A stretch of DNA of 64,000 bases from Halorientalis regularis (lineage in GTDB: Archaea; Halobacteriota; Halobacteria; Halobacteriales; Haloarculaceae), in NCBI RefSeq assembly GCF_023698535.1, contig NZ_JALJCL010000012.1, forward strand, positions 1-64,000, in the 5' to 3' direction. How positions within the stretch are numbered: the stretch's first letter is position 1; the number at the start of each line of letters is the position of its first letter. Of the stretch, positions 1-64,000 are shown piece by piece. The notes beneath the pieces are model-generated. The model ran no database searches. It had not been told where the DNA came from and saw only the letters and a list, made by a program, of their open reading frames with translations. The position numbers were made by a program, and so were the translations under genes.

Positions 1-655
1 CGTGGGTTGCCCCCTGACAGAGCTCACGCACGGCCGCGACCAGCGCGTCTTGGAACCCGTTCGACGTGGCGATCTCATGCCAGAGGTCGGCCGGCGCGCT
101 GTTGGCGGTGGCGTGAATGTCGGCCCGTACGTCTCCGCCGTCATTCAGCGACGGTGTCAGGGAGCCCGCTGCCGTCTCAAAATCGAGTGAACGGTCTGCG
201 TCGTACTGAAAGTCCCCGTCGAGCGTGCCAAAGCGACGCTCCAGGTAGGCATCGGCCTCGTCGCGAAGAACTGCCCGGCGCTGCTCGCCCCACTGGTCGA
301 GCCGCTCGTCGACGAGATTGCCGAACACATCATGGTAGCCAGCGTCCTGCTCGAGGGAGGTCGTCGGAACCGTGCAGTCAATTTCGTCTTCGAGCCGGCC
401 GTAGTCATCAACGGTACCGACATACTCCCCGAGTTCGCCGGCGCGCCGCGCGAGCAGTCGCGCGCGTTGCTCGCAGGCGACCTGCCAGTCCCCAGCCGTG
501 GCCTGGGCTTTGATGCTCCCAGGGTCGCGGCTGTGCCCACAGCGGGGACATTCGACGCGGTCCTGCTGGTGGTAGTGCTCGGCCACCCAGAGTGACTCGC
601 ACTCGCGGCAGCCAAGCACGGCAAATCGGTCGGGAGAGTGGGTCGCGCCGGCCAT
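1..655 (-). CDS. DUF5817-like zinc-ribbon protein (3' end cut by window edge)
   Basis: The frame is open from an ATG at 655 down to the left edge, giving 217 residues without a stop, so the C-terminus lies outside the window. The N-terminus is a zinc ribbon: Cys16-x2-Cys19 and Cys36-x2-Cys39, the second pair in a CPRCGH context. A charged helical region follows, and the visible end has the helical pattern FQDALVAAVREL. This layout fits the haloarchaeal DUF5817 family, which is common on plasmids and has no established biochemical role. Nucleic-acid binding is an inference from the zinc ribbon. A related C-terminal fragment lies just upstream at 1309-1455. Confidence 0.7.
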   Translation of the reverse strand, partial: MAGATHSPDRFAVLGCRECESLWVAEHYHQQDRVECPRCGHSRDPGSIKAQATAGDWQVACEQRARLLARRAGELGEYVGTVDDYGRLEDEIDCTVPTTSLEQDAGYHDVFGNLVDERLDQWGEQRRAVLRDEADAYLERRFGTLDGDFQYDADRSLDFETAAGSLTPSLNDGGDVRADIHATANSAPADLWHEIATSNGFQDALVAAVRELCQGATH

Positions 656-1308
656 GCTCAGGGCTGACTACAGACACGGCTCTTGCCATGCGGGCAGGCA
701 CGCTCCCCCGCGAGAGACAGCGCTACCGCTGTCTGTGGGGAACGCTTATTAGCCAGGCTGGAGAAATGAGACGTAAGCCGCGAGGGTAGTGTTGGTGCAC
801 AGGAACCCTCGCGGGGCGTCCCATTTTCCAGGCGTTTGGTTCTGAGCCTGTCGTGTCGCTGTAGCTGTTCAAACGGCGCTAACTTAAGTACTAGCCCCGC
901 CGCCCGGTGGTTGGATCGGCTGGCGAGCCGGGCTACCGTGGTGGTGTTATCGGCAGCCGCTGTCAGCGGTTGCTGTCCTGGCGGTCCCCCTTCACCCCTT
1001 TGGCTTGCGGGTTTAGACGGCCTCTTGTTGGAGTGTCCGGTTGTATCAAACAAGCAGTTAGCTTTGGCCTGCCGGCCGGTATCGGCGTCGAAACGGTCTA
1101 ACAGGACCGCCCCGGCCCCACAGAGTGAAACATGGTCACCAGCACCGACAGGGGTGTTCTTGTGGGCGACCGGTTCTGGCGGTATCTGGTGAGGAAGAGC
1201 GTCCTCTTCTCGTACATCCAAGCAACCGACGAGCGGCGCGTATCGCCCGTCTCGGGCCGTCAACCCTTGCTCACGGAGTGTCAATGTCCGCTCGGATTTT
1301 TTCGTCCC
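656..1308. other. Stretch with no convincing gene
   Basis: Both strands have open frames here, including one running on from the DUF5817 remnant, but none has haloarchaeal protein composition or a recognisable domain. The sequence looks like decayed or intergenic DNA between two plasmid-type genes. Nothing further can be assigned. Confidence 0.4.
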
Positions 1309-1455
1309 AGCGAGTATGTCACGGACGGCGTCGGTGAGGGCCTCCTGGAACTCGTCGCTCGTCAAAATCGACTGCAAGACAGCAGACGGGGGGGAATCAC
1401 TAGCGTCGACGTGGAGAGCGTTAACCCGGTCCTGTGAGGACAGAACGAGAGTCAC
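1309..1455 (-). pseudogene. Remnant of a second DUF5817-like C-terminus
   Basis: On the minus strand, 1422-1309 encodes a segment with FQEALTDAVRDIL. It lines up with FQDALVAAVREL near the visible end of the neighbouring gene, and the preceding residues (Ala, Ser-x-Pro, Ile-x-Thr-Ser) also match in order. The open frame has only a GTG at 1455 and no zinc ribbon. After about 50 residues it runs into sequence with unusual composition down to 658. I read it as the 3' end of a paralogue that lost its 5' part. The match is short and judged by eye. Confidence 0.35.
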
Positions 1456-1662
1456 CGGCCACCTCCCCCGTCAGCGTCGAATTTTCCGACGCTCACGGCT
1501 CACACTCCGTGAGTTCACAGGACCCGACTGGTTGGCTTCGGAGAGAAATCCTAAAGCCTCCAGGGGCAAAATAGCAATCACGGACATACTGGGGCCAATC
1601 AGACAGTCCGTTCCTGGGGTCGTTCCACCGACCCCTGCCATTCACCGCACTCAGCCGCAGGC

Positions 1663-1839
1663 TTACTCGTCACCTCCGTCGTCTTCGTCCAGGTAGGTGA
1701 TCTTCTTTGCCTCAAACTCGACGAGTGCCTCCCGACCGTCGATGGTGAGTGCCTGCCGGTGCTCTTTGGGCACGACCATCCGCCCGTCTTTGTCCACCTT
1801 CTTCGAGAAGGTGATTCTCTGTGGCTCGTCGCCGCTCAT
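1663..1839 (-). CDS. AbrB/SpoVT-like (MazE-fold) DNA-binding protein
   Basis: A 58-residue protein reads from the ATG at 1839 to a TAA at 1663. It has the swapped-hairpin AbrB pattern: a short strand with KKVDKDGRMVVPKEHR, then a hydrophobic strand LTIDGREALVEFEAKKI, then an acidic tail. The element D-x-x-G-R-x-x-V-P is the family hallmark. Such proteins act as transcription regulators or as antitoxins. No toxin gene follows it, so a stand-alone regulator is as likely as an orphan antitoxin. An AT-rich stretch just upstream (about 1840-1872) probably holds its promoter. Confidence 0.75.
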   Translation of the reverse strand: MSGDEPQRITFSKKVDKDGRMVVPKEHRQALTIDGREALVEFEAKKITYLDEDDGGDE

Positions 1840-1914
1840 CGTACATCATTGTGAATTGAGACAGGTAAAAAGTGTTTGGCTCACCGTCATGCGCTCAATT
1901 GTTGTTCCTCGTCA

Positions 1915-3252
1915 AAGTTGAAGGGAAACTACGATTGCATTCATCCCGATGTAGCCGACAATATTCCCGTCCACGAAGCGCCGTGCAACCTGCAGGATGA
2001 TTTTGAGTGTGATCACAAGCACCGCTGTCCCTACTACGAAGATCGCGACTTCGCTGAGAACGGCCGCTTTGCCGCGATGACGCTCGCCCTGTTTCTCGAG
2101 TCTGCTATCACTGGCATCTTCGAGGACCGGGACGTGATCGTGATCGACGAAGCCCACGGCCTCCCCAAGTGGGCCGAGATGTACGGATCCATCACGCTCG
2201 GCCCCGACACCGTGCCGAACTGGAATCGGATTCCAACCCCCTCGGTTAACAGTATCACCGACGCCGCCCAGTTCGCCGGCCACATTAACGCCGAACTGGA
2301 GCAGACCAGAATCGACCTGAAAGGGAAGCCGAATCTCAATCCCGACGAAGGAGCCCAGCTGAACGAAACCGAACGCCTCCTGCGAGACCTCTCATGGTTC
2401 CTCAACGAGTACCACAACTCCGACACGGAGACTGAGTGGCACGTCAGCCAGGGAGAAGACGGTGCCGTGACGGTCAAACCGATCAATCCCGAACGTCTCC
2501 TGTACCACACGCTGTGGGACCGAGGCAACAAATTCGCCCTGCTGTCAGCAACGATTCTCAGTCGCCGGTCGTTCTGTCACGAAGTCGGGCTCAATCCCGA
2601 TCGAGTCGCGCTGGTCGATATCGACCACACGTTCCCCCTCGAACACCGGCCCCTATACGATATCATGCAGGGGAAGATGACGATGGACGAGCGCGACGAG
2701 ACGATTCCAGACATTGCTGAAGCCATCGCGAAGGTCATGGCGAAACACCCAGACGAAAAGGGGCTGATCCACTGTCACTCGTACGGGATTCAAGATCAGC
2801 TATACGCCCATCTCGCAGATATCGTCGGCACATCCCGGCTCAGGGATCACGATAGCGCCAACCGAGACCCTGCGCTCGCTGATTGGAAACGGTCCAGCGA
2901 CCCCGACGTCTTCCTGAGTGTCAAGATGGAAGAAGCGCTCGATCTCAAGGACGATCTCGCTCGGTGGCAAGTTCTCTGCAAAGCGCCATATCCGAATACG
3001 CAAGACCCGACAGTGGACAAACGAGTCAACGGAAACGATGACTGGAGGTGGTACTTCGGGACTACTCTCGCAACAGTCATGCAGGCCTGTGGCCGGGTTG
3101 TCCGTTCCCCAGACGATTGGGGAGCGACATACGTAGCCGACACAAGTTTCGAGGACCTCTTCAACCGAACACGCCCGCGGATGCCAAGCTGGTTCCGAGA
3201 ACAAGTCGAAGCCATGGAACAGCCAGACCTCCCCCAGATCGCTCAACACTAA
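1915..3252 (+). pseudogene. 5'-truncated XPD/DinG-type DNA helicase
   Basis: This looks like the C-terminal two thirds of a superfamily 2 helicase of the XPD/Rad3/DinG type. Four cysteines near the start of the homologous part (spacing 15, 7, 5) match the 4Fe-4S cluster domain. A DEAH box follows in VIVIDEAHGL, then HCHSYG (motif IV-like) and QACGRVVRSPDDWG (motif VI) near the end. The N-terminal part with the Walker A lysine is absent. Upstream there is no ATG in frame (only a TTG at 1876), and homology starts abruptly at about 1915. Without Walker A it should not hydrolyse ATP, so I call it a truncated gene. A frameshift upstream seems unlikely, because the preceding sequence is a different gene on the other strand. 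Confidence 0.75.
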
Positions 3253-3288
3253 CCTTTCGTTGACGGGCGCGCTGGACACAGCGTAGTA

Positions 3289-3297
3289 CTTATACTA
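3289..3297 (+). promoter_or_regulatory. TATA-like box for vapBC
   Basis: The sequence CTTATACTA is centred about 26 nt before the ATG at 3319. This spacing is typical for a leaderless haloarchaeal transcript. Confidence 0.5.
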
Positions 3298-3318
3298 CCG
3301 TAGCACATGTAATACACT

Positions 3319-3576
3319 ATGGGGAGTGTCAGTTTCCGTGTTCCCGACGAGGTGAAAGCACGGATGGAAGAACACGACGAGGTGAACTGGAGTGCAGTCC
3401 TCCGTGACCACATCGAGGAGGAACTACACAGTCTGGAATCGCGGAATATCGCCCACGCAGTTGCGACCAGCGAGCGACTGAGCAGTGCCATCGACGCCGA
3501 CGAGGTGGCGACGACAAACACAGCAGAAACGATCCGTGAGTTCCGCGACACCCGATACGGAGAGGAACAGACCTAA
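3319..3576 (+). CDS. vapB: VapB-type antitoxin
   Basis: An 85-residue protein starts with a ribbon-helix-helix-like segment (SVSFRVPDEVKARMEEH) and continues as a charged helix, as antitoxins that bind a PIN-domain toxin do. It overlaps the toxin gene by one base in a TAATG junction, so the two are translationally coupled. Antitoxins of this type neutralise the toxin and repress their own operon. The family assignment rests on size, fold pattern and partner, and the sequence itself is weakly diagnostic. Confidence 0.8.
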   Translation: MGSVSFRVPDEVKARMEEHDEVNWSAVLRDHIEEELHSLESRNIAHAVATSERLSSAIDADEVATTNTAETIREFRDTRYGEEQT

Positions 3577-3995
3577 TGGCGGACATTGTCGTCGACACCA
3601 GCACTGTCGTGAAGTGGTACATTCCCGAACAGTATCACGAGCAAGCCCGAGCACTTCGTGACGATTTCCTCAACGGCAAACACGACCTGTGCGCACCGGC
3701 ACTCATGCCCTTCGAGGCGGTCAATGCACTCAACTACAGCGGCCACTACGATGGTGAGCGCCTTCGCGAGGCCGCACACTCGCTGGACAACTACGGTATC
3801 GAACTCGTCACGTTCGGGTCGGTCGGCCCCATCGCGGAGATCACGAATGCCGTGGACATCACGGCGTACGACGCTGCCTACGTTGCACTCGCCGTCGAAC
3901 GGGATGAGATAGCCTACACCGCTGATGGAAATCTCTTACAGGATCTGGACGGGAGTGAGTACGAGGACACCGTCGCCCACATCCAGACCTACTGA
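3576..3995 (+). CDS. vapC: VapC-type PIN-domain ribonuclease toxin
   Basis: This 139-residue protein is a complete PIN domain. The acidic metal-binding residues are visible: Asp7 (IVVDTST), Glu47 (FEAVNAL), Asp99 (TAYDAAY) and Asp117 (YTADGNLL). VapC proteins are Mg-dependent endoribonucleases that stop growth when their antitoxin is lost. Together with the upstream antitoxin this is a complete type II toxin-antitoxin module, which would stabilise a plasmid or island. All four acidic residues are present, so it is probably active. Confidence 0.9.
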   Translation: MADIVVDTSTVVKWYIPEQYHEQARALRDDFLNGKHDLCAPALMPFEAVNALNYSGHYDGERLREAAHSLDNYGIELVTFGSVGPIAEITNAVDITAYDAAYVALAVERDEIAYTADGNLLQDLDGSEYEDTVAHIQTY

Positions 3996-4059
3996 GCAGT
4001 GAGTTGCGTTTCCTGCTGCATACACTCTCTGTATTGCCTACACCGATAGAACGACGATA

Positions 4060-4710
4060 CTAATTTTGAACCAGCTGAAATATCCATTCAGAGAGTGCAT
4101 CTGATGTGGTCGGGTCGATTTCGCCGTCATTCCCCACCAACGGTGATATCTTGTCGCCAGCCATCAACAGCGAAAAGTCAAGATCCTTCTTTGCTGGGCG
4201 GAGCAGATACGTCCGATTCCCGTTGTGGGCAGTCGCTTCACGTCGAATCTCTCCCTTTTCTTCGAGTTTGCTGGCGATCCGACTTCCAGTTCGACTACTC
4301 ACGTCGAGTTCCTTCCACAACTCGCTCTGATACAAGGCTCCACGATCTCTGATCAATTCGAGAGCACGGTCCTGTTGGGAGTCAGATTGTGAGTCCTCAG
4401 TTGCACTGGATTCAGGTTGAGATGCCTCCTCGGTTGCCGATTGGTCGGTCTGAGAATCCTCGTCGGGTGACTCGTCAGTGTTCGCTGTCTGGGCATCCGT
4501 TGGTGATAGAAGGTAGGTCCGCCGCCCACTTCGCGTGGTTTCGGTTCGTTCGATTAATCCCTTCTCGGCAAGCGCAGTCGCAAGGCGACTGCCTGCCCGA
4601 CTGTTGGCGTCAAGCGCTTTCCAAAGTTCGCTCTGGGTGATTTCGCCCCGCTCCTGGATCAACTCCAAAGCCCGTTGTTGTTGAGTCGTAAGATCACCAG
4701 TCGCATTCAT
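4060..4710 (-). CDS. Tandem winged-helix DNA-binding protein
   Basis: The 216 residues contain two copies of one winged-helix domain, at about 8-68 and 113-170. Both show the same order: RALELI, then QSELWK, then SR-x-GSR, then a K-G-x-I wing and TYLL. A long acidic Gln/Ser/Asp linker of about 40 residues separates them. A C-terminal region of about 45 residues (from KKDLDF) is unlike either copy. Such proteins usually bind DNA as regulators, and two wings in one chain could bind a long site as a pseudo-dimer. The target is unknown. It stands alone, facing away from the next gene. Confidence 0.75.
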   Translation of the reverse strand: MNATGDLTTQQQRALELIQERGEITQSELWKALDANSRAGSRLATALAEKGLIERTETTRSGRRTYLLSPTDAQTANTDESPDEDSQTDQSATEEASQPESSATEDSQSDSQQDRALELIRDRGALYQSELWKELDVSSRTGSRIASKLEEKGEIRREATAHNGNRTYLLRPAKKDLDFSLLMAGDKISPLVGNDGEIDPTTSDALSEWIFQLVQN

Positions 4711-4781
4711 TGGCTAGATTCGGTCACCTGTTAACTATCCATCTTGTGATCTCTTCTTGTTGAGTCCTCGCGATTGGAGCG

Positions 4782-5336
4782 ATGAGTATCCAAGTCCCGC
4801 TCGCGATCGATAGTTCCAGCAGTGTCCAAGACCTCAAAGACGCCGTCCGGCACCACCTCGCTGACGACTCATACGGGCGATCACCAATCGAATACGATGC
4901 GCCGCCCCAGATCAGCGATCCCCTCGAAGCCGAGAAAGCCCTCAGTCGGCCAGGGCACAAATGCAGTGGTCGCAATCTCGGCGTCGTGATCAGTTTCAGG
5001 GGGAACCGCCCCTTCGCAACGGTCCACTTCTGGGAAGATCCTGCCAGTTACTCACTCGGTGGACACGCCGGGTGGTCGGACGCCGGCGACAGCGACACTC
5101 TGATGGAATACTACAGCGCGCTCGATACGCTTCTCGACGACCTTGGCGTACTCCACGATACCTACGGACTGTCCTGCCCCTGTGGCGAGTCCCACCGTAC
5201 GACGGGCGGATACCGCGAGGTCCAGGAATGGTTCGCCAACCACAACGACGCCGCCCACGGCGAACGCGTCTCCAATACCGTCCTCGTGAAGCAAGAGGTC
5301 GTCCCGGCAGTAAAAGTGGAACCGCCCGCTCTCTGA
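4782..5336 (+). CDS. Hypothetical protein with CPC-x3-H motif
   Basis: A 184-residue acidic protein with haloarchaeal composition that I do not recognise. The middle looks like a beta-rich domain (VVISFRGNRPFATVHFWE). The C-terminal third carries CPCGESH, a possible metal site, followed by an amphipathic helix. It opens the plus-strand block of small genes that runs to about 15.3 kb and may be the first gene of that cargo. No function is assigned. Confidence 0.65.
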   Translation: MSIQVPLAIDSSSSVQDLKDAVRHHLADDSYGRSPIEYDAPPQISDPLEAEKALSRPGHKCSGRNLGVVISFRGNRPFATVHFWEDPASYSLGGHAGWSDAGDSDTLMEYYSALDTLLDDLGVLHDTYGLSCPCGESHRTTGGYREVQEWFANHNDAAHGERVSNTVLVKQEVVPAVKVEPPAL

Positions 5337-5428
5337 CGTGATATCATAAGAAAACTGTCTGATAGATATACCGCTCTACATCTATTCTACCGCGTCTACA
5401 ATCACATACCCGGACCATAGTGACAAAC

Positions 5429-5438
5429 TTTTTATGTA
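5429..5438 (+). promoter_or_regulatory. TATA-like box for the SWIM-protein operon
   Basis: TTTTTATGTA lies about 20-25 nt before the ATGATG at 5454-5459, in a locally AT-rich stretch. It favours a leaderless start here over the upstream TTG. Confidence 0.5.
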
Positions 5439-5453
5439 TTGGTCCACTATATC

Positions 5454-5843
5454 ATGATGGATAGTACCATGGAAGCGTCCAAATCCCCGTCAAACAAAAT
5501 CGGTTCAGGCACGGCGAGTGCCAGGTGCCCTCAGCTGGACGAGAGCCGACAGATTTCGTTCGAGAGCGTGAAAGAGCAGCAGTCGAAAGTCTGGGAAGCA
5601 GCAGTCGAAGAGTCGTTCACCATCGAGAAAGGCGGTCGAAACGATCTGTTCACGATCGAAGCCGAAGACGGCGTCGTCGATGATGCCCTGCCAGTCCAGA
5701 ACGCATCGTTGATCGAGTCTAGTGCAGGCCAGTTCTGGGGCTGGTGCAGTTGTAGGGACTTCGAGAGGGAGCACGTCTGCCCGCACCTCTGCGCGATCCG
5801 GATGCACGCGGCGCTGGATATGCTCACCATCCCACGAGAGTGA
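5454..5843 (+). CDS. SWIM zinc-finger protein
   Basis: The protein has about 129 residues and ends in a clear SWIM motif: Cys98-x-Cys100, eight residues, then Cys109-x-His111 in CSCRDFEREHVCPHL. SWIM fingers bind DNA or protein partners and are found in recombination mediators, transposases and haloarchaeal accessory proteins. The N-terminal part is acidic with a short beta region. I start it at the ATG at 5454 because a TATA-like box is correctly placed before it. The next gene begins within the stop region, so it probably heads a short operon (5454-7108). Confidence 0.75.
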   Translation: MMDSTMEASKSPSNKIGSGTASARCPQLDESRQISFESVKEQQSKVWEAAVEESFTIEKGGRNDLFTIEAEDGVVDDALPVQNASLIESSAGQFWGWCSCRDFEREHVCPHLCAIRMHAALDMLTIPRE

Positions 5844-5857
5844 TTGCGGATTCGCGG

Positions 5858-6286
5858 ATGAATCAACAAATGCCAGAATCAGACCGTCTCCGACTCAAAT
5901 TCGACAATATCCACGTCCAAGCGATCTTGGACGAGGAGAAGACCGTCACCGCTCGTCTCGGCCTAGACTACGATTCTGTCCACACTGGGGACACACTCGT
6001 TCTGTGCGATGAAGACGGGACCGAAATCGGTCATGCCACAATTGATCTCGTCGGCAGTCACGACATGGCCTACTTCGCCAGAGTCGCCGGAGACGGCCAC
6101 TACTCCGGACACCGCTCCTACCGGAAGGTAGGGCAGTTTCTAGACCAGATGCGGCGGTACTATCCGGACAAGGAAATCGGACCTGAAACCGAGATGGTCG
6201 CAGTCTCGTGGGAACACTTCATCCCCCGGGACGACTACCACGGGGGGCGAGAGGCGTGGCGGGAGGGACGACAAGAACAGCGATGA
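5858..6286 (+). CDS. ASCH-like (PUA-fold) domain protein
   Basis: About 142 residues. The N-terminal half reads like an ASCH domain: a strand with FDNIHVQAILDEEKTVTAR, then GDTLVL, then a second strand with a Gly-His. ASCH domains are PUA-like folds thought to bind RNA or modified nucleotides, and the KTVTAR segment is the typical basic patch. The ATG at 5858 is preferred over the GTG overlapping the previous stop, and an ATG at 5870 is also possible. It overlaps the next gene by ATGA (6283-6286), so they are coupled. Its actual ligand cannot be read from the sequence. Confidence 0.6.
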   Translation: MNQQMPESDRLRLKFDNIHVQAILDEEKTVTARLGLDYDSVHTGDTLVLCDEDGTEIGHATIDLVGSHDMAYFARVAGDGHYSGHRSYRKVGQFLDQMRRYYPDKEIGPETEMVAVSWEHFIPRDDYHGGREAWREGRQEQR

Positions 6287-6720
6287 CTACAGACACTGCC
6301 AAAAAGGCCAAACAGAAACGCGCCCAATTCTCGGCGCTGTTGGCCGAGTACGACAGCGACGTAGTGGCGCAGGTTCGAGACGCAATCGAGGAGTCCACAA
6401 TCGCCCACACGAAAGACGCCAACCTCTCCGTCGAGGAGTGGCTGGAGTTTCTGGAGAATGTCGGTACGGACGCCTACCTCTTCGCGATGGACACCAACTA
6501 CACGGGACACGGAGAAGCCCGGAAAACCGAGTGGTATCTTAGACACGACGGCGACGCGTTCGTGTACGGAACCGGGAACACCGGAGAGTTGTATCGGGGC
6601 GACAACGCAGAGCAACAGATACAGGCCGTGATCGAGAACTACCGTGTGATCCCGACGCCGATGAGCGAATATCCGCTTCGATCAGCAAACGGTGGCGTTG
6701 AGAACCAGCGAGCAGAATGA
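6283..6720 (+). CDS. Hypothetical protein in ATGA-coupled operon
   Basis: A 145-residue acidic protein that starts at the ATG overlapping the stop of the ASCH-like gene. It begins with a basic, helical segment (AKKAKQKRAQFSALL) and has a conserved-looking core, TEWYLRHDGDAFVYGTG. I do not recognise the family. Tight coupling on both sides (it ends just before the next ATG at 6722) suggests the three proteins act together. Confidence 0.6.
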   Translation: MTTDTAKKAKQKRAQFSALLAEYDSDVVAQVRDAIEESTIAHTKDANLSVEEWLEFLENVGTDAYLFAMDTNYTGHGEARKTEWYLRHDGDAFVYGTGNTGELYRGDNAEQQIQAVIENYRVIPTPMSEYPLRSANGGVENQRAE

Positions 6721-6721
6721 G

Positions 6722-7108
6722 ATGCAGATCGAACTAGACACGTTCCCCATGTCATCGGTCATAGCGGTCCTCAAAGACGCCGGCTTCGAGACACTCAACG
6801 AAATCGACAACGGTGGTTCCATCTCCGTGGAACACGACGCGGAGTACCAGGATGATCTCGTCGTCTCGAAACTTTCCGACCGTCAGCTGAGTGTCGCCCA
6901 CACGTACTCACAGCGCGGCGACATCATGCACGACCCCGAACTCGTCTTTCAACACACCGGGGACGGCTGGGTCGTCATCATGTATCGCCAGGACCCAAGA
7001 TTCAAGCGAGTGGACAAAAGCGGTCTCGCAATGGACGAATTTGTCTCCGACTGGGACCACCGTCTCAAAGAGCAGGGCTATGTCGACGCCAAGCCAGAGG
7101 TACTGTAG
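6722..7108 (+). CDS. DUF6908-like protein
   Basis: The 128-residue protein contains LSVAHTYSQRGDIMHDPELVF followed by a strand with WVVIMYRQD. This order (SVAH-Y, a Gly-Asp, then a DPE acidic turn) resembles DUF6908, a small domain common on archaeal and bacterial mobile elements and often near antirestriction or replication genes. Its function is not established. The ATG at 6722 lies 2 nt after the previous stop. The family match is from memory of the motif. Confidence 0.55.
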   Translation: MQIELDTFPMSSVIAVLKDAGFETLNEIDNGGSISVEHDAEYQDDLVVSKLSDRQLSVAHTYSQRGDIMHDPELVFQHTGDGWVVIMYRQDPRFKRVDKSGLAMDEFVSDWDHRLKEQGYVDAKPEVL

Positions 7109-7182
7109 CTCAGTCTTCGATTCCTCTCTTTTGCGGCACTACATTGATATATTGGTATATCGAACAGGTAGCCACTACTGCA

Positions 7183-7566
7183 ATGTCGGGCCAATGTGCA
7201 GTCTGTGAGGCCTCAGATGTGCTCCTGCGGGACTGCAAGTACTGTACTGGAGCCTACTGCCCCGGTCACGCCCTCCCCGAGAAGCACGACTGCCCTGGTC
7301 TGGCCAAGATCAAAGACAAGGAGCAGTGGGTGCGCGACCGGGAGACAAACATTCCAACCTACCGCGGCGAAGAGGTCCGTCCCCGCCCCGACCCTCTTGA
7401 CGAAGACGAGATCACGACCTACGGGAGCGCCGAGGCTGAGTTCGAGAGTTCGCCGGATGTCGCGGTCGACGGCTCAATTGCGGGCGACTCTGCAACCGAG
7501 TCAGGAGAGCAACCGTCCGAACCCAGTGTTGTCCAGAAAATCGTCTCCCGGTTCAAATTTTGGTGA
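7183..7566 (+). CDS. AN1-type zinc-finger protein
   Basis: The first 37 residues of this 127-residue protein are a complete AN1 finger: Cys5-x2-Cys8-x9-Cys18-x2-Cys21-x4-Cys26-x2-His29-x5-His35-x-Cys37. The rest is an acidic, low-complexity region ending in a short basic-aromatic tail (VSRFKFW). In eukaryotes AN1 fingers occur in ubiquitin-linked stress proteins. In haloarchaea they are widespread and unexplained. I start at the ATG at 7183 because the finger begins at once after it. Confidence 0.8.
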   Translation: MSGQCAVCEASDVLLRDCKYCTGAYCPGHALPEKHDCPGLAKIKDKEQWVRDRETNIPTYRGEEVRPRPDPLDEDEITTYGSAEAEFESSPDVAVDGSIAGDSATESGEQPSEPSVVQKIVSRFKFW

Positions 7567-7768
7567 CTGCACTACCGCACAGTGTCATTGATTTCAGGGC
7601 TTCCGAGAGTGAATATCCCGATCAGTGTGCCTGCGAATGCAGTACGTCGCACATCAAAGCCAAGATCGCCTGATCCGGCCGAGACAATAGATACTGGTGG
7701 GCAAATACCCTCAAAACTCCAAATAATAAACGTTTCGGCGAAAACAAGATTTTGAAAACGATAACATA

Positions 7769-7778
7769 TCTTTATGTT
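7769..7778 (+). promoter_or_regulatory. TATA-like box shared with the 55.4-kb paralogue
   Basis: TCTTTATGTT is centred about 30 nt before the ATG at 7804. The block around it (GAAAACA... ACATAT..TTTAT) is also found before the paralogous gene at 55400. Confidence 0.5.
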
Positions 7779-7803
7779 TCCACAACTCATATTGGTAGAT
7801 GCA

Positions 7804-8034
7804 ATGGTAGTAGAAACAGCAGAGCTACAATCGGAACTCGAAGCAAAGGGAGAACTGATGCTCGCAGTCTCAGAATTCGACGAACCACTGGAGATGCATC
7901 TCCATGATACGGAGATTGAAGATGGTGTCATCACGATCGAATTGACCGATGGTGTCCTCACGTTCGATGTCGATGAAGTGGTGGCCTTCTGGCATCACAC
8001 ACACTCGTTCGCAGATCTCGGACTGGAAGACTGA
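7804..8034 (+). CDS. Small acidic protein, copy A of a duplicated pair
   Basis: A 76-residue acidic protein: an N-terminal helix (VVETAELQSELEAKGEL), a beta-rich core (MHLHDTEIEDGVITIELTDG) and a His-rich end (AFWHHTHSFADLGLED). By eye it differs from the protein at 55400-55630 at only five positions. I do not recognise the family. HHTH and HLHD together could form a metal site, which would fit the second copy sitting in a metal-uptake island, but that is inference. The translation starts at MVVETAE, the first residue conserved in both copies. Confidence 0.75.
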   Translation: MVVETAELQSELEAKGELMLAVSEFDEPLEMHLHDTEIEDGVITIELTDGVLTFDVDEVVAFWHHTHSFADLGLED

Positions 8035-8255
8035 GTTCGGCGGCCGGTGAGTTACACTCCGGCAGATTCAGTATAAAGCCAAGATAATCGGCACACTACC
8101 CATCCAGATGTGGTGTGCCGGTTTATTGACGACTGGCAGATGAGGAACCGACCTGAGCGCGCTGGCTCCATCCTCTGTACTGACCATTAACTGCGCTACC
8201 TGTACTGAGCAAAGCGATGAGGAAAGAATAGTTGAGTCACTGCGGACGCGATGCA

Positions 8256-8489
8256 ATGGTCGTAGAATATCCGACGCTGACGAACTGTCTCAGCTGTGGT
8301 TCAAACAAACTCCGCGGTGTCCAGAGCATGGGCGTGACGATCACGGTCACCGAAGACGGACACAAACGGAAGGTCGGCGAGTCGCTCCCGGCGTACAGTT
8401 CTCTCAGCTGTATCGAGTGTGAGGCCGTCTTCATCGAAGACGGCGAAATCGTCAACGAGGAGTTCGCTGCGGCGCAGAACGCCGAGTAG
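8256..8489 (+). CDS. Small zinc-ribbon protein
   Basis: A 77-residue protein with Cys11-x2-Cys14 (NCLSCGS) and Cys52-x2-Cys55 (SCIECEA), the four ligands of a zinc ribbon. Between them lies a beta hairpin with a basic turn (DGHKRKVG). Small zinc ribbons like this are abundant in haloarchaea and mostly uncharacterised. It is followed 30 nt later by another small gene on the same strand. Confidence 0.7.
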   Translation: MVVEYPTLTNCLSCGSNKLRGVQSMGVTITVTEDGHKRKVGESLPAYSSLSCIECEAVFIEDGEIVNEEFAAAQNAE

Positions 8490-8519
8490 CCACCCTCCCA
8501 CTGTTTCATCTCAATTCCA

Positions 8520-8801
8520 ATGCCACCGATCAAGAACTGGAAGAAAATATCGGACCAGAAATACGAACATCAAGAGCGTGAACTCGAGGTCACACTCGAC
8601 GACTACAGTCACATCACTCACGACGGGCGCCACTCGCAGTACTACATCACTCTCCACGACGAAGACGGGACCAAGTACGAGATTGGGATGCGAACGTCCA
8701 AGCGCGGCGGGCGAAAGCGGATGGTCGGGTTCATGAGGAACCACCCTGATCCGGACATCAAAGCACTCAGAGAATCCGCGACACTGCGGAATCCACAGTA
8801 G
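8520..8801 (+). CDS. Small hypothetical protein
   Basis: A 93-residue protein with charged, beta-rich sequence (YYITLHDEDGTKYEIGMRTSKRGGRKRM) and a basic patch unusual for this acidic proteome, so it may contact nucleic acid. I do not recognise the family. It lies between the zinc-ribbon gene and the pair 8870-10607 on the same strand. Confidence 0.55.
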   Translation: MPPIKNWKKISDQKYEHQERELEVTLDDYSHITHDGRHSQYYITLHDEDGTKYEIGMRTSKRGGRKRMVGFMRNHPDPDIKALRESATLRNPQ

Positions 8802-8869
8802 TCCCAAATCGCTCTCGCCAGCTTGGGGCTCTGTCGGTGAACTGAGTCAGCTGGTCGCTGGTGAACCAT

Positions 8870-9670
8870 ATGCCACAGACAGAATCATCTCCCCAAGACC
8901 TGGACGCGGTTTACACCGAGCCAGAACACGATCCGGAGACGCCCCACATCGCACAACTGAACCTCAGCCATCCGAAAAACTATCTCGGCGTCCCACTCGC
9001 AGTGTGTGCCGACGGAGCAACAACTCGGCACATCACCGACTCGCTCGTTCAGACAGTCGGCTACGCCCGGCTCGGTGCCGAGGAATTGGGCCTGATCACT
9101 CGCGAATTCGAGGTCGGATCTGTCGGTCAGCAGGTCGTCGTCATCGCGACGGGCGAATTCGAGACGCCAACGGCGGCTCTCAGCGCCCTCAAAGACCTCA
9201 AAGGATCCCACGCCCGTCTCGCAAAGAAAGCGCCGTTCTGGGCCCATCTCGGACAGCGTGTCTATCGGCACTACCTACCCGCCGACTCGATTCTCACTGC
9301 TCTCGCAGACTGTGGCGCCATCGGCATCTCAAACGCAGTCACGCTTCCCGATCTCGTCACCCATCTCGCCGAACAGGATATCTCTCTCGCCAGTTCGATC
9401 TGTCTCCAGGACGGCTGGGAGCTCTCCCAGCAGGATCAGAAGCCGGCAGTCATTCACTCGCCCGACGGTCGCGAATATCCGCTCACGAGCAGTAGCAGTA
9501 ACGGCTACAGTGGCCAGTTCCAGCATCTGAAGTCGCATCTCTACCACGTCGGGTTCGTCACCGACCCCGGCGTCGATACCGCAACACTGGATCCCACGAC
9601 CGACCGATGGGCGCTCACCAAAGCAGGGCGGGCAGTAACAAGTTCTGGAGGTGATGCCGATGCGGAGTGA
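8870..9670 (+). CDS. Hypothetical protein coupled to the TGT-like gene
   Basis: A 266-residue protein. The first 150 residues are a mixed alpha/beta region with LGLITREFEVGSVGQQVVVIATGEF split by helices. The C-terminal half looks like a winged-helix domain (HLKSHLYHVGFV, then a wing with DRWALTKAGRAV). It overlaps the TGT-like gene by 11 bases, and that gene's ribosome-binding site lies inside this reading frame. The two are therefore almost certainly made together, and this protein is the natural candidate for a partner or DNA-targeting subunit. The function is not known from the sequence. Confidence 0.65.
   Translation: MPQTESSPQDLDAVYTEPEHDPETPHIAQLNLSHPKNYLGVPLAVCADGATTRHITDSLVQTVGYARLGAEELGLITREFEVGSVGQQVVVIATGEFETPTAALSALKDLKGSHARLAKKAPFWAHLGQRVYRHYLPADSILTALADCGAIGISNAVTLPDLVTHLAEQDISLASSICLQDGWELSQQDQKPAVIHSPDGREYPLTSSSSNGYSGQFQHLKSHLYHVGFVTDPGVDTATLDPTTDRWALTKAGRAVTSSGGDADAE
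9647..9654 (+). promoter_or_regulatory. Strong Shine-Dalgarno site setting the TGT-like start
   Basis: GGAGGTGA is a full match to the 16S 3' end, 5 nt before the ATG at 9660. It argues for 9660 over the GTG at 9651 or the ATG at 9654, which fall inside the site. Strong sites like this are typical of internal operon genes in haloarchaea. Confidence 0.65.
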
Positions 9671-10607
9671 GCAAAGCTACATCAACGAGATCATCGGCTC
9701 ATCCTACGTCGACGTCTACGCCGCTTCCTACATCCCTCGATATCGGTATCCGAATCGGCTGATGCACGCAGGCAAAGCCCACAATGATATGCGGGCAATG
9801 TGTACGCGACTGATCATCGACTCCGCCTACGAAGACGAGGACATGACCAACGAAGACGTACTCGAATCTGCTCTCAAGCAGTCTGCTGACATTGTCATCC
9901 CGAAAGATTATCCCGGCGAGCCTGAACGGACTCGCGAGTCGCTCGTCGACTTCCTCAACCGCTACCAGGACATCGACGGCCGCCGGCCCGAGATCATGCC
10001 CGTCCTCCAGCCACCCTACGTCGAACACTACGAAGCCCACGAGTCCTTCTACCAGCAATTCAGCCGGCTCGCCATCGGTGGGCTCCAGTCACTCAACGAC
10101 CCGGAGAAACAGGTCCGTCGGATCAGAGCGATCAGCGATGCCGTCAGTGACCATACCTATCTCCATGCCTTCGGTGTCGGGACTTCGCTCACGATGATCC
10201 GGGCGATTCGGAACGAGCCGAACCTCATCGACAGTTTCGACACCAAGACAGCCGAGTTCGCGATCGTCAACAAGCAGATTCCCGACAAGGAATGGAAACA
10301 GCGCCAGCTGACGCTGCCCTCTGGTACCGACATCTCAACGGTCAACGGCCAGTTCGCCAAGAGTGTCCTGTTGATGGCGAACTATATGCTCACCGACCGC
10401 GTCGACGATCCCTGCCTGGAAGAGACCTATCACACTCAAACGAATCTCGATACAGTGCAAGACATGATCAACGACATTCCAGCCAAACAGCGACAGCATC
10501 GGTCTCAGCTGACAGTGGACAGAAACCAAGCTGGTCAGTCACAAACGTCTACCACGGCTGACCACCCTGATGACAGTACCACTCAGTCTGGGATTCAGAG
10601 TTATTGA
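9660..10607 (+). CDS. TGT-superfamily transglycosylase, DpdA-like
   Basis: The 315-residue protein carries the landmarks of the tRNA-guanine transglycosylase barrel in order: LIIDSAYED with Asp54 (the TGT general-acid position, normally in DSGG), ADIVIPKDY near 76-84, AIGGL at about 138-142, HAFGVG at 169-174, and DSFDTKT with Asp191 and Asp194 (TGT nucleophile region, normally DMFD). It lacks the canonical DSGGFQ and the zinc-cysteine cluster, and it has no PUA domain. So it is not an ordinary archaeosine or queuosine enzyme. It resembles the DpdA branch, which puts 7-deazaguanine bases into DNA. The Gln/Ser/Thr-rich C-terminus (about 275-315) looks disordered. Substrate specificity is inference. 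Confidence 0.7.
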   Translation: MRSEQSYINEIIGSSYVDVYAASYIPRYRYPNRLMHAGKAHNDMRAMCTRLIIDSAYEDEDMTNEDVLESALKQSADIVIPKDYPGEPERTRESLVDFLNRYQDIDGRRPEIMPVLQPPYVEHYEAHESFYQQFSRLAIGGLQSLNDPEKQVRRIRAISDAVSDHTYLHAFGVGTSLTMIRAIRNEPNLIDSFDTKTAEFAIVNKQIPDKEWKQRQLTLPSGTDISTVNGQFAKSVLLMANYMLTDRVDDPCLEETYHTQTNLDTVQDMINDIPAKQRQHRSQLTVDRNQAGQSQTSTTADHPDDSTTQSGIQSY

Positions 10608-10889
10608 TCGAGAAATGGATTAAAATGCGCAGAATCGCAACACAGGAGTGCGTTCATCCGTGAATTGTCACAAACATTTTTGCTACTGGAAACGGTAGTC
10701 TTTGTTGCTCAGAGAAGTCTGAGCATCCTGGATCAGAGTTGATCTGCTGATTCCGGTTCATGACTCCGGGCATCTCCGCATGCCCCTCCGTACAAATGCA
10801 GACCAACAAGAGCCAACAGGAGCTTTCGCATTTGTCAGCCGCTATGAGAGTTGCACTCCGGACGTTGAGATGTCGCCGGTAGTACCAAG
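10608..10889. other. Intergenic stretch
   Basis: 282 bases between two plus-strand genes. The only frames are antisense and lack coding character. No hairpin or TATA box stands out. It probably contains the promoter of the gene at 10890. Confidence 0.4.
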
Positions 10890-11582
10890 ATGACTGGAAG
10901 AGACCCCAAATCCACTTCTCTTCAGGCGGGCGAGGGCGCCATATTCGAGTTTCTTCGGGAAGGGCCAGACCACACAGATCACCCTGTTGACCGATTACGA
11001 CAACTACGCGAATACGTCGCAGACCTTCCAGAAACAAAAGCGGTGATCAAACTGGGGGATACTCCCCTCCCCAAGCAGTGCCCGTTTGAGAAATATCTCG
11101 TACTGATCGACAGCTGGCCTATCCCAGAGCGATTCACGGGGGAACAACACCAGACTGGAGTCAATCCTGACTACGTCCATCGAGAAACCTACACGGATGC
11201 GGCAGCCACGTGTGAATGCGGCGCAGTAATCAACACGACACGGGGTGGCGCAGACAATTGCCGGCTTGCCTCCTGCAACTCCTACTATCTCAGCCAAGCA
11301 CGAACAGAAGTCTGGGAACGCCGCGCGGATATCATCAAACAGTCGCTCCGATACCAGCGGACAGATCAGTACATCGCGGCCAGAGTGGGTGCGGCAAGTC
11401 CGCAGGACATCCATCGGATGTACCAAGACCTGAATATCGACCAAAGCACTATCCGTCAAAAAGGGAAACAGCGGCTCAAGGGACTGTTGGAAGACCTGTC
11501 CGAACGCTTCACTCATACCGAGTTGGCGGTCGCGTTCGACATTCCACGATCAACGATCTCATCGTGGATCAACGGTAGCTGA
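10890..11582 (+). CDS. Zinc-finger and helix-turn-helix protein
   Basis: A 230-residue protein. Near residues 107-132 it has Cys-x-Cys (TCECG) and a second pair (NCRLASC), a possible zinc site. The C-terminus ends in a clear helix-turn-helix, FTHTELAVAFDIPRSTISSWINGS read as two short halves, like those of transposon or phage regulators. A middle helical region (RQKGKQRLKGLLEDL) is basic. It sits between the TGT-like gene and the DNA methyltransferase, so it may recognise DNA for them or regulate the block. I do not recognise the full-length family. Confidence 0.6.
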   Translation: MTGRDPKSTSLQAGEGAIFEFLREGPDHTDHPVDRLRQLREYVADLPETKAVIKLGDTPLPKQCPFEKYLVLIDSWPIPERFTGEQHQTGVNPDYVHRETYTDAAATCECGAVINTTRGGADNCRLASCNSYYLSQARTEVWERRADIIKQSLRYQRTDQYIAARVGAASPQDIHRMYQDLNIDQSTIRQKGKQRLKGLLEDLSERFTHTELAVAFDIPRSTISSWINGS

Positions 11583-11633
11583 TCAGGATTTCGCCAGCCC
11601 CGTCGCGTTGGGTACCAGCGAAGGAACCACACC

Positions 11634-13016
11634 ATGGCGCTCAATCCGGAAAATGCAGTTCGAGAGCCGCCGGTCTACAGGCGAAACAGCGGCGCTGCAT
11701 ACCACGGTGACAGCCGCATACTTCTCCAAGACATTCCAGAGGACAGCGTCGACGCGGTCGTCACGTCACCGCCATTCGGACTCGCGGATCCCCTCGAATA
11801 CGGGAATCCAACCGCAGACGACTACCTCGATTGGTTCTATCCCTTCGCCGTTGAATTGACACGGGTGGTGAAACCGACTGGCAATATTCTCATCGAAGTC
11901 GGTGGCGGCTGGAAACCGGAAAAAGCGGTCCGAACCTCCTACCAGCACACACTCCCCGCTGTCTTCTGCGGGTCTGAGAGTTTCTCCGTAAGCCCTCTCT
12001 CCGCCCACCAGTCCGATGGTACTGAGGGAGGATACTCACCACCCGAGACAACTGACACGGTGTCTCCGCCCCAGCGGGCCCGCCACGTCGGTAGGCTGAC
12101 CTGGTACAACCCTGGTACCGACCCAAACGATTCGCAGGAGTACGCGAAAAACCGGAAAACGCGCGTTCGGTGCATGGCTAATCCGATCCACTGGTTCACA
12201 CCTCTCGGTGGCGACGATGAAGCCCACCCGCCGCTAAAAGCCCCCATCCAGGGCTCGTTCAACATCGATGTCGACGACACAGCGTGGGGGTTGTCGAACC
12301 AATCTGCCGATACGGTCCCCGACACTGTCCATCCGAGCGACTTCGAGATTCCTGGGAACTTCGTCGCCCAACCGTCCGATCTGCAGACACACCCCTCGAA
12401 TCGCGACCTGCCGCCACTGCCACAGCTGGCGACACTCCGCTCACCGTCGATCTCGAAGACCGCTTTTACCGATGCGAAGCAGACGGTAGACCAGTTCGTT
12501 CGTGCAAAACTCGGCCTTCGCGATGCCCGGCCAGACCCAGATCGTCTCCCAGAACCAGCCGCGCTCGGCATTGAGCCTTCGGAACTCCGAAAGCATCTCT
12601 CGAAGTTCTGCGATCCCTCGCCGCTCGCTGGGGGCGCTCTGTTGTCCTACTACCGGTTCATCGAGATCATGCTGGACAGGGAGCCAGCCGCACTCTCCAT
12701 CTCGAACACGGCATCGAATACGAAATACCTCCAGATGTGTCGCGAGGCGGGCCGTGACTGGCATCCGGCGCGCTTCCCCCGCAAGCTGGTCGAGTACCTC
12801 GTCCCACGCGTCTCCAACCCCGGCGACGTCATCCTCGATCCCTTTGCTGGGTCGAACGTCGTCGGCGCGGTCGCCGCTGAACACAATCGGGAGTGGATCG
12901 CCATCGACACCAACCGCGACTATCTCGAAACGTCCGAATTCCGGTTCCAGTCCCGCGAGACCGTTACCAGCACCGACGACCAGCAGGAGACGCTCAGTGC
13001 GTTTTCCGGAGATTGA
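11634..13016 (+). CDS. DNA methyltransferase, N4-cytosine type, beta order
   Basis: A 460-residue S-adenosylmethionine-dependent DNA methyltransferase. The catalytic motif IV is TSPPFG (44-49), the S/T-SPP form typical of N4-cytosine enzymes, preceded by HGDSRILLQDIPEDSVDAVV. The AdoMet-binding motif I is DPFAGSN (402-408), close to the C-terminus and followed by AIDTN, so the motif order is IV then I (beta class). About 350 residues lie between the two, longer than usual and containing a Pro/Ser-rich stretch (about 115-290) that may be the recognition domain. N6-adenine specificity cannot be fully excluded. A nuclease-like gene lies 1.6 kb downstream on the same strand. Confidence 0.85.
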   Translation: MALNPENAVREPPVYRRNSGAAYHGDSRILLQDIPEDSVDAVVTSPPFGLADPLEYGNPTADDYLDWFYPFAVELTRVVKPTGNILIEVGGGWKPEKAVRTSYQHTLPAVFCGSESFSVSPLSAHQSDGTEGGYSPPETTDTVSPPQRARHVGRLTWYNPGTDPNDSQEYAKNRKTRVRCMANPIHWFTPLGGDDEAHPPLKAPIQGSFNIDVDDTAWGLSNQSADTVPDTVHPSDFEIPGNFVAQPSDLQTHPSNRDLPPLPQLATLRSPSISKTAFTDAKQTVDQFVRAKLGLRDARPDPDRLPEPAALGIEPSELRKHLSKFCDPSPLAGGALLSYYRFIEIMLDREPAALSISNTASNTKYLQMCREAGRDWHPARFPRKLVEYLVPRVSNPGDVILDPFAGSNVVGAVAAEHNREWIAIDTNRDYLETSEFRFQSRETVTSTDDQQETLSAFSGD

Positions 13017-13036
13017 GGACTGGCGAAAGAGACGAA

Positions 13037-13477
13037 ATGTCTACCGAAGACGCCACCGAAGAAACGCCGTCCCAAAACGCGACAGTCATCGCGAAGGCAC
13101 CGGTCAACATTCTCGTCGACGAGGACGAATCGCTCGAAGAGGCGCTTTCCAAAGAGACCGGCGAGCGGTTCTCCGAAGAACGGATGCAGTCGTTCTTCGA
13201 GGATGCGTCGTTTGTCGTTGCACCAGTGGACGACGATCAGACCGCAGCCCACGCCGGCCAAGAAATCGACCCGCTGGGCTACTACGTCGTCAGCAACGGT
13301 ACCGCCTATGGCCCCTACAACGCAGAAGATCGGGCATATCGACGTGCTGCCCGCTGGAGCGAAAGCGAAGACGCAGAGTTCACCGTCGAACGTGGAGCTG
13401 TCCTCGCCGACAACTGTACGACCAACTCCCTGCCGGTCAAAACGCCGACCCGCGAGGAATTGCGGGACGGCCAGTAA
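13037..13477 (+). CDS. Acidic hypothetical protein
   Basis: A 146-residue, strongly acidic protein that begins at the ATG at 13037, 21 nt after the methyltransferase stop. The core has LGYYVVSNGTAYGPYNAEDRAYRRAARW, a beta-turn-helix pattern. I do not recognise it. Its spacing suggests co-transcription with the methyltransferase and with the gene at 13484. Confidence 0.6.
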   Translation: MSTEDATEETPSQNATVIAKAPVNILVDEDESLEEALSKETGERFSEERMQSFFEDASFVVAPVDDDQTAAHAGQEIDPLGYYVVSNGTAYGPYNAEDRAYRRAARWSESEDAEFTVERGAVLADNCTTNSLPVKTPTREELRDGQ

Positions 13478-13483
13478 TCTGAG

Positions 13484-13843
13484 ATGTCAGAGAATCCATA
13501 CCCAAATCGACCAGATCCTCTCGCGGCGGTCGAGCGAGAACGGATCGTCCGCGATATCGCCTGTTGGAAGCACGAACTGGAACGCGACACATCGTCGGAA
13601 TTCACGGACCAAGACCTCATCGAGTTCTGCGAGGAACTCCTGAGCCTGTCGGATACCGAACTCTACCATCGGTGGGACAATACCGTCGGCGAGTGGGTCC
13701 TATCCCGCGGTGATGTCGAGCGCCCGCAGACCGTCGACGACGAAACATTCCTCGAGTACCAGCTCGGTCTGCTTCTCAACGGCGAGCAGACAAAATACGG
13801 GTTTCTCAACACCGTTTCAATCCCCCCAGAAGCTCGGGGTTGA
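13484..13843 (+). CDS. Small helical hypothetical protein
   Basis: A 119-residue acidic, mostly helical protein (RERIVRDIACWKHELERD, then DQDLIEFCEELLSL) starting 7 nt after the previous stop. It has no recognisable motif. It is likely the third gene of the methyltransferase transcript. Confidence 0.55.
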   Translation: MSENPYPNRPDPLAAVERERIVRDIACWKHELERDTSSEFTDQDLIEFCEELLSLSDTELYHRWDNTVGEWVLSRGDVERPQTVDDETFLEYQLGLLLNGEQTKYGFLNTVSIPPEARG

Positions 13844-13894
13844 CGCCAAGACTACCGGTCGATACGTGTTGGGTATTCGCGACTATAATGAATC

Positions 13895-14476
13895 ATGGAT
13901 ACTCCATACACAGACCTCACGCTGCCGTTTGTGGAGAAAGGCGACGTAGTCCGGCTCAAGCGACCGTACTGGCCAGATACGTCGTCCCTTCACCGGAGCG
14001 TCAACAAGGCCCTCTCACGGCTTCTGATCAACCACCCCGAGATCGAGACCCGTGACGCTGAGAAGCCGGAAGAGGTGAGTCTCGTGCTCTGTCGGCAAGA
14101 CGAGCGTGCCCACGAAATCCTCAATTTCACGCACGCTACAGTCGTCGAGATCCTCGATCGGTACTCTGGCGGTGAGTTGAACTGGCGAGCAATCGATCGG
14201 TTCCAAGCCGCCAGTGGGACCAACGACAGAGCAGGACGACCCGTCCAAAACGTCGCACTCCAGTTGCACAATCCGAGTACTGGACTCGTCTACTACGACC
14301 GTGGAGCCGGAACGCGAGGAATCCCCTCCTACGTGGATTTCCACACCGCTCAGTTGTCGCTCATCCAGAAGCACGATCGCTCCTACGAGCAGAGAACAAC
14401 AGATATCGGGAATCTGCACCGATCGTTCGGGATCACTGAGGCGGAGCATCACGACCCCCACTTCGACGCCGAGTAG
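13895..14476 (+). CDS. Hypothetical protein
   Basis: A 193-residue protein of mixed alpha/beta type starting at the ATG at 13895. It opens with a strand and a basic loop (VEKGDVVRLKRPYWPDTSS) and has ALQLHNPSTGLVYYDRGAG in the middle, then a His-rich acidic end (EAEHHDPHFDAE). The family is not recognised. It lies between the methyltransferase group and the nuclease-like gene. Confidence 0.55.
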   Translation: MDTPYTDLTLPFVEKGDVVRLKRPYWPDTSSLHRSVNKALSRLLINHPEIETRDAEKPEEVSLVLCRQDERAHEILNFTHATVVEILDRYSGGELNWRAIDRFQAASGTNDRAGRPVQNVALQLHNPSTGLVYYDRGAGTRGIPSYVDFHTAQLSLIQKHDRSYEQRTTDIGNLHRSFGITEAEHHDPHFDAE

Positions 14477-14543
14477 CCAGTGTCAGGTCTACTGCCGCCG
14501 CTCATATCGAGTAAAATGGCTGATTTCAAGTCTGAGATACTAT

Positions 14544-14553
14544 CCTATAAAAG
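14544..14553 (+). promoter_or_regulatory. TATA-like box for the nuclease-like gene
   Basis: CCTATAAAAG is centred about 28 nt before the ATG at 14577, a good leaderless promoter placement. It supports the ATG over a longer upstream frame that overlaps the previous gene. Confidence 0.6.
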
Positions 14554-14576
14554 AACAGGTGAGTAACTATTGGGTA

Positions 14577-15293
14577 ATGCCAACTGATGACTCTGCAGAT
14601 TTGAGTAACTGGATAGATTCTCCGGAGCTTGAAGGCGAGAGTGAAACTTATCGTGTCCTTTCGCAATGGATTGAACGTCACACGGATGCGTCCGTGTACT
14701 GGAATTCGTCAAACGATTTAGGATACGATGTATTTCGAACAAGTGATGATCGGATTCCAGATCTGCTCACTGTAGATGAGTACAACATTGTCTACGAAGT
14801 GAAGAACGCCGATGGGACAGCAACAGAAGACGGAGGAAGCGACCACGCTAATGATGGTGTACTGCAACTAATCGAGTATTGGTCCGACTACGTGGAAGGA
14901 AACGTGAAATATCTAATTGATGGAAAATCAATCGAAATCGACAGGTTTGTTCTTGCCACGAATATGGCTCCCTTCGGGCGTCTATATATGGCTGAAGGGA
15001 ATAGCGATGTACTCCGGACTGGAGATGGTGATGGCCGACAAAAGGCAGTCCAGCACAATCAGGTTCCGAACAACGAATTCAACGCCACAGAGAGGGCGAT
15101 TAGACTGATGTGGCGATTTGCTGAACACAAACAGGCAGACACTGACGTTGGGATTGGTGCACTGCTATCCACTCGACTTGACGAAGATAATCCTGACCCT
15201 ACTGCAACCCCTAGATCGCCCGTTGCAGATTTTGAACCACGCGTTCTCTACAAGCAGTTCAAGCCATATGATCAGTCCTGGTCGCATTTGTAA
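14577..15293 (+). CDS. PD-(D/E)XK nuclease-like protein
   Basis: A 238-residue protein with the nuclease signature Pro61-Asp62 (RIPDLLTVDEYN), then a strand ending Glu74-Val75-Lys76 (IVYEVKNADG). This is the PD...ExK active site of restriction-endonuclease-fold enzymes. The N-terminal helix (RVLSQWIERHTDASVYW) may carry the accessory acidic residue. The gene has its own promoter and is visibly AT-richer than its neighbours, which suggests recent acquisition. With the methyltransferase upstream it could form a restriction-modification pair, but other functions are possible for this fold. I see no DNA-recognition domain. Confidence 0.65.
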   Translation: MPTDDSADLSNWIDSPELEGESETYRVLSQWIERHTDASVYWNSSNDLGYDVFRTSDDRIPDLLTVDEYNIVYEVKNADGTATEDGGSDHANDGVLQLIEYWSDYVEGNVKYLIDGKSIEIDRFVLATNMAPFGRLYMAEGNSDVLRTGDGDGRQKAVQHNQVPNNEFNATERAIRLMWRFAEHKQADTDVGIGALLSTRLDEDNPDPTATPRSPVADFEPRVLYKQFKPYDQSWSHL

Positions 15294-15535
15294 TCTGTTC
15301 TGAGTACGAGGGCGCGGTTATTGAGGTCCGGCGATGGGTGGTGAAGTCCGGTAGATCATAAACCAGCATACGATTCATCCATGAGCAAACCACAGTAGTT
15401 GAGACTGGCCATCTCAATGCATATGCTCGAACCGATCAGTTTCATGAACAGGATTGTTGGTAGAATCCTCAGTCACCAACTGTATTCATGCCCTGTTCGA
15501 GAAGCGGGGGTTAGGATACCACCAGCTCCAAGATC
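15294..15535. other. Intergenic stretch with a possible IS end
   Basis: 242 bases between convergent genes. Around 15395-15420 the sequence AGTTGAGACT, followed by TCTCAATGCATA, resembles DNA at 30234-30262 near the end of the 558-aa transposase element. That could be the scar of an old copy. Otherwise nothing is recognisable. Confidence 0.3.
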
Positions 15536-15946
15536 TTACTCGTAGTAGTCGAGACGTTCGACAACCTCCGCAAAGGCAACATTCTGCTGAACATCAGTGA
15601 TCTCGATGGTAACGCGTTCGCCTTGTTTGCTCTCAGGGACAATGACGACGAACCCACGCTCAACTCGAGTGATGCCGTCACCTTGGTCGCCGAGATCTTC
15701 GATTTCGACAGTCCGTTGCTCCCCGTTTTCAACGGGCGGTGTCTGTGGGGTATGCGTGGACTGGGAGGTAGCGTCGGTATCGCTGGTCTCGTCTGCTGTC
15801 GGTGCGGCTAGCACAGCCACACGATATGTCTTGCTGGGTTGGACCTCACCAGTTTGAACCTCTTGCTCTGGGATTTCGATAACAGCCGAGCCATTGCGTT
15901 TCTCGACAGACGCAGAGAACAGACACTGAAGTTGGTCAGGAATATG
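15536..15946 (-). CDS. TRAM-domain RNA-binding protein
   Basis: A 136-residue protein. The N-terminal half (MHIPDQLQCLFSASVEK, then VEVQPSKTY-like strands) is the usual haloarchaeal lead. The C-terminal 60 residues are a TRAM domain with EIEDLGDQGDGITRVERGFV and RVTIEITDVQQNVAFAEVV. TRAM proteins bind RNA. Small archaeal ones act as chaperone-like regulators at low temperature. A Ser/Thr/Pro linker lies between the two parts. I chose the ATG at 15946 because MHIPDQL is the conserved beginning of the family. It is a stand-alone gene. Confidence 0.85.
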   Translation of the reverse strand, partial: HIPDQLQCLFSASVEKRNGSAVIEIPEQEVQTGEVQPSKTYRVAVLAAPTADETSDTDATSQSTHTPQTPPVENGEQRTVEIEDLGDQGDGITRVERGFVVIVPESKQGERVTIEITDVQQNVAFAEVVERLDYYE

Positions 15947-16067
15947 CATCAATCGTAACCTACACCGCTTGTCTGGCCGAAAGCACTTGATTCTACTCCC
16001 CAGCAATCCGTCAGACGATCTCGGAGAGATGGTAAGCCACAAATCCGGGGAATCGCATCAGCCGATG

Positions 16068-16229
16068 ATGAGCGAGCGCCCTCCCCTCAAAGAACAGGCA
16101 ACAGACCATCTCGAACAAGGTCTCAGCGCGGACGATCCCGGCACGAAGAACTTCCATATCCGGAGTGCGCTTCAGTTCGAGGAGTGCATCGAGGCGACAG
16201 ACCAAGCTGACAACGCCCACGCCGACTGA
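16068..16229 (+). CDS. Small acidic helical protein
   Basis: A 53-residue protein, MSERPPLKEQATDHLEQGL followed by KNFHIRSALQFEECIE. The pattern of a short basic start, an amphipathic helix and a second helix after KN-x-HIR looks conserved-type in haloarchaea, but I cannot name a family. It may start at 16065. It faces the zinc-ribbon gene at 16238. Confidence 0.5.
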   Translation: MSERPPLKEQATDHLEQGLSADDPGTKNFHIRSALQFEECIEATDQADNAHAD

Positions 16230-16237
16230 CGCTGGAA

Positions 16238-16393
16238 TTACTGCTCCGGCGCGACGACATCGTCACACACCGGACACTCGGCCCAGATGCCCTCGCTGCC
16301 GTCATCCTTCTCGTATTCGACGAGGAGCCACGTCTCGGGGATCCGCTCGCCGCAGTCTGGACAGCGACCGAGTGATGATTCGTCGGTGTTCAT
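16238..16393 (-). CDS. Small zinc-ribbon protein (possible DUF7837 type)
   Basis: A 51-residue protein with Cys-x2-Cys at CPDCGERI and Cys-x2-Cys at CPVCDDVV, 23 residues apart: a compact zinc ribbon with LLVEYEKDDGSEGIW between. It resembles small haloarchaeal zinc-binding proteins of the DUF7837 kind. The start at 16393 (MNTDESS) is preferred over an upstream GTG because the ribbon begins nine residues later. The role is unknown. Confidence 0.65.
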   Translation of the reverse strand: MNTDESSLGRCPDCGERIPETWLLVEYEKDDGSEGIWAECPVCDDVVAPEQ

Positions 16394-16576
16394 ACAGGGT
16401 GGAAGGAGCGTGTGACTGGTTCCTTCCAGTTGATACTGGAACGTCCGCAAATGTAAGCGTTCGGCAGACGGTCGCTCTATAGGACACCGTGTTTCCGGTG
16501 AACTGAATGTTCCACCTTCGCCGAGTCACAATCATCCAGAGTAGAGAAACGATGGATGTCCGGACAGTTCTCATAA

Positions 16577-16717
16577 AACTGCCCACCAAAGGTCGGCCAA
16601 AGGATAGTCGTAAAGTGCCAGCGTTGTGGGACCAAGGTGTTCGCGAAAATTGCTGAATGTCCTAACTGTGGGGTGATTGAACTCTGCCGATACGATGTCC
16701 TTCAATGGTCGCAGTGA
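16577..16717 (+). pseudogene. Zinc-ribbon remnant without a start codon
   Basis: One frame reads VKCQRCGTKVFAKIAECPNC then VIELCRYDVLQWSQ and a stop. It is a clear double-Cys ribbon with coding character. No ATG, GTG or TTG lies between the upstream in-frame stop (16574) and the first Cys. I take it as the end of a decayed gene. The rest of 16394-16777 shows nothing else apart from the promoter region of the gene at 16778. Confidence 0.35.
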
Positions 16718-16777
16718 CGGTACTCCTAAGGGAATGGGAAAACGAGAATTATTCGGACATTCCGTCCTGACAACATT

Positions 16778-17476
16778 ATGGAAACCGAAATTACCCACCG
16801 CCCTTCGTACGCCCACCTCGTCGTTTCGCTAGAGACAGGAGAAACTGTCCTTGCCGAACCCGGCGCGATGGTTAGCCACACGCCGTCGGTCAGCATTGAG
16901 ACATCGTCGTCTCGAGATGGCTTGTTGAGTTCCGCCAAATCGATGCTGGGCGGCGAGTCACTGTTCGCCAACGAATTTACCGCCGAGGGCGAACCAGGAA
17001 CGATCACACTCGCCCCACCCAAACCCGGAGACATCCGAGAGTACGATCTCAACGACGAGACGCTCTACGCCGTCGACGGTGCGTTCCTGGCGGCTGAACC
17101 ACCGGTCGACATCGATTCGGAGTTCGGTGGTCTGAAGTCGATGCTGGCCGGCGCAAGTATCACCCCGCTCGCACTGACGGGGTCCGGACGCGTCTTCCTA
17201 GAGGCCTTCGGTGGTATCGAAGCCGTCACGCTCGATCACGGGGAGTCCTACATAATCGACAACGAGAACGTCGTCGCATGGGAGGGCACGGTCGACTTCG
17301 ACGCCAGACGCGTTGGCGACCTGAAATCGACCCTACTTAGCGGTGAAGGGATAGTCATGGAGTTCACCGGGCCCGGTTCCGTCTGGTATCAGACCCGCGG
17401 TTTGGACTCGTTTGTCGATACCATCGCTAGTGCGCTCCCGACTGGCGACGACAACGACGCCACGATCGAATTCTGA
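16778..17476 (+). CDS. AIM24/TIGR00266 family protein
   Basis: A 232-residue, all-beta protein of the AIM24 family: SYAHLVVSLETGETVLAEPGAMVSHTP near the start, GGESLFANEFTAEGEPGTITLAPP, then SITPLALTGSGRVFLEAFGG and the late FTGPGSVWYQTRG. The repeated G-x-G turns and the internal duplication are typical. The family forms a beta-prism fold. In yeast AIM24 is mitochondrial, and in prokaryotes the role is unknown. It is complete and monocistronic. Confidence 0.85.
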   Translation: METEITHRPSYAHLVVSLETGETVLAEPGAMVSHTPSVSIETSSSRDGLLSSAKSMLGGESLFANEFTAEGEPGTITLAPPKPGDIREYDLNDETLYAVDGAFLAAEPPVDIDSEFGGLKSMLAGASITPLALTGSGRVFLEAFGGIEAVTLDHGESYIIDNENVVAWEGTVDFDARRVGDLKSTLLSGEGIVMEFTGPGSVWYQTRGLDSFVDTIASALPTGDDNDATIEF

Positions 17477-17572
17477 CACACCAAGCACACTTATGTGGAG
17501 TTTCTTCCACGTAGCCAGATTATGCCAACTTTTCTTTACTTGTGGATATATGTGAATTTCCAAATATTAGGC

Positions 17573-17734
17573 TTATAGTTTGTAGACATACTTGTCAATT
17601 AGAACACTGGAAATAAGACAGCTCATCATGAGAATAGCGGAGACGACTGCACCATCAAATGAGCCGGATTGCAACCAGTCAAGAACGAATCCAGCACTCA
17701 GAGTCAACCCAGCAACAACGACCCGCCAGTCCAT
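17573..17734 (-). CDS. Possible small membrane protein
   Basis: A 53-residue frame from the ATG at 17734 contains two hydrophobic stretches, VVVAGLTLSAGFVLDW and VVSAILMMSCLISSVL, separated by a short polar loop (QSGSFDG), and ends KYVYKL. The two-helix hairpin looks real and a GC-poor promoter region precedes it (17740-17790). No family is recognised and the frame is short. Confidence 0.4.
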   Translation of the reverse strand: MDWRVVVAGLTLSAGFVLDWLQSGSFDGAVVSAILMMSCLISSVLIDKYVYKL

Positions 17735-17826
17735 AACACCACATTTTCTGAGGCAACAATTATTTTTGTTCACTGTACAAAATGAGCCCGAACCCTGTGG
17801 CAGCCTTTTATAATACGGCCACACTG

Positions 17827-18759
17827 TTAACTGTCAGAATCATCGCCCGACTTGAGCCGAATGCTTGCAGGCACCTGTGGTCTTTGCGGAAGATTGACCG
17901 ATTGAGGTTTGAATTTATACCTGAAGTTGTATTGTCTTTTATTTTCATTCCGCTCAGTGACAATGCGCTCGGTTGCGGAGCGAATCAGTCCGCTGGCAGT
18001 GATTCGGACGGTTGCGTTATATGTCACGATATTTTGAGCGTTATATCGCTGTCCACCTGCGTACTGATCGGCGCGAAGCACCACCGATGTGGTGTTATCT
18101 ACTTTACTGACATTGGTAACAGTAAAATTCCCTCGATTGAGCGCCCCTTGAAGCGGACCTCTTGCCGTTGAGAGACCACGGAGTCCCCGGGTGAACAGCT
18201 CAGTTCGGTTCCGTCTATTATCAAGCGTCACATTCCCATCAGTAACGGTGTACTGCCTGACAGAGGTCTCATTAGCAGTAATAGCAGTTGTAGTGTTCTG
18301 GGTCCCGTTTCTAGTTATCCGCTGTCCTTGTGCCACGTATTGTACCCGAGTAAGATTCCTCTCGGCTGCCACTCGGACCGAGGCAGCGATAGAAATAGTG
18401 CTGGCATTCGTATGTGTCCTATGAGTCACAACACCCGGCGTTTTGATTGCAGTCGTTTGGTGAGCGCGAATCATCTGCGTCACGTTACTGAGGCCAGTAT
18501 CGGTAAGCCCTGCCGGGAACTGGTCAAGCAGAGTTGTGTTCGGCGTTGTCGGTGACGCAGTTGGCGTTGGTGTTGCAGAAGGTGTCGAGGGAGAAGATTC
18601 AATTGTCGAAGGCGACGTTGTTGATGCCGCAGTCGGCGTTTGTGTTGCGGAGGGTGTCGATGAGTCGGTATCGGATAGGCCCGCACAACCCGAGAGAGCG
18701 ATAAGTGCAAGCAACCCAACAGCTACGGCGGTTCTTTGCAACTGTCTTTTGGAGGGCAT
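17827..18759 (-). CDS. Secreted lipoprotein (DUF7537-like)
   Basis: A 310-residue protein with a lipoprotein signal: MPSKRQLQRTAVAVGLLALI, then lipobox LSGCAG, and a Ser/Thr/Pro linker of about 60 residues typical of haloarchaeal surface lipoproteins. The mature part is rich in N-x-S/T sites (glycosylation sequons) and beta strands, with VRQYTVTDGNVTLDNRR and RITASGLIRSATERIV. This resembles the DUF7537 lipoprotein family, related to LolA/LppX-like folds. The true start is the ATG at 18759, and an upstream GTG frame adds unlikely residues. Ligand unknown. Confidence 0.75.
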   Translation of the reverse strand: MPSKRQLQRTAVAVGLLALIALSGCAGLSDTDSSTPSATQTPTAASTTSPSTIESSPSTPSATPTPTASPTTPNTTLLDQFPAGLTDTGLSNVTQMIRAHQTTAIKTPGVVTHRTHTNASTISIAASVRVAAERNLTRVQYVAQGQRITRNGTQNTTTAITANETSVRQYTVTDGNVTLDNRRNRTELFTRGLRGLSTARGPLQGALNRGNFTVTNVSKVDNTTSVVLRADQYAGGQRYNAQNIVTYNATVRITASGLIRSATERIVTERNENKRQYNFRYKFKPQSVNLPQRPQVPASIRLKSGDDSDS

Positions 18760-18995
18760 ACACCCTAGAATCCAGCGGATGAAGCAAAAACGACACGATA
18801 TGCCACCCACAATAGCCACATGGTCTGTGTCCAGCTATACTGACCAAATCATTCCACTGCAGTAATTTGAATCCCGTCGACTCTTTTCCGGTGAACTATT
18901 TCTTAAACCGATGGAAGTGTTCACTTGGTCTCAAAAAAAGAAAGCCATTGTGAGAGGACTTATGCCGGTCAATGCGAGGGAATTACTCCACGCAC

Positions 18996-20144
18996 CTACT
19001 CGTCGGCTATTGACTCGGCAATCTCGATCGTTTCGGATTTTGATAGATCACCGACAATGCTGACTGTGGAATTGTCACGGGGTAGAGTAAGCGCTGCGGT
19101 AGAACTACCGCCGAACTCGAACTCAGTATAGTAGGCGGTGTGGCCACCAACGTCAACCTCGTCGTACCGCTCTACGTCCTCATAGTTCACCTCAGTTGAG
19201 TCGCGCGTGGAGATGGTCACAGTCTCGTTGTTGGCTGCTTCGTACTGGAGCGTGACCGAGTGGTAGTCCGAACTGTCGAAGACACGAGCTTGCTCGAAGC
19301 TGTAAGATTCGGGCATGTCCGGCTCGGGAACCGTGTGAGAGGTTCCGTTCTTGAGCGCCGACAGCGATTCGTAGGTCTCCATGTTCGATTCGTAGCCCGG
19401 CTTCTCGGCGTCGTCGGGAATATCGATCGTGAACTGGTCATCTGGGATCGACGTGTTCAACGTGACGTTCTGGAACCGGCTAGTTGTCTCGTACTTGAAG
19501 TTCTCGCCGTCAGTAGCGATGTGGATCTGTTGCGGGAAGTACGTCTCTGTATCGATCCAGAGTGTCGCATCAACAGACTGGGTGTCCGGCATCGCACTCG
19601 CGTTCGCTGGCGTCACGTTCAGACGGTATGTCTGCTCGCCATCGATCTGCTCAGTTCCCACATACGACAACTTGCTGGTGTTGAGCGTTCGGTCGAGCGG
19701 GATTCCAGTGGTGACGTTGCCAGTGTTATTGAACGTGCTAACAGTGTTTTCAGCGGCATTGTAGATCACCGTCTTGCTCTGGTTGCGGACAGTGATCGTC
19801 TCGCTCTGGTTGGTCTCTCGTTCTGTTCGGATACGATCGTTTTGATAATCGACCCAGAGGTGCTGCTCGGCGGTCGTCGTCTGGTTCCCGTTCATTTGTA
19901 CCTCACTCTCCATCGTCAGGACGACGGTATCAAGCGAGGCCATCCGATCACGGAATGTCTCGACAACTACCTCAGCGTCTGGAGCTGGCGGCTGGCTAGC
20001 ATCGGGAGCTCCACTTGTCTGGGCGGACTGTTCAGGAGTCGACTGCAGGCTCATAGCGGCCGCTCCAGCGACAACACTGGAACAGACCAGCAGTGAGCCG
20101 AATGTGACTGCTAGGAGGGCAGTTCGCAAATCATTAGGGACCAT
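18996..20144 (-). CDS. LolA-like exported protein
   Basis: A 382-residue protein with a Sec-type signal (LRTALLAVTFGSLLVCSSVV). A LolA/LppX-like domain follows: RDRMASLDTVVLTMESEVQM, then ATLWIDTETYFPQQIHI and SIPDDQFTIDIPDDAEKPG. These match the haloarchaeal outer-membrane-lipoprotein-sorting-like proteins. A second beta domain (about 250-380) contains VGGHTAYYTEFEFGG. Archaea lack an outer membrane, so these proteins probably bind a hydrophobic or surface ligand, or sense the envelope. Many N-glycosylation sequons support export. It lies in the same direction as the lipoprotein gene but has its own upstream region. Confidence 0.7.
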   Translation of the reverse strand: MVPNDLRTALLAVTFGSLLVCSSVVAGAAAMSLQSTPEQSAQTSGAPDASQPPAPDAEVVVETFRDRMASLDTVVLTMESEVQMNGNQTTTAEQHLWVDYQNDRIRTERETNQSETITVRNQSKTVIYNAAENTVSTFNNTGNVTTGIPLDRTLNTSKLSYVGTEQIDGEQTYRLNVTPANASAMPDTQSVDATLWIDTETYFPQQIHIATDGENFKYETTSRFQNVTLNTSIPDDQFTIDIPDDAEKPGYESNMETYESLSALKNGTSHTVPEPDMPESYSFEQARVFDSSDYHSVTLQYEAANNETVTISTRDSTEVNYEDVERYDEVDVGGHTAYYTEFEFGGSSTAALTLPRDNSTVSIVGDLSKSETIEIAESIADE

Positions 20145-20460
20145 TGCAGATCACTCTTACTGCTCTCTCGACATAATACGGGAAGGGCCTGTTCAGGGGT
20201 AGAACCCCAGACAAAGTTATAAGTATCTATGGTTGCTTGCGCGCATCTGCCGCGTTTCGAGTTGATAAAGACACCGCGCGGGCGTGAGCAACGAGATCAA
20301 GCTGAGTCCGCTGTCTAAAAGATACGCGGTGACGAGAAGTCAGCGGATTCGGCTCGAGAGTCCGGTTCGGACAGGTTTCTGCCAGAATTTCGAATGGTAT
20401 CTGCTACGCTGACCAGAGCCGCCGCTCACAGCGGCGGCGAACCACCCGCCGCGAGACGGG

Positions 20461-20582
20461 TTACCCCACCGATCCGAGCGTGTCGTTCCAGTGCTTCTGG
20501 ACGTCTCGAATCGCCTGCGGCACGCCACCCCGCATCGGGTGGCGTTGCCGCAGCCACTGGATCAACAACAGTCCAATCAACG
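20461..20582 (-). pseudogene. 3' fragment of an unknown gene cut by the IS5-type element
   Basis: On the minus strand the last 40 codons before a TAA at 20461 read as real protein (LIQWLRQRHPMRGGVPQAIR, then DVQKHWNDTLGSVG). The frame is interrupted at the left end of the IS element at 20583. Its 5' part should continue beyond the element at 21517, where a minus frame shows RLAELGQTTQRTIASLQDS, possibly the upstream part. The source protein is not recognised, and a transposase is plausible. DNA between 20145 and 20460 shows only the promoter region of the LolA-like gene. Confidence 0.4.
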
Positions 20583-21516
20583 CTGCTCTATTGAAAATGG
20601 AAGACGGCGATAGGATTAGTCCGTAACGGTTTGAGGAAATGAGGTCGAGACGGCGATTATGGGAGTCGCTTTGCTCGACCTCGTTGAGACAGCACTACGT
20701 GTAGCCAAACAAGCGTTGGGGAAGCGAGCGGGCAAGCCCGACTCGGGCGGGCTTGCCCGCGAGGCCCACATCGTCGCTCACTGTATTCGCAAGGAGGAGG
20801 GCCACAGCTACACCGAACTCGTTGATCGGTTGAGTCTCATGCCGGCGGTCTGCGACCGCCTCGGCATTAACCCGGACGCGCCGCCTGATCCAACCACGTT
20901 CTACCACTCGTTCGACCGCTACGCGATGTACGTCTGGCGGGCGTTGCTGCGCATTTCCGCGCAGCAACACCCGCAGTCTGGTCACGTCGCACTGGACAGT
21001 ACGTTCTTCGAACGGAAACAAGCCTCACAACACTATCTCCAGCGGTGTGGGCGAAGCGTCAAGACGATCAAAGCGACGACGCTGACCGATACAGAATCGT
21101 TGGCGGTGCTGGATGTACACTGCTGTATCGAGCGTGAACATGATACGAAGGCTGGCCCGCGGGTCGTCCGCCGGAATGCGGACGACCTGCGGGCCTTGGC
21201 CGCCGATAACGGCTCCCAAGACCGGCATACCGAATACGAGATTGCTGCACATGATATCGAGTACCTCGTTCACTACCGCGGTTCAACAGCGAAGGCAACC
21301 GCGAATAACGTACTCATCCGAGCGAAGGGCTACACGCAGCGATGGATGGCAGAAACATCCTACTCGACGGTCAAGCGAACGCAGGACTCCGCCCTGCGTT
21401 CGCGGTTCTGGTACCGCCAGTTCCGTGAGATCGTTCTCCTGTTCGCCCTCAATAACCTCAAGAAGCTCGCCAAAACGCTATGATCCCGCTCCCGTACCGC
21501 ATTTTCAATAGAGCAG
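20583..21516 (+). mobile_element. IS5-type insertion sequence, intact copy
   Basis: The element is bounded by perfect 17-bp inverted repeats, CTGCTCTATTGAAAATG at 20583-20599 and its reverse complement at 21500-21516. It contains one transposase gene. No clear target duplication is visible in the flanks. It landed in older sequence (see 20461-20582). Confidence 0.85.
20659..21483 (+). CDS. IS5-type DDE transposase
   Basis: A complete 274-residue transposase. The catalytic triad is visible as Asp in ALDSTFFER, Asp in LAADNGSQD and Glu in MAETSYSTVKR, followed by the family-typical WYRQFREIVLLFALNN end. The N-terminal third (HSYTELVDRLSLMPAVCDRLGI) is the DNA-binding region. The copy at 26728-27552 has the same length but carries a stop. 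This one is intact and flanked by perfect terminal repeats, so it may still move. Confidence 0.85.
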   Translation: MGVALLDLVETALRVAKQALGKRAGKPDSGGLAREAHIVAHCIRKEEGHSYTELVDRLSLMPAVCDRLGINPDAPPDPTTFYHSFDRYAMYVWRALLRISAQQHPQSGHVALDSTFFERKQASQHYLQRCGRSVKTIKATTLTDTESLAVLDVHCCIEREHDTKAGPRVVRRNADDLRALAADNGSQDRHTEYEIAAHDIEYLVHYRGSTAKATANNVLIRAKGYTQRWMAETSYSTVKRTQDSALRSRFWYRQFREIVLLFALNNLKKLAKTL

Positions 21517-21728
21517 AACAGACGGAATCCTGGAGACTGGCGATAGTACGCTGAGTCGTTTGACCCAGTTCCGCTAACCTACAGAAGAGCGTAGATCCAA
21601 CTGGACACGCTCGGTGTCGGGAGGCTTCGGGGCCAGAAGCCCCGGGTTTGAAAGTAGAGATGGGCAGGAAGGGGTGGCGACGAGTCATGCGTCGGAGCCT
21701 GCCCACCCTCTATTCCATTCTCTGACTA

Positions 21729-21772
21729 CCCAACCTTTCGAACCCGGAGAACCTCTCTGCTTGACTATCTGA
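21729..21772 (+). repeat. Direct repeat, unit 1
   Basis: The core CCTTTCGAACCCGGAGAACC, followed by TCTCTGCTTGACTATCTGAT, matches unit 2 at 21894-21936 with a few changes (TCTTTCGAACCCGGCGAACC, TCTCTGGTTAGCTGAT). The units are 165 bases apart in the same direction. Confidence 0.6.
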
Positions 21773-21893
21773 TGACGGTTCAGTCAAACTGACTGGGCGG
21801 CAGTAGCGAAGGCCAGAAACGGGAAGGGGCGGGCGGATGGAAAGGACTGATACACCATGCTTTCCGCCCACACATCGTTTGTGGCTGGTGGGA

Positions 21894-21936
21894 TCCAATC
21901 TTTCGAACCCGGCGAACCTCTCTGGTTAGCTGATAA
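21894..21936 (+). repeat. Direct repeat, unit 2
   Basis: The second copy of the repeat at 21729-21772. The conserved core CTTTCGAACCCGG(A/C)GAACC contains the palindrome TTCGAA. Such a pair could be a protein-binding site or a duplication left by a mobile element. Confidence 0.6.
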
Positions 21937-22099
21937 ACACGTCTGAAGCTACTGCTTTTGCTTTTTATAAGTTCAGTTGCTCGTCTGTACTGACCGTTCA
22001 CTGAGCAGTCCTAACGGGCGTTTGCGAACCGGCACATAACACCCGCTACTGCAGACCCATCCCCAACGATTTTTGTCAGAGCGCTCTCTACTGGTGGCA

Positions 22100-22345
22100 A
22101 TGGCAATGGTCCTCGCCACACAACTCTCCAACAAACCGGTCCTCAGTGCGGATGGTGCAGAACTCGGGCACGTGTATAATCTCACGATGGATGTCAAGAC
22201 GGGCGCACTCGAAGCGGTACTCGTTGAGCCGTCCGACCAGCCGATCACTGGGTTCGAGACAACTGACAACGGCCGGCTCCGCGTTCCGGCCCGCTGCATT
22301 GATGATCTCAGCGACTTCTTGATTGTCCGCAAGCCCGGTGAGTAA
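22100..22345 (+). CDS. PRC-barrel domain protein
   Basis: An 81-residue protein (79 if it starts at the ATG at 22106) with LSNKPVLSADGAELGHVYNL, DVKTGALEAVLVEPSDQ and RLRVPARCIDDLSDFLIV. This is a single PRC barrel, the small beta-barrel fold found in RimM and in photosynthetic reaction-centre H subunits. In haloarchaea, short PRC-barrel proteins are common, and CdpB1/CdpB2 of this fold act in cell division. Whether this one does is unknown. It is followed by a convergent PadR-type regulator gene and lies 0.5 kb from the actin cluster. Confidence 0.75.
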   Translation: MAMVLATQLSNKPVLSADGAELGHVYNLTMDVKTGALEAVLVEPSDQPITGFETTDNGRLRVPARCIDDLSDFLIVRKPGE

Positions 22346-22418
22346 CAGGCAGTCGCGTGTGAGCGCTCGCATCCACCATGGCGGTCGGATCAAGGCCAGT
22401 CGGCAACTGGCTGGACGC

Positions 22419-22658
22419 CTACCAGTCGAGGTACTGCTGTTCCCACCCGCGGTGGCCGCGCTTGGTGGCGGAATAGAAGCTGATGCGGCGATCTTTCGAC
22501 TCCTTCTCGATCAATCCTTTGTCGACGAGCGTATCGAGATTTGAGTAGAGGTGGCCGTGATGGATTTCGGTCTCGCCTTTGAGCGTGAGGCTTTGGGGTT
22601 CGTCCAAGCCGGCAATCACGTACAGAAGATCGCGCTGGAAGCCAGTCAGATCGTGCAT
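22419..22658 (-). CDS. PadR-like winged-helix regulator
   Basis: A 79-residue winged-helix protein: LTGFQRDLLYVIAGLDEP, then HLYSNLDTLVDKGLIEKE and a wing with RRISFYSATKRG. This is the compact haloarchaeal PadR type, lacking the long C-terminal dimerisation helix, and proteins of this kind act as transcription regulators. It ends in QQYLDW. It is convergent with the PRC-barrel gene. Confidence 0.8.
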   Translation of the reverse strand: MHDLTGFQRDLLYVIAGLDEPQSLTLKGETEIHHGHLYSNLDTLVDKGLIEKESKDRRISFYSATKRGHRGWEQQYLDW

Positions 22659-22868
22659 AGTAGGCTAAATTAGACAGTCCGCTGTGTTGAATGTATAGTG
22701 AGATAACGCAGGGGGCGGGAACTACGGGGCGTGTGACACCGACCCCGCCGCTCTTATATATGAGCTTGTCTTACACGTCAAAAATTTGGAAACTACGGGC
22801 GTGACTGGAGCGGTTACAGAGCCGGATGTTGTCACAGTCTCACTGAGGCGAAAACCGACCGGCCGCAA
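22659..22868. other. Intergenic region between the PadR-like gene and the actin cluster
   Basis: About 210 bases. The AT-rich stretch CTCTTATATATGAGCTTGTC at 22752-22771 is near palindromic (CTTATATATGAG) and could be a promoter or operator for the minus-strand PadR-like gene. Nothing else is seen. Confidence 0.35.
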
Positions 22869-23891
22869 TTACTCCTCGCTGGTCTCAGCTTCCTGGCGGT
22901 CGGCTTCGTCCTCTTCTTCATCCGAGCGGGCAGCAACGAGTCCACCGCGGGCAACGCTGTAGAGCGGCTCGTTTACGTGCATGACATCGCTGATGCTGAA
23001 TGGGATGTCGGACTCCTCAAGGTGGTCTTGGAACAGTTCTTTGAACCCATCAGGGCTAGCTGTCCCGCCAGTGACGACGACGGGCACATCGAGTCCCTCT
23101 TCGATGTCTTCCTCGTCGACCTCGGCGACGATGTTGTCGATCACATACTCGAGCAGATTCTCGTAGTAGATGGACAGTGCTCCCTCGACACCACCAACAT
23201 CAGTCTCGAAGTCGAGTGCAAAGTCCTCTTCTTTGATGGAAGTGACCTTATCGACCGGTGTACCGGTCGCCTGGGCTGCCTGTTCGTCAACCCAGTCGCC
23301 CCCGCGAGCGACGGAGAACTTCATTACAGGCACCGCGTAGTAGGAGAGACACACGTTGGTCATCCCAGCCCCGAAGGAGATGCCCAAGCCGGTAAACGAG
23401 CGGTCCGCTAGCTCTGAGTAGATAACAGCCATTCCCTCGTTGATAGGCTCGGCATCGTATCCCATGTCATCCAGGAACGATTCCAGCGTTTTCTGGTGGT
23501 ACAGCGTCGACAGGTCGCTGTCGATGGGATCCGCGGGTGAGGAGAAGTACAGTCGCTCGCCGGGATAGTCGGGTTCACCGACCACCTGTTCGATGATGAG
23601 CTTCATCATCGGGATAGCCGACTGCTCGTCGCTCGAGAGGATTCCGTGTTGCATCGGGCGGCGGGTCTCCTTGTTGAAGATGTTCGCGAAGTTCAGGGCG
23701 TCGTCGCCGACGACGTACACTTTGTCTCCCTTGCGGATGTGGAGAACATCACTCCGGGAGAGCATCTGCTCGGCCATGTCGGAGTACTCAATCTCCACGA
23801 AGGAGTTTCGCTGCTGGACAAATACCGTGTCGGTTCCCTCTTGGTCCGCCGACAGGATATTCATCGTGCCCACGTCAAGGCCTGTTGCCAT
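22869..23891 (-). CDS. Actin-fold protein, salactin-like
   Basis: A 340-residue actin/Hsp70-fold ATPase. Phosphate-1 is [12 protein letters not shown] at the very start, phosphate-2 is [16 protein letters not shown], and the adenosine loop is [12 protein letters not shown]. The ATG at 23891 is chosen because the first nucleotide motif begins four residues later. The C-terminus is very acidic ([17 protein letters not shown]). Length and motifs fit haloarchaeal salactin, a dynamically unstable filament described in Halobacterium, more than bacterial MreB. Filament formation here is inferred. It ends a minus-strand cluster whose other members are haloarchaeal unknowns. Confidence 0.75.
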
Positions 23892-24006
23892 GTGCGTACC
23901 CGCGTGTGCTTGTCTGATAAATCTGTTTGCTGGTCTCTCAACCAGAAATTCATCATAATCAGACTCTGCGGCGGTACGCGGATTTGGTTCATTATCTCGC
24001 CGACGA

Positions 24007-24921
24007 TCAGTCCGACAGCCAGGAACGCAAACGCGCAATCACTCCATCGGGTTCGTCATCCAGAGCGTCTACCTCATCGTTGCGCTTCTGCTGTTTGAGT
24101 TCGTTCAGCGCTGCGGTCTGGTCGTCGACTGTCGACTCTGAGGTTTCCACGTCACGGTCGCCACCCTTGAGTTGTTTGAGGCCCTCAACCTGCGAGTCGA
24201 CGCCGCCGGGGTTAACAGTCTTTTTCGCCTCGACGTTCAGGCTGCCACTTGCCTCGTCGGCGTAGTCTTCCCTGAACGAGAGGTCGCGGTTGTCGTCTTT
24301 TTCGACGCCGCCCCAAGAGAGATCAACATTCGACATTGCCTCATCGATGTCTGCTTGGATCTCCTCGTCGGTCACGGTCTCGGTCGCCTCGTCGGCCCCG
24401 GAGTCCTCTGGCACGGCCACAGTGGCCTGTGCCTGTTCCAGTCGGTGGGCGACAAGGGCGCTCCCCGTGACGGCGGCCAACAGGGCCAACCCGACAGCAT
24501 AGGTGCCAACGACCAGCAGCGTGTTCTGTGTCCCGAACTCGAACCACTGATCGGGGTAGGAGAGGACAAAGGCAACACTTGCTACGATGGTGATTGCGGT
24601 GCCGACAAGACCACCGACCGATGCCCGGCGCTCGGTGGGAAGCAGGATGACGACCGACAAGAGCGCGAGCGGCACCGAGAGCATACCGAGAAAATAGCCC
24701 GGCTGTGCGAGCGCGAAGTAGCCGCCCGTCCGGAGCCCGTAGAGACTGGCGCCGGCCACGAACAGCACGAGGCCGATAACAGCACAGGTGATACCTGCAA
24801 AAAAGAGGCCGAACCCAAAGTACACCTCGGATTCTGTTTCGGGTTCGCCAATGTAGCGTTCGTAGAGTCTAAGTAGCCTGTCGCCTGGGGGCGCGTCGTC
24901 AGCGGGCTCGTCTTCAGTCAT
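24007..24921 (-). CDS. Membrane protein with acidic cytoplasmic tail (DUF7139-like)
   Basis: A 304-residue protein. Residues 30-165 contain about five transmembrane helices ([71 protein letters not shown]). The rest is a long, acidic soluble tail with [18 protein letters not shown]. This resembles the haloarchaeal DUF7139 family. Next to an actin homologue, it could be a membrane anchor for filaments, but that is inference from position only. Confidence 0.65.
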
Positions 24922-24969
24922 TGTACGGCGTTACTTCCCCAGCGAATATGATAGTTTGGCCCGAGTCAG

Positions 24970-25191
24970 TTAATTGTCTGACTGCTCTCCGTTCTCTCCC
25001 TCCTCCTGTATATTCTGCAATTGTGAGACAGGGTCGTCATCACGTGTACTCCGGACCTCAGTTACGTTGTCTGGGTCAAGTTGCGGTTTATCAGACTCCT
25101 CGGGTGTCGATTCGACACCGGTCTCGATATCTGGCGATTCGGACTCGTCAGCGCCGAACAGCCACTCTCGAATACGGTCCAGTAGCGTCAT
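24970..25191 (-). CDS. Small acidic protein of the actin cluster
   Basis: A 73-residue protein. It begins with an amphipathic helix (TLLDRIREWLFGAD) that could bind membrane and continues as an acidic, disordered tail. It overlaps the stop of the upstream gene (25191) by one base, so they are coupled. No family is recognised. Confidence 0.6.
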   Translation of the reverse strand: MTLLDRIREWLFGADESESPDIETGVESTPEESDKPQLDPDNVTEVRSTRDDDPVSQLQNIQEEGENGEQSDN

Positions 25192-25631
25192 CAGTAGTGC
25201 TTGAACAGAATGGCCTTCACATCGTCACGCGTCCGGGCTGTCTTGGTGCCGCCGTCAGGTAGGTCGACTTCGTAGCGGGCATCACCGTCGCCCTCGCGCC
25301 ACTTCTCCTCGTGATCGTCGAGCAAGTTCAGCATCCCGGGACCACCGCTGGAGGCACCGTCATCATCGGCCGCCTCTTCATCAGTTGCTGAGATGTCTCT
25401 GCCTTCATCGACCACGTCTGTGGTGTCTTCGCCGTCATCCTGTGCTGTTGTCTCGGACTTGCCATCGGACACGGCTGTCGGATCGTCGGCCGCCTCAGCT
25501 ATGTCGAGGAGGTACGCCATCACGTCGGTAGACTGGACTGAGGTATACTCGCCGGCGTGTGCCGCAGCTAGTTCCTTCCTAATGGCGGCGAACCGCTCGT
25601 GTTGTTCGCTCGTAATTTCGATGGATGGCAT
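25191..25631 (-). CDS. Acidic protein with RHH-like N-terminus
   Basis: A 146-residue protein. The N-terminal 50 residues (MPSIEITSEQHERFAAIRKE, then STDVMAYLLDIAEA) have the strand-helix-helix pattern of ribbon-helix-helix proteins. A long acidic linker follows, then a conserved-looking C-terminal strand (YEVDLPDGGTKTARTRDDVK). The start at 25631 is the ATG of MPSIEIT. It is likely part of the same transcript as the actin gene. DNA binding is possible but unproven. Confidence 0.6.
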   Translation of the reverse strand: MPSIEITSEQHERFAAIRKELAAAHAGEYTSVQSTDVMAYLLDIAEAADDPTAVSDGKSETTAQDDGEDTTDVVDEGRDISATDEEAADDDGASSGGPGMLNLLDDHEEKWREGDGDARYEVDLPDGGTKTARTRDDVKAILFKHY

Positions 25632-25782
25632 ACTCCGTTCTACACTTCGACAATACAAAACAGTCAGTACTCGCTTGGCCGCCACACCACTCCGCTGGCA
25701 CTCACTCTTTGTCGTCCGATTTCGTCCCCGGGTCCTCACCTGTTCCGGTGGTGGAAGCCTTGCCGTCTGTGTCGCTGCCATC

Positions 25783-26442
25783 CTAGTTCTCTGTCACGCT
25801 GGTACCGCTCCTCTCGTCGGCTGCTGTGGTCGCACTGTCATCGGAACTTGCCTCAGCTTCGGCACTGTTGTCGCCAACAGCCTCTTTGGCGGCAGCTGTC
25901 CCGTCTGTGTCAGCAGTCCTCTCGTTGGTCACAGCATCGCCCTCCGAACTGTCGTCTTCTGTGCTGTCTTCTGTAGCGTCGACGGCGGCACCAGCTTCGT
26001 CAGGTTGGGCCGCGGGATCGTTATCCGCGTGATCAGCATCGGAGTCGGTGACCGGCACGATTGTCTCGTCGCCAGCGTTGAGTACATCCGAGTGAGTCTC
26101 GCCAGTCGGAAAGTCGGCCCCTGGTTCCGGCCCGGACTTCGCCATGGTCGTCGACTCGGGACTACCACGAAGCTGAAAGCCATCGTCCTCTGTCGTCGCG
26201 TCGTCGTCCAGAGGGCCGTCTGGTGGTGTCGTGTCGTCAGTGACGCGGGCCACACCGTCGGGCACGGAGTCTAAAAACTTCGCCTCGAACCGCGTCAGTG
26301 CGTCGTCCCACGACTCAATATCGGTGTCCTCCGGCCGGTGGTCGATCAGAACACCGACGTACGAACAGTCTTCACAGACCTGGGAAACAGCCTCTCCCAG
26401 TTCATACATGGTGAGGTGGCCACCACAGCGGGGACAGCTCAT
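25783..26442 (-). CDS. Zinc-ribbon protein with long acidic tail
   Basis: A 219-residue protein. It opens with a zinc ribbon (MSCPRCGGHLTMYELG, CEDCSYVGV), followed by a short helix (SWDDALTRFEAKFLD). More than 130 residues are then Asp/Glu/Ala/Thr-rich and probably disordered. The start at 26442 places the ribbon at the N-terminus. It is the first gene of the minus-strand actin cluster. DNA or protein binding by the ribbon is likely, and the role is unknown. Confidence 0.65.
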   Translation of the reverse strand: MSCPRCGGHLTMYELGEAVSQVCEDCSYVGVLIDHRPEDTDIESWDDALTRFEAKFLDSVPDGVARVTDDTTPPDGPLDDDATTEDDGFQLRGSPESTTMAKSGPEPGADFPTGETHSDVLNAGDETIVPVTDSDADHADNDPAAQPDEAGAAVDATEDSTEDDSSEGDAVTNERTADTDGTAAAKEAVGDNSAEAEASSDDSATTAADERSGTSVTEN

Positions 26443-26698
26443 ATGAACAGGTACACTCGGAGAGGCAAAGTTCTTCGTGGTTGCGCCAACGTCGGGGGTG
26501 TAACTACCGCTGCCGGTCACCGGCAGTGTCGCACCTGTTTGTCTCGGGCATGCCAGGAGTCCGTATCTTCGAGTCTGGCATCTGCTTCAAGATAGCACGC
26601 GCTTCGCTGTCAGCACTCCGTGCATGGACAGCAGTGAGTATACAAGATGCTGAGACGCTTCTGTACCCACTCTTGGGTGAGTGATGATCAAAATTTAC
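26443..26698. other. Intergenic stretch next to an IS5-type element
   Basis: 256 bases without a convincing gene. A minus-strand frame (26725-26504) has some protein-like composition but no recognisable domain. The promoter of the actin cluster should lie at about 26450-26490. Confidence 0.35.
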
Positions 26699-27627
26699 TG
26701 CCGTGTTGAATAGATTCTGAGTCACAGTTAGAGTGGCTCACAGAGCGGTTCTATGTTGGAGATGGCGAACATGAGGACGATTTCACGGAACTGTCGATAC
26801 CAGCCGAGCGCTCGCACGGCATCGCCGAGCGAGCGCTTCGTTGTTGAATACGAAGTTTCGGCCATCCAGCGCTGAGAGTAGCCTTTTGCCCGGATGAGTG
26901 TGTTATGTCCTCGCGTCAACGGTTTCGATCCACGCTGTAAGATGAGTGGCTCGACACCGAGGGCTTAGAACTCGTATTTCGTGATCCAGTTGTGGAAAGC
27001 TTTGTCAGCAGCCACTGATAGCAGGTCGTCCGCGTTCCGGCGGACGACCTGCGGCCCGGTCTTCGTATCGTGTTTCCATCGGGCGGAGATATGTACGTCA
27101 AGAACAGCAAGGGACTCTCTATCCGTTAGTGTCGTCACTTTCAGTGTCTGGACGTTACTTCCTGACCGCTGGCGGTAGTACGACGAGGCTGAGCGACGGT
27201 CGAAGAACGTGCTGTCCAGAGCTGCGTGACCAGACTGCGGGTGTTGCTGCGCTGAAACGCGCAGCAACGCCCGCCAGACCCACATTTCCAACCGGTCGAA
27301 CGATTTGTAGAGCGTAGTGAAGTCAGGCAGATTGTCCGGATCTAGGCCAAGTGCGTCACAAATATCGGTCATATACTGTAGCCGATTCGGCGTTTCACGG
27401 TAGCTGTGGCTGTCTTCGAGCCGGAAACAGTGGAGAACAACGTGCTTCCAGCGGGCGAACCCGCCGCTGGCGGGCTCGCCCGCGTGCTTCCCCAACGCTT
27501 GTTTGACTAGCTGCCGACACTGCTCCACGAAGTCGAGGAGATCGACTTCCATAGCCAGAATCGATTTCCTCGACTTCGCCCTTCTAACCCGTGATAACCG
27601 CCGATTAGATCGCTATTCAACGCGGCA
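26699..27627 (-). mobile_element. IS5-type insertion sequence, broken copy
   Basis: Terminal inverted repeats of 15 bases with one mismatch, TGCCGTGTTGAATAG at 26699-26713 and the reverse complement of TGCCGCGTTGAATAG at 27613-27627, enclose a 274-codon transposase frame with an internal stop. No target duplication is visible. Confidence 0.8.
26728..27552 (-). pseudogene. IS5-type transposase with an internal stop
   Basis: The frame has exactly the same length as the intact transposase at 20659-21483 and the same motifs: ALDSTFFDR, RRNADDLL, MAETSYSTTKR, WYRQFREIVLMFAISN. A TAA at 26965-26967 interrupts it after ITKYEF, and the frame then continues without shift to the normal end. The sequence differs clearly from the intact copy, so it is a different element and not a recent duplicate. 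The stop removes the catalytic Glu, so it should be inactive. Confidence 0.85.
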
Positions 27628-27705
27628 CGAACAACAATGATTCAATCAGCTGTATTCTGTTGTCTGATAGTCCGAGTTAAGTGATTTTAGACGTAGACGG
27701 GTAGT

Positions 27706-28284
27706 ATGGCTGAAATTACGGTCGGTGACGACACCTTGGATGTTGAGATCATTGCCGCAGATACTGAGTCACAGTTCTACATTCGTGTGGAATATGAGGA
27801 TCCGGCGGGAGAACGGCGACGCAATGAGTGGCAACTGGATGTGGACAAGCGGAGTGAGCTTACCATTGACTGGATCGAACAGACACTGTCGGAGTGGACT
27901 GAGCGTCGTGATGACGTGGCCTCTCTGGCGAGTTTCTCGATCCAACGCGTCGACGTTGCTCGGCAAGGCGAACACATAGATGCTTACTCCGCCACCAGCC
28001 CCACAGACGACCAGCCTATCGACCCAGCAACGGCCACCAGCGACCTTCCGTATGCACAGGGGGATAGAATCGCCTACTACGTCGACGGCCCTGACAGTAC
28101 TGTCTACGGCTACACGACAGACGCGATTGTGACAGAACTCCCACCGATCCACAAACAGCATCGAGAGCCAATCCAGGGCAAAGTCGAGATCGATACCGGC
28201 GTCGATACCAAACTCATCCCCACAGACTGGGTCGTTGGCCCGGCTGTGGACGGTGACATTGACCGACCGAACGAGAAGATTTGA
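27706..28284 (+). CDS. Hypothetical protein between two insertion elements
   Basis: A 192-residue acidic protein. The N-terminal domain is beta-rich (ITVGDDTLDVEIIAADT, then QFYIRVEYEDPAG), followed by a helix (DWIEQTLSEWTER). The C-terminal part contains DRIAYYVDGPDSTVYGY and ELPPIHKQHRE. I do not recognise the family. It is complete and flanked on both sides by mobile elements. Confidence 0.6.
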   Translation: MAEITVGDDTLDVEIIAADTESQFYIRVEYEDPAGERRRNEWQLDVDKRSELTIDWIEQTLSEWTERRDDVASLASFSIQRVDVARQGEHIDAYSATSPTDDQPIDPATATSDLPYAQGDRIAYYVDGPDSTVYGYTTDAIVTELPPIHKQHREPIQGKVEIDTGVDTKLIPTDWVVGPAVDGDIDRPNEKI

Positions 28285-28352
28285 TTCGAGCTATGGCTGT
28301 TGTACTATGCAGTTGGACGACTACTTGAGCGTGTCGCTGCCACCATCCCGCC

Positions 28353-30029
28353 GTGGCCCTGACACGTGAGTCTCGCCGTACTGTCTTCCGGCAAATCGCC
28401 CAGCGATCCTACGCCGACTGGCCCACGTACGAGTCGTGCCCGCTATTCGATCGCTCTTCTCTCCCCGCACTGGAATCAGATGTTCGGCTCGTTGCGGAAA
28501 CCTGGTTCCAACATGACGATCACAATAGCGTTGATCAATTCGTCCACGCAGTGCCACTCACATACGTCCAGTTCGATGCTCACGACCGGTATGCAGGCTC
28601 AACAAGCTACGAGATGGAGACGCTGTTTCGCCTATTCCTGCTGAAAGAATGCCATGGCTGGGACCACGAAACCGCGCTCGTCGAATACCTCACCAAGCAT
28701 CCCGATCTCTGTGATCAACTTGGCCTGGAGTCGGTCCCCAATCAGTCCACCCTGTGGCGGAGCTGGCACCATCGGTTCACTGCTGATCTCCAAGACACCG
28801 TCGAGACAACAGCGCGGACCATCCTCATCAAAGCCCAGAATGCAGGCGTCACAGTCCCGCGCGATCCAGAACATCAGAGCCGCAGATACGAGAACGGGAG
28901 TACGGAATCAGATCCTGACGACCAGACCGTATTAGAGCAGGCCGAGACCGTCACTGAGCAGGTGAGTTGCGTTGCATTACCAGCGTTCTCACTGGACCGA
29001 GGCGAGGGCTGTGAGATCCACGAGAACGCCTACTGGGATCTCCAGACCTATCTCGGACTCCGTGAGAACCTTGCCGTCAACGAAGGGGCTCGGAGCTTCA
29101 TTCACGAATCTAATCGGGAGCGGACACCGCTCGGCCACGCCCATCGGGAGCATATACGCGACCTCACCATCGAACAGATTCGGGAGATGTACCGCCAAGC
29201 CATTGGCCGACTGCTGGGCCGTGTCGCGGAGACTGAGGAATTCCTCCGAGCCGGCATTGTCGCGATCGATGTCACCGAGGACGATCCCTTCACGGGCGAT
29301 AGGACGGACCACGAAGACGAGATTATCGGGACGAAGGAGAAAACCGACGAGTACGCCTACCAGTGGGCGACGGTCCAGCTGGTTGGGAACGCTGTTCCAA
29401 TAGTCCTTGATGCGCGCCCAGTCCGGAAAGGCGATACGCGCAAGGAGATCGTCGAGGACCTCTTGGATTCGGCAGAGGCGGCTGTTCATGTCGATAACGT
29501 GCTGATGGACCGGGAGTTCGACAGTCAGCACATCTTGGAGATGCTGAGTCAACGTGGGCTGTCCTACGTCGTGCCGAAGCGGATGCAGACGAGTGAGAAA
29601 GCGCAGGCGAAACGACTTCTCAAGCGCAACAAGGACCGGTACGAGACAGATCGGAAACTACATCTCGGCGACAACGAGTGGCACTCGACGACGCTGATCT
29701 ACCGACGGAAAGAGAACTCCGAACACACCGATCACCAGCAGTATTCGGTGTTCATGACGAATCGAAATAGCGGGCTCCTTACTGAGTACGGATACAGATG
29801 GGAGATTGAGAGCGGGTACAAGTCGATCAAGCGGTTCATGGGTGCGACGACCTCGAAGCACTTCGGCCTGCGGTTCTTCTATTTCGCGTTCGCGTGTCTG
29901 CTGTACTCGGTCTGGCGGGCTGTTGATTTGCTTGTGCAGGTACAGTTGACCGGCGAGTACGAACACTCGCCCATTGTGACAGCCGACAACACGCTGACGC
30001 TGGTAAAGAAGAAAACGGGAATCGGATAG
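28353..30029 (+). CDS. DDE transposase, 558 aa (ISH7/ISH10/ISNCY-like)
   Basis: A complete 558-residue transposase with a GTG start. The DDE residues are visible: Asp in GIVAIDVTEDDPF, Asp in VLMDREFDSQ and Glu in YRWEIESGYKSIKRFM. The N-terminal half (QIAQRSYADWPTYESCPLFD) and the motif HGWDHETALVEYL are shared with the copy at 42969. The size and order resemble haloarchaeal elements of the ISH7/ISH10 group, a tentative name. Both copies are intact, but they are clearly diverged from each other, so they arrived separately. Confidence 0.8.
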   Translation: MALTRESRRTVFRQIAQRSYADWPTYESCPLFDRSSLPALESDVRLVAETWFQHDDHNSVDQFVHAVPLTYVQFDAHDRYAGSTSYEMETLFRLFLLKECHGWDHETALVEYLTKHPDLCDQLGLESVPNQSTLWRSWHHRFTADLQDTVETTARTILIKAQNAGVTVPRDPEHQSRRYENGSTESDPDDQTVLEQAETVTEQVSCVALPAFSLDRGEGCEIHENAYWDLQTYLGLRENLAVNEGARSFIHESNRERTPLGHAHREHIRDLTIEQIREMYRQAIGRLLGRVAETEEFLRAGIVAIDVTEDDPFTGDRTDHEDEIIGTKEKTDEYAYQWATVQLVGNAVPIVLDARPVRKGDTRKEIVEDLLDSAEAAVHVDNVLMDREFDSQHILEMLSQRGLSYVVPKRMQTSEKAQAKRLLKRNKDRYETDRKLHLGDNEWHSTTLIYRRKENSEHTDHQQYSVFMTNRNSGLLTEYGYRWEIESGYKSIKRFMGATTSKHFGLRFFYFAFACLLYSVWRAVDLLVQVQLTGEYEHSPIVTADNTLTLVKKKTGIG

Positions 30030-30218
30030 TAACGAGACTCTCCTCGCGATAGCGTGTCTTCTCAGTGGCGACACTATCCAGAGTCTCCGAAATCCGCTGG
30101 AATAGTTGCCTGTGGAACAACAGTGGCCGTTCAGAAAGCGATCTGACGAAGATTCCGATTATCGATTCGGGCGATAACACGCATTACAGGCCCTCTATGC
30201 CCGCTGTAGTCTCAACTT
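28353..30218 (+). mobile_element. 558-aa transposase element, copy 1
   Basis: This copy shares its coding region and about 190 bases of 3' non-coding DNA with the copy at 42969. The shared DNA ends at the block GTAGTCTCAACTT (30206-30218, and 44820-44832 in copy 2). I could not define the left end. Right after the end the sequence continues with AAGTTGAGACT (30233-30243), the inverse of the terminal block. Confidence 0.7.
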
Positions 30219-30476
30219 CGGAATGCATGCAAAAGTTGAGACTCTTCTTCTCAATGCATACGATCTCATCGAGATCGATTGAGTCCAAGAACCACTAAGC
30301 GAACCTACGGTGAGATGGTCGTCATTTTCTGCAAGCGTTCAGGTATTGGCCAGTATCCGATTCGTCGAGAGTGTCCGTGTCAATATGCCCTCCTTACTAA
30401 GCTCTCATATTAGCTATCTGCCGAGATATTAACTGACGGATTAGATATAGCCAGATTTAATAGAATAGTCTTTATT
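30219..30476. other. Region between the transposase element and cbiM
   Basis: About 260 bases without a gene. It becomes AT-rich toward 30400-30488, where the ECF transporter promoter must lie (ATTTAATAGAATAGTC at 30455-30470 could be the TATA region). Confidence 0.45.
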
Positions 30477-30485
30477 GTTAATAAC
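30477..30485. promoter_or_regulatory. GTTAATAAC palindrome before cbiM
   Basis: The perfect palindrome GTTAATAAC lies 3 nt before the cbiM ATG, across the likely transcription start. Similar cores occur upstream of the NikR, ABC, GTPase and ZnuA genes. It is a candidate operator for a metal-sensing repressor. Confidence 0.45.
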
Positions 30486-30488
30486 ACG

Positions 30489-31169
30489 ATGGCACACATC
30501 CACCTCGGTGAAGGCTCGTTCCCCCTGTGGGCACTTGTGCTGTGGACGACCCTCGGCGTGGCACTCGTCGGTGCAGTCGTCTATCGGATCCGCAAGGGCG
30601 GAATCAAGACCCACCAGATCGCACTCGCCGGAATCGGTGCGGCAGCGAGTTTCGCAATCTTCCAGCTGAATATCCCCGTCTGGGGTGGCATCCACATGAA
30701 CCTCACCGGCCTCGTCGGCATCCTCGCCGGGCCGCTGCTCGGAGCGCTCATCGCACTGGTCGTGAACATCTTCTCGGCAGCACTCGGCCACGGTGCAGTC
30801 GGCCTCCTCGGCGCGAATACGCTCGTGAACGCGAGCGAAGCTATCGTCGCCTACTACGCGTTCAAGACCCTGATGGGGATGGACTGGGATGTCTTCCCCG
30901 CCGGCGCCAGTGCCGCGACGCTCGGCCTCTCGGCAGGTGCGTTCCTGATGGGAGCGATCATCGTCATCAGCGGCGTGAACGGGAGCGCGCTGCCGCGTGG
31001 TGACCTGACGATCGCGGTCGCTGGTCTCGTCGGGCTCAACCTCGGCGTCGCAGTCATCGAGGGTATCCTGACGGGATTCATCGTTCAGTTCCTCGCGTCC
31101 GTCCGCCCCGACCTCGTCGGCCTCGCCGACCGTGACACCCAGGAGGAGCCGACCGGGGTGACGGCCTGA
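30489..31169 (+). CDS. cbiM: ECF nickel/cobalt transporter S component CbiM/NikM
   Basis: A 226-residue membrane protein, the substrate-binding subunit of an energy-coupling-factor importer for Co or Ni. The start MAHIHLGEG carries the His-x-His near the N-terminus that binds the metal in this family. About six or seven transmembrane helices follow, with the conserved WGGIHMNLTGLVGILAGP and GANTLVNAS. The next three genes are the other subunits, overlapping or within 3 nt. Ni versus Co cannot be told from the sequence. Confidence 0.9.
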   Translation: MAHIHLGEGSFPLWALVLWTTLGVALVGAVVYRIRKGGIKTHQIALAGIGAAASFAIFQLNIPVWGGIHMNLTGLVGILAGPLLGALIALVVNIFSAALGHGAVGLLGANTLVNASEAIVAYYAFKTLMGMDWDVFPAGASAATLGLSAGAFLMGAIIVISGVNGSALPRGDLTIAVAGLVGLNLGVAVIEGILTGFIVQFLASVRPDLVGLADRDTQEEPTGVTA

Positions 31170-31492
31170 TGCAGCGCTGGAAGCAGTACGGTGGTCTTGC
31201 TGGCCTCTTCGCTGCCTTTCTCGCGGCCGGCTACTGGGGCTTCACCGCCACCGGCGGCGCACTGCCGTGGGCCAAACGCTCTGCGAAAGCGCTCCAGCGC
31301 GGTGTACAGGACGGTGGCGGCGCGCTCGTCGACTTTGGCCGCGGAATCGTCGTCGCTGGCCCGATCCGCAAAGGCGGGATGATGCTCGAGTTCGGCGGGC
31401 TCGTCCTCCTTATGATCGTGCTCGGTGTCGGCATGTACGTCTACGTCGACCGCTACGGTGGCTTCGAGGACGGAGAACGCCCAGCTCGGTAA
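31169..31492 (+). CDS. Small membrane subunit (CbiN/NikN position)
   Basis: A 107-residue protein with two transmembrane helices (LAGLFAAFLAAGYWGF and FGGLVLLMIVLGVGMYVYV) and a loop between them. It overlaps cbiM by one base (TGATG). Size, topology and place match the small accessory subunit of Ni/Co ECF importers, although the sequence is not diagnostic of bacterial CbiN. It is required for metal uptake in characterised systems. Confidence 0.7.
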   Translation: MQRWKQYGGLAGLFAAFLAAGYWGFTATGGALPWAKRSAKALQRGVQDGGGALVDFGRGIVVAGPIRKGGMMLEFGGLVLLMIVLGVGMYVYVDRYGGFEDGERPAR

Positions 31493-31494
31493 CC

Positions 31495-32307
31495 GTGACG
31501 ACACTCTCGAACCACGTTCCCGATCCGCGGCTCATCACGGCGTTCGCCGAACGGCGAGACGGACCGTTACACCGCGTCAACCCCTGGACGAAAGTCGGCA
31601 TCGTCGGCGCGCTCGTCCTCGCAGTCACGGTGTTCGACCGACTCGCACTCCTGGCCGGACTGTACGGCGTCGTGCTGGCCGTCTACGGTCTCGCGGGGCT
31701 CCCATACCGGCGGCTGGCCGGCTGGTACACGCTCCCGTTACTGTTCATCGTCTCCGTCGCCGGACCGCTGGCGTTTCTCGAACCGGGCACGCCGATCGGA
31801 GGCGCGCTCTCGACACCGGTCGGTGAACTCTCGGTCACGTGGGCGGGGCTCGTCCTCTTCGCCGAGCTCAGCTGTCGGTCGCTCACGGTCGTCACGTTCA
31901 CGCTGGCGGCGTCGATGACGACGAAATACACCGACGTGGCGCACATGCTCGGGCGGCTGCTCCCCCGACCGATCGACCAAGTCGCCTTGCTCACCTACCG
32001 GTTCACGTTCGTCATGATCGAGACGCTCGAGGACCTGGTGAAAGCCGCGCTCTCCCGTGGAGCGAACTTCTCGGAGTTCTGGTCGAACAAACGGCTGTAC
32101 GCCAGAATCCTCGGGATGACGATGTTGTCGGCGATCGAGCAGTCCGAACGCCTCGTCAAGTCCATGGAAGCCCGCGGGTACGACGGCAACATCACGCTGT
32201 ACGGAGACGTCTCGCGGCCACCGACCCACGAACTGGTCGTCGTCGTCGGCTCGTACGTAGTGGTCGTCGGGTACGCGGCAGTCGCGGTCTACGGGGTGAG
32301 ACTGTGA
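31495..32307 (+). CDS. cbiQ: ECF transporter T component CbiQ
   Basis: A 270-residue transmembrane subunit beginning with GTG at 31495, 3 nt after the previous stop. It has the helices of CbiQ and the two coupling motifs near the end, where ATPases dock (LSRGANFSEF, then VKSMEARGYDG). The second is the A-R-G signature of T components. It links the S component to the ATPase. It overlaps the ATPase gene by four bases (GTGA). Confidence 0.9.
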   Translation: MTTLSNHVPDPRLITAFAERRDGPLHRVNPWTKVGIVGALVLAVTVFDRLALLAGLYGVVLAVYGLAGLPYRRLAGWYTLPLLFIVSVAGPLAFLEPGTPIGGALSTPVGELSVTWAGLVLFAELSCRSLTVVTFTLAASMTTKYTDVAHMLGRLLPRPIDQVALLTYRFTFVMIETLEDLVKAALSRGANFSEFWSNKRLYARILGMTMLSAIEQSERLVKSMEARGYDGNITLYGDVSRPPTHELVVVVGSYVVVVGYAAVAVYGVRL

Positions 32308-33179
32308 GTCGAGACGATTCACCGCTCGTCGACCTCCAGTGTGAGGCCCACACCTACCCCGACGGAACGGTCGGCATGCACGACGTCGACTTCTCGGTGT
32401 ACCCCGACGAAGTCGTCGCACTCGTCGGCGGCAACGGTGCCGGGAAGTCGACGCTCCTCGAACACCTGAACGCGACGCTCGTTCCCGACGACGGCGAACT
32501 CGTCGTCGACGGCACGCCGATCACCGAAGACAACAAGGCACACGCACGGAGAGAAGTCGGGTTCGTCTTCCAGGACGCCGATACGCAACTCGTCGCGCCC
32601 ACGGTCCTCGATGACGTGATGTTCGGCCTCCAGAACTACGGCGTCCCCGGTGATGAAGCGAGAGCGCGCGCTCGTGAAGCGCTCGCGACTGTCGACGCGG
32701 GCCACCTCGAAGACCGGATTCCTCACTATCTGAGCGGTGGCGAGAAACGCCTCGTCGGCCTCGCCGGCGTGCTCGTGCTCGAACCGAGCGTGGTCGTGCT
32801 GGACGAACCGCTCGCAGGGCTCGACCCCGAGCGGTCCCAGCTGGTCGCCGAGCGAATCCAGCAGATTCACGAGGACGGTATCAGCGTCGTCCTGTCGACG
32901 CACGACCTCGAATTTGCCGCTGAAGTCGCAGATCGAGTCTGTGTGATGGCCGACGGCAACGTCGTCGGAAGCGGAACGCCCCGCGAGGTGTTCTACGACG
33001 ACGCGCTGTTGACGGACGCGAACCTTCACCCGCCGAGTGCGGTTCGTGTGGCTCGCGATGCAGGGCTGGGGGCGACCGAACAGCCGGTGACTGAAGCGGA
33101 TCTGGTGGCGCTCCTCACAGAAGCCGACACCCTGGGACCCACACAGACACCCTCTCCAGATGGGCGCGGACACGACTGA
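32304..33179 (+). CDS. cbiO: ECF transporter ATPase CbiO
   Basis: A 291-residue ABC ATPase. Walker A is GGNGAGKST, the Q loop is FVFQDADTQLVAPTV, the signature is LSGGE, Walker B is VVVLDEPLAG, and the switch His lies in LSTHDLEFA. The extra VAPTVLDDV after the Q loop is typical of ECF ATPases. It hydrolyses ATP to drive metal uptake with CbiM and CbiQ. The start is GTG at 32304, coupled to the cbiQ stop. A C-terminal extension of about 40 residues (Asp/Glu/Pro-rich) is normal for haloarchaeal CbiO. Confidence 0.92.
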   Translation: MSRDDSPLVDLQCEAHTYPDGTVGMHDVDFSVYPDEVVALVGGNGAGKSTLLEHLNATLVPDDGELVVDGTPITEDNKAHARREVGFVFQDADTQLVAPTVLDDVMFGLQNYGVPGDEARARAREALATVDAGHLEDRIPHYLSGGEKRLVGLAGVLVLEPSVVVLDEPLAGLDPERSQLVAERIQQIHEDGISVVLSTHDLEFAAEVADRVCVMADGNVVGSGTPREVFYDDALLTDANLHPPSAVRVARDAGLGATEQPVTEADLVALLTEADTLGPTQTPSPDGRGHD

Positions 33180-33897
33180 GCGCCTCCCTCGGTATCTCGC
33201 GCCACTTCCTCGGCGGATCGAGACGGTTGCCCTGCAGTACGCGTGGGTAATCGTCGCGATCAATGTCGCGGGAACGGCATTCGGCTTCTGGTACTACATC
33301 CCCCAGTTCCAACTCGAACCGGTCGTCGCGTGGCCGGTCGTCCCGGACAGTCCGACGGCTACGCTGTTCATCGCCTGCTCGCTGGCGCTGTACAAACTCG
33401 GCCGGTCGAACGAGTACCTGAACGTGTTGGCGTTTTTCGGTTGTATCAAACTCGGCCTCTGGACGCCGTACGTCCTGACGGTGTTCGCAGACGCGTTTCT
33501 CGCGACGGTCACGCCACCATCGCAGGTCGTTCCACTACTCGGACGAGAACTCGCCTCGAACGCGATGTACGCGTTCCTGTTCGTCTCACACTTGGGGATG
33601 GTCGTCCAAGCGTTCCTCATCCATCGCTACAGTGACTTTCCGGGTCGAGCGATTCTCGTTGCCGTAATCTGGTACGGATTCAACGATCTTGTCGACTACT
33701 TCGTCCCGATTGTCGGGACACCGCATCACACCCTGTTGCCGGTCGAACCGATTGTGAACGGCACCGTCCAGCACGTCTCCCCAGCACACGAGATCGCAGC
33801 TGCGGGCGCTGTTGCGCTGACGATACTGGCGACAATACTCGCCGTCGGGACTCGACGCGTGAAAATCACCCAAAACGAGGGATCTGTAGCGGGCTGA
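33160..33897 (+). CDS. DUF1405 membrane protein
   Basis: A 245-residue membrane protein of the DUF1405 family with about six helices: VIVAINVAGTAFGFWYY, the conserved SLALYKLGRSNEYLN, FFGCIKLGLWTPYV, SNAMYAFLFVSHLGM and WYGFNDLVDYF. Its start overlaps cbiO by 20 bases, so it belongs to the same transcript. The family has no known activity. Its repeated place behind metal transporters would suggest a role in uptake or regulation, but that is inference. Confidence 0.8.
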   Translation: MGADTTERLPRYLAPLPRRIETVALQYAWVIVAINVAGTAFGFWYYIPQFQLEPVVAWPVVPDSPTATLFIACSLALYKLGRSNEYLNVLAFFGCIKLGLWTPYVLTVFADAFLATVTPPSQVVPLLGRELASNAMYAFLFVSHLGMVVQAFLIHRYSDFPGRAILVAVIWYGFNDLVDYFVPIVGTPHHTLLPVEPIVNGTVQHVSPAHEIAAAGAVALTILATILAVGTRRVKITQNEGSVAG

Positions 33898-33922
33898 GAG
33901 CTCACTTTGGGTCCTGGTCCCG

Positions 33923-34582
33923 TCACAGAACGCCCAGTTCGAACACTGCAAGGTAGATCTGCCCAGCACCGGCTATTATCATCACCAGGGCCGCAACCTG
34001 TTGGACCCGCCTTGAGTACGTTCCCAAGGAGCGCCAGGAGTCGATTCCGACGCCCGCGAGCAACGTCACTCCAACAAGTGGGAGCGTCACCCCGAGTGCA
34101 TACACGGCCAGTACGAGGGCACTCGAATGCGCCGGTAATGCGAGCGCTTGGGTGACCACGCCGAAGAGGAGTGGCACCACACAGCCCGCTGCGGCCACTG
34201 CATACACGGCACCGAAGACACCGAATCCAGTTACTGACGCCGGTCGTTCGGGTAGTGGGACGCGAAGTTCCGGTCCGCGGTTCATGAGCGTCGCGATGCC
34301 GAAGGCGATCAGCCCGACCCCGATAATCGGTTCGAGTACCGGCAGTGCGGTCTTCACTGGCTGACCCACTGCCAGGACGAGCAACGCGACGACGGCGAGA
34401 GCACCGAGTGCGCCTCCGGCAGCGGCACCAGCAGGTGCGAGCATCCCCGTATCCCCATCGTTCTCGCTCAGATAGTACCCCACGTAGCCCGGAAGAAGCG
34501 GGAACGCACAGGGGGCGAAGAACGTCGCGACGCCAGCGCTTGCAGCGAAGGCCAGCGCCCCAACGACTGCAGGTTCGACCAT
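33923..34582 (-). CDS. ccdA: CcdA-type thiol-disulfide membrane protein
   Basis: A 219-residue, six-helix membrane protein that carries electrons from the cytoplasm to extracytoplasmic thioredoxin-like proteins. Cysteines lie at the expected places: FFAPCAFPLLPGY (first helix) and VAAAGCVVPLLFG (fourth helix). The start at 34582 is the ATG immediately before the first helix, 1 nt past the TlpA-like stop. With the TlpA-like and SCO genes upstream it forms a three-gene redox-maturation operon. Confidence 0.88.
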   Translation of the reverse strand: MVEPAVVGALAFAASAGVATFFAPCAFPLLPGYVGYYLSENDGDTGMLAPAGAAAGGALGALAVVALLVLAVGQPVKTALPVLEPIIGVGLIAFGIATLMNRGPELRVPLPERPASVTGFGVFGAVYAVAAAGCVVPLLFGVVTQALALPAHSSALVLAVYALGVTLPLVGVTLLAGVGIDSWRSLGTYSRRVQQVAALVMIIAGAGQIYLAVFELGVL

Positions 34583-34583
34583 G

Positions 34584-35111
34584 TTACACCAGTGAATCGA
34601 GTTGGTCTCGGAGTGTTTTCTCCCCGGCGAGCCCGCTGTGACCGAACTCGATGGTTCCGTTCTCGTCGGTGATGGCGATGTAGGGGAGTCCGCCCGCTCC
34701 GAACGCCGCCAGCAGCTCGCTACCGGGGTCCAAGCCGACAGTCCAGGCACCATTATTGCGACTCCACCACTCGGCAATGTCGGCTCTGGTCAGCGTCTCG
34801 CTCGGGCGTTCGTTCGTCACGGAGATAAACGATACCTCCTCATATTCGGGCTGAATCGCGTTCAGAATCTCGAGCTGGTCGTCGCAAGGGGCACACCAGG
34901 TGGCGAAGAGATCGACCACAGTGACTGTATCTGGTGTGGGTACGAGTGCCTGACCGGCAGTTGATCCGCGTGCGTCCAGGGTCTCGACGCGGATTGGGAG
35001 TTGCCCCTCACCTCGGGATTGTATGCCCGGCAGACCGTTTTGGGCAACCCACAGACTTCCCCCGGTGAGTCCGAGCCCTGCGATAGTAGCAACGGCCTGC
35101 CGACGGTTCAC
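34584..35111 (-). CDS. TlpA/ResA-like thioredoxin-fold protein, Tat-exported
   Basis: A 175-residue protein with a twin-arginine start (MNRRQAVATIAGLGLTGG) and a thioredoxin-fold domain with the active site FATWCAPC and a cis-Pro (GGLPYIAI). It would reduce extracytoplasmic thiols using electrons from CcdA, which ends the operon. The TlpA group often supports copper-site assembly in cytochrome oxidase, and the SCO gene beside it strengthens this. It overlaps SCO by four bases. Confidence 0.88.
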   Translation of the reverse strand: MNRRQAVATIAGLGLTGGSLWVAQNGLPGIQSRGEGQLPIRVETLDARGSTAGQALVPTPDTVTVVDLFATWCAPCDDQLEILNAIQPEYEEVSFISVTNERPSETLTRADIAEWWSRNNGAWTVGLDPGSELLAAFGAGGLPYIAITDENGTIEFGHSGLAGEKTLRDQLDSLV

Positions 35112-35785
35112 GCGTTTCTCACCGTTCTCAGATCAGAGATGATAGTTTCTTCATCCGGCGATTTCGAGCGATAAGCGCGCTCGACGAACCCGTCGGCGTT
35201 GACGAGCAGCGTCAGGGCCGAGTGTGTGAACATATACATGTCCATGTCCTCGGGTTCGGTGCGCTGGAAGGCGACGCCAAACTGGTCCTGTACGACTGCC
35301 TTGGCTCGCTCCTTCGAGGCTGGCCGGAGGAAGTGCCAGTTCTCGTGATCGGCGTCGACGTTCATATCGTCGGCGTACGTCCGAAGGCGCTCGGCAGTGT
35401 CACGGGAGGGGTCGAACGTCGTCGGGAAGAACGAAACGGCGTCGCTGTACCCGTTGTTTTGTGCGTGGGCCTGGATGTTTCGCTGTGTCGAGATGAGGAC
35501 GGGACAGACGGTTCGGCAATGACTGTAAAAGAATGTGAGAAGTGACGGTGTCTCGATGTCACGCAGACGAATCTCTCGGGAATCGACTGGTGCGGGGACA
35601 GTTACATCCGGAATCTGTTCGCCCCACGCTGGATACGGAACGTCGCTACTCTCGAATTCTCGGTTGGGTTCCCCGAGAGCGACATTAGGATTCGAATCGC
35701 CGAGGCCAACGCTCCCGAGACACCCGGCAAGTCCACCGATTGCTCCAATTGCTCCGGTCGACCTGAGAAACGTTCGTCTGTGCAT
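35108..35785 (-). CDS. SCO1/SenC copper chaperone, Tat lipoprotein
   Basis: A 225-residue protein with a Tat/lipobox start (MHRRTFLRSTGAIGAIGGLA, Cys in LAGCLG). The SCO copper site is present: Cys-x3-Cys in FFYSHCRTVCPVL and the distant His in MFTHSALTLLV. SCO proteins deliver copper to subunit II of heme-copper oxidases or act as thiol reductases. It is the first gene of the SCO-TlpA-CcdA operon, and the four-base overlap shows coupling. Confidence 0.9.
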   Translation of the reverse strand: MHRRTFLRSTGAIGAIGGLAGCLGSVGLGDSNPNVALGEPNREFESSDVPYPAWGEQIPDVTVPAPVDSREIRLRDIETPSLLTFFYSHCRTVCPVLISTQRNIQAHAQNNGYSDAVSFFPTTFDPSRDTAERLRTYADDMNVDADHENWHFLRPASKERAKAVVQDQFGVAFQRTEPEDMDMYMFTHSALTLLVNADGFVERAYRSKSPDEETIISDLRTVRNA

Positions 35786-35950
35786 AATGGGTACTTACGG
35801 TCTCGAACATTTGGGGTATCTGGTTTGAGTCTCGAATACACGTCACCGCGTACTCTTGGTCCGTTCTCGTTCGTCTGGATTCGGATGATGCTCTTATAAT
35901 CATAGAGACGAAACAGCGGGCTAGAACTCGGACTATCTAGTGGTGACAGG

Positions 35951-36793
35951 ATGACACTCGGTGCTCCAGCGGCTGAGACACTCTCGTCAGTGGTACTCCA
36001 TACTGGGTTAGTAACGTCCGAGCAGATCGAACTCTCTGCGTTCTTCCTGATCGGTCTCCTCGGTGGGGCACACTGCCTCGGGATGTGTGGCCCCCTGGTA
36101 ACGATGTATGCCAAACAGTTCGGAGGAAGTGCAACGAGCAGTCCCGAGCGGTCTGGGATTACGTTTCGGGAACTCCGCCAACACCTCCTGTTCAACGGTG
36201 GTCGAACAGTGAGTTATGCCGCGTTGGGCGGACTCTTCGGACTTGCAGGCGCATTCGTGTTCGACGCTGCGTCGGTCGTCCTGGTATTCAGCGGTGCCGT
36301 ACGCGCAACGGTCGGGTTGGTCATCGGCCTCCTGATTGTTGGGACCGGCCTCCGATACGTGAGCGGGAGACACGGCAGCCACGGAAGCAGTATTGAACTT
36401 CCACTTGTGGGACGACTCGCCGGCGTCTTCGGAACGCTCCAGTCACGTATCGACGGGTGGGCCCAGGGCCCAGGTATCGTCGGTCTGGGGCTCATCCACG
36501 GCTTGCTCCCGTGCCCGCTTCTCTACCCGGCCTACCTGTACGCGTTCGCGCGCGGTTCTCCGCTCGCCGGTGTCCTCACGCTCGGTGTTCTCGGATTAGG
36601 GACCTTCCCCACGCTGTTCATCTACGGAACGATCGTCCAGTCGGTCGATGCGACCAACCGTCAGCGACTCCACCGTGCGCTTGGGGTGGCGTTCCTGTTC
36701 CTCGGGCTGATGCCGATCGCGCACAGTCTCGCGCTGTTTGGGATTCAGGTTCCGCATATCGAACCACCGATCTACCAGCCCCTCAGTGGGTGA
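35951..36793 (+). CDS. UreH/DsbD_2-like membrane protein
   Basis: A 280-residue membrane protein with about six helices. The first helix has HCLGMCGPLVTMY in a GGAHCLGMCGP context, and a later helix has HGLLPCPLLYPAYLYAF. These Cys motifs are the mark of the DsbD_2/UreH group (also called TauE/SafE-like), which is seen with copper export and cytochrome-oxidase assembly. It points away from the SCO operon but shares the intergenic region (35786-35950), so they may be co-regulated. Transport of Cu or of electrons are both possible. Confidence 0.8.
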   Translation: MTLGAPAAETLSSVVLHTGLVTSEQIELSAFFLIGLLGGAHCLGMCGPLVTMYAKQFGGSATSSPERSGITFRELRQHLLFNGGRTVSYAALGGLFGLAGAFVFDAASVVLVFSGAVRATVGLVIGLLIVGTGLRYVSGRHGSHGSSIELPLVGRLAGVFGTLQSRIDGWAQGPGIVGLGLIHGLLPCPLLYPAYLYAFARGSPLAGVLTLGVLGLGTFPTLFIYGTIVQSVDATNRQRLHRALGVAFLFLGLMPIAHSLALFGIQVPHIEPPIYQPLSG

Positions 36794-37239
36794 TGGATCA
36801 AGAAACGAAAGTTGGGTTGGTGCCGCAGCGTGTCATAGAAGTCTTCACACGGTACAGTCAGCCTCATTACCTTTTTAGAGAGTTACAGTCGTAGAAGAGC
36901 GTGCACTAGGTGCACGGCGCTTAGAATTGTTCAAAGATAGGCATTTTATTTCCGTATAGTGACTGTTCTTTCTCGGTTGGCGTGATTTAGCTTAGCGACC
37001 GTACTACCCATGTAGCCGCAGACAGCAGGCTCGGAGCTGGTGACGCTGAATCCGTCGAAAGCCATGAGAACAGTTCTATGACACCCTCTTGGTGCCGGTC
37101 AACGACCGAAGTCGAAGGCAACGATTCGCCCTCGTCGATACATGACGAAGGCTTCCATATCGCCGTCGCCAGTCGAAACATAACAAAAAAGACACGAAGG
37201 ACCGGATGAATTTGGGAGTGTGACCGGGTGAGATAGGCG
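36794..37239. other. Stretch without a recognisable gene
   Basis: 446 bases between the UreH-like and HiPIP genes. A minus-strand frame (37187-36987) reads MFRLATAIWKPSSCIDEGES onward but has no family and could be a remnant. GTGCAC-TAG-GTGCAC (36901-36915) is a small palindrome that might end the upstream transcript. Nothing else is seen. Confidence 0.35.
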
Positions 37240-37593
37240 TTATTCGGTGTGTCTCGCGTAGATAGTACACCAAGCGTTCGGCTCGATGTAACCTTCGACG
37301 AGGCTACAGGCACCGAGGCCGTCGTCATTCTTATCGCGGATATAGTGGACACAGTTCTCGCAGATGGCAGCCCCCTGTGCATCGTGGTAGTTGACACCTG
37401 CTTTCGACTGGAGGTTTCCCACGGAGCGCTCAGTCCCACCCTGGGCAGTCGCTGTTTGGTACTCATCAGGAACCGGTCCCTGAAGATCCTCGTACTGAGG
37501 ATCGTCACTGGCGCAGCCTGCCAGTCCAACAAGCGACATTCCACTAAGCACGTGTAAGAGTCTGCGTCGTGTAGGGGTCAAGGATTCGTCCAT
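37240..37593 (-). CDS. High-potential iron-sulfur protein, Tat lipoprotein
   Basis: A 117-residue protein with a Tat/lipobox signal (RRRLLHVLSGMSLVGLAGC). The mature part has the HiPIP cysteine pattern Cys-x2-Cys-x14-Cys-x12-Cys (CENCVHYIRDKNDD..., CSLVEGYIEPNAWC), with Tyr and Gly near the cluster. HiPIPs carry a 4Fe-4S cluster at high potential and pass electrons outside the membrane, for example to terminal oxidases. A lipoprotein form fits the low-water, high-salt cell surface. It lies within the redox/copper block. Confidence 0.85.
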   Translation of the reverse strand: MDESLTPTRRRLLHVLSGMSLVGLAGCASDDPQYEDLQGPVPDEYQTATAQGGTERSVGNLQSKAGVNYHDAQGAAICENCVHYIRDKNDDGLGACSLVEGYIEPNAWCTIYARHTE

Positions 37594-37672
37594 ACTCTAA
37601 ATTCACATCCCGATTAGAGTAGGCGTACTGGTCCAATACTCGAAGTTATTGTAGACCGGCACATTCTCCTCG

Positions 37673-38050
37673 TCAGTCAGAACCGAGCTCTCTGCCCTCA
37701 CTCGAACGGGCATAGTACACTGCAGCAAGTACGAGTGCCATCATGACGACATCGAGTGAGTGTTCGAACGAGTGGTGCATCTCGGGGTTCATACGTCCCA
37801 TCAGGTACGTAAGTCCTAGACTAGTCTTTCCGAGGAATGTCGAGAACGCGACTGCTATGAGAAGATACGATATCGTCCGACGCCTCACAAACGCGACGAA
37901 CGAGAGCAACGCGATGAGTATCGAGAACACTGTACCTGCACTGAGCGCAATAAAAAGCAGACTATCGGACAGTGAAAGCCCGGAATGGAGTGGTAATAGA
38001 ACGTCCGCGGTGAGTGACGATATCGACAGCATGTGATTGAGCCCCAGCAC
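37673..38050 (-). CDS. Small membrane protein (DUF7471-like)
   Basis: A 125-residue protein with three to four hydrophobic helices: LLFIALSAGTVFSILIALLS, ISYLLIAVAFSTFLGKTSLG and SLDVVMMALVLAAVYYAR, with conserved-type Met/His before the last (MNPEMHHSFEHSLD). The His cluster could bind metal or heme. It resembles the haloarchaeal DUF7471 group. An alternative start is the ATG at 38032. It lies next to HiPIP in the redox block. Confidence 0.6.
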   Translation of the reverse strand: MLGLNHMLSISSLTADVLLPLHSGLSLSDSLLFIALSAGTVFSILIALLSFVAFVRRRTISYLLIAVAFSTFLGKTSLGLTYLMGRMNPEMHHSFEHSLDVVMMALVLAAVYYARSSEGRELGSD

Positions 38051-38229
38051 TCCGACGTGGCCAGTCGGGTATAGTTACCCACAGTAGCCAGGTCGACTCA
38101 GAAGTTGTGGTTCAATCAGCGAACTTGAACGGCGAACCGTGAGATATAGAAGCCATGGCTCAAAGGTATCTGTATAGTCGAATCGGTGAGTTCGCTCTGC
38201 AGTCGGAGACTATCAAACAACGCTCTTCT
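38051..38229. other. Flank of the IS1595-type element
   Basis: No clear gene. An ATG at 38155 opens a short plus frame (MAQRYLYSRIGEFALQSETI) that runs into the element, so it might be a gene cut by the insertion, but it is too short to be sure. Confidence 0.25.
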
Positions 38230-39215
38230 GTAGCGGATTGTTGGTGAGTTGGAGCAGTAGCTGGAAGTCACAGCGGGCAAGGGTGGCGCGACCGCGCCAC
38301 CCGACGAACAATGTTCCCATTGAAGACGTTCGTCTCGGAGCGTCGGGCCGCGAATCTGCTGGGACAGATTCGCTGGCGTGACGGCGTCTATTGCCCGCGC
38401 TGCCGTGCCGAATCAGCGATTCGGTACGGCAGCTATCGAGAGTTTCAACGGTATCTGTGTAAGGATTGCGGCCGCACGTTCAACGACAAGACTGGCACGG
38501 TCTTCGAATACTCGTCGGTACCGCTCAGGAAGTGGTATCTCGCCATCTACACGTATATCCGGCTGAACACGAGCATTCGGCAACTGGACGCTGAACTCGC
38601 CGTTTCCTACAAGACCGTCTACCGGCGCGTCCAGCGCTTCCTGCGGGCGCTGGACGCGCCTCGGCCACAACTCGAAGGGCCGGTCGAAATCGACGAGCTG
38701 TACGTCAACGCAGGGAAGAAGGGCCGCGAGCGCGATCGGCCGTCGCGCTCGCGTGGCCTGTCCACGCGCGGTCGTGGAACGTATCACGAGGATAAGCCAC
38801 CAGTGTTCATTCTCGCTGACCGCGGCAGTGGAGAAACCTACGTCCACCCGGCGAAAGCCGCCGACGAATCGACGATTCGACTCCTGCTTGGCGACCGCCA
38901 GCAGGAGTCGCTGACCGTCTATACCGATGGCTTTCGGGCGTACGAACCACTCGACGGGGACGACGCCTTTGACCGGCAGTACGTCGTCCACGGCGAGGGT
39001 GAATACGCTGATGGAGACGTGCACGTCAACACCTGCGAGAGCCACGCGTCGCTGGCGCGACGGTGGCTCTCCCCCCATCGGGGCGTCTCCAAAGACAAAC
39101 TCACACCCTACCTCAGAGCGTCACAGCTTCGAAAACGAGTCCGCAGAAAACCCGGCGACGAAGCACTCAAAACCATCCTCGAAACTGCGCTATGATTCCG
39201 CCAACAATCCTCTAC
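38230..39215 (+). mobile_element. IS1595-type insertion sequence
   Basis: Inverted repeats of 15 bases with one mismatch bound the element: GTAGCGGATTGTTGG at 38230-38244 and the reverse complement of GTAGAGGATTGTTGG at 39201-39215. It holds one transposase gene. No obvious 8-bp target duplication is visible. The right end is only 2 bases before the ATG of the wHTH gene at 39218, so the element has replaced that gene's natural promoter. Confidence 0.8.
38311..39195 (+). CDS. IS1595-family transposase
   Basis: A complete 294-residue transposase. The N-terminal zinc ribbon is CPRCRAES ... YLCKDCGRTFND. The DDE/N core has VEIDELYVNAGKK, then VYTDGFRAYEP, then the C-terminal NTCESHASLARRWLSPHRGVS segment typical of the family. 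It is intact and close to its terminal repeats, so it may be active. Confidence 0.85.
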   Translation: MFPLKTFVSERRAANLLGQIRWRDGVYCPRCRAESAIRYGSYREFQRYLCKDCGRTFNDKTGTVFEYSSVPLRKWYLAIYTYIRLNTSIRQLDAELAVSYKTVYRRVQRFLRALDAPRPQLEGPVEIDELYVNAGKKGRERDRPSRSRGLSTRGRGTYHEDKPPVFILADRGSGETYVHPAKAADESTIRLLLGDRQQESLTVYTDGFRAYEPLDGDDAFDRQYVVHGEGEYADGDVHVNTCESHASLARRWLSPHRGVSKDKLTPYLRASQLRKRVRRKPGDEALKTILETAL

Positions 39216-39217
39216 CC

Positions 39218-39772
39218 ATGAGCGATCAAACAATGACCGGAACACGAAACCGAATTGCACAGCAGGTTCGTCGGAACCCCGGCATCCATTTCAATGAACT
39301 TACCCGGACGCTTGATCTCGCACCAGGGCAAGTCCAGTACCATCTGAGGAAACTCCAACGCTCCGATGACGTCCTCGAGGAGTCGCTCTACGGCCGGACG
39401 CATTATTACACGCCGGACTACGGAACCTGGGAACGGGGAGCGTTGGCCGTGCTCCGTCGAGAAACCGCACGGGACGTCCTTGTCTACCTCATGGCCAACG
39501 GCCCGAGTGCACCCAACGCAGTGGCCGACGGGGTAAATATCGCGCGCAGTACCCTCGAGTGGCATCTCAACCACCTCGTCGAACAGGACCTCGTCGAGAA
39601 GCAGCGCGATGCTCGTAACCACGTGACACTCGTTATTACACACCCAGAGGAGACTGCCCGGATGCTTCGGCTGGTGGAGCCGTCGATCGCGGATCGTCTG
39701 GTTGACCGCTTCACGCGGCTGGTTGACGGGCTGCTTGCCACCGAACAGGCGAAGAATGGAGACAACGAGTGA
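39218..39772 (+). CDS. Double winged-helix regulator
   Basis: A 184-residue protein with two winged-helix domains. The first (7-65) has HFNELTRTLDLAPGQVQYHLRKL and a wing with GRTHYY. The second (about 85-150) has RSTLEWHLNHLVEQDLVEKQ and a wing ending VTLVI. Haloarchaeal proteins with this pair regulate redox and metal genes. It precedes the DyP-like and P19-like genes, so it may control them. An IS element ends 2 nt before its start, so its expression now may depend on sequences in the element. Confidence 0.75.
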   Translation: MSDQTMTGTRNRIAQQVRRNPGIHFNELTRTLDLAPGQVQYHLRKLQRSDDVLEESLYGRTHYYTPDYGTWERGALAVLRRETARDVLVYLMANGPSAPNAVADGVNIARSTLEWHLNHLVEQDLVEKQRDARNHVTLVITHPEETARMLRLVEPSIADRLVDRFTRLVDGLLATEQAKNGDNE

Positions 39773-39845
39773 GACAAAAGGAACGCTCCTTCGAGAACCG
39801 AACCAGAACTCTGCTTTCCGTCGAGTTCAGAGGTTCGAGGTAGTG

Positions 39846-41144
39846 ATGAATCTGCTCGACGACGATCTTCCTCGGCGACAGGTGCTCAAAACAGCCGTTG
39901 CGCTTGGGGGCGCGAGTGGCTTGAGTGCCTGCTTGGACCTCGGTGGCTCCGAGCCGGTCCCGACCGGTGATCCGAACGCCAAACCCTCACGCCAACACGC
40001 CTGGCGCGAATACATACGCCACGACGAACACGGGAACTCCCAACTCCCGAAACACCAGGTGCTCCTCTACATCAACTTCGACGGGGATGGTCAACCGTCG
40101 ACTGACACCCGGTCGACACTTGAACGAGCACTCACGGTTCTGGACCGGGCCTACGAGTGGAGCCACGAGGGCTTGCTCCATTCGATCGCGTACTCGCCAT
40201 CGTACTTCGAGCGGTTCGACGAGCCCCTCCCCGAGAACGTAGAGCTTCCCGAGCCACGGGCGCTCTCACCATTCGAGTCCCCAACCTTCGATACGCAGGA
40301 CGCGGTCGTCCACCTCGCGAGCGATCGCGCCGACGTGGTGCTCGAAGCCGAACAGGCCCTTCGGGGCGAGCAAGACCAGGCGAACGACGTCTCCGTTGAC
40401 GCCCGACTCACCGATGTCGCGACGATCGCTTCACGACGGACCGGGTTCGTCGGCGCTGGCCTCCCGGCGAACCACCAGGACGCGGCTGGCATTCCCGACT
40501 CGAAGCCGGTTCCGGAGGCCTCGCCGCTGTTCATGGGCTTCGAGGTTGGCTTCGGGGGGAACCAGGCGACCGAGGAGTACGTCACCATCCAAGATGGGCC
40601 GTTCGCGGGGGCGACGACGAAGGTGATCGCCAATCTTCGCCAGCGGCTCGAAGACTGGTACGACGAACAGTCCTCCGAGGACCGCGTGATGGAGATGTTC
40701 AGTCCCGGTCACGCAGAGAACGACCTCGTTGAAGGGGTCGGGTCGAATCTGGGCTCTGATAGCGGGATCGACCAGTTCGTCGACGACATCGAAGCGGACG
40801 CGAGAGACCACGGCCGCGTCGGTCACGCACAGAAAGCCGCCCGTGCGAACCGAGACGCGGACGGGAAGGTGAAACTCCTCCGCCGCCACTTCGAATCGAC
40901 GGACGATATCGGGTCGGACCAGAAAGTAGCAAGTCTCCACTTTCCGTCCCTGCAGCGTCGAATCGCGGATTTTGAGGATGTCCGTCGGGCGATGAACGGC
41001 ACCGATTTGACCGAAGTCACGCCAGCGATCCGTCAGCGTGTCAACAACGGCATCCTCGAGTATATTTTCGTCCGCCGTCGCGGGAACTTCCTCGTCCCAC
41101 CCCGCCGATACCGGGCGGTTCCGACGCCACGACCTAAATCCTAG
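39846..41144 (+). CDS. DyP-type peroxidase-like Tat protein (DUF7405-like)
   Basis: A 432-residue protein with a Tat motif (PRRQVLKTAVALGGASGLSA, followed by a Cys). The body has a dye-decolorising-peroxidase-like fold: GFVGAGLPANHQD, FEVGFGGNQATEEYVTI, VGHAQKAARANRD, LLRRHFES, SLHFPSLQRRIADFEDVR and the end NFLVPPRRY. The usual GxxDG motif is altered, so the enzyme may differ in activity. Bacterial EfeB is a similar Tat-exported DyP protein acting with an iron importer. The P19-like gene 80 bases downstream supports an iron or heme role here. This is inference. Confidence 0.7.
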   Translation: MNLLDDDLPRRQVLKTAVALGGASGLSACLDLGGSEPVPTGDPNAKPSRQHAWREYIRHDEHGNSQLPKHQVLLYINFDGDGQPSTDTRSTLERALTVLDRAYEWSHEGLLHSIAYSPSYFERFDEPLPENVELPEPRALSPFESPTFDTQDAVVHLASDRADVVLEAEQALRGEQDQANDVSVDARLTDVATIASRRTGFVGAGLPANHQDAAGIPDSKPVPEASPLFMGFEVGFGGNQATEEYVTIQDGPFAGATTKVIANLRQRLEDWYDEQSSEDRVMEMFSPGHAENDLVEGVGSNLGSDSGIDQFVDDIEADARDHGRVGHAQKAARANRDADGKVKLLRRHFESTDDIGSDQKVASLHFPSLQRRIADFEDVRRAMNGTDLTEVTPAIRQRVNNGILEYIFVRRRGNFLVPPRRYRAVPTPRPKS

Positions 41145-41226
41145 CCGGGTTGCAATATATGTCCGCTGGCGACGATTCGAGGACCGGACCAGAATCGGTT
41201 TTTTCCGGGGGTTCTGAGTGTCGGGC

Positions 41227-42309
41227 ATGAATCGACGTGCGTTGTTGCAGGCTGGCGCTGCTCTCACCGGGTCGGCAGCCCTCGCCGGCTGTATGGGACT
41301 GTTGGAAACCGAAACACGGCCGATTGGCATCCCGCCGATCCCGGAAGATCGACCGGACGCTATCTACATTCCAAGTCACGTCGAGGGGATGAAGATGTCC
41401 GGGATGGCCACCCAGGGCGATTACGCGTTTGGACTCATGTACAGCTATGCCCACCGGTTCTGGAATGTCAACGGCGATTCCGTCTCGCTGACCGAAATCG
41501 CCGACGAGGACGACGTCCACCTGATGGCGAGCGTCTGGGACCCCGAGACGATGACGGTGCTTCCGGACACTGGACTCTCGGCGGAGATCTACCAAGGCGA
41601 CTCGCTCGTCACCCAGGAGGCTATCTATCCGATGCTCTCTCAGCCGATGGGCTTTCATTACGGGTCGAACTTCGGGCTGAATGGCGATGGAGAGTACACC
41701 GTCAAACTGAGCGTCGGTGCGATGTCCACCCGCCGGTCGGGAGCATTCCAGGGACGGTTCTCGGAGCCAACGACCGTCGAGATTCCATTCGAGTACAGCC
41801 AGCAGGCGAAAGAGGAGATAATGTTCAAGCGAATGGAGGACAAGACCGCGACGCCCGGGGCGGTTGACCCGATGGAAATGGAGATGATGCCCGACTCGCT
41901 GGCGCCGTCCGAAAGCGACCTTCCGGGCACAGTCATCGGCCCCGGGATGAGTAACGATGCGAAATTCGTCGTGACCGTACTCGAGACGCCGCCAGCCGGT
42001 ATCGACGGGGACGGACAGTACGTCGCCGTGTCCGCACGGTCCCGGTACAATCGGATGATTCTCCCCGCGATGGGACTGGAAGGCACGCTCTCGAGGGGGA
42101 GCGAGACAGTCTACGAGGGTGAATTCACACGGACGCTCGATCCGAACCTGAACTACCACTACGGCGCAGTCGTTGACGGTGTCGAATCGGGTGACGAACT
42201 CTCGTTGCGGGTGACCGTCCAGCCGCAGACCGCACGGCACGAAGGATACGAGACGGCCTTCGGCGGGCTCATGGGTGGAATGGATGACGTGACTATCACT
42301 GTCGAGTGA
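41227..42309 (+). CDS. P19/Tp34-like metal-binding lipoprotein (DUF7350-like)
   Basis: A 360-residue protein with a lipobox (ALTGSAALAGCMG) and a mature part related to P19-type iron/copper-binding proteins. The metal-binding residues are grouped in IPSHVEGMKMSGMATQ and YSYAHRFWN. Met, Glu and His as ligands fit copper or ferrous iron. A second domain (about 250-355) with VVTVLETPPAGIDGDG is beta-rich. It is 80 nt behind the DyP-like gene and 18 nt before CtaA. It should act outside the membrane, delivering metal to a transporter or enzyme not in the window. Confidence 0.7.
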   Translation: MNRRALLQAGAALTGSAALAGCMGLLETETRPIGIPPIPEDRPDAIYIPSHVEGMKMSGMATQGDYAFGLMYSYAHRFWNVNGDSVSLTEIADEDDVHLMASVWDPETMTVLPDTGLSAEIYQGDSLVTQEAIYPMLSQPMGFHYGSNFGLNGDGEYTVKLSVGAMSTRRSGAFQGRFSEPTTVEIPFEYSQQAKEEIMFKRMEDKTATPGAVDPMEMEMMPDSLAPSESDLPGTVIGPGMSNDAKFVVTVLETPPAGIDGDGQYVAVSARSRYNRMILPAMGLEGTLSRGSETVYEGEFTRTLDPNLNYHYGAVVDGVESGDELSLRVTVQPQTARHEGYETAFGGLMGGMDDVTITVE

Positions 42310-42327
42310 CAAGAAGGAGAAGATACA

Positions 42328-42858
42328 ATGGAAGAAACACACACTCGTTCGTACCGCCCACAAGCCATTGTTCGACGTATCAGATATCACCAGCTCGCCT
42401 CGGTCACGCTGGCAGGGACGTATGTACTCATGATTCTCGGTGCGTACACGAGTGCGATCGGGGCTGGCCTGTCCTGTCCCGACTGGCCGATGTGTTACGG
42501 AACGGTCGTCCCCTTCTTACACCCGGAGATCATCACCAACTCGCCGTATTCGGCACTCCAGATCTTTGCCGAGTGGGCCCACCGTGGGCTCGCAATGATC
42601 GTCGGACTGCTAATCATCTCGACGGCACTCGTTGCCTGGTATACCCGGGAGAGAGCCATCGTGAGAGGATCTGCTGTATTCGCCGCTCTCCTGTTACCGG
42701 TTCAAGTCGTGCTGGGTGGGCTGACCGTCACGGAGTCGCTGGAACCGGTTATCGTGACATCACACTTGGCGACGGCGACGTTGATTCTGGTGGCATTGAC
42801 TGCGTCGACTGTCGTGAGTTGGCCGGCTCTCGATGCCAAGATATCAGTCAGGCGATGA
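42328..42858 (+). CDS. ctaA: Half-size heme A synthase CtaA/COX15
   Basis: A 176-residue protein with four transmembrane helices. It has the CtaA Cys pair and His: AGLSCPDWPMCYG, EWAHRGLAMIVG and TSHLATATLI. Bacterial and mitochondrial CtaA have eight helices (about 300 residues). The four-helix type, known from Aeropyrum, would work as a dimer. It makes heme A for cytochrome oxidase, which fits SCO, TlpA and CcdA nearby. The frame starts at the ATG at 42328. Confidence 0.8.
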   Translation: MEETHTRSYRPQAIVRRIRYHQLASVTLAGTYVLMILGAYTSAIGAGLSCPDWPMCYGTVVPFLHPEIITNSPYSALQIFAEWAHRGLAMIVGLLIISTALVAWYTRERAIVRGSAVFAALLLPVQVVLGGLTVTESLEPVIVTSHLATATLILVALTASTVVSWPALDAKISVRR

Positions 42859-42968
42859 GCTGTATCGAGCGGTTCGTATAATCAGCATCAAAACTCTCCC
42901 GCTCGATCTACTGGACTGTTCATTGCTTCGATTTCCGGCTTCAAGCCCTTAACATAACGTTATCTACT

Positions 42969-44645
42969 ATGTCATCGACAGAGCAATCGCGACGGGATGT
43001 CTTTCGGACTATCGCACAGTTACAGCATGTCGAGTGGCCTGCATACGGGTCGACACCACTATACGACCGGAGTTCAGTTTCTGCTCTCCAATCGGACATT
43101 CGAACCGTCGCCAGAGTCTGGTTCGATCACGACGCCCACGAGTCGATTGCGGAGTTCATATGTCAGTATCCGCTGAAATACGTCGACTTTGGGCAGCACG
43201 ACGAGTATTTTGGCTCTACGCGATATCAGATGCCACAGTTGGTGCGGTTGTTCTTGCTCAAAGAGATTCACGGCTGGGACCACGAAACGGCAGTCTTGAC
43301 GTTCCTCCAACAGCGACCGGCACTCCGACGAGACCTCGGTTTTGAGCGTATGCCGAATCAATCGACGGTATGGCGCAGTTGGCACGAGCGGTTCTCTGTC
43401 GACCTACGCGAGGCCGTCCAAACGGCAGCTCGAACGATCCTCATCAAGGCCCAGAATGCCGGTATCGCGATTCCACGAGAGCCAGAGCGGAAGCTCAGCT
43501 ATCGGAACGATATTGAAGACGACTCAGTACCAGATGATCAGACCGTTCTGGAGCGAGCAAAGACAATCACCGACCACGTCAGTCACATTGTCTTCCCGGC
43601 ATTCTCGCTGGATCGTGGAGACGGCTGTGAGATTCACGAGAACGCCTACTGGGACTTACAGACGTATCTCGGACTTCGTGAGCGCCTCGCGGCCAACGAG
43701 GGCGCTCGTAGCTTCACCTGCGAGTCGACTCGTGAGCGGACACCGTTAGGGCACGCCCATCGCGAGCAGATTCGCGATCTCTCGGTATCAGAGATTCGCG
43801 AGATGTACCGACAGGCCGTCAACAGGCTCCTGAGCGAAGTCGCGGAGACGGAGCAGTTCTTTCGAGCGGGCATCGTCGCTATCGATATCACCGAAGCTGA
43901 CCCCTTCACCGGTGATAGAACGGGGCACGAAGACGAAATCATCGGGACGAAAGAGAAGACCGACGAATACGCCTATCAGTGGGCGACGGTCCAACTGGTC
44001 GGCAACGCTGTCCCACTCGTCCTTGATGCTCGCCCGGTACGGAAAGGCGAGTCGCGACTGGAAATCGTCGAGGACTTGCTTGATTCGGCTGAAGAGCTCG
44101 TTCACGTCGATAACGTCCTGATGGACCGGGAGTTCGATAGTCAACACGTTCTGGAGATGGTCAGCCGACGTGGGCTCTCCTACGTCGTGCCGAAGCGGAT
44201 GCAGACGAGCGAGAAAGCCCAGGCAAAACGATTGCTCCGGCGCGATCAAGACTGGTACGAGACCGACCGCAAACTCCATCTTGGGAAGAACGAGTGGCAC
44301 GAGACGACGCTGATCTACCGCCTGAAAAAAGACTCTGAGCACGACGATTATCGGCAGTACTCGGTGTTCATGACGAATGGGGCCAGTGGCCACCTCACCG
44401 AGTACGGCTACAGGTGGGAAATCGAGAGTGGCTACAGATCGATAAAGCGATTCATGGCCGCCACTACGTCGAAGGATTTCGGGCTTCGATTCTTCTACTT
44501 TGCGTTTGCGTGTCTGCTGTACTCGATCTGGCGAGCGGTCGAGTTGCTCGTCCAAGTCGAGTTGACTGGTGAGTACGAACACTCACCCATTGTGACGGCC
44601 GACAATACGCTGACGCTGCTGAAGAAGGAGACTGGAATCGGGTAG
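42969..44645 (+). CDS. DDE transposase, 558 aa, copy 2
   Basis: Same length and catalytic motifs as copy 1 (GIVAIDITEADPF, VLMDREFDSQ, YRWEIESGYRSIKRFM), with many substitutions. It begins with an ATG (MSSTEQSRRDVFRTIAQ) where copy 1 has GTG. It is intact, so both copies could be mobile. The transposase may also act on the other copy's ends. Confidence 0.8.
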   Translation: MSSTEQSRRDVFRTIAQLQHVEWPAYGSTPLYDRSSVSALQSDIRTVARVWFDHDAHESIAEFICQYPLKYVDFGQHDEYFGSTRYQMPQLVRLFLLKEIHGWDHETAVLTFLQQRPALRRDLGFERMPNQSTVWRSWHERFSVDLREAVQTAARTILIKAQNAGIAIPREPERKLSYRNDIEDDSVPDDQTVLERAKTITDHVSHIVFPAFSLDRGDGCEIHENAYWDLQTYLGLRERLAANEGARSFTCESTRERTPLGHAHREQIRDLSVSEIREMYRQAVNRLLSEVAETEQFFRAGIVAIDITEADPFTGDRTGHEDEIIGTKEKTDEYAYQWATVQLVGNAVPLVLDARPVRKGESRLEIVEDLLDSAEELVHVDNVLMDREFDSQHVLEMVSRRGLSYVVPKRMQTSEKAQAKRLLRRDQDWYETDRKLHLGKNEWHETTLIYRLKKDSEHDDYRQYSVFMTNGASGHLTEYGYRWEIESGYRSIKRFMAATTSKDFGLRFFYFAFACLLYSIWRAVELLVQVELTGEYEHSPIVTADNTLTLLKKETGIG

Positions 44646-44832
44646 ATAGGCACTCTGTCTGGGTTAGCGCGCCGTCTGAGTGGCTATACTATTGGAAGTC
44701 TCGAATATTCACCCATACGATCGGAAGTGTGACAAGAATGGCCGCTTGGAGAGTGATCTGAGGTATTTTCTACGATCGCATCGGTCAAATTCACGCATTA
44801 CAGCCCCGCTAAACCCTCCGTAGTCTCAACTT
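42969..44832 (+). mobile_element. 558-aa transposase element, copy 2
   Basis: Related to copy 1 at 28353. The 3' non-coding part (44646-44832) matches copy 1 in order, ending at GTAGTCTCAACTT (44820-44832). The left end is not defined. It separates the redox block from the NikR-led metal island. Confidence 0.7.
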
Positions 44833-44954
44833 CCCACAACTTCGGAGGATGATTTTGATGTGTGCCTTCTGTCCTTCTGACAACGACAGATATCAACCAT
44901 GAACTGCCTCACTAACAAACTGCCGACGAGTTACGCCACGAAAGTATGAATCTA
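44833..44954. other. Spacer between the transposase element and the NikR gene
   Basis: About 120 bases with no gene. It becomes AT-rich toward the operator-like inverted repeat that precedes the NikR gene. Confidence 0.4.
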
Positions 44955-44981
44955 TATTAACTCCCTACTCCAGTGTTAATA
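44955..44981. promoter_or_regulatory. nikR: TATTAAC-N13-GTTAATA inverted repeat before nikR
   Basis: TATTAAC (44955-44961) and GTTAATA (44975-44981) form an exact inverted repeat with a 13-base spacer, ending just before the nikR ATG. Its position over the promoter suggests autoregulation. The spacing differs from the bacterial GTATGA-N16-TCATAC site. Confidence 0.5.
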
Positions 44982-44982
44982 C

Positions 44983-45402
44983 ATGGGAGTCGTAAGCATC
45001 TCGATGCCGGACGAACTGGAAGAACGGATCGACGAGTTCGGTGACGACCACGGGTACACCGGCCGCAGTGAAATCGTCCGCGAAGCCGTTCGAAACCTCC
45101 TCAGCGAGTTCGAGGATAAGCGACTCGAAGACCGGGAGCTAATGGCGATCGTCACTGTCCTGTTCGACTACGAAACGACGAGCGTCGAGGAAAAAATGAT
45201 GCATCTTCGTCACGATCACGAAGACCTCGTCGTGTCGAACTTCCACAGCCACGTGGGTAACCACTACTGCATGGAGTTATTCGTCCTCGAAGGCCAACTG
45301 GAAGAGATCTCAACCTTCGTGGGGAAGATCCGTGCGACCAAGGATACCATCTCGGTCGACTACAGCGTTCACCCCGTCGACGACATCAGCCTCATCTCCT
45401 GA
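44983..45402 (+). CDS. nikR: NikR-type nickel-responsive regulator, paralogue 1
   Basis: A 139-residue ribbon-helix-helix regulator with an ACT-like metal domain. The RHH part is [20 protein letters not shown] and SGRSE-like [13 protein letters not shown]. The nickel ligands His77, His88, His90 and Cys96 match E. coli NikR (His76, His87, His89, Cys95) with a one-residue offset. It should repress metal-uptake genes when nickel is sufficient. It faces the ABC operon at 45620 and carries the operator-like repeat at its own start. Two more paralogues lie at 49823 and 50510. Confidence 0.9.
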
Positions 45403-45571
45403 AGTCTTTCGTCGGTCGCTACTCCTCTCCGCCGTCCTAGTGCCGACGGCCACTGCTCAGTGACTTTTCAACCGCTCGGCCCAGCACTGACCCTATAACC
45501 ACACTGTGATCTACCACTGTCCTATCCCCAGTTCGGCTATCCGCTACCGCCACCAGTGTATTAAAAATAAA

Positions 45572-45594
45572 GTTATTATTAACAACTGTTATTA
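45572..45594. promoter_or_regulatory. GTTATTATTAAC and GTTATTA sites before the ABC operon
   Basis: GTTATTATTAAC at 45572-45583 and GTTATTA at 45588-45594 are in the likely promoter of the TauABC-like operon. Similar sites precede the other metal genes. The TATA region (TATTAAAAATAA at 45559-45570) overlaps it. Confidence 0.45.
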
Positions 45595-45619
45595 GAACAG
45601 AGCTGAGTGTTGGTACTAC

Positions 45620-46654
45620 ATGGGAGAGAGGACACGGCGCGATGTTATTCGAGGCGGAACGACACTCGCAACGGTCGGACTCACAGCCATGGCGGGCTGT
45701 CTTGGCGGCGGTACCAGTGGTGAGCTCGACCGACTCACCGTCGCCTACGTTCCGATCTATCCGAATATGCATCACTACGTGATGGACAAAGAGGGGTTCT
45801 ACGACGACATTCCAGTACCTGTCGAGACCGAGCGCTTCTCAAGTGGTCCAAGCGTCGTGAAAGCGTTCGCCAGTGACGAAATAGACGTTGCTCTGTTCGG
45901 AATCACGCCCTCGATGGTTCTTGTTGATAAAGGAAAACCAGCGAGTGTGCTGGCGGCGAACTCCCGTGAAGGGTTCAAGATGATGGGGACCGCCGCGTTC
46001 GCCGATCTGTATGCTGAGCACGGTCGAGACGCATTCGAGCGGTTCGAGTCCCAGAACGGCCGGAAGGTTCGGTTCGGTGCCCCACCAGACGGGAGCGTCC
46101 CGGACGTCGTCCTACGATACTGGATCGAACAGGACCTCGGACTCGGGGAACTGGAGTCGGTCGTATCCAAGTCGAAGGTGCCACCGGCCAACGCGCCACA
46201 GACGATGCAGGCAGGCGATATCGATGCGACGATCATTCAAGAGCCGTTTGCAACTGTCATCGGCAACGACGCGGACTTTCGGGAGGTCGCGTGGTCCGGT
46301 GCGGTTCTCGATGGCCACCCGGTGACTGTGCTGTTCGCCCAGAAGCGCGTCGTCGACGATACGGACGTGGCCGAGGGACTCGTCTCGGCACACGTCGACG
46401 CGACGAACTTCATCCGCGACAACCCGGAAGCGGCTGCCAGAGACGCCAGCGCAGTCATCGGGTCCGGTGTGAGTGACGACCTCGCGGTGCGAGCGATGGA
46501 CTCTACCGCATCGAACTTCCTCTCGGACCCGCACGCGATAACCAGTCAGACTGAGACCATGGCACAGTACGTCGCCGATGTCGGGAACACGGACGCTGTC
46601 GTCGACAACGAGCAGCTGTTCCATTTCGGAGCGTACGACGCAATCGCACGATGA
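45620..46654 (+). CDS. ABC transporter solute-binding lipoprotein, NMT1/TauA type
   Basis: A 344-residue Tat lipoprotein (RRDVIRGGTTLATVGLTAMA, Cys in AGCLG). The mature part is a NitT/TauT/SsuA-type binding protein: LTVAYVPIYPNMHHYVMD, FSSGPSVVKAFASDEIDVA, FGAPPDGSVPDVVLRYWIEQ and ATIIQEPFA. Family substrates are taurine, sulfonates, nitrate or thiamine precursors. The MHH at the ligand end and the NikR gene upstream suggest a metal or metal complex. This is inference. The next two genes overlap (46651-46654 and 47490-47499), giving a three-gene operon. Confidence 0.8.
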   Translation: MGERTRRDVIRGGTTLATVGLTAMAGCLGGGTSGELDRLTVAYVPIYPNMHHYVMDKEGFYDDIPVPVETERFSSGPSVVKAFASDEIDVALFGITPSMVLVDKGKPASVLAANSREGFKMMGTAAFADLYAEHGRDAFERFESQNGRKVRFGAPPDGSVPDVVLRYWIEQDLGLGELESVVSKSKVPPANAPQTMQAGDIDATIIQEPFATVIGNDADFREVAWSGAVLDGHPVTVLFAQKRVVDDTDVAEGLVSAHVDATNFIRDNPEAAARDASAVIGSGVSDDLAVRAMDSTASNFLSDPHAITSQTETMAQYVADVGNTDAVVDNEQLFHFGAYDAIAR

Positions 46655-47499
46655 GTCTCGGAACAGCGACCGACGGCGATGACGAGACGAGCGTGCTCGG
46701 CCTGTTCGAAGATAGCAGCCCGCTTCGACTCGGCCGCGGTGCGATCGGTCTCACCGCCTTCCTAGTCGTCTGGTGGGCCGGTGCCCAGGTGACGACGCCG
46801 TCGTATCTCCTGCCCGGGCCGATCGCCTCAGCAACTGCCTTCGTCGACCTGTTCACCGAGTCGACACCCGTCGCGTTGCCACTCGTCGGGAACGTGGCGA
46901 TTCCAGTCGGCCTGTTCAAACTCGGGCAGAGTCTCCTGCATTACATTCCGGGAGTCTTACTCGGAGCGACGGGCGGGATCGCCCTCGGTGTGACGATGGG
47001 CTGGTCGGGGCGACTCGACGACTATCTCACGCCGCTCGTTCGCATCCTCCGACCAATCCCCCCGCTGGCGTGGGTCGTCTTCGCCATCCTCTGGTTCGGG
47101 ATCCATCACACGGGCGCTGCGTTCATCGTCTTCGTCGGCGCGTTCTGGATCAACTTCTACGGCGCCTACAGCGGCGTGGAAGGCGTCTCGACGGACTACA
47201 CGGAGGTCGCGTCCAGCCTCGGCGTCGAGACTGACTGGCAGATGATTCGCCTCGTGATGCTGCCGGCCGCCGCCCCGAGCGTGCTTACTGCCTTCCGGAC
47301 GAGCATCGGTCGGTGCTGGATGATCGTCGTCGGGGCGGAGCTGTTCGGGGCACCGGGCGTCGGCTACGAGATCATCAACGCCTCGAACAACCTCGCAGTG
47401 GACACCAGCGTCGCATACATTTTCGTCATCAGCCTCGTTTACGTCGGAATGGACGTGTGCTTCCGCACCTTCGAACGGAGGGTTCTGGCATGGCGCTGA
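46651..47499 (+). CDS. ABC permease, TauC/SsuC type
   Basis: A 282-residue permease with about six helices and the EAA loop [20 protein letters not shown], then [19 protein letters not shown], the standard SsuC pattern. It pairs with the lipoprotein before it (four-base overlap, ATGA) and the ATPase after it. It imports the substrate captured by the binding protein. Confidence 0.85.
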
Positions 47500-48281
47500 C
47501 TGACTCACCCGCGGAGTCGGGTGTTGTGACAGACAGTGATTCGAAAATCGCCGTCGACAGTCTCTCAAAGCGATACGAGGTTCGCGGGGAAGCCGTCACC
47601 GCGCTCGACGACGTGAGCTTCGAAGTTGCAGACGGGGAGTTTCTCTGTATCGTCGGCCCGTCTGGCTGTGGCAAGACGACGCTCTTTCGGGCCATCGCGG
47701 GCCTGGAAGCGCCGAGCGAGGGCGGTGTCTACGTCGACGACGAGCGGGTGACCGAGCCCGGTATCGACCGTGGGATGGTGTTCCAGAACTACGCGCTGTT
47801 CCCGTGGCGCACCGTACGGGGGAACATCCGGTTCGGGCTCGACCGCCCGACCTGTGAGTGTCCGGATTGCGAGCAACGCGTCCAGGAGTTGGTCGACCTT
47901 GTCGGGTTGTCTGGCTTCGAGGATGCCTACCCGAAAGAACTCTCAGGTGGGATGAAACAGCGTGTCGGCATCGCTCGCGCGCTCGCGGTCGATCCCGACG
48001 TGCTCCTGATGGACGAACCATTCGGGAGCCTCGATCCGAACACCCGTGATACGCTCCACGGGGAACTACTGGACATCTGGCGTGCGACGAACAAAACCAT
48101 CCTGTTCGTGACCCACGAAGTCGAGGAAGCTGTCACGCTCGCGGATCGCATCCTCGTGATGGCTGCCGATCCCGGGCGAGTCGACGATGTCGTCGACGTC
48201 TCGCTGGATCGGCCCCGTCAGCGAACGGACATCGAGTTCGTCGAATACGTCTCGGACATCCGGGAGCGTCTCGGTCAGTGA
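47490..48281 (+). CDS. ABC ATPase, SsuB/TauB type
   Basis: A 263-residue ATPase starting with the ATG at 47490, overlapping the permease by 10 bases. Walker A is GPSGCGKTT, the Q loop is [10 protein letters not shown], the signature is LSGGM, Walker B is [10 protein letters not shown], and the H loop is VTHEVEEA. An extra Cys-rich insertion ([12 protein letters not shown]) between the Q loop and the signature is unusual and could bind metal. It powers the TauABC-like importer. Convergent with TrmO. Confidence 0.88.
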
Positions 48282-48362
48282 GGCCGACGTGATGCGGTAA
48301 GAATCAACTGACGACCTCCCAATCGACACTGTTTGTCTCCGGTCGTACCGGAACTAGGCTTA

Positions 48363-48854
48363 TTAACGGAACCTTCCATCGGCTCGTTTTGATCGAACAG
48401 TTGATATCGATGCGTCGAGCCAACCCGTATCCGCACTGTCCGGAACATCAAACTCGGGAACGAATGGCTTGATATCCAGCAACGGGGTTCCATCAACGAC
48501 GTCGATTCCGTCCACGACTACTTTTTGGCCCGCGATGGTATCGATCTCGACAATTGAAATCCCGATTCGGTTCGGCCGTTGTGGGGCCCGTGTAGCGAAC
48601 ACGCCTCTTTTTTTCTCATCGAGGAACGGTACGACGTGTAGTGAGGATCGATTGGGTGATTCATGGAAATGGTAGAGCAGGATACAATGAGTGAACCCGT
48701 TCAGGTCCTTCAACCCGTCTTCGTATGCCTCCTCAACTTCGACGATTCCCTCTGTGGCATCGTTTCCGACCGGCTGGATTGGCATCCCTTCGGGTGATTC
48801 GAAGGGCGTCCGGATTACACCAATCGCCTCGTAGTCGAAACGGTCACTCGTCAT
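48363..48854 (-). CDS. trmO: TrmO-type tRNA methyltransferase (TsaA/YaeB family)
   Basis: A 163-residue protein with the TrmO/TsaA beta-barrel: AIGVIRTPFESPEGMPIQP, then HCILLYHFHES and FATRAPQRPNRIGIS, a signature of the family. It methylates N6-threonylcarbamoyladenosine at position 37 of tRNA in bacteria. In archaea a single-domain protein like this is common. Its place among metal-uptake genes has no obvious reason, and some archaeal members may have other roles. Convergent with the ABC operon. Confidence 0.85.
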   Translation of the reverse strand: MTSDRFDYEAIGVIRTPFESPEGMPIQPVGNDATEGIVEVEEAYEDGLKDLNGFTHCILLYHFHESPNRSSLHVVPFLDEKKRGVFATRAPQRPNRIGISIVEIDTIAGQKVVVDGIDVVDGTPLLDIKPFVPEFDVPDSADTGWLDASISTVRSKRADGRFR

Positions 48855-48958
48855 AACTCATGATTGGTCTCCGGATGACAAACCTGTATCGTGGCGGAAC
48901 TGGGTCTCTCTAGAATCCTCGGTTTGCAGTCGCCACGGTAATACTGGATCCATAGATT

Positions 48959-49339
48959 TCACCCCTGAAATCCGCTCATTCGCCACGAAGGGCTACCATT
49001 AGCACCGTCGTCGCTGTCGCTCGGCGCACTCACCAAGACGAACGCGCTCTCTTCGTTGCCGTTCCGGATCTGTCGCGTCGCCGCTGGGGGAATCCAGACC
49101 GCGTCACCGCTCTCCACGGGAACGTCCTCGTCGTCGACACGAACTGTCGCCGACCCAGTGATCAACACGTACACCTCCTCGTGTTCGTCTTCGGTGTGAT
49201 CGTGTGGCTGTGATCTCCATCCCGGCTCACAGCGAGCGATGGTGATACCAATCTGGCGGCACTCCAGTGGCTCTCGCAGGAAGTGCATCGCGTCCGAGAC
49301 TTTGTCGACGTCCTCGTAGTTGGTCTTCGTGTAGCTCAT
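48959..49339 (-). CDS. Cupin-domain protein
   Basis: A 126-residue single-cupin protein. The metal motif is His-x-His in HDHTEDEHEEVYVLITG, and the second motif is GDAVWIPPAATRQIRN. The extra Asp/Glu around the His ligands (HTEDEHEE) is usual for small cupins. It may bind Mn, Fe, Ni or Zn. AT-rich DNA at 49363-49373 (CTATTAATAAC) resembles the operator-like sites before other metal genes, so it may belong to the same regulon. Confidence 0.75.
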   Translation of the reverse strand: MSYTKTNYEDVDKVSDAMHFLREPLECRQIGITIARCEPGWRSQPHDHTEDEHEEVYVLITGSATVRVDDEDVPVESGDAVWIPPAATRQIRNGNEESAFVLVSAPSDSDDGANGSPSWRMSGFQG

Positions 49340-49455
49340 CTACTCTCCGTTTCGTGAACTTGCTATTAATAACTTCATCAATATTAGTAAGGAGTAGTAT
49401 CTGATGTTGGGTGTGTATTATCTCCTCGAAAAGATCGTCGCTACCCGCGGGCGAC

Positions 49456-49608
49456 TCAGTGCGACTCGTGGATGTGTTCGCGGAGCTGATCAGTCTCGTC
49501 GAACTCCTCGTTACATTCCGCACAGGTGTCGTGGTGAAGTGCCACGTGCTGGGTGACACCAGCTGCACTCTGGAACTCTGCGTCGCAGGTGGAACACGCG
49601 TATGCCAT
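49456..49608 (-). CDS. Microprotein with two C2H2 zinc fingers
   Basis: A 50-residue protein made of two C2H2-type fingers: CSTCDAEFQSAAGVTQHVALHH and CAECNEEFDETDQLREHIHESH (each read as two halves). Both have Cys-x2-Cys and a His pair 3-4 residues apart. Two-finger microproteins occur in haloarchaea, and some act as regulators. The upstream region carries GTTATTA (49612-49618), close to its start, so it probably belongs to the metal regulon. It could sense zinc or bind DNA. Confidence 0.75.
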   Translation of the reverse strand: MAYACSTCDAEFQSAAGVTQHVALHHDTCAECNEEFDETDQLREHIHESH

Positions 49609-49822
49609 TGCGTTATTATCTTAGTGACAATGCCATAAAAAGAGTTGTTATAATTCGCCCGCTCTTCTTATTCTGAATTACTAAATCATCCGTGCAGAGT
49701 AACAACCACGTGCGGCAACAAGGTAAGTTCCCACAGTAGAGATCGTATTCCGGCGGAGGCGTACTATCAATACTGAATTGTGTAATAACAGATTTTATTA
49801 TATTGGCGTCCTCTTTTATGAT

Positions 49823-50248
49823 ATGGGAATTGTCAGCGTCTCCATGCCGGAGGATCTTCTCGAAGAAATCGACGACATTGTCGAGACCCACGACTACTCT
49901 GGGCGGAGCGAACTCTTTCGAGAAGCTGGACGAAAACTGGTCCAGGAGTTCCGGGAACCCTCACTCGAAGACCGAGACCTTGTGGCGATCGTAAGCGCGC
50001 TGTTTCCGTACGACAGCCCGGCTGTGGAGACGAAAATGACCGAGCTTCGGCACACACACGCAAGTGCCGTCCGGTCGAATTCACACAGTTGCATCTGCGA
50101 CGATCAGGGATGTGTCGAGACGTTCATCATCGAGGGAGAACTGGCGACTGTCTCGGAGTTCGTCCGCGATGTCGAAGCGACCAACGAAGATGTGCAGGTC
50201 GAATACTCACTGTTTCCCGTCGATTCGATTCAACGACCAACGTTGTGA
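49823..50248 (+). CDS. NikR-like regulator, paralogue 2 with altered metal site
   Basis: A 141-residue paralogue of the NikR at 44983, with the same RHH start (SVSMPEDLLEEIDDI, SGRSELFREAG) and ACT-like domain. The metal ligands differ. His77 and His88 are kept, His90 is replaced by Cys90, an extra Cys92 follows, and Cys97 takes the place of Cys96 after a one-residue insertion (SHSCICDDQGC). This Cys-rich site may favour zinc, cobalt or another soft metal. GTAATAAC (49782-49789) and TTTTATTA (49793-49800) precede the start and may be its operator and TATA box. Confidence 0.85.
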   Translation: MGIVSVSMPEDLLEEIDDIVETHDYSGRSELFREAGRKLVQEFREPSLEDRDLVAIVSALFPYDSPAVETKMTELRHTHASAVRSNSHSCICDDQGCVETFIIEGELATVSEFVRDVEATNEDVQVEYSLFPVDSIQRPTL

Positions 50249-50254
50249 GGCGTG

Positions 50255-50389
50255 CTACGCTGCAATTCCCAGCGTCTCGAGTTCGTCATCCGAGTACGCA
50301 TCTCGGAGTTCCTGTTCCGAGTGGTCCTCGACCAGTTCCCGTCGCTCTTCATCGGTCAGTTCCGTCACCGCACCAAAGCAGTGGCACAT
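50255..50389 (-). CDS. CHC microprotein
   Basis: A 44-residue acidic protein beginning MCHCFGAVTELTDEERRELV. The Cys-His-Cys at residues 2-4 could bind a metal. The rest is a pair of short helices with ERRELVEDHSEQELRDAYSD. It lies between two NikR paralogues, pointing back at the first. No family is known to me. The coding character (acidic, haloarchaeal codon use) makes it plausible. Confidence 0.5.
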   Translation of the reverse strand: MCHCFGAVTELTDEERRELVEDHSEQELRDAYSDDELETLGIAA

Positions 50390-50509
50390 TGCACCTCATC
50401 CTACGATTTCTGGGTGCATAAGGGCTGTTAGCACGGTTATCGAGATTATGTAACACTCTTCGAGAACTATGAACAAATATTATACTGGGCTTCATAATTA
50501 GCAACAGCG

Positions 50510-50899
50510 ATGCGTACCAGCTTCAATATCCCGGAGGAACTGCTCGACGACTTCGATGCGACGTGGCAGCGTGAAGGGTACGACTCACGCTCGCGAGCGG
50601 TCCGAGAGGCGATGACGGAGTATATCGAGTCACACACCGCCCTCGAATCGGTCGACGGCACAGTCGTCGCCGTCCTCGCGTTCGATTATGAACACGAGCG
50701 AATCATTGAGGACATCCATGGCGTGCAACACGAGTACGACGATATCATCGCGTCGACCAGTCACGTACACGAGGGAGACTGGTGTCTCGAAACGGTGTTT
50801 TGCCAGGGGGATGCTGCCCAGATACGGAGCCTCCTGTACGATCTCCGTGATTTCGATGCGGTCGGTCGCGTCAACATCTCGCTTGTAAGACGCACCTGA
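50510..50899 (+). CDS. NikR-like regulator, paralogue 3
   Basis: A 129-residue regulator with RHH start (TSFNIPEELLDDFDATW, SRSRAVREAMTEYI) and ACT-like domain. The ligand set is His74, His85, His87 and Cys92, the same order as NikR with one residue fewer before the Cys. It could sense nickel. The sequence is far from paralogues 1 and 2, so it is an old duplication or a separate arrival. It precedes the COG0523 GTPase operon. Confidence 0.85.
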   Translation: MRTSFNIPEELLDDFDATWQREGYDSRSRAVREAMTEYIESHTALESVDGTVVAVLAFDYEHERIIEDIHGVQHEYDDIIASTSHVHEGDWCLETVFCQGDAAQIRSLLYDLRDFDAVGRVNISLVRRT

Positions 50900-50937
50900 C
50901 CCAGCACTCAGAATTATTAATACTCTATCTTAGTTTC

Positions 50938-50947
50938 GTAATAACTA
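50938..50947. promoter_or_regulatory. GTAATAACTA site before the GTPase operon
   Basis: GTAATAACTA lies about 30 nt before the ATG at 50975, and GAATTATTAATAC lies just upstream (50911-50923). These resemble sites before other genes in the metal island. Confidence 0.35.
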
Positions 50948-50974
50948 ATATTCAAGTGTGTAGATTTCATATCT

Positions 50975-52201
50975 ATGGCTATGAGTACCGATAACTCCGA
51001 TCCGATTCCAGTGACGGTTTTGAGCGGGAGCCTCGGGGCGGGCAAGACGACGACGCTCAACCACGTCCTGAACAGCGACCACGAACTCGACGCGGCAGTC
51101 CTCGTCAACGATATGGGTGAGGTGAACGTCGACGCCGATCTCGTCGAACAGGAATCCGACCTCTCTCAGGAAGACGAAGAGGTCATCGAGATGTCGAACG
51201 GGTGTATCTGCTGTCGACTACGCGGTGACATGCTCGACGAGGTCGGTCGGCTCGCTGAAACCCGTGAGTTCGATTACCTGCTCGTCGAATCGTCGGGAAT
51301 CAGCGAACCGATTCCGGTCGCACAGACGTTCGCACAGGGCTTCGAGGACGCCTCGTTCGACCCGACGGGCGTGTATGGACTCGATACGATGGTGAGCGTC
51401 GTCGACGCCCACAGCTTCTGGCAGGGCTTCGAGTCGGGTCAAGTACTGACCGACGACGATCTGGAACCGGACGACAACCGCGTTCCGGAGGAGGTCCTCA
51501 TGGATCAGATCGAGTTCTGTGATGTGTTGCTATTGAACAAGTGCGATCTGGTGCCTGACGACGAACTGGACGAGATCGAGGCCGTCATCGAGACGCTCCA
51601 ACCGCAGGCAGAGATCATCCGAACCGAGCACGGGGAAGTCGCACCCGAACAGATCCTCGGGACTGGACGCTTCGACTTCGAGCAGGTGAGCCAATCCGCG
51701 GGGTGGAAACAGGAACTCCAGCACGGCCATCATCACGACGCCGCTGCCGAGGAACACGGTGTGAGTTCGTTCGTCTACGAGCGCCGGCGGCCGTTCCACC
51801 CCGAGCGAATCGCCCGGACGCTTGCAGAGCTCCCGGATAGCGTGATTCGTGCCAAAGGCTTTTTTTGGTCGGCCGGTCGCGAAGACGTGTCGATGGGACT
51901 GGACAAGGCCGGCCAGTCCGTGCGCGCCGGGCCGAAAGGGCAGTGGATCGCGACGCTCCCCGAGCCCCAACAGCAGCGGTACTTCGCTGCGCGTCCCCAG
52001 ATCAAAGAGGAGTGGGACGACCAGTGGGGTGATCGGGGCATCGAACTCGTCTTCATCGGCCGTGACGTCGACGAGGAGCAACTGGTTGAGCGTCTCGACG
52101 AGTGTCTGCTGTCCGACGCCGAGATGGACGAGGACTGGAGCAACTACGTCGACCCGTTCGCACCTGACCTCCAGGAGGAACTGGCCCTCGCAGACCAGTA
52201 G
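50975..52201 (+). CDS. COG0523 G3E GTPase, CobW/ZigA-like, paralogue A
   Basis: A 408-residue metal-insertion GTPase. The GTP-binding motif is GSLGAGKTTT, the metal site is GCICC (Cys-x-Cys-Cys), and the base-recognition motif is LLNKCDLV. The C-terminal domain (WxPERxA-type HPERIARTLAELPD) is the CobW_C fold. Such GTPases load Zn, Co or Fe into target enzymes and are often made when the metal is scarce. A short His-rich run (HGHHHD) lies near the middle. It opens an operon with paralogue B, MoaB, SufU and CbiL. Confidence 0.9.
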   Translation: MAMSTDNSDPIPVTVLSGSLGAGKTTTLNHVLNSDHELDAAVLVNDMGEVNVDADLVEQESDLSQEDEEVIEMSNGCICCRLRGDMLDEVGRLAETREFDYLLVESSGISEPIPVAQTFAQGFEDASFDPTGVYGLDTMVSVVDAHSFWQGFESGQVLTDDDLEPDDNRVPEEVLMDQIEFCDVLLLNKCDLVPDDELDEIEAVIETLQPQAEIIRTEHGEVAPEQILGTGRFDFEQVSQSAGWKQELQHGHHHDAAAEEHGVSSFVYERRRPFHPERIARTLAELPDSVIRAKGFFWSAGREDVSMGLDKAGQSVRAGPKGQWIATLPEPQQQRYFAARPQIKEEWDDQWGDRGIELVFIGRDVDEEQLVERLDECLLSDAEMDEDWSNYVDPFAPDLQEELALADQ

Positions 52202-52203
52202 CC

Positions 52204-53520
52204 ATGTCGGCCTCCGATATTCCAGTCTCGATCCTCTCCGGCGGGCTCGGTGCCGGGAAGACGACGACGCTGAACCATCTGCTCGAAAACGCGCCCGAAG
52301 AACGGGAAATCGCGGTGCTCGTCAACGACATGGGCGAGGTGAACGTGGATGCTGCCCTCGTCGAGCGGCAGGTCACGCTCGACGACGACGAGACCACCGT
52401 AACAGAGCTCTCGAACGGGTGCATTTGCTGTGGGCTCGCCAATGAGTTCGGCCAGACGATCGTCGAGTTGGCCAAGACAGTCGAGTTCGACGCGCTCGTT
52501 GTCGAACCCTCTGGAATGAGCGACCCCGCAGAAGTCGCACAGACAGTGCGGAGCAATCGCCAGGCAGCGTTTCACTACAACCTCGACACCATCGTCACCG
52601 TCGTCGATGCCGCGCTGTTCCACGACGTGTTCATCGCCGGTGCGGAAGTCAACGAGGTGACCGAGGACGCGAAACCTCTCTCGGATCTCCTGGCCGAACA
52701 GGTCGAATTCTGTGATCTGGTCCTGCTCAACAAGACGGATCTCGTCACGGACGAGGAGTTAGCTGAGGTCGAGTCCCTGATCCGAGCCTTGCAGCCACAG
52801 GCAGACATCGAGACAGCCGAACGCGGACGGGTCGACCCGTGTGTCCTCCTCGACGTGGGACGATTCGACCTCGACCGGGTGAGTGGCGGCGCTGGCTGGA
52901 AACAGGCACACAAGTATCACCAGGAAGCGACGGACGACGAGGACGGGGAGGGTCACGATTCAGACGATCACGACCACGAGGACAGTCACGACAACGAAGG
53001 ACACAGCCACGAGGGACACGACCACGATGATCACCTCCACCCGCCCGAAGAGTTCGGGCTGACCTCGTGTAACTACGGTCGGCCGCGACCGTTCCACCCC
53101 GAGCGGCTTGTCGACTGGCTCGCAGACGTTCCTGCCGACGTGGTCCGCGCGAAGGGACTCATGTGGGTCGCCGGCAGAGAGCGACACGCGCTCAATTGTA
53201 ACCTCGCCGGCACACAGGTTCAAGTGGACGTCAACGGCCAGTGGGCCGCGACCATGCCTGAATTTCAACGGAAGGCGTACCGAGAAGCCAGACCCGACCT
53301 CGACTGGGACGAAGAGTGGGGTGACCGCGAGATCGACCTCGTGTTCATCGGCCACGACCTCGACGAAACCGCGATCCAGAACTCGCTCGACGATTGTCTG
53401 CTGACCGATGTCGAGATGGACGAGGACTGGGAGCGCTACGAGAACCCGTTCCCTGGCCGTGCCGAGGAAGAACTCGTCTTCGATGCCGATGTCGACAAAT
53501 GGGGTGTGGCGACCGTATGA
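52204..53520 (+). CDS. COG0523 G3E GTPase, CobW/ZigA-like, paralogue B with His-rich loop
   Basis: A 438-residue paralogue of the preceding gene, starting 2 nt after its stop. GTP motifs are GGLGAGKTTT and LLNKTDLV, and the metal motif is GCICCGL. It has a longer His/Asp-rich loop (residues about 246-280, DDHDHEDSHDNEGHSHEGHD), which can hold metal before transfer. CobW_C follows (HPERLVDWLADVPAD). Two such GTPases in tandem suggest two targets or two metals. The order and overlap with MoaB (4 bases) show one transcript. Confidence 0.9.
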   Translation: MSASDIPVSILSGGLGAGKTTTLNHLLENAPEEREIAVLVNDMGEVNVDAALVERQVTLDDDETTVTELSNGCICCGLANEFGQTIVELAKTVEFDALVVEPSGMSDPAEVAQTVRSNRQAAFHYNLDTIVTVVDAALFHDVFIAGAEVNEVTEDAKPLSDLLAEQVEFCDLVLLNKTDLVTDEELAEVESLIRALQPQADIETAERGRVDPCVLLDVGRFDLDRVSGGAGWKQAHKYHQEATDDEDGEGHDSDDHDHEDSHDNEGHSHEGHDHDDHLHPPEEFGLTSCNYGRPRPFHPERLVDWLADVPADVVRAKGLMWVAGRERHALNCNLAGTQVQVDVNGQWAATMPEFQRKAYREARPDLDWDEEWGDREIDLVFIGHDLDETAIQNSLDDCLLTDVEMDEDWERYENPFPGRAEEELVFDADVDKWGVATV

Positions 53521-54089
53521 GTCTTCAGAACAGGACGCTGCCGGCGCAAGACGACCGGCGAGGTACCGACGCAGATGACCACGACATCGTTGACCCGCTC
53601 GGCGTGGGCGTCGTGACAGTCTCTTCCTCGCGAGACCCGACGGTCAGCAAGAGACCGACGGATCCAAGCGGTGACTGTCTCGCGGACGTGTTTCAGCGAG
53701 CAGACCACATCGTGACGGCCCGCACGCTGATTCCCGACGAGTATGCGGCGGTGCAGGCGACACTCGGCGAGTTCGTCGGTCGCGACGAGGTGGATGTCGT
53801 CGTGACGACCGGTGGCACCGGCGTGACCATCGACGACGTGACACCCACTGCCGCGGCCGACCTGTTCGACAGAGAGCTGGGCGGCTTCGCGGAAGCGTTT
53901 CATCGACTGTCGTGGGACGAGGTCGGAACCCGTGCCATCGCCACGCGGGCGACCGCTGGCATCGTCCAGAACGTGCCCGTGTTCGTTCTCCCGGGAAGCG
54001 TCAACGCGGTTCGGCTGGCGTCACGCGACATCATCGTCCCGGAAGCACCGCACCTCGCCGGACTCGCAACCCGACACGAGGTAGCGTAG
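53517..54089 (+). CDS. moaB: MoaB/MogA-type molybdopterin-binding protein
   Basis: A 190-residue protein of the MoaB/Mog family: VVTTGGTGVTIDDVTPTA holds the MPT-binding TTGGTG, and FVLPGSVNAVRLA is the end signature. The enzyme adenylylates molybdopterin before Mo or W is inserted. It overlaps the second GTPase by 4 bases (ATGA). Its place here suggests a link between metal delivery and molybdenum/tungsten cofactor, or a paralogue replacing a metal-dependent one. The first 30 residues are acidic and probably disordered. Confidence 0.85.
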   Translation: MSLQNRTLPAQDDRRGTDADDHDIVDPLGVGVVTVSSSRDPTVSKRPTDPSGDCLADVFQRADHIVTARTLIPDEYAAVQATLGEFVGRDEVDVVVTTGGTGVTIDDVTPTAAADLFDRELGGFAEAFHRLSWDEVGTRAIATRATAGIVQNVPVFVLPGSVNAVRLASRDIIVPEAPHLAGLATRHEVA

Positions 54090-54479
54090 ATGCAGGGTTC
54101 GAAAATGTATCAGGAGGTAATCCTGGATCACTACCGCAATCCTCGAAGGTGGGGGCGCCTCTCGCCAGCTACCGTCTCTCACACTGGCGAGAACGCTTCC
54201 TGTGGCGACGAACTCACGTTCGACCTCAGACTCACGGAGGACGGTGAAACGATCGAAGAGGTCACGTTTACTGGAGAGGGCTGTGCGATCAGCATCGCGA
54301 GCGCGAGCCTGCTTGCCGAAGAGCTCCCGGGAATGACGCTCTCGGAGGTTCGTGACCTCGACCGTGAGGACGCCCTCGATCTCTTGGGAATCGAGCTGAC
54401 GCCGATGCGCGTCCCGTGTGCTGTACTCGCGGAGAAAGTGGTTCAGGACGGCGTCGAGAGCTACGATGAGGGCACGTAA
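54090..54479 (+). CDS. sufU: SufU/IscU-like Fe-S scaffold
   Basis: A 129-residue protein of the IscU/SufU family. The three conserved cysteines lie in ASCGDEL, GEGCAIS and VPCAVL. The Asp after the first is present. It builds Fe-S clusters with a cysteine desulfurase (none is in the window) or transfers sulfur. SufU proteins bind zinc at the active site. It starts immediately after moaB (or at the ATG at 54105). It ends 3 bases before CbiL, so it is in the same operon. Confidence 0.88.
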   Translation: MQGSKMYQEVILDHYRNPRRWGRLSPATVSHTGENASCGDELTFDLRLTEDGETIEEVTFTGEGCAISIASASLLAEELPGMTLSEVRDLDREDALDLLGIELTPMRVPCAVLAEKVVQDGVESYDEGT

Positions 54480-54482
54480 CCG

Positions 54483-55175
54483 ATGACGCTGTACGGTATC
54501 GGCCTCGGTCCCGGTGCAGCGGACCTGCTCACCGTTCGGGGCAAGCGCGTGCTCGAAGATGTCGCGGTCGTGTACACGCCCGGACGACTCTCCCGGCGAG
54601 TCGCTCGGGAGTACGTCGCAGAATCCAAACTCGGTGATCTGGACTTCCCTATGACGCGCGATCCCGAGGAACTCCGGCGTGCATGGCGAGAGGCGGCTGA
54701 CGCTGTCGCGCCGACTGCGCTCGACGGCGACGGGGCGTTCGTGACGCTCGGCGACCCCTGTATCTACTCGACGTTTGGACATCTTCGCCGGACGCTGGAA
54801 CGGGAGCATTCGGATGTCGATGTCGAAGTCGTTCCGGGCGTCAGTTCGGTGACGGCGTTCGCCTCGGTCTTCGGCGTCGATATCGAGGCCGGCGAGGAAC
54901 TCTGTCTGCGTGAGGCTGCTGACGGCGCTGCGCCGACTGGTCCCGAACGCATGATCCTGTTCAAAGTCACCGACGTGCCGACGACCCACGAGAAACTCAC
55001 CGCCGCGGGCTACGACGTGACGTTCGGACGGCGACTGTTCATGGACGATGAGGACCCACTCATCACTGACGATCCGGACGAACTCGGCGAACGAGATTAC
55101 TACACGCTTGCGTACGCGGTTCGATCCGACGCAGACCAGACAGCCGACGACTCACCGTTTTCCGAATTGGCCTAA
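54483..55175 (+). CDS. cbiL: Cobalt-factor II C20-methyltransferase CbiL
   Basis: A 230-residue tetrapyrrole methylase. The N-terminal YGIGLGPGAADLLTVRG and the central LGDPCIYSTFGHL are the family motifs, and the GVSSVTAFAS segment supports the C20 type (CbiL/CobI). It adds a methyl at C20 in cobalamin synthesis. No other cob genes are in the window, so it may serve as an isolated paralogue for a different tetrapyrrole or for cobalt-limited growth. It is the last gene of the GTPase operon. Confidence 0.85.
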   Translation: MTLYGIGLGPGAADLLTVRGKRVLEDVAVVYTPGRLSRRVAREYVAESKLGDLDFPMTRDPEELRRAWREAADAVAPTALDGDGAFVTLGDPCIYSTFGHLRRTLEREHSDVDVEVVPGVSSVTAFASVFGVDIEAGEELCLREAADGAAPTGPERMILFKVTDVPTTHEKLTAAGYDVTFGRRLFMDDEDPLITDDPDELGERDYYTLAYAVRSDADQTADDSPFSELA

Positions 55176-55364
55176 CCGGCGTATCGAGTCGCTTGTTTTC
55201 GGCCTTGCAGCGAGTGTTATCGAGTATTTCTCGAAGTAGCCCTTGCCAAAGATGGCGAAAATGAGGTATTTATTCAGTGCATTGAATATTGTTCGTTGGG
55301 ATCAAAGCGTATTCCACGGACTAAATTGTTTTGACGAAAACAGGACTCTGGGAAGAAAAACATA
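55176..55364. other. Intergenic stretch
   Basis: About 190 bases. GATGGCGAAAATGAGG (55253-55268) resembles GATGGCGAACATGAGG in the IS5-type copy at 26760, perhaps by chance or an old remnant. The AT-rich part downstream is shared with the promoter of the copy-A gene at 7804. Confidence 0.3.
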
Positions 55365-55373
55365 TTTTTATTA
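55365..55373 (+). promoter_or_regulatory. TATA-like box for copy B of the 76-aa gene
   Basis: TTTTTATTA is centred about 30 nt before the ATG at 55400. The GAAAACA and ACATAT..TTTAT blocks around it match the region before copy A (7740-7778). Confidence 0.5.
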
Positions 55374-55399
55374 TTCGGTAAATCGTATTCCTATATGCG

Positions 55400-55630
55400 A
55401 TGGTAGTAGAAACAGCAGAACTCCAATCGGAACTCGAAGCGAAAGGTGAACTGATGATCGCAGTCTCGGAATTCGATGAACCATTGGAGATGCACCTCCA
55501 CGATACGGCGATTGAGGACGGTGTCATTACAATCCAGTTGACTGACGGTGTCCTCACGTTCGATGTTGATGAGGTAGTGGCTTTCTGGCATCATACACAT
55601 TCGCTCGCAGATTTCGGACTGGAAGACTAA
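55400..55630 (+). CDS. Small acidic protein, copy B of the duplicated pair
   Basis: A 76-residue paralogue of the protein at 7804-8034, differing at five positions by eye (ELMI/ELML, TAIED/TEIED, IQLT/IELT, HSLADF/HSFADL). The upstream promoter block is also shared, as is a short block downstream (CCATCCTCTGxAC, 8167-8180 and 55764-55776). It is between the GTPase operon and znuA. The His-rich end (AFWHHTHS) and HLHD could bind metal. Function unknown. Confidence 0.8.
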   Translation: MVVETAELQSELEAKGELMIAVSEFDEPLEMHLHDTAIEDGVITIQLTDGVLTFDVDEVVAFWHHTHSLADFGLED

Positions 55631-55932
55631 GCTCAGCGGGGGGAGAAGAGTAGTCCACCAAGTTCCGTCACAGAGCCACAACGACCGGGATATCTCTATT
55701 CATATTTCGGAGACGGTGACTAGCGAATAGCTGGAAGAACCGAACTGAGTGTACTGACGCCATCCTCTGCACCTAGTACAATGGTGAGTGCCAATAGCAG
55801 CTGATTTTTAGCTGTTTCACTGGTGCAGGCGAGACTCTCTGATCGATCTCACCATGTAGTAAAAATATTGTTATTAAGATTGCTTCTAAAAATCATAGCT
55901 CTTATTACCTAGTCGACTATCGATAATAATTG
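55631..55932. other. Upstream region of znuA with operator-like site
   Basis: 302 bases without a gene. The left part is shared with the flank of the 76-aa gene (CCATCCTCTG). The right part is AT-rich, with GTTATTAAG at 55870-55878 and CGATAATAATTG at 55921-55932, similar to the sites before other metal genes. These probably carry the znuA promoter and its operator. Confidence 0.4.
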
Positions 55933-57450
55933 ATGGCAGAACATACACGCCGACGATTCGTTACTGGTGGAATCGGAGCAGTCGCTGCAAGTGCCCTCGC
56001 TGGCTGTCTGGGGGGCGGCAACGAATCCAGCGGGACGACTGCCCAGGCGTCGTTTTTCGTCTTCGGTGATTTCGCCTCGAAGGTCGCAGGCGACACAGCG
56101 ACTGGCGAGACGCTCGTTCCGGTGGGCCAGCACGGCCACGGCTGGGAACCGGGGCCGAAAGTGCAACAGACCGTCCTGAAATCGGACCTGTTCGTTCACG
56201 GGATGGAGGGCTTCCAGCCGTGGGCCGACGACATCGTCGAGACGATCAAATCCGACGACGCCGACGTCGCCCTCGTGAACGCCAGTGCCGGTGTCGACCT
56301 TCGCGAGGCCGGGCACGCTCACGAAGAAGAGCACGGCCACGAAGGCGAAGACGAACACAGCGACGAGAGCGGACACGGCGGCTCGCCCCCGTGGGAGTGG
56401 GCTGGCCTGTATCACCTGGACGCCGGAACGTACACCTACGAGTTCGAGCAGGGGCCGGATCCACGGATGCACCTTGCCGTCCTCGCGACCGATGAGGGTG
56501 GCGACCACGGCATCCACCACGTCGAAGAAACTGCACACTCGCTGTACGAGAGCGGTCACGACGCACACACGCCGGTCGAAGCTGAAGGGACACTCACGCC
56601 GTCCTCGGAGTCGCTCTTCACGCTACAGTTCGCCGAGAGCGGGACGACGAACTACCGTCTCCAGATCGAGTCAGCCGGACACTACGTGCTGTTCGCCCAG
56701 CACGTTCCCTCGGAGTTCAGCGCGACGCTGTCGAACGAGAGTGGCACGTTGGTCTCGCCAGAAGTGACTGAAACAGCTGGTGGACACGAGCACGAGGGCG
56801 ACCACGGCCACGAAGGCGAAGGTGAACACGAAAGCGATCACGGTCACGAAGGTGAACACGATCACGAGAGTGAGGGCGGTCACGACGGCGGACACGGCCA
56901 CGACCACCCGGGCGGGATGGACCCGCACTTCTGGATCGACCCGGTTCGGGCGAAGACGGCCGTCGACAACATTCAGCAGGGCTTTGCGAACGTCGATAGC
57001 GGGAACTCGTCCACGTACGAGAGCAACGCCAGCGCGTACAAGCAGGAACTCGACGACCTACACAGTTCGATGCAGAGCAGTCTCGACGGGGCCTCGAAGG
57101 ACGTCGTTTTCGTCGCAGGGCACAACGCCTTCGGCTATCTCGGCGCTCGCTACGGGTTCGAGGCCAAGACGCTGACGAGCGTCTCGCCGGACGATGAGCC
57201 GACGCTGGAGGACATCGAGCAGGCACAGAAACTCATCGACGAGCACGATCTCCAGTACGTCTGTGCGGACCCGCTGGAAAGTCAGACGGCTGCCAACCAA
57301 CTCGTCGCAGAAACGGACGCCCAAGAGGTACTCCCGCTGACCCCGATTCCAGGACAGACCCAGGAGTGGGCTGACGAAGGCTGGGGGTACGTCGAGGTCA
57401 TGGAGAACGTCAACCTCCCCACCCTGGAGCAGGCACTCGACGCACGATGA
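55933..57450 (+). CDS. znuA: ZnuA-type zinc-binding lipoprotein with large His-rich insertion
   Basis: A 505-residue lipoprotein (TRRRFVTGGIGAVAASALAG, Cys in AGCLG). ZnuA-type parts lie at both ends: GETLVPVGQHGHGWEPGPK near 60, GMDPHFWIDP near 332, VVFVAGHNAFGYLGARYG near 391 and LTPIPGQTQEWADEGWGYVE near 463. The metal His residues are in these motifs. Between about 113 and 330 is an extra, two-part His/Asp/Glu-rich region around a beta domain (WEWAGLYHLDAGTYTYEF), making it far larger than usual ZnuA (about 310). It should capture zinc (or Mn) for ZnuB/ZnuC. The first His run, before the domain, is HAHEEEHGHEGEDEH. Confidence 0.88.
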   Translation: MAEHTRRRFVTGGIGAVAASALAGCLGGGNESSGTTAQASFFVFGDFASKVAGDTATGETLVPVGQHGHGWEPGPKVQQTVLKSDLFVHGMEGFQPWADDIVETIKSDDADVALVNASAGVDLREAGHAHEEEHGHEGEDEHSDESGHGGSPPWEWAGLYHLDAGTYTYEFEQGPDPRMHLAVLATDEGGDHGIHHVEETAHSLYESGHDAHTPVEAEGTLTPSSESLFTLQFAESGTTNYRLQIESAGHYVLFAQHVPSEFSATLSNESGTLVSPEVTETAGGHEHEGDHGHEGEGEHESDHGHEGEHDHESEGGHDGGHGHDHPGGMDPHFWIDPVRAKTAVDNIQQGFANVDSGNSSTYESNASAYKQELDDLHSSMQSSLDGASKDVVFVAGHNAFGYLGARYGFEAKTLTSVSPDDEPTLEDIEQAQKLIDEHDLQYVCADPLESQTAANQLVAETDAQEVLPLTPIPGQTQEWADEGWGYVEVMENVNLPTLEQALDAR

Positions 57451-57668
57451 CGAGTGAGTGCGAGTCGCATCGACGTGAGACTGACCCGGACTGGGTCGTC
57501 AGTCGTGACTGTGACCAGCCACCGCAACTGGCGTCGGCTGTCGTCGATTCCAAAGACGGGCCACCCCGGAGAACGATCTATCCGTCGGACGTGGACGAGA
57601 TTTCGTTGCTGGCGCAGTGGCTGACGGCCGACGTGACGGATTTCGCCGACCTCGGGGAGTGGCGATGA
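57447..57668 (+). CDS. DUF7511-like small protein
   Basis: A 73-residue protein overlapping znuA by 4 bases (ATGA) and znuC by 4. Its end, TIYPSDVDEISLLAQWLTAD, then FADLGEW, matches the haloarchaeal DUF7511 pattern. The role is unknown. The overlap on both sides makes it part of the zinc transporter operon. Confidence 0.7.
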   Translation: MTSECESHRRETDPDWVVSRDCDQPPQLASAVVDSKDGPPRRTIYPSDVDEISLLAQWLTADVTDFADLGEWR

Positions 57669-58432
57669 ACGGTACAACGGTCGAGACGGTTTCGGAGGCA
57701 GTCGTGACCGTCGAGAACGCGTCCTTTGCCTTCGCCGACCGTCCCGTGGTCGACGACGTCTCTCTCGAAATCGAGCCGGGCGCGTTTCTCGGCCTCGTCG
57801 GCCCGAACGGGTCGGGAAAGACGACGCTGGTCGAACTCATGCTCGGACTGCGCCGTCCAGACAGCGGAGCGGTTCGGCTGTTCGGCGAGCCGGCACACGC
57901 GTTCGACGACGGCGAACGGGTCGCCTACGTCGCCCAGCACGCGACGAAAGCGGCCGGTCGTATGCCAGTCACTGTCCGCGAAGCTGTCACGATGGGTCGG
58001 TACCCCCATCGGCTGGTCGGTCGCTTCTCGGAGACGGACCGACGAGCGATCGACAACGCGCTCGAACGCGTTGATCTAACCGAACTGACAGATCGCCGAG
58101 TGAGCCGGCTGTCCGGTGGGCAGCGACAGCGGGTGTTCATCGCTCGCGCGCTGGCTGCAGAGGCGGACCTGCTCGTCCTCGACGAGCCGACGGTCGGCGT
58201 CGACGCCGAGTCACGTGAAGCCTTCTACGACCTCCTGCACGATCTGAACGCGAATGGGATCACCATCATCCTCATCGAGCACGACATCGGTGTCGTCACC
58301 AACCACGCGACGGAGATCGTCTGCATCAATCGGGAGCTGTACTTCGATGGCGACCCCGAGACGTTCGTCGAGACGAACGCCCTGGCCGACGCCTATGGGG
58401 CCGAACAGGCCGTGCTGGAACACGATCACTGA
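57665..58432 (+). CDS. znuC: Zinc ABC transporter ATPase ZnuC
   Basis: A 255-residue ATPase: Walker A GPNGSGKTT, Q loop YVAQHAT, signature LSGGQRQRVFIARAL, Walker B LLVLDEPTVGVD, H loop IEHDIGVV. It lies in the order znuA-DUF7511-znuC-znuB. The Q loop with its following KAAGRMPVTVREAVTMG is typical of metal-transport ATPases. It energises zinc uptake through ZnuB. Confidence 0.9.
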   Translation: MNGTTVETVSEAVVTVENASFAFADRPVVDDVSLEIEPGAFLGLVGPNGSGKTTLVELMLGLRRPDSGAVRLFGEPAHAFDDGERVAYVAQHATKAAGRMPVTVREAVTMGRYPHRLVGRFSETDRRAIDNALERVDLTELTDRRVSRLSGGQRQRVFIARALAAEADLLVLDEPTVGVDAESREAFYDLLHDLNANGITIILIEHDIGVVTNHATEIVCINRELYFDGDPETFVETNALADAYGAEQAVLEHDH

Positions 58433-58433
58433 T

Positions 58434-59477
58434 ATGTTCGGAACTACCGCTTCGCTGACGCTGTTCGCGTTCGCCCCGTTCGACTGGTTCCTCGATGATC
58501 TCTACGGTGCGTTCATGGAAGTGCTTGCGAGAGTGCTCGGGATGCCGGCACTCGAGTACGCCTTCATGCAGCGTGCCTATCTGGCCGCAATCTGTATCGG
58601 GATCATCGGTCCGCTCGTCGGCACGTTCCTCGTCCACCGAGAGATGTCGATGATCGCGGACACACTCGCGCACACGGCCTTCGCCGGCGTTGCCGTGGGG
58701 CTGTTCGTCAACAACGCCCTCTCGCTGTCGCTCGCACCGATTCACAGCGCGCTCGTCGTTGCCGTCGGCACGGCGTTGCTCGTGGAACTGCTCGTCCAGT
58801 ACGGCGACGTCTCGACGGACACCTCGCTAGCGATGGTGCTGACCGGCGGCTTCGCGCTGGGGAGCGTGCTCATCACGGCGACCGACGGTGGCATTGCAGT
58901 CGGTATCGACGCGTACCTCTTCGGCTCGCTCGCAACGGTCTCCAAAGCCAGCGTCGGTCTCCTGGTCTTCATGACCGGACTCGTGTCGGCCGCGGTTGCG
59001 GTCGCCTACCGACCGCTGCTGTACGTCACCTTCGACGCCACAGCAGCACGGGCAGCGGGTATCAGCGTCACCTGGTACAACCGATTGATGGTCGTCCTGA
59101 CCGCGCTCGTCGTCGTCAGCGCGATGCAGGTCATGGGTGTCATCCTCGTCGCCGCACTGCTCGTCATTCCAGTCGCGACTGCCGACGGGTCGCGCAGTTT
59201 CAAGCGCTCCCTTCTCGCGGGCGTCCTCGTGGCCGAAATCACCGTCGTCACGGGCGTGACGCTCTCCTATCAGTACGGACTCGCAGCGGGCGGCACTATC
59301 GTCCTCACCGGAATCGGGCTCTACGTGCTGTCTCTGGTGTATCGGCGGCTCGGAGTTCCGACGCGAATGCAGCACAGAACCGGCCGGTGGCGACTCAACA
59401 AGCTGTCCGAGCGGATTCACGGCGACGCCACTGCCGAACCGAAAGCCGATGGAGGGTCCGATGACGAAAGACGGTGA
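58434..59477 (+). CDS. znuB: Zinc ABC transporter permease ZnuB
   Basis: A 347-residue permease with about eight helices of the ABC-3 family: AAICIGIIGPLVGTFLVHRE near the start, MIADTLAHTAFAGVAVGLFV, and VMGVILVAALLVIPVATA. It completes the ZnuABC importer. The hydrophilic C-terminus (about 40 residues, acidic) is longer than in bacteria. Its end overlaps the next gene by 17 bases. Confidence 0.88.
   Translation: MFGTTASLTLFAFAPFDWFLDDLYGAFMEVLARVLGMPALEYAFMQRAYLAAICIGIIGPLVGTFLVHREMSMIADTLAHTAFAGVAVGLFVNNALSLSLAPIHSALVVAVGTALLVELLVQYGDVSTDTSLAMVLTGGFALGSVLITATDGGIAVGIDAYLFGSLATVSKASVGLLVFMTGLVSAAVAVAYRPLLYVTFDATAARAAGISVTWYNRLMVVLTALVVVSAMQVMGVILVAALLVIPVATADGSRSFKRSLLAGVLVAEITVVTGVTLSYQYGLAAGGTIVLTGIGLYVLSLVYRRLGVPTRMQHRTGRWRLNKLSERIHGDATAEPKADGGSDDERR
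59451..59455 (+). promoter_or_regulatory. Shine-Dalgarno site setting the flavoprotein start
   Basis: GGAGG lies 5 nt before the ATG at 59461. It favours this start over the ATG at 59449, which would sit just ahead of the site. Confidence 0.5.
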
Positions 59478-60738
59478 GACCCACCGCGACACTGCAGTCG
59501 TCATTGTCGGCTGTGGCATCCACGGGACGACTCTCGCCGTCCGCCTGCTCGCCGAGACTGACCTGACGACGGACAACATCCGTATCATCGACGAACACGG
59601 GGAACCGCTCGCAGCCTTCGAGGCGAAGGCTCGACAGTGCGGGATGGAAACACTACGTTCGACGTTTGTCCAGCACGTCTCACCGGAACCGTTCAGTCTC
59701 GAGTCGTTCGCCGAGGGGCGCGACCGAGAACACGAACTCGTCCCGACCAGGAACTACCCGCCACGACCGACGCTGTCACTGTTCCTCGACCACGCACAGT
59801 TTGTCGTGGATCAGCACAATCTCACGGAGTCGGTCGTCGAAGCGCGGATGACGAACGTGACTCGACGGGATGACGGCGTCACGGTCGAGACGACGGGCGG
59901 TTCCTTCGACGCTGGGTCTTTGGTCTTGGCTATCGGGATGGGGGGCGAGTATACCTGGCCGACGTGGGCCGACCCAATCTCGGACAACGAACGAATCCAG
60001 CACGTCTGGAACGAGTCGTTCTCACCCACAGAAACTACGGCATCCGGAGAGTCACTCGTCGTCGGTGGTGGGATTACAGCAGGGCAGGTCGTGACTACGC
60101 TCGCCGAGCGGGGCGGTTCCGTAACGCTCTGTCATCGAACGCCGATCGAGACAGCCGAATCGGAAGCAAATCCGTGCTGGATCAACTGGCGACACGTCGA
60201 ACGTGAGCTGCACTGTTATCCACCCGGTTCTGAACGACGCTACCGAACCGTACAGCAGGCACGGAACGACGGCACGATACCGCCGTATCTGTTCGACGAG
60301 ATCAAGGATCTCGAACGGCATACCCACCTCGACTGCCGACATGGCACTATCGAAACGGTCGCACCGGTCACTGACGGACTGCTCGTGCGGTTCGGCGACG
60401 GGACCAGTCGAACTGTCACACGCATCCTCCTCGCGACCGGATTCGAGTCGCCGTTCGACTCACCGACGGCTGCCCGTATCGCCTCTTGGCTTGATCTCGA
60501 ACGTGGCTATTGCAACGTGCCGGTCCTCAACGACGAGGCGCTGGCCTGGCAACGTCGGGAGGGAGAAGGTTCCCAGGTCTACGTGACCGGTGCCCTCGCT
60601 GAGGGAACAGTCGGTCCGCTCGCGCGCAACGTCGTCGGCGCGAAGCGCGCTGGCGAGCGGATCGCTACCACATTCGATGGCGGGCAAGGGGATGAGTACG
60701 GTCGACCGACGCCCGGACGGTCGCTCGCAGACGACTGA
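59461..60738 (+). CDS. FAD/NAD(P)-binding flavoprotein, N-monooxygenase-like
   Basis: A 425-residue protein with two nucleotide-binding motifs: VVIVGCGIHGTTLAVRLL near the start (FAD) and SLVVGGGITAGQVVTTLAE near 200 (NADP). The end has RILLATGFESPFDS, the ATG motif of class B flavin monooxygenases (N-hydroxylases, SidA-like). Such enzymes hydroxylate amines in siderophore synthesis. It overlaps ZnuB by 17 bases, so it belongs to the zinc operon. It might make or modify a metal chelator or sense redox. The substrate is not known. It is convergent with the second flavoprotein. Confidence 0.7.
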   Translation: MTKDGETHRDTAVVIVGCGIHGTTLAVRLLAETDLTTDNIRIIDEHGEPLAAFEAKARQCGMETLRSTFVQHVSPEPFSLESFAEGRDREHELVPTRNYPPRPTLSLFLDHAQFVVDQHNLTESVVEARMTNVTRRDDGVTVETTGGSFDAGSLVLAIGMGGEYTWPTWADPISDNERIQHVWNESFSPTETTASGESLVVGGGITAGQVVTTLAERGGSVTLCHRTPIETAESEANPCWINWRHVERELHCYPPGSERRYRTVQQARNDGTIPPYLFDEIKDLERHTHLDCRHGTIETVAPVTDGLLVRFGDGTSRTVTRILLATGFESPFDSPTAARIASWLDLERGYCNVPVLNDEALAWQRREGEGSQVYVTGALAEGTVGPLARNVVGAKRAGERIATTFDGGQGDEYGRPTPGRSLADD

Positions 60739-60815
60739 TCAACGACGAGCGGTGAGCGATCCTCCTGCGAAACCCTGACGGAAAGATCGATGACGGCGGC
60801 ATCGGTCTCGGACCG

Positions 60816-61517
60816 CTACTCCGATCGATCAGTTTCGAAAAAGGACGACATGAAGTCGGTCGCACGCTCGATACGGTTTCGCCGTTCGTCGTGGTCAATC
60901 TCCTTGACACCCACCGGGACCTCGCGGTCGTAGGACTCGTAGTAGCCCTCTAGAGCGATCCAGTCGTTGTAGAACTCCGTGTCCAGTTCTTCGATGATTT
61001 CGAGTGCGACACGGGCACCGTCCCCTGCGTTGACGATTGCCTGATGATGGGTGTCTGTGAGCCGGCCAGCGGCGTATACATCGTCGACGTTCGTCTCCCC
61101 GCGTTCGTCGGTCTGGACCACGGAAACGGAACCAGACGACTCCGTTTCGGTTCGTACCCCTAATTCGTTGAGATATGTGCTGTCCGACCACGAGGCAGCG
61201 AGAATTCGCTCAGCCAAGATTGAGCGCTCGCCGAGGTGGAGAACGATTCCATTACCGTCGGTCTCCGCAGATTTGACTGTGCCGTCGACGAGACTACAGC
61301 CCGCCTCTCGGGCGTGTGTCTCGACTAGTTCGAGCAACGCTCGCGGTTCAATACCGAGCGGAAAGCCCAGGTAATTCTCGACGAAGGCGGATTTTCGAAG
61401 CGTCGATCGGTCGTTCGTGACGACGACGGTGTCGAGTCCGGCCCGGCTACAGAACACACCAGCCGAACAGCCAGCAGGACCGCCGCCGACGATTGCGATG
61501 TCGTAACTCTCAGTCAT
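60816..61517 (-). CDS. Short thioredoxin-reductase-like FAD protein
   Basis: A 233-residue flavoprotein with the FAD motif IAIVGGGPAGCSAGVFC and the end motif VDDVYAAGRLTDTHHQAIVNAGDGARVAL. It is shorter than thioredoxin reductase (about 310) and lacks the NADPH domain and the redox CxxC. The C-terminal part (FYNDWIALEGYYESYDREV) is not in thioredoxin reductase. So it may bind FAD but not reduce a disulfide with NADPH. It overlaps the upstream Opp ATPase gene by 8 bases (61510-61517) and is likely made with the ABC transporter. Confidence 0.75.
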   Translation of the reverse strand: MTESYDIAIVGGGPAGCSAGVFCSRAGLDTVVVTNDRSTLRKSAFVENYLGFPLGIEPRALLELVETHAREAGCSLVDGTVKSAETDGNGIVLHLGERSILAERILAASWSDSTYLNELGVRTETESSGSVSVVQTDERGETNVDDVYAAGRLTDTHHQAIVNAGDGARVALEIIEELDTEFYNDWIALEGYYESYDREVPVGVKEIDHDERRNRIERATDFMSSFFETDRSE

Positions 61518-62592
61518 GAATTCGTGATGATCGAGTACTGCGGTTCGGTTGGTACGATCGGTCCTCCTCGCACTCGCCCGTGGCTTCCGGAGCGTGAAAG
61601 CACCGGACTCGCGCGCCCTCGACTGTCTCGAACTCGGGATGCCTCTCGGCACACTCTGTCGTCGCCGCGGGACAGCGGGGGTGGAACGGACACCCGGTCG
61701 GTCTGTCCGTCGGATCGGGTGGATCGCCGTCGAGCGGTGTCGGGGGTGCCACCCCCGGATCCGGACTCGGAATCGCCTGAAGTAACGCTTCGGTGTATGG
61801 ATGATTCGGATCCCCGAACAGTCCGTCTGCTGGCCCGACTTCGACGACTTCGCCGGCGTACATGACAGCGATCCTATCTGCGAGATACTGTACAACAGCC
61901 AGGTCGTGAGAGATAAATAGATATCCGATACCGAACCTCTGCTGCAGGTCGGCGAGCAGGTCGAGGATCGTCGCCTGTGTCGCCACGTCCAGCCCCGATA
62001 CCGGTTCGTCAAGGACGATCACGTCAGGGTTGTGTGCCAGAGCTCGGGCCAACGCGACGCGCTGGATTTGCCCACCCGATAACTCGCGAGGGTACCGGTC
62101 GGCGATCTCCGGGCCGAGATCGACGCTGCACAACAATTGCTCGATGTCTCCGAGACCGCGTTCGTTTTCCGAACCCATGTCGGCGTCATGTCTGGCCTCG
62201 GAGAGCGACCGGCCGACCGGCCACCGCGGATCGAAACTTTCTCCGGCGTGTTGAAAGACGACACCGATTCGTCGACACTGCCCGGCGGAGCGATCCGATA
62301 CCCCGCCGACGCGAGTGCCGTCGAGACGGACCTGTCCGCGATCCGGCGTGAGCTGGCCGGTGACGAGCTTCGCGAGCGTCGATTTCCCGCAGCCGCTCTC
62401 ACCGACGAGGCCGACGGTCTCACATGGGTGAACAACCAGCGATACGTCACAGACCGCTTTTGCTGACGAGTCGCTGCCAGAGAGCCGTTCCAGAACCGAA
62501 TTGCGTACCGAGAACGACTTGGAGACCCCACGTAACTCGACCACGGGGGTGTCCGACGGGGGTTCGAACGCGTCCCGATCAGGTTCTATCAT
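61510..62592 (-). CDS. Peptide/nickel-type ABC ATPase, OppF-like
   Basis: A 360-residue ATPase: Walker A GESGCGKST, Q loop VFQHAGESFDPRW, signature LSGGQIQRVALARAL, Walker B IVLDEPVSGLD, H loop SHDLAVV. The C-terminal oligo_HPY extension has PNHPYTEALL and the Cys cluster CPFHPRCPAATTEC, which can bind an Fe-S cluster. The start at 62592 (MIEPDRD) overlaps OppD by 4 bases. It belongs to a Dpp/Opp/Nik importer whose permease begins at 63670. The binding protein must lie beyond the window. Confidence 0.88.
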   Translation of the reverse strand: MIEPDRDAFEPPSDTPVVELRGVSKSFSVRNSVLERLSGSDSSAKAVCDVSLVVHPCETVGLVGESGCGKSTLAKLVTGQLTPDRGQVRLDGTRVGGVSDRSAGQCRRIGVVFQHAGESFDPRWPVGRSLSEARHDADMGSENERGLGDIEQLLCSVDLGPEIADRYPRELSGGQIQRVALARALAHNPDVIVLDEPVSGLDVATQATILDLLADLQQRFGIGYLFISHDLAVVQYLADRIAVMYAGEVVEVGPADGLFGDPNHPYTEALLQAIPSPDPGVAPPTPLDGDPPDPTDRPTGCPFHPRCPAATTECAERHPEFETVEGARVRCFHAPEATGECEEDRSYQPNRSTRSSRIHD

Positions 62593-63671
62593 TCTGTCGT
62601 TCCCCCGTCTGGCGTCGGTGACACTCGCTGTGGAGACGACTCTCGAGTGGCGGGTAGTGGCGCCTCGAGGCAGCTCAGTCGGTGTTCGGAACTGCGTTCG
62701 GTGGTCGGGATGGGACCCTCGCGACACGCCGCGGTCGTGTGACGGCATCGATCTGCAAACGGACACCCCTCGTGGCCGTCGACGGGATCCGGCGGCCGGC
62801 CCTGTGCCGAGTGAATCCGCTCACCAGAGTCTGTGTTCCGGACAGAACAAGCGAGCAGCGATCGGGTGTATGGGTGGGCCGGATCGGTCAACACCCGCTC
62901 GACCGGGCCAGCCTCCATCACCTGACCGCCGTACAGGACGATCACGCGATCACACGTTTGCGCGATGACACCGATATCGTGGGTGATGAGGAGTATCCCA
63001 ACGTCTCGCTCGTCTCGCAGGGAGCGCAGCCGTCGCAGAATGTCGGCCTGTGTCGTCGTGTCGAGTGCAGTAGTGGGCTCATCGGCGATCAGCAAGGAGG
63101 GTTCACTCGCCAGAGCAACCGCGAGGACTGCACGCTGACGGAGCCCACCCGAAAACTCGTGTGGGAATGCCGTCGAGCGCGACTTGGGACTCGGGATGTC
63201 CATTTGGCCCAGTAATTCGACGGCACGCTCTCGCGCGTCCGCCCAGGCTGACCGGTCCCGGAACGGCGGCACGCCGAGGAAATCGAGGAGACGCTGGCGG
63301 TCGTTCGTCTCGTGGATCCGCACCGCCTCGGCGATCTGCTCACCGACCGGGAACACCGGATTCAGTGTCTCGGTCGGATCCTGGAAGACCATCGAGATCT
63401 CGTTGCCGCGAAGTCGTCGCAGCGTGGATTCTTCGGCAGTGGTCAGTTCGATACCTTCGAATTCGATCGTCCCGCCGGCGATCCGTCCTGGGTCTTCTAG
63501 TCTGCAGATAGATCGGGCGGTGACGGACTTGCCGCTGCCGCTCTCGCCGAGGACGCCGACGATCTCGCCACGGTCGACGGTAAACGATGTGCCGTCGACC
63601 GCGTGAACGGTTCCGCGATCGGTGTCGAAGCGAGTATGGAGGTCTTCGACGCGAAGCAGTGGTTTGCTCAT
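62589..63671 (-). CDS. Peptide/nickel-type ABC ATPase, OppD-like
   Basis: A 360-residue ATPase: Walker A GESGSGKSV, Q loop VFQDPTETLNP, signature FSGGLRQR, Walker B LLIADEPTTALD, H loop THDIGVI. The signature FSGGLRQ is the OppD type. The C-terminus has PAHPYTRSLL and CPFADRCRHTTAAC, the Cys cluster seen in its partner. It overlaps the permease by 4 bases. It works with the OppF-like protein. Confidence 0.9.
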   Translation of the reverse strand: MSKPLLRVEDLHTRFDTDRGTVHAVDGTSFTVDRGEIVGVLGESGSGKSVTARSICRLEDPGRIAGGTIEFEGIELTTAEESTLRRLRGNEISMVFQDPTETLNPVFPVGEQIAEAVRIHETNDRQRLLDFLGVPPFRDRSAWADARERAVELLGQMDIPSPKSRSTAFPHEFSGGLRQRAVLAVALASEPSLLIADEPTTALDTTTQADILRRLRSLRDERDVGILLITHDIGVIAQTCDRVIVLYGGQVMEAGPVERVLTDPAHPYTRSLLACSVRNTDSGERIHSAQGRPPDPVDGHEGCPFADRCRHTTAACREGPIPTTERSSEHRLSCLEAPLPATRESSPQRVSPTPDGGTTE

Positions 63672-64000
63672 AGTTGTTCCATCTGTGCCGACTGTGTCGG
63701 TGAGAGTGTGTCTCGGAGACTATCTCCGAGCAGGTTGAACCCGAAGACGGTGAACATAATACAGACGCCCGGGGCGTTGACGAGCCACCACGCCTGGCGC
63801 AGGTAAGTGCGGCCCGACGCGAGCATCGTTCCCCACTCGGGCGTCGGTGGCTGTGCGCCGAGGCCCAGAAACGACAGGCCCGCAGTCCCGAGAATGACGC
63901 CACCAATATCGAGAGTCGCGAGGACGACAACCGGTGCGACGACGTTCGGTATCAGGTGCCGGGCGGTAACGTGGGTCCGGGTGTGCCCGAGCAGCCTGGC
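63668..64000 (-). CDS. ABC permease, DppC/NikC type (5' end outside the window)
   Basis: The frame is open from the right window edge to a TGA at 63668-63670, giving the last 110 residues of a permease. It has the EAA-loop region LLGHTRTHVTARHLIPNVVA, then ATLDIGGVILGTAGLSFLGL and PPTPEWGTMLASGR, all typical of the DppC branch of peptide/nickel importers. It overlaps the OppD-like gene by 3 bases of ATGA. The rest and the second permease should lie to the right. Confidence 0.85.
   Translation of the reverse strand, partial: ARLLGHTRTHVTARHLIPNVVAPVVVLATLDIGGVILGTAGLSFLGLGAQPPTPEWGTMLASGRTYLRQAWWLVNAPGVCIMFTVFGFNLLGDSLRDTLSPTQSAQMEQL

Follow-up and report, generated by a model that had tools for sequence, protein, structure and literature searches.

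The locus studied here raises the question of what a TGT-like enzyme does when its gene overlaps that of a protein without recognisable family. The window, i.e. the whole stretch of 64,000 nucleotides analysed, is part of contig C3 (130,516 bp) in a 4.03-Mb haloarchaeal genome. Our preferred reading, to which we assign a probability of about 0.5, is that both genes form a two-gene DNA guanine base-exchange unit in which the partner acts as DNA-recognition subunit. An earlier note, made on this DNA from its letters, had described two ORFs, the upstream one of 266 residues, with an 11-base overlap, and this gene layout is borne out: the partner gene spans positions 8870..9670 of the forward strand (266 aa from the ATG at 8870, the ORF being open from a GTG at 8861), the gene of the putative DpdA-like enzyme with TGT fold spans 9660..10607 on the same strand (315 aa from the ATG at 9660), and the partner's stop and the enzyme's start share the 11 bases 9660..9670 of this strand, as read from the sequence. 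The closest relative found via this locus is Halorientalis persicus. Since both ORFs are kept there, with dN/dS values of 0.095 for the enzyme gene and 0.28 for the partner gene in this comparison, they are under purifying selection and behave as functional genes and not as chance ORFs.

The enzyme carries TGT motifs in TGT order, i.e. D54-S55 within DSAYED, AIGGL, HAFGVG and DSFD (numbered from the ATG at 9660), and is devoid of DSGGFQ, of a CxC..C zinc site and of a PUA domain, judged from the sequence and from a Pfam search yielding no PUA match, all of which agrees with the earlier description. Alone it matches Pfam TGT with an E value of 0.0025, staying under the curated cut-off, and a relative reaches 4.4e-7. 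An AlphaFold2 model built from a thin alignment of 11 sequences (pLDDT 77, pTM 0.74, most of the barrel at about 90) confidently predicts a TGT fold, with Z. mobilis TGT in the presence of preQ0 (2pwv) as its top match (Z 18.4, 243 residues, 3.5 A; VIA). Matches to orotidine decarboxylase were read as generic TIM-barrel similarity. Among viral models, Foldseek returned mycobacteriophage 'queuine tRNA-ribosyltransferases' and a Vibrio phage nt-1 protein. The residues D55, A72, D84, G141, H170 and D195 (numbered from position 9657) are invariant in 40/40 homologues and G142 is nearly so; based on motif order and established TGT biochemistry rather than on an active-site overlay, they appear to correspond, in order, to the regions of the TGT acid/base Asp, the base-binding Asp, the GG loop, HxxG and the nucleophile Asp. 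The Pfam E values, the modelled fold, the invariant residues and the dN/dS values together argue for a TGT relation that is more than chance.

Comparing profiles with hhalign, the scores of which vary with profile depth, we obtained 97.4% and an E value of 1.5e-11 for the enzyme versus four DpdA-type sequences including CAjan DpdA, and 87.4% and 3.7e-6 versus archaeal ArcTGT, the two comparison profiles being of unequal depth. Phage CAjan requires its DpdA to have its DNA modified, according to a study that also names an H. vallismortis 'DpdA' (EMA11768; PMC6884629). The PDB entry 7ui4, a 'DNA-guanine transglycosylase', matches the enzyme weakly in sequence (E 0.046). The enzyme is not placed in the Pfam DpdA family, because the model PF23859 gives no match at E<=1. 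An identity as canonical ArcTGT or QTRT was ruled out by the profile E values together with the absent zinc site and PUA domain. The earlier suggestion of a DpdA-like enzyme instead of a tRNA TGT is upheld by a profile lying nearer to phage DpdA and by the agreeing viral-model matches, and the enzyme belongs to a distinct haloarchaeal branch, which most likely acts in a DpdA-like way.

This haloarchaeal and haloviral TGT-like branch was found in 26 of 391 haloarchaeal species, sampled evenly out of the larger group as for all our genome tallies, where it occurs sporadically on plasmids and viruses, and it includes HRTV-29 gp33, annotated as DpdA. A gene for a DUF6884 protein adjoins the TGT-like gene in 14 of 40 members, some of them close kin, and an IMG/VR viral contig encodes DUF6884 and the TGT-like domain in one protein of 417 aa (L101:5458-6711, forward strand). 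Outside annotated records, neighbours were assigned from our own ORF and profile searches. DUF6884 has been reported to occur in DpdC (PMC11888242), whose action comes after that of DpdA (PMC12839542). We regard this adjacency and fusion as the best evidence that the branch would act on DNA. The whole genome studied here holds no DUF6884 gene (PF21818, DpdC-type). In H. persicus, PF23859 DpdA genes (L031:587-1918 and L032:3783-5021, both reverse strand) lie within about 4-8 kb of both pairs and on the same strand. Because of the DpdA-side profile, the HRTV-29 branch and the DUF6884 neighbours and fusion, a role of the enzyme in DNA 7-deazaguanine exchange is likely, and the substrate is probably DNA.

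The window contains no preQ0/archaeosine genes, though these are present elsewhere in the genome, which encodes QueC (E 2e-70), ArcTGT and an ArcS-like protein. Given these three genes, preQ0 is probably made by the host, and the supply of the base by the host preQ0/archaeosine pathway, as proposed before, is feasible; preQ0 itself is a reasonably probable incoming base. Two other genomes (G060 and G067) have a TGT-like gene and weak QueC matches, so that preQ0 would need salvage or other synthesis there.

The stand-alone partner was found in eight copies, and 8/8 overlap a TGT-like gene with the partner directly upstream, the overlaps comprising 1, 4 or 11 bases at likely ATG or GTG starts. 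The eight paired TGT-like proteins group as a single clade (support 90/95), and 91% of the bootstrap trees give them one origin, even though their identities are mostly 27-45%, one close pair aside. Partner and enzyme divergence are correlated (r 0.61, permutation p 0.019, close pair left out), and none of the eight enzymes has an adjacent DUF6884 gene. For these reasons we take the pairing to be old and maintained, and comparison of gene neighbours thus identifies the two genes as a conserved pair. Downstream of one pair, a gene of the PAPS-reductase family is located (L099:7348-8658, forward strand; PF01507 E 3e-14).

The partner itself has no match in Pfam, PHROGs, NCBIfam, PADLOC or phage records. 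It aligns with the C-terminal ~230 aa of proteins of ~415 aa sharing the signature HPKNYLG.PLA, scoring 1.6e-87 against an HMM of this HPKNY module, the family seed of which includes the partner, and the homology was independently recovered by tblastn (E 5e-19 to 1e-12). The module was detected in 253 of 391 haloarchaeal genomes; among the matches listed, open frames shorter than 300 aa are the TGT pairs and one truncated long gene, the latter being a short copy in G213 that was rejected as stand-alone partner. In the N-terminal ~180 aa of the ~415-aa homologues we found an invariant GxPDLxGV...EAKG, a pattern typical of PD-(D/E)XK nucleases, and the N-terminal half matches VRR_NUC weakly (E 0.11). 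Motif and match suggest a PD-(D/E)XK-like N-terminus; a PDB sequence search returned no match. The long proteins are near-core (e.g. L029:5594-6964, reverse strand), and scans of viral contigs detected none of this family. A link between queC and the long chromosomal gene was considered, the two lying ~5-11 kb apart in the genome studied here, G002, G005 and G022; it is absent in G010, G020, G029, G030, G031, G038 and G078 and was read as local synteny. A third module copy in the genome studied here is preceded by a DpnI_C winged helix (E 4.3e-14) and ends beside a transposase-like gene.

The structural model of the partner, built from a thin alignment of 4 sequences, is poor, and Foldseek gave no match with it at E<=0.001. 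Its C-terminal half weakly resembles winged helices, among them TubR (Z 7.3) and the BpuJI recognition domain (Z 4.7; with 151 residues the longest listed alignment). The winged-helix-like C-terminus proposed in the earlier note is hinted at by the TubR similarity, as far as a model of low confidence (pLDDT 55) allows. A PDB profile match to 7on6 covering 19 residues was judged to be chance. Since the module occurs together with nuclease-type as well as DNA-recognition-type domains, we slightly favour the partner being a DNA-recognition module common to the nuclease-like protein. The idea of a targeting subunit, put forward in the earlier note, gains indirect support from these domain associations.

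Further downstream, the window encodes an N6/N4 DNA methyltransferase of 460 aa (11634..13016, forward strand; PF01555 E 5.7e-25) and two small proteins of 119 and 193 aa (13484..14476, forward strand), the genes of which keep their synteny to the pair in H. persicus (72% and 83% identity, tblastn). H. persicus likewise has a methyltransferase homologue after the pair, with its frame split and the pair intact. There, the gene consists of two ORFs with an inserted peptide (L097:7117-8788, forward strand) similar to a peptide encoded at 36987-37544 of the window, perhaps representing the same small mobile element. In Salinibaculum KK48 the pair is plasmid-borne and followed by one adenine and three cytosine DNA methyltransferase genes. 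These neighbours fit a DNA-modification island, their link to the pair being only suggestive; methyltransferases are common on such mobile elements. A 239-aa protein encoded at 14574-15293 (forward strand) of the window shows a PD-(D/E)XK-like motif (IPDLLTVDEYNIVYEVKNAD), has no Pfam match and is absent from the H. persicus locus.

These observations are consistent with a model according to which the TGT-fold protein would take guanine out of DNA and put a 7-deazaguanine in, most likely preQ0 originating from the host archaeosine pathway, with the Asp of the DSFD motif serving as nucleophile and D54 as acid/base as in the TGT mechanism, while the upstream partner as recognition subunit would steer the enzyme to certain sequences or structures in DNA. 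There is about an even chance that the pair's benefit lies in protection from restriction. Against the base-exchange unit we count the missing PF23859 match, the lack of a DpdB/DpdC-type gene with the pair, the low-confidence partner fold, the assignment of the long homologues to PD-(D/E)XK from a motif and a weak VRR_NUC match, and the weak QueC matches in some enzyme-bearing genomes. A more specific version, which we put forward as a speculation that is unlikely to be correct, sees the pair as a site-matched anti-restriction device: mobile DNA would carry the recognition module of the near-core chromosomal PD-(D/E)XK nuclease coupled to a DNA guanine transglycosylase, writing 7-deazaguanine at the nuclease's sites. 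If true, one specificity domain would serve both modifier and nuclease, as though a restriction-modification system had been divided between the chromosome and a mobile element.

Base exchange in DNA would also take place if the partner, instead of recognising DNA, substituted for DUF6884/DpdC in processing the inserted base, or activated the enzyme in the manner of bacterial DpdB. The mutual exclusivity of partner and DUF6884 as enzyme neighbours across 40 loci is what one expects of substitutes, but it may reflect ancestry, given that only a single clade shows the pairing. Proteins related to the partner are nuclease-like or contain a wHTH rather than being base-processing enzymes, and the partner alignment has no standout catalytic motif; we regard this explanation as rather unlikely. 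Improbable, too, is an action on tRNA or other RNA with the partner as RNA-binding subunit, comparable to QTRT2 or the PUA domain, the RNA-binding parts for tRNA TGTs. The fold common to tRNA enzymes and TGT as the best Pfam name would be compatible with such a substrate, but the enzyme profile is nearer to phage DpdA, the host already has ArcTGT, the occurrence is sporadic with plasmids and viruses as carriers, the family adjoins or is fused to the DpdC-associated DUF6884 and the partner module is common to nuclease-like proteins. We hold it for very improbable that we are dealing with a TGT paralogue that is non-catalytic or assisting and works together with a further DpdA of the same element: the PF23859 DpdA genes near both H. 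persicus pair loci (within ~4-8 kb) would suit this role, but the catalytic Asp positions are invariant in 40/40 homologues and the genome studied here has no PF23859 match, although that control search gave no match anywhere.

Returning to the base-exchange unit with a recognising partner, the data suggest that what is new is this partner, being consistently paired with a DpdA-like enzyme and akin to a module of a nuclease-like protein. To our knowledge, no DpdA enzyme with an identified sequence-recognition subunit has been described. The pairing touches the question of what makes certain 7-deazaguanine modifications dense and others sparse, opens site-directed 7-deazaguanine modification to direct testing in Haloferax volcanii and draws attention to the near-core haloarchaeal nuclease-like family.

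Compared to known systems, the enzyme has the TGT fold and the catalytic motif order in common with ArcTGT, from which it differs by the weaker profile match, by having neither zinc cluster nor PUA and by the presence of a separate ArcTGT in the genome. Phage DpdA of the CAjan type (PF23859) resembles it in TGT fold family, size (~300 aa) and the order of the DS, GG, HxFG and DS motifs; the DSGxFS motif of phage DpdA is replaced by DSAYED and an HMMER-level PF23859 match is absent. We know of no phage DpdA with a partner subunit of the HPKNY kind. With the bacterial Dpd system (DpdA-K) the locus shares a DpdA-like enzyme in an accessory DNA-modification context, while a DpdC-type gene is absent from the genome, and the scanned genes of the window showed no recognisable DpdB or DpdD-K. 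HRTV-29 gp33 'DpdA' (genus Dpdavirus), for which we know of no experimental test, and its IMG/VR relatives belong to the same TGT-like branch as the enzyme; gp33 is ~27% identical to the enzyme, and its companion is DUF6884 (gp32) where the enzyme has the partner. HRTV-29 is without own preQ0 genes, and host supply was proposed (PMC8651126). In BREX-related capture (BRC) systems a TGT homologue was proposed to modify DNA within a defence locus (PMC12839542), and the pair differs from these by the absence of PglZ, DUF6079, HerA and DUF4007 genes. A second TGT homologue of the genome studied here (346 aa, DSGGY motif) stands in a row with genes of 274, 158 and 1325 aa (row at 3788-10092 of L077, reverse strand; L077 being contig C18:9000-24145), a BRC-like arrangement (PMC12839542) with weak Pfam support for the neighbours. 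In the loci examined, no TGT-like gene is found beside the long ~415-aa genes. The PD-(D/E)XK-like HPKNY proteins encoded by these genes have a C-terminal module homologous to the partner and differ from it by an extra, putatively nuclease-like N-terminal domain.
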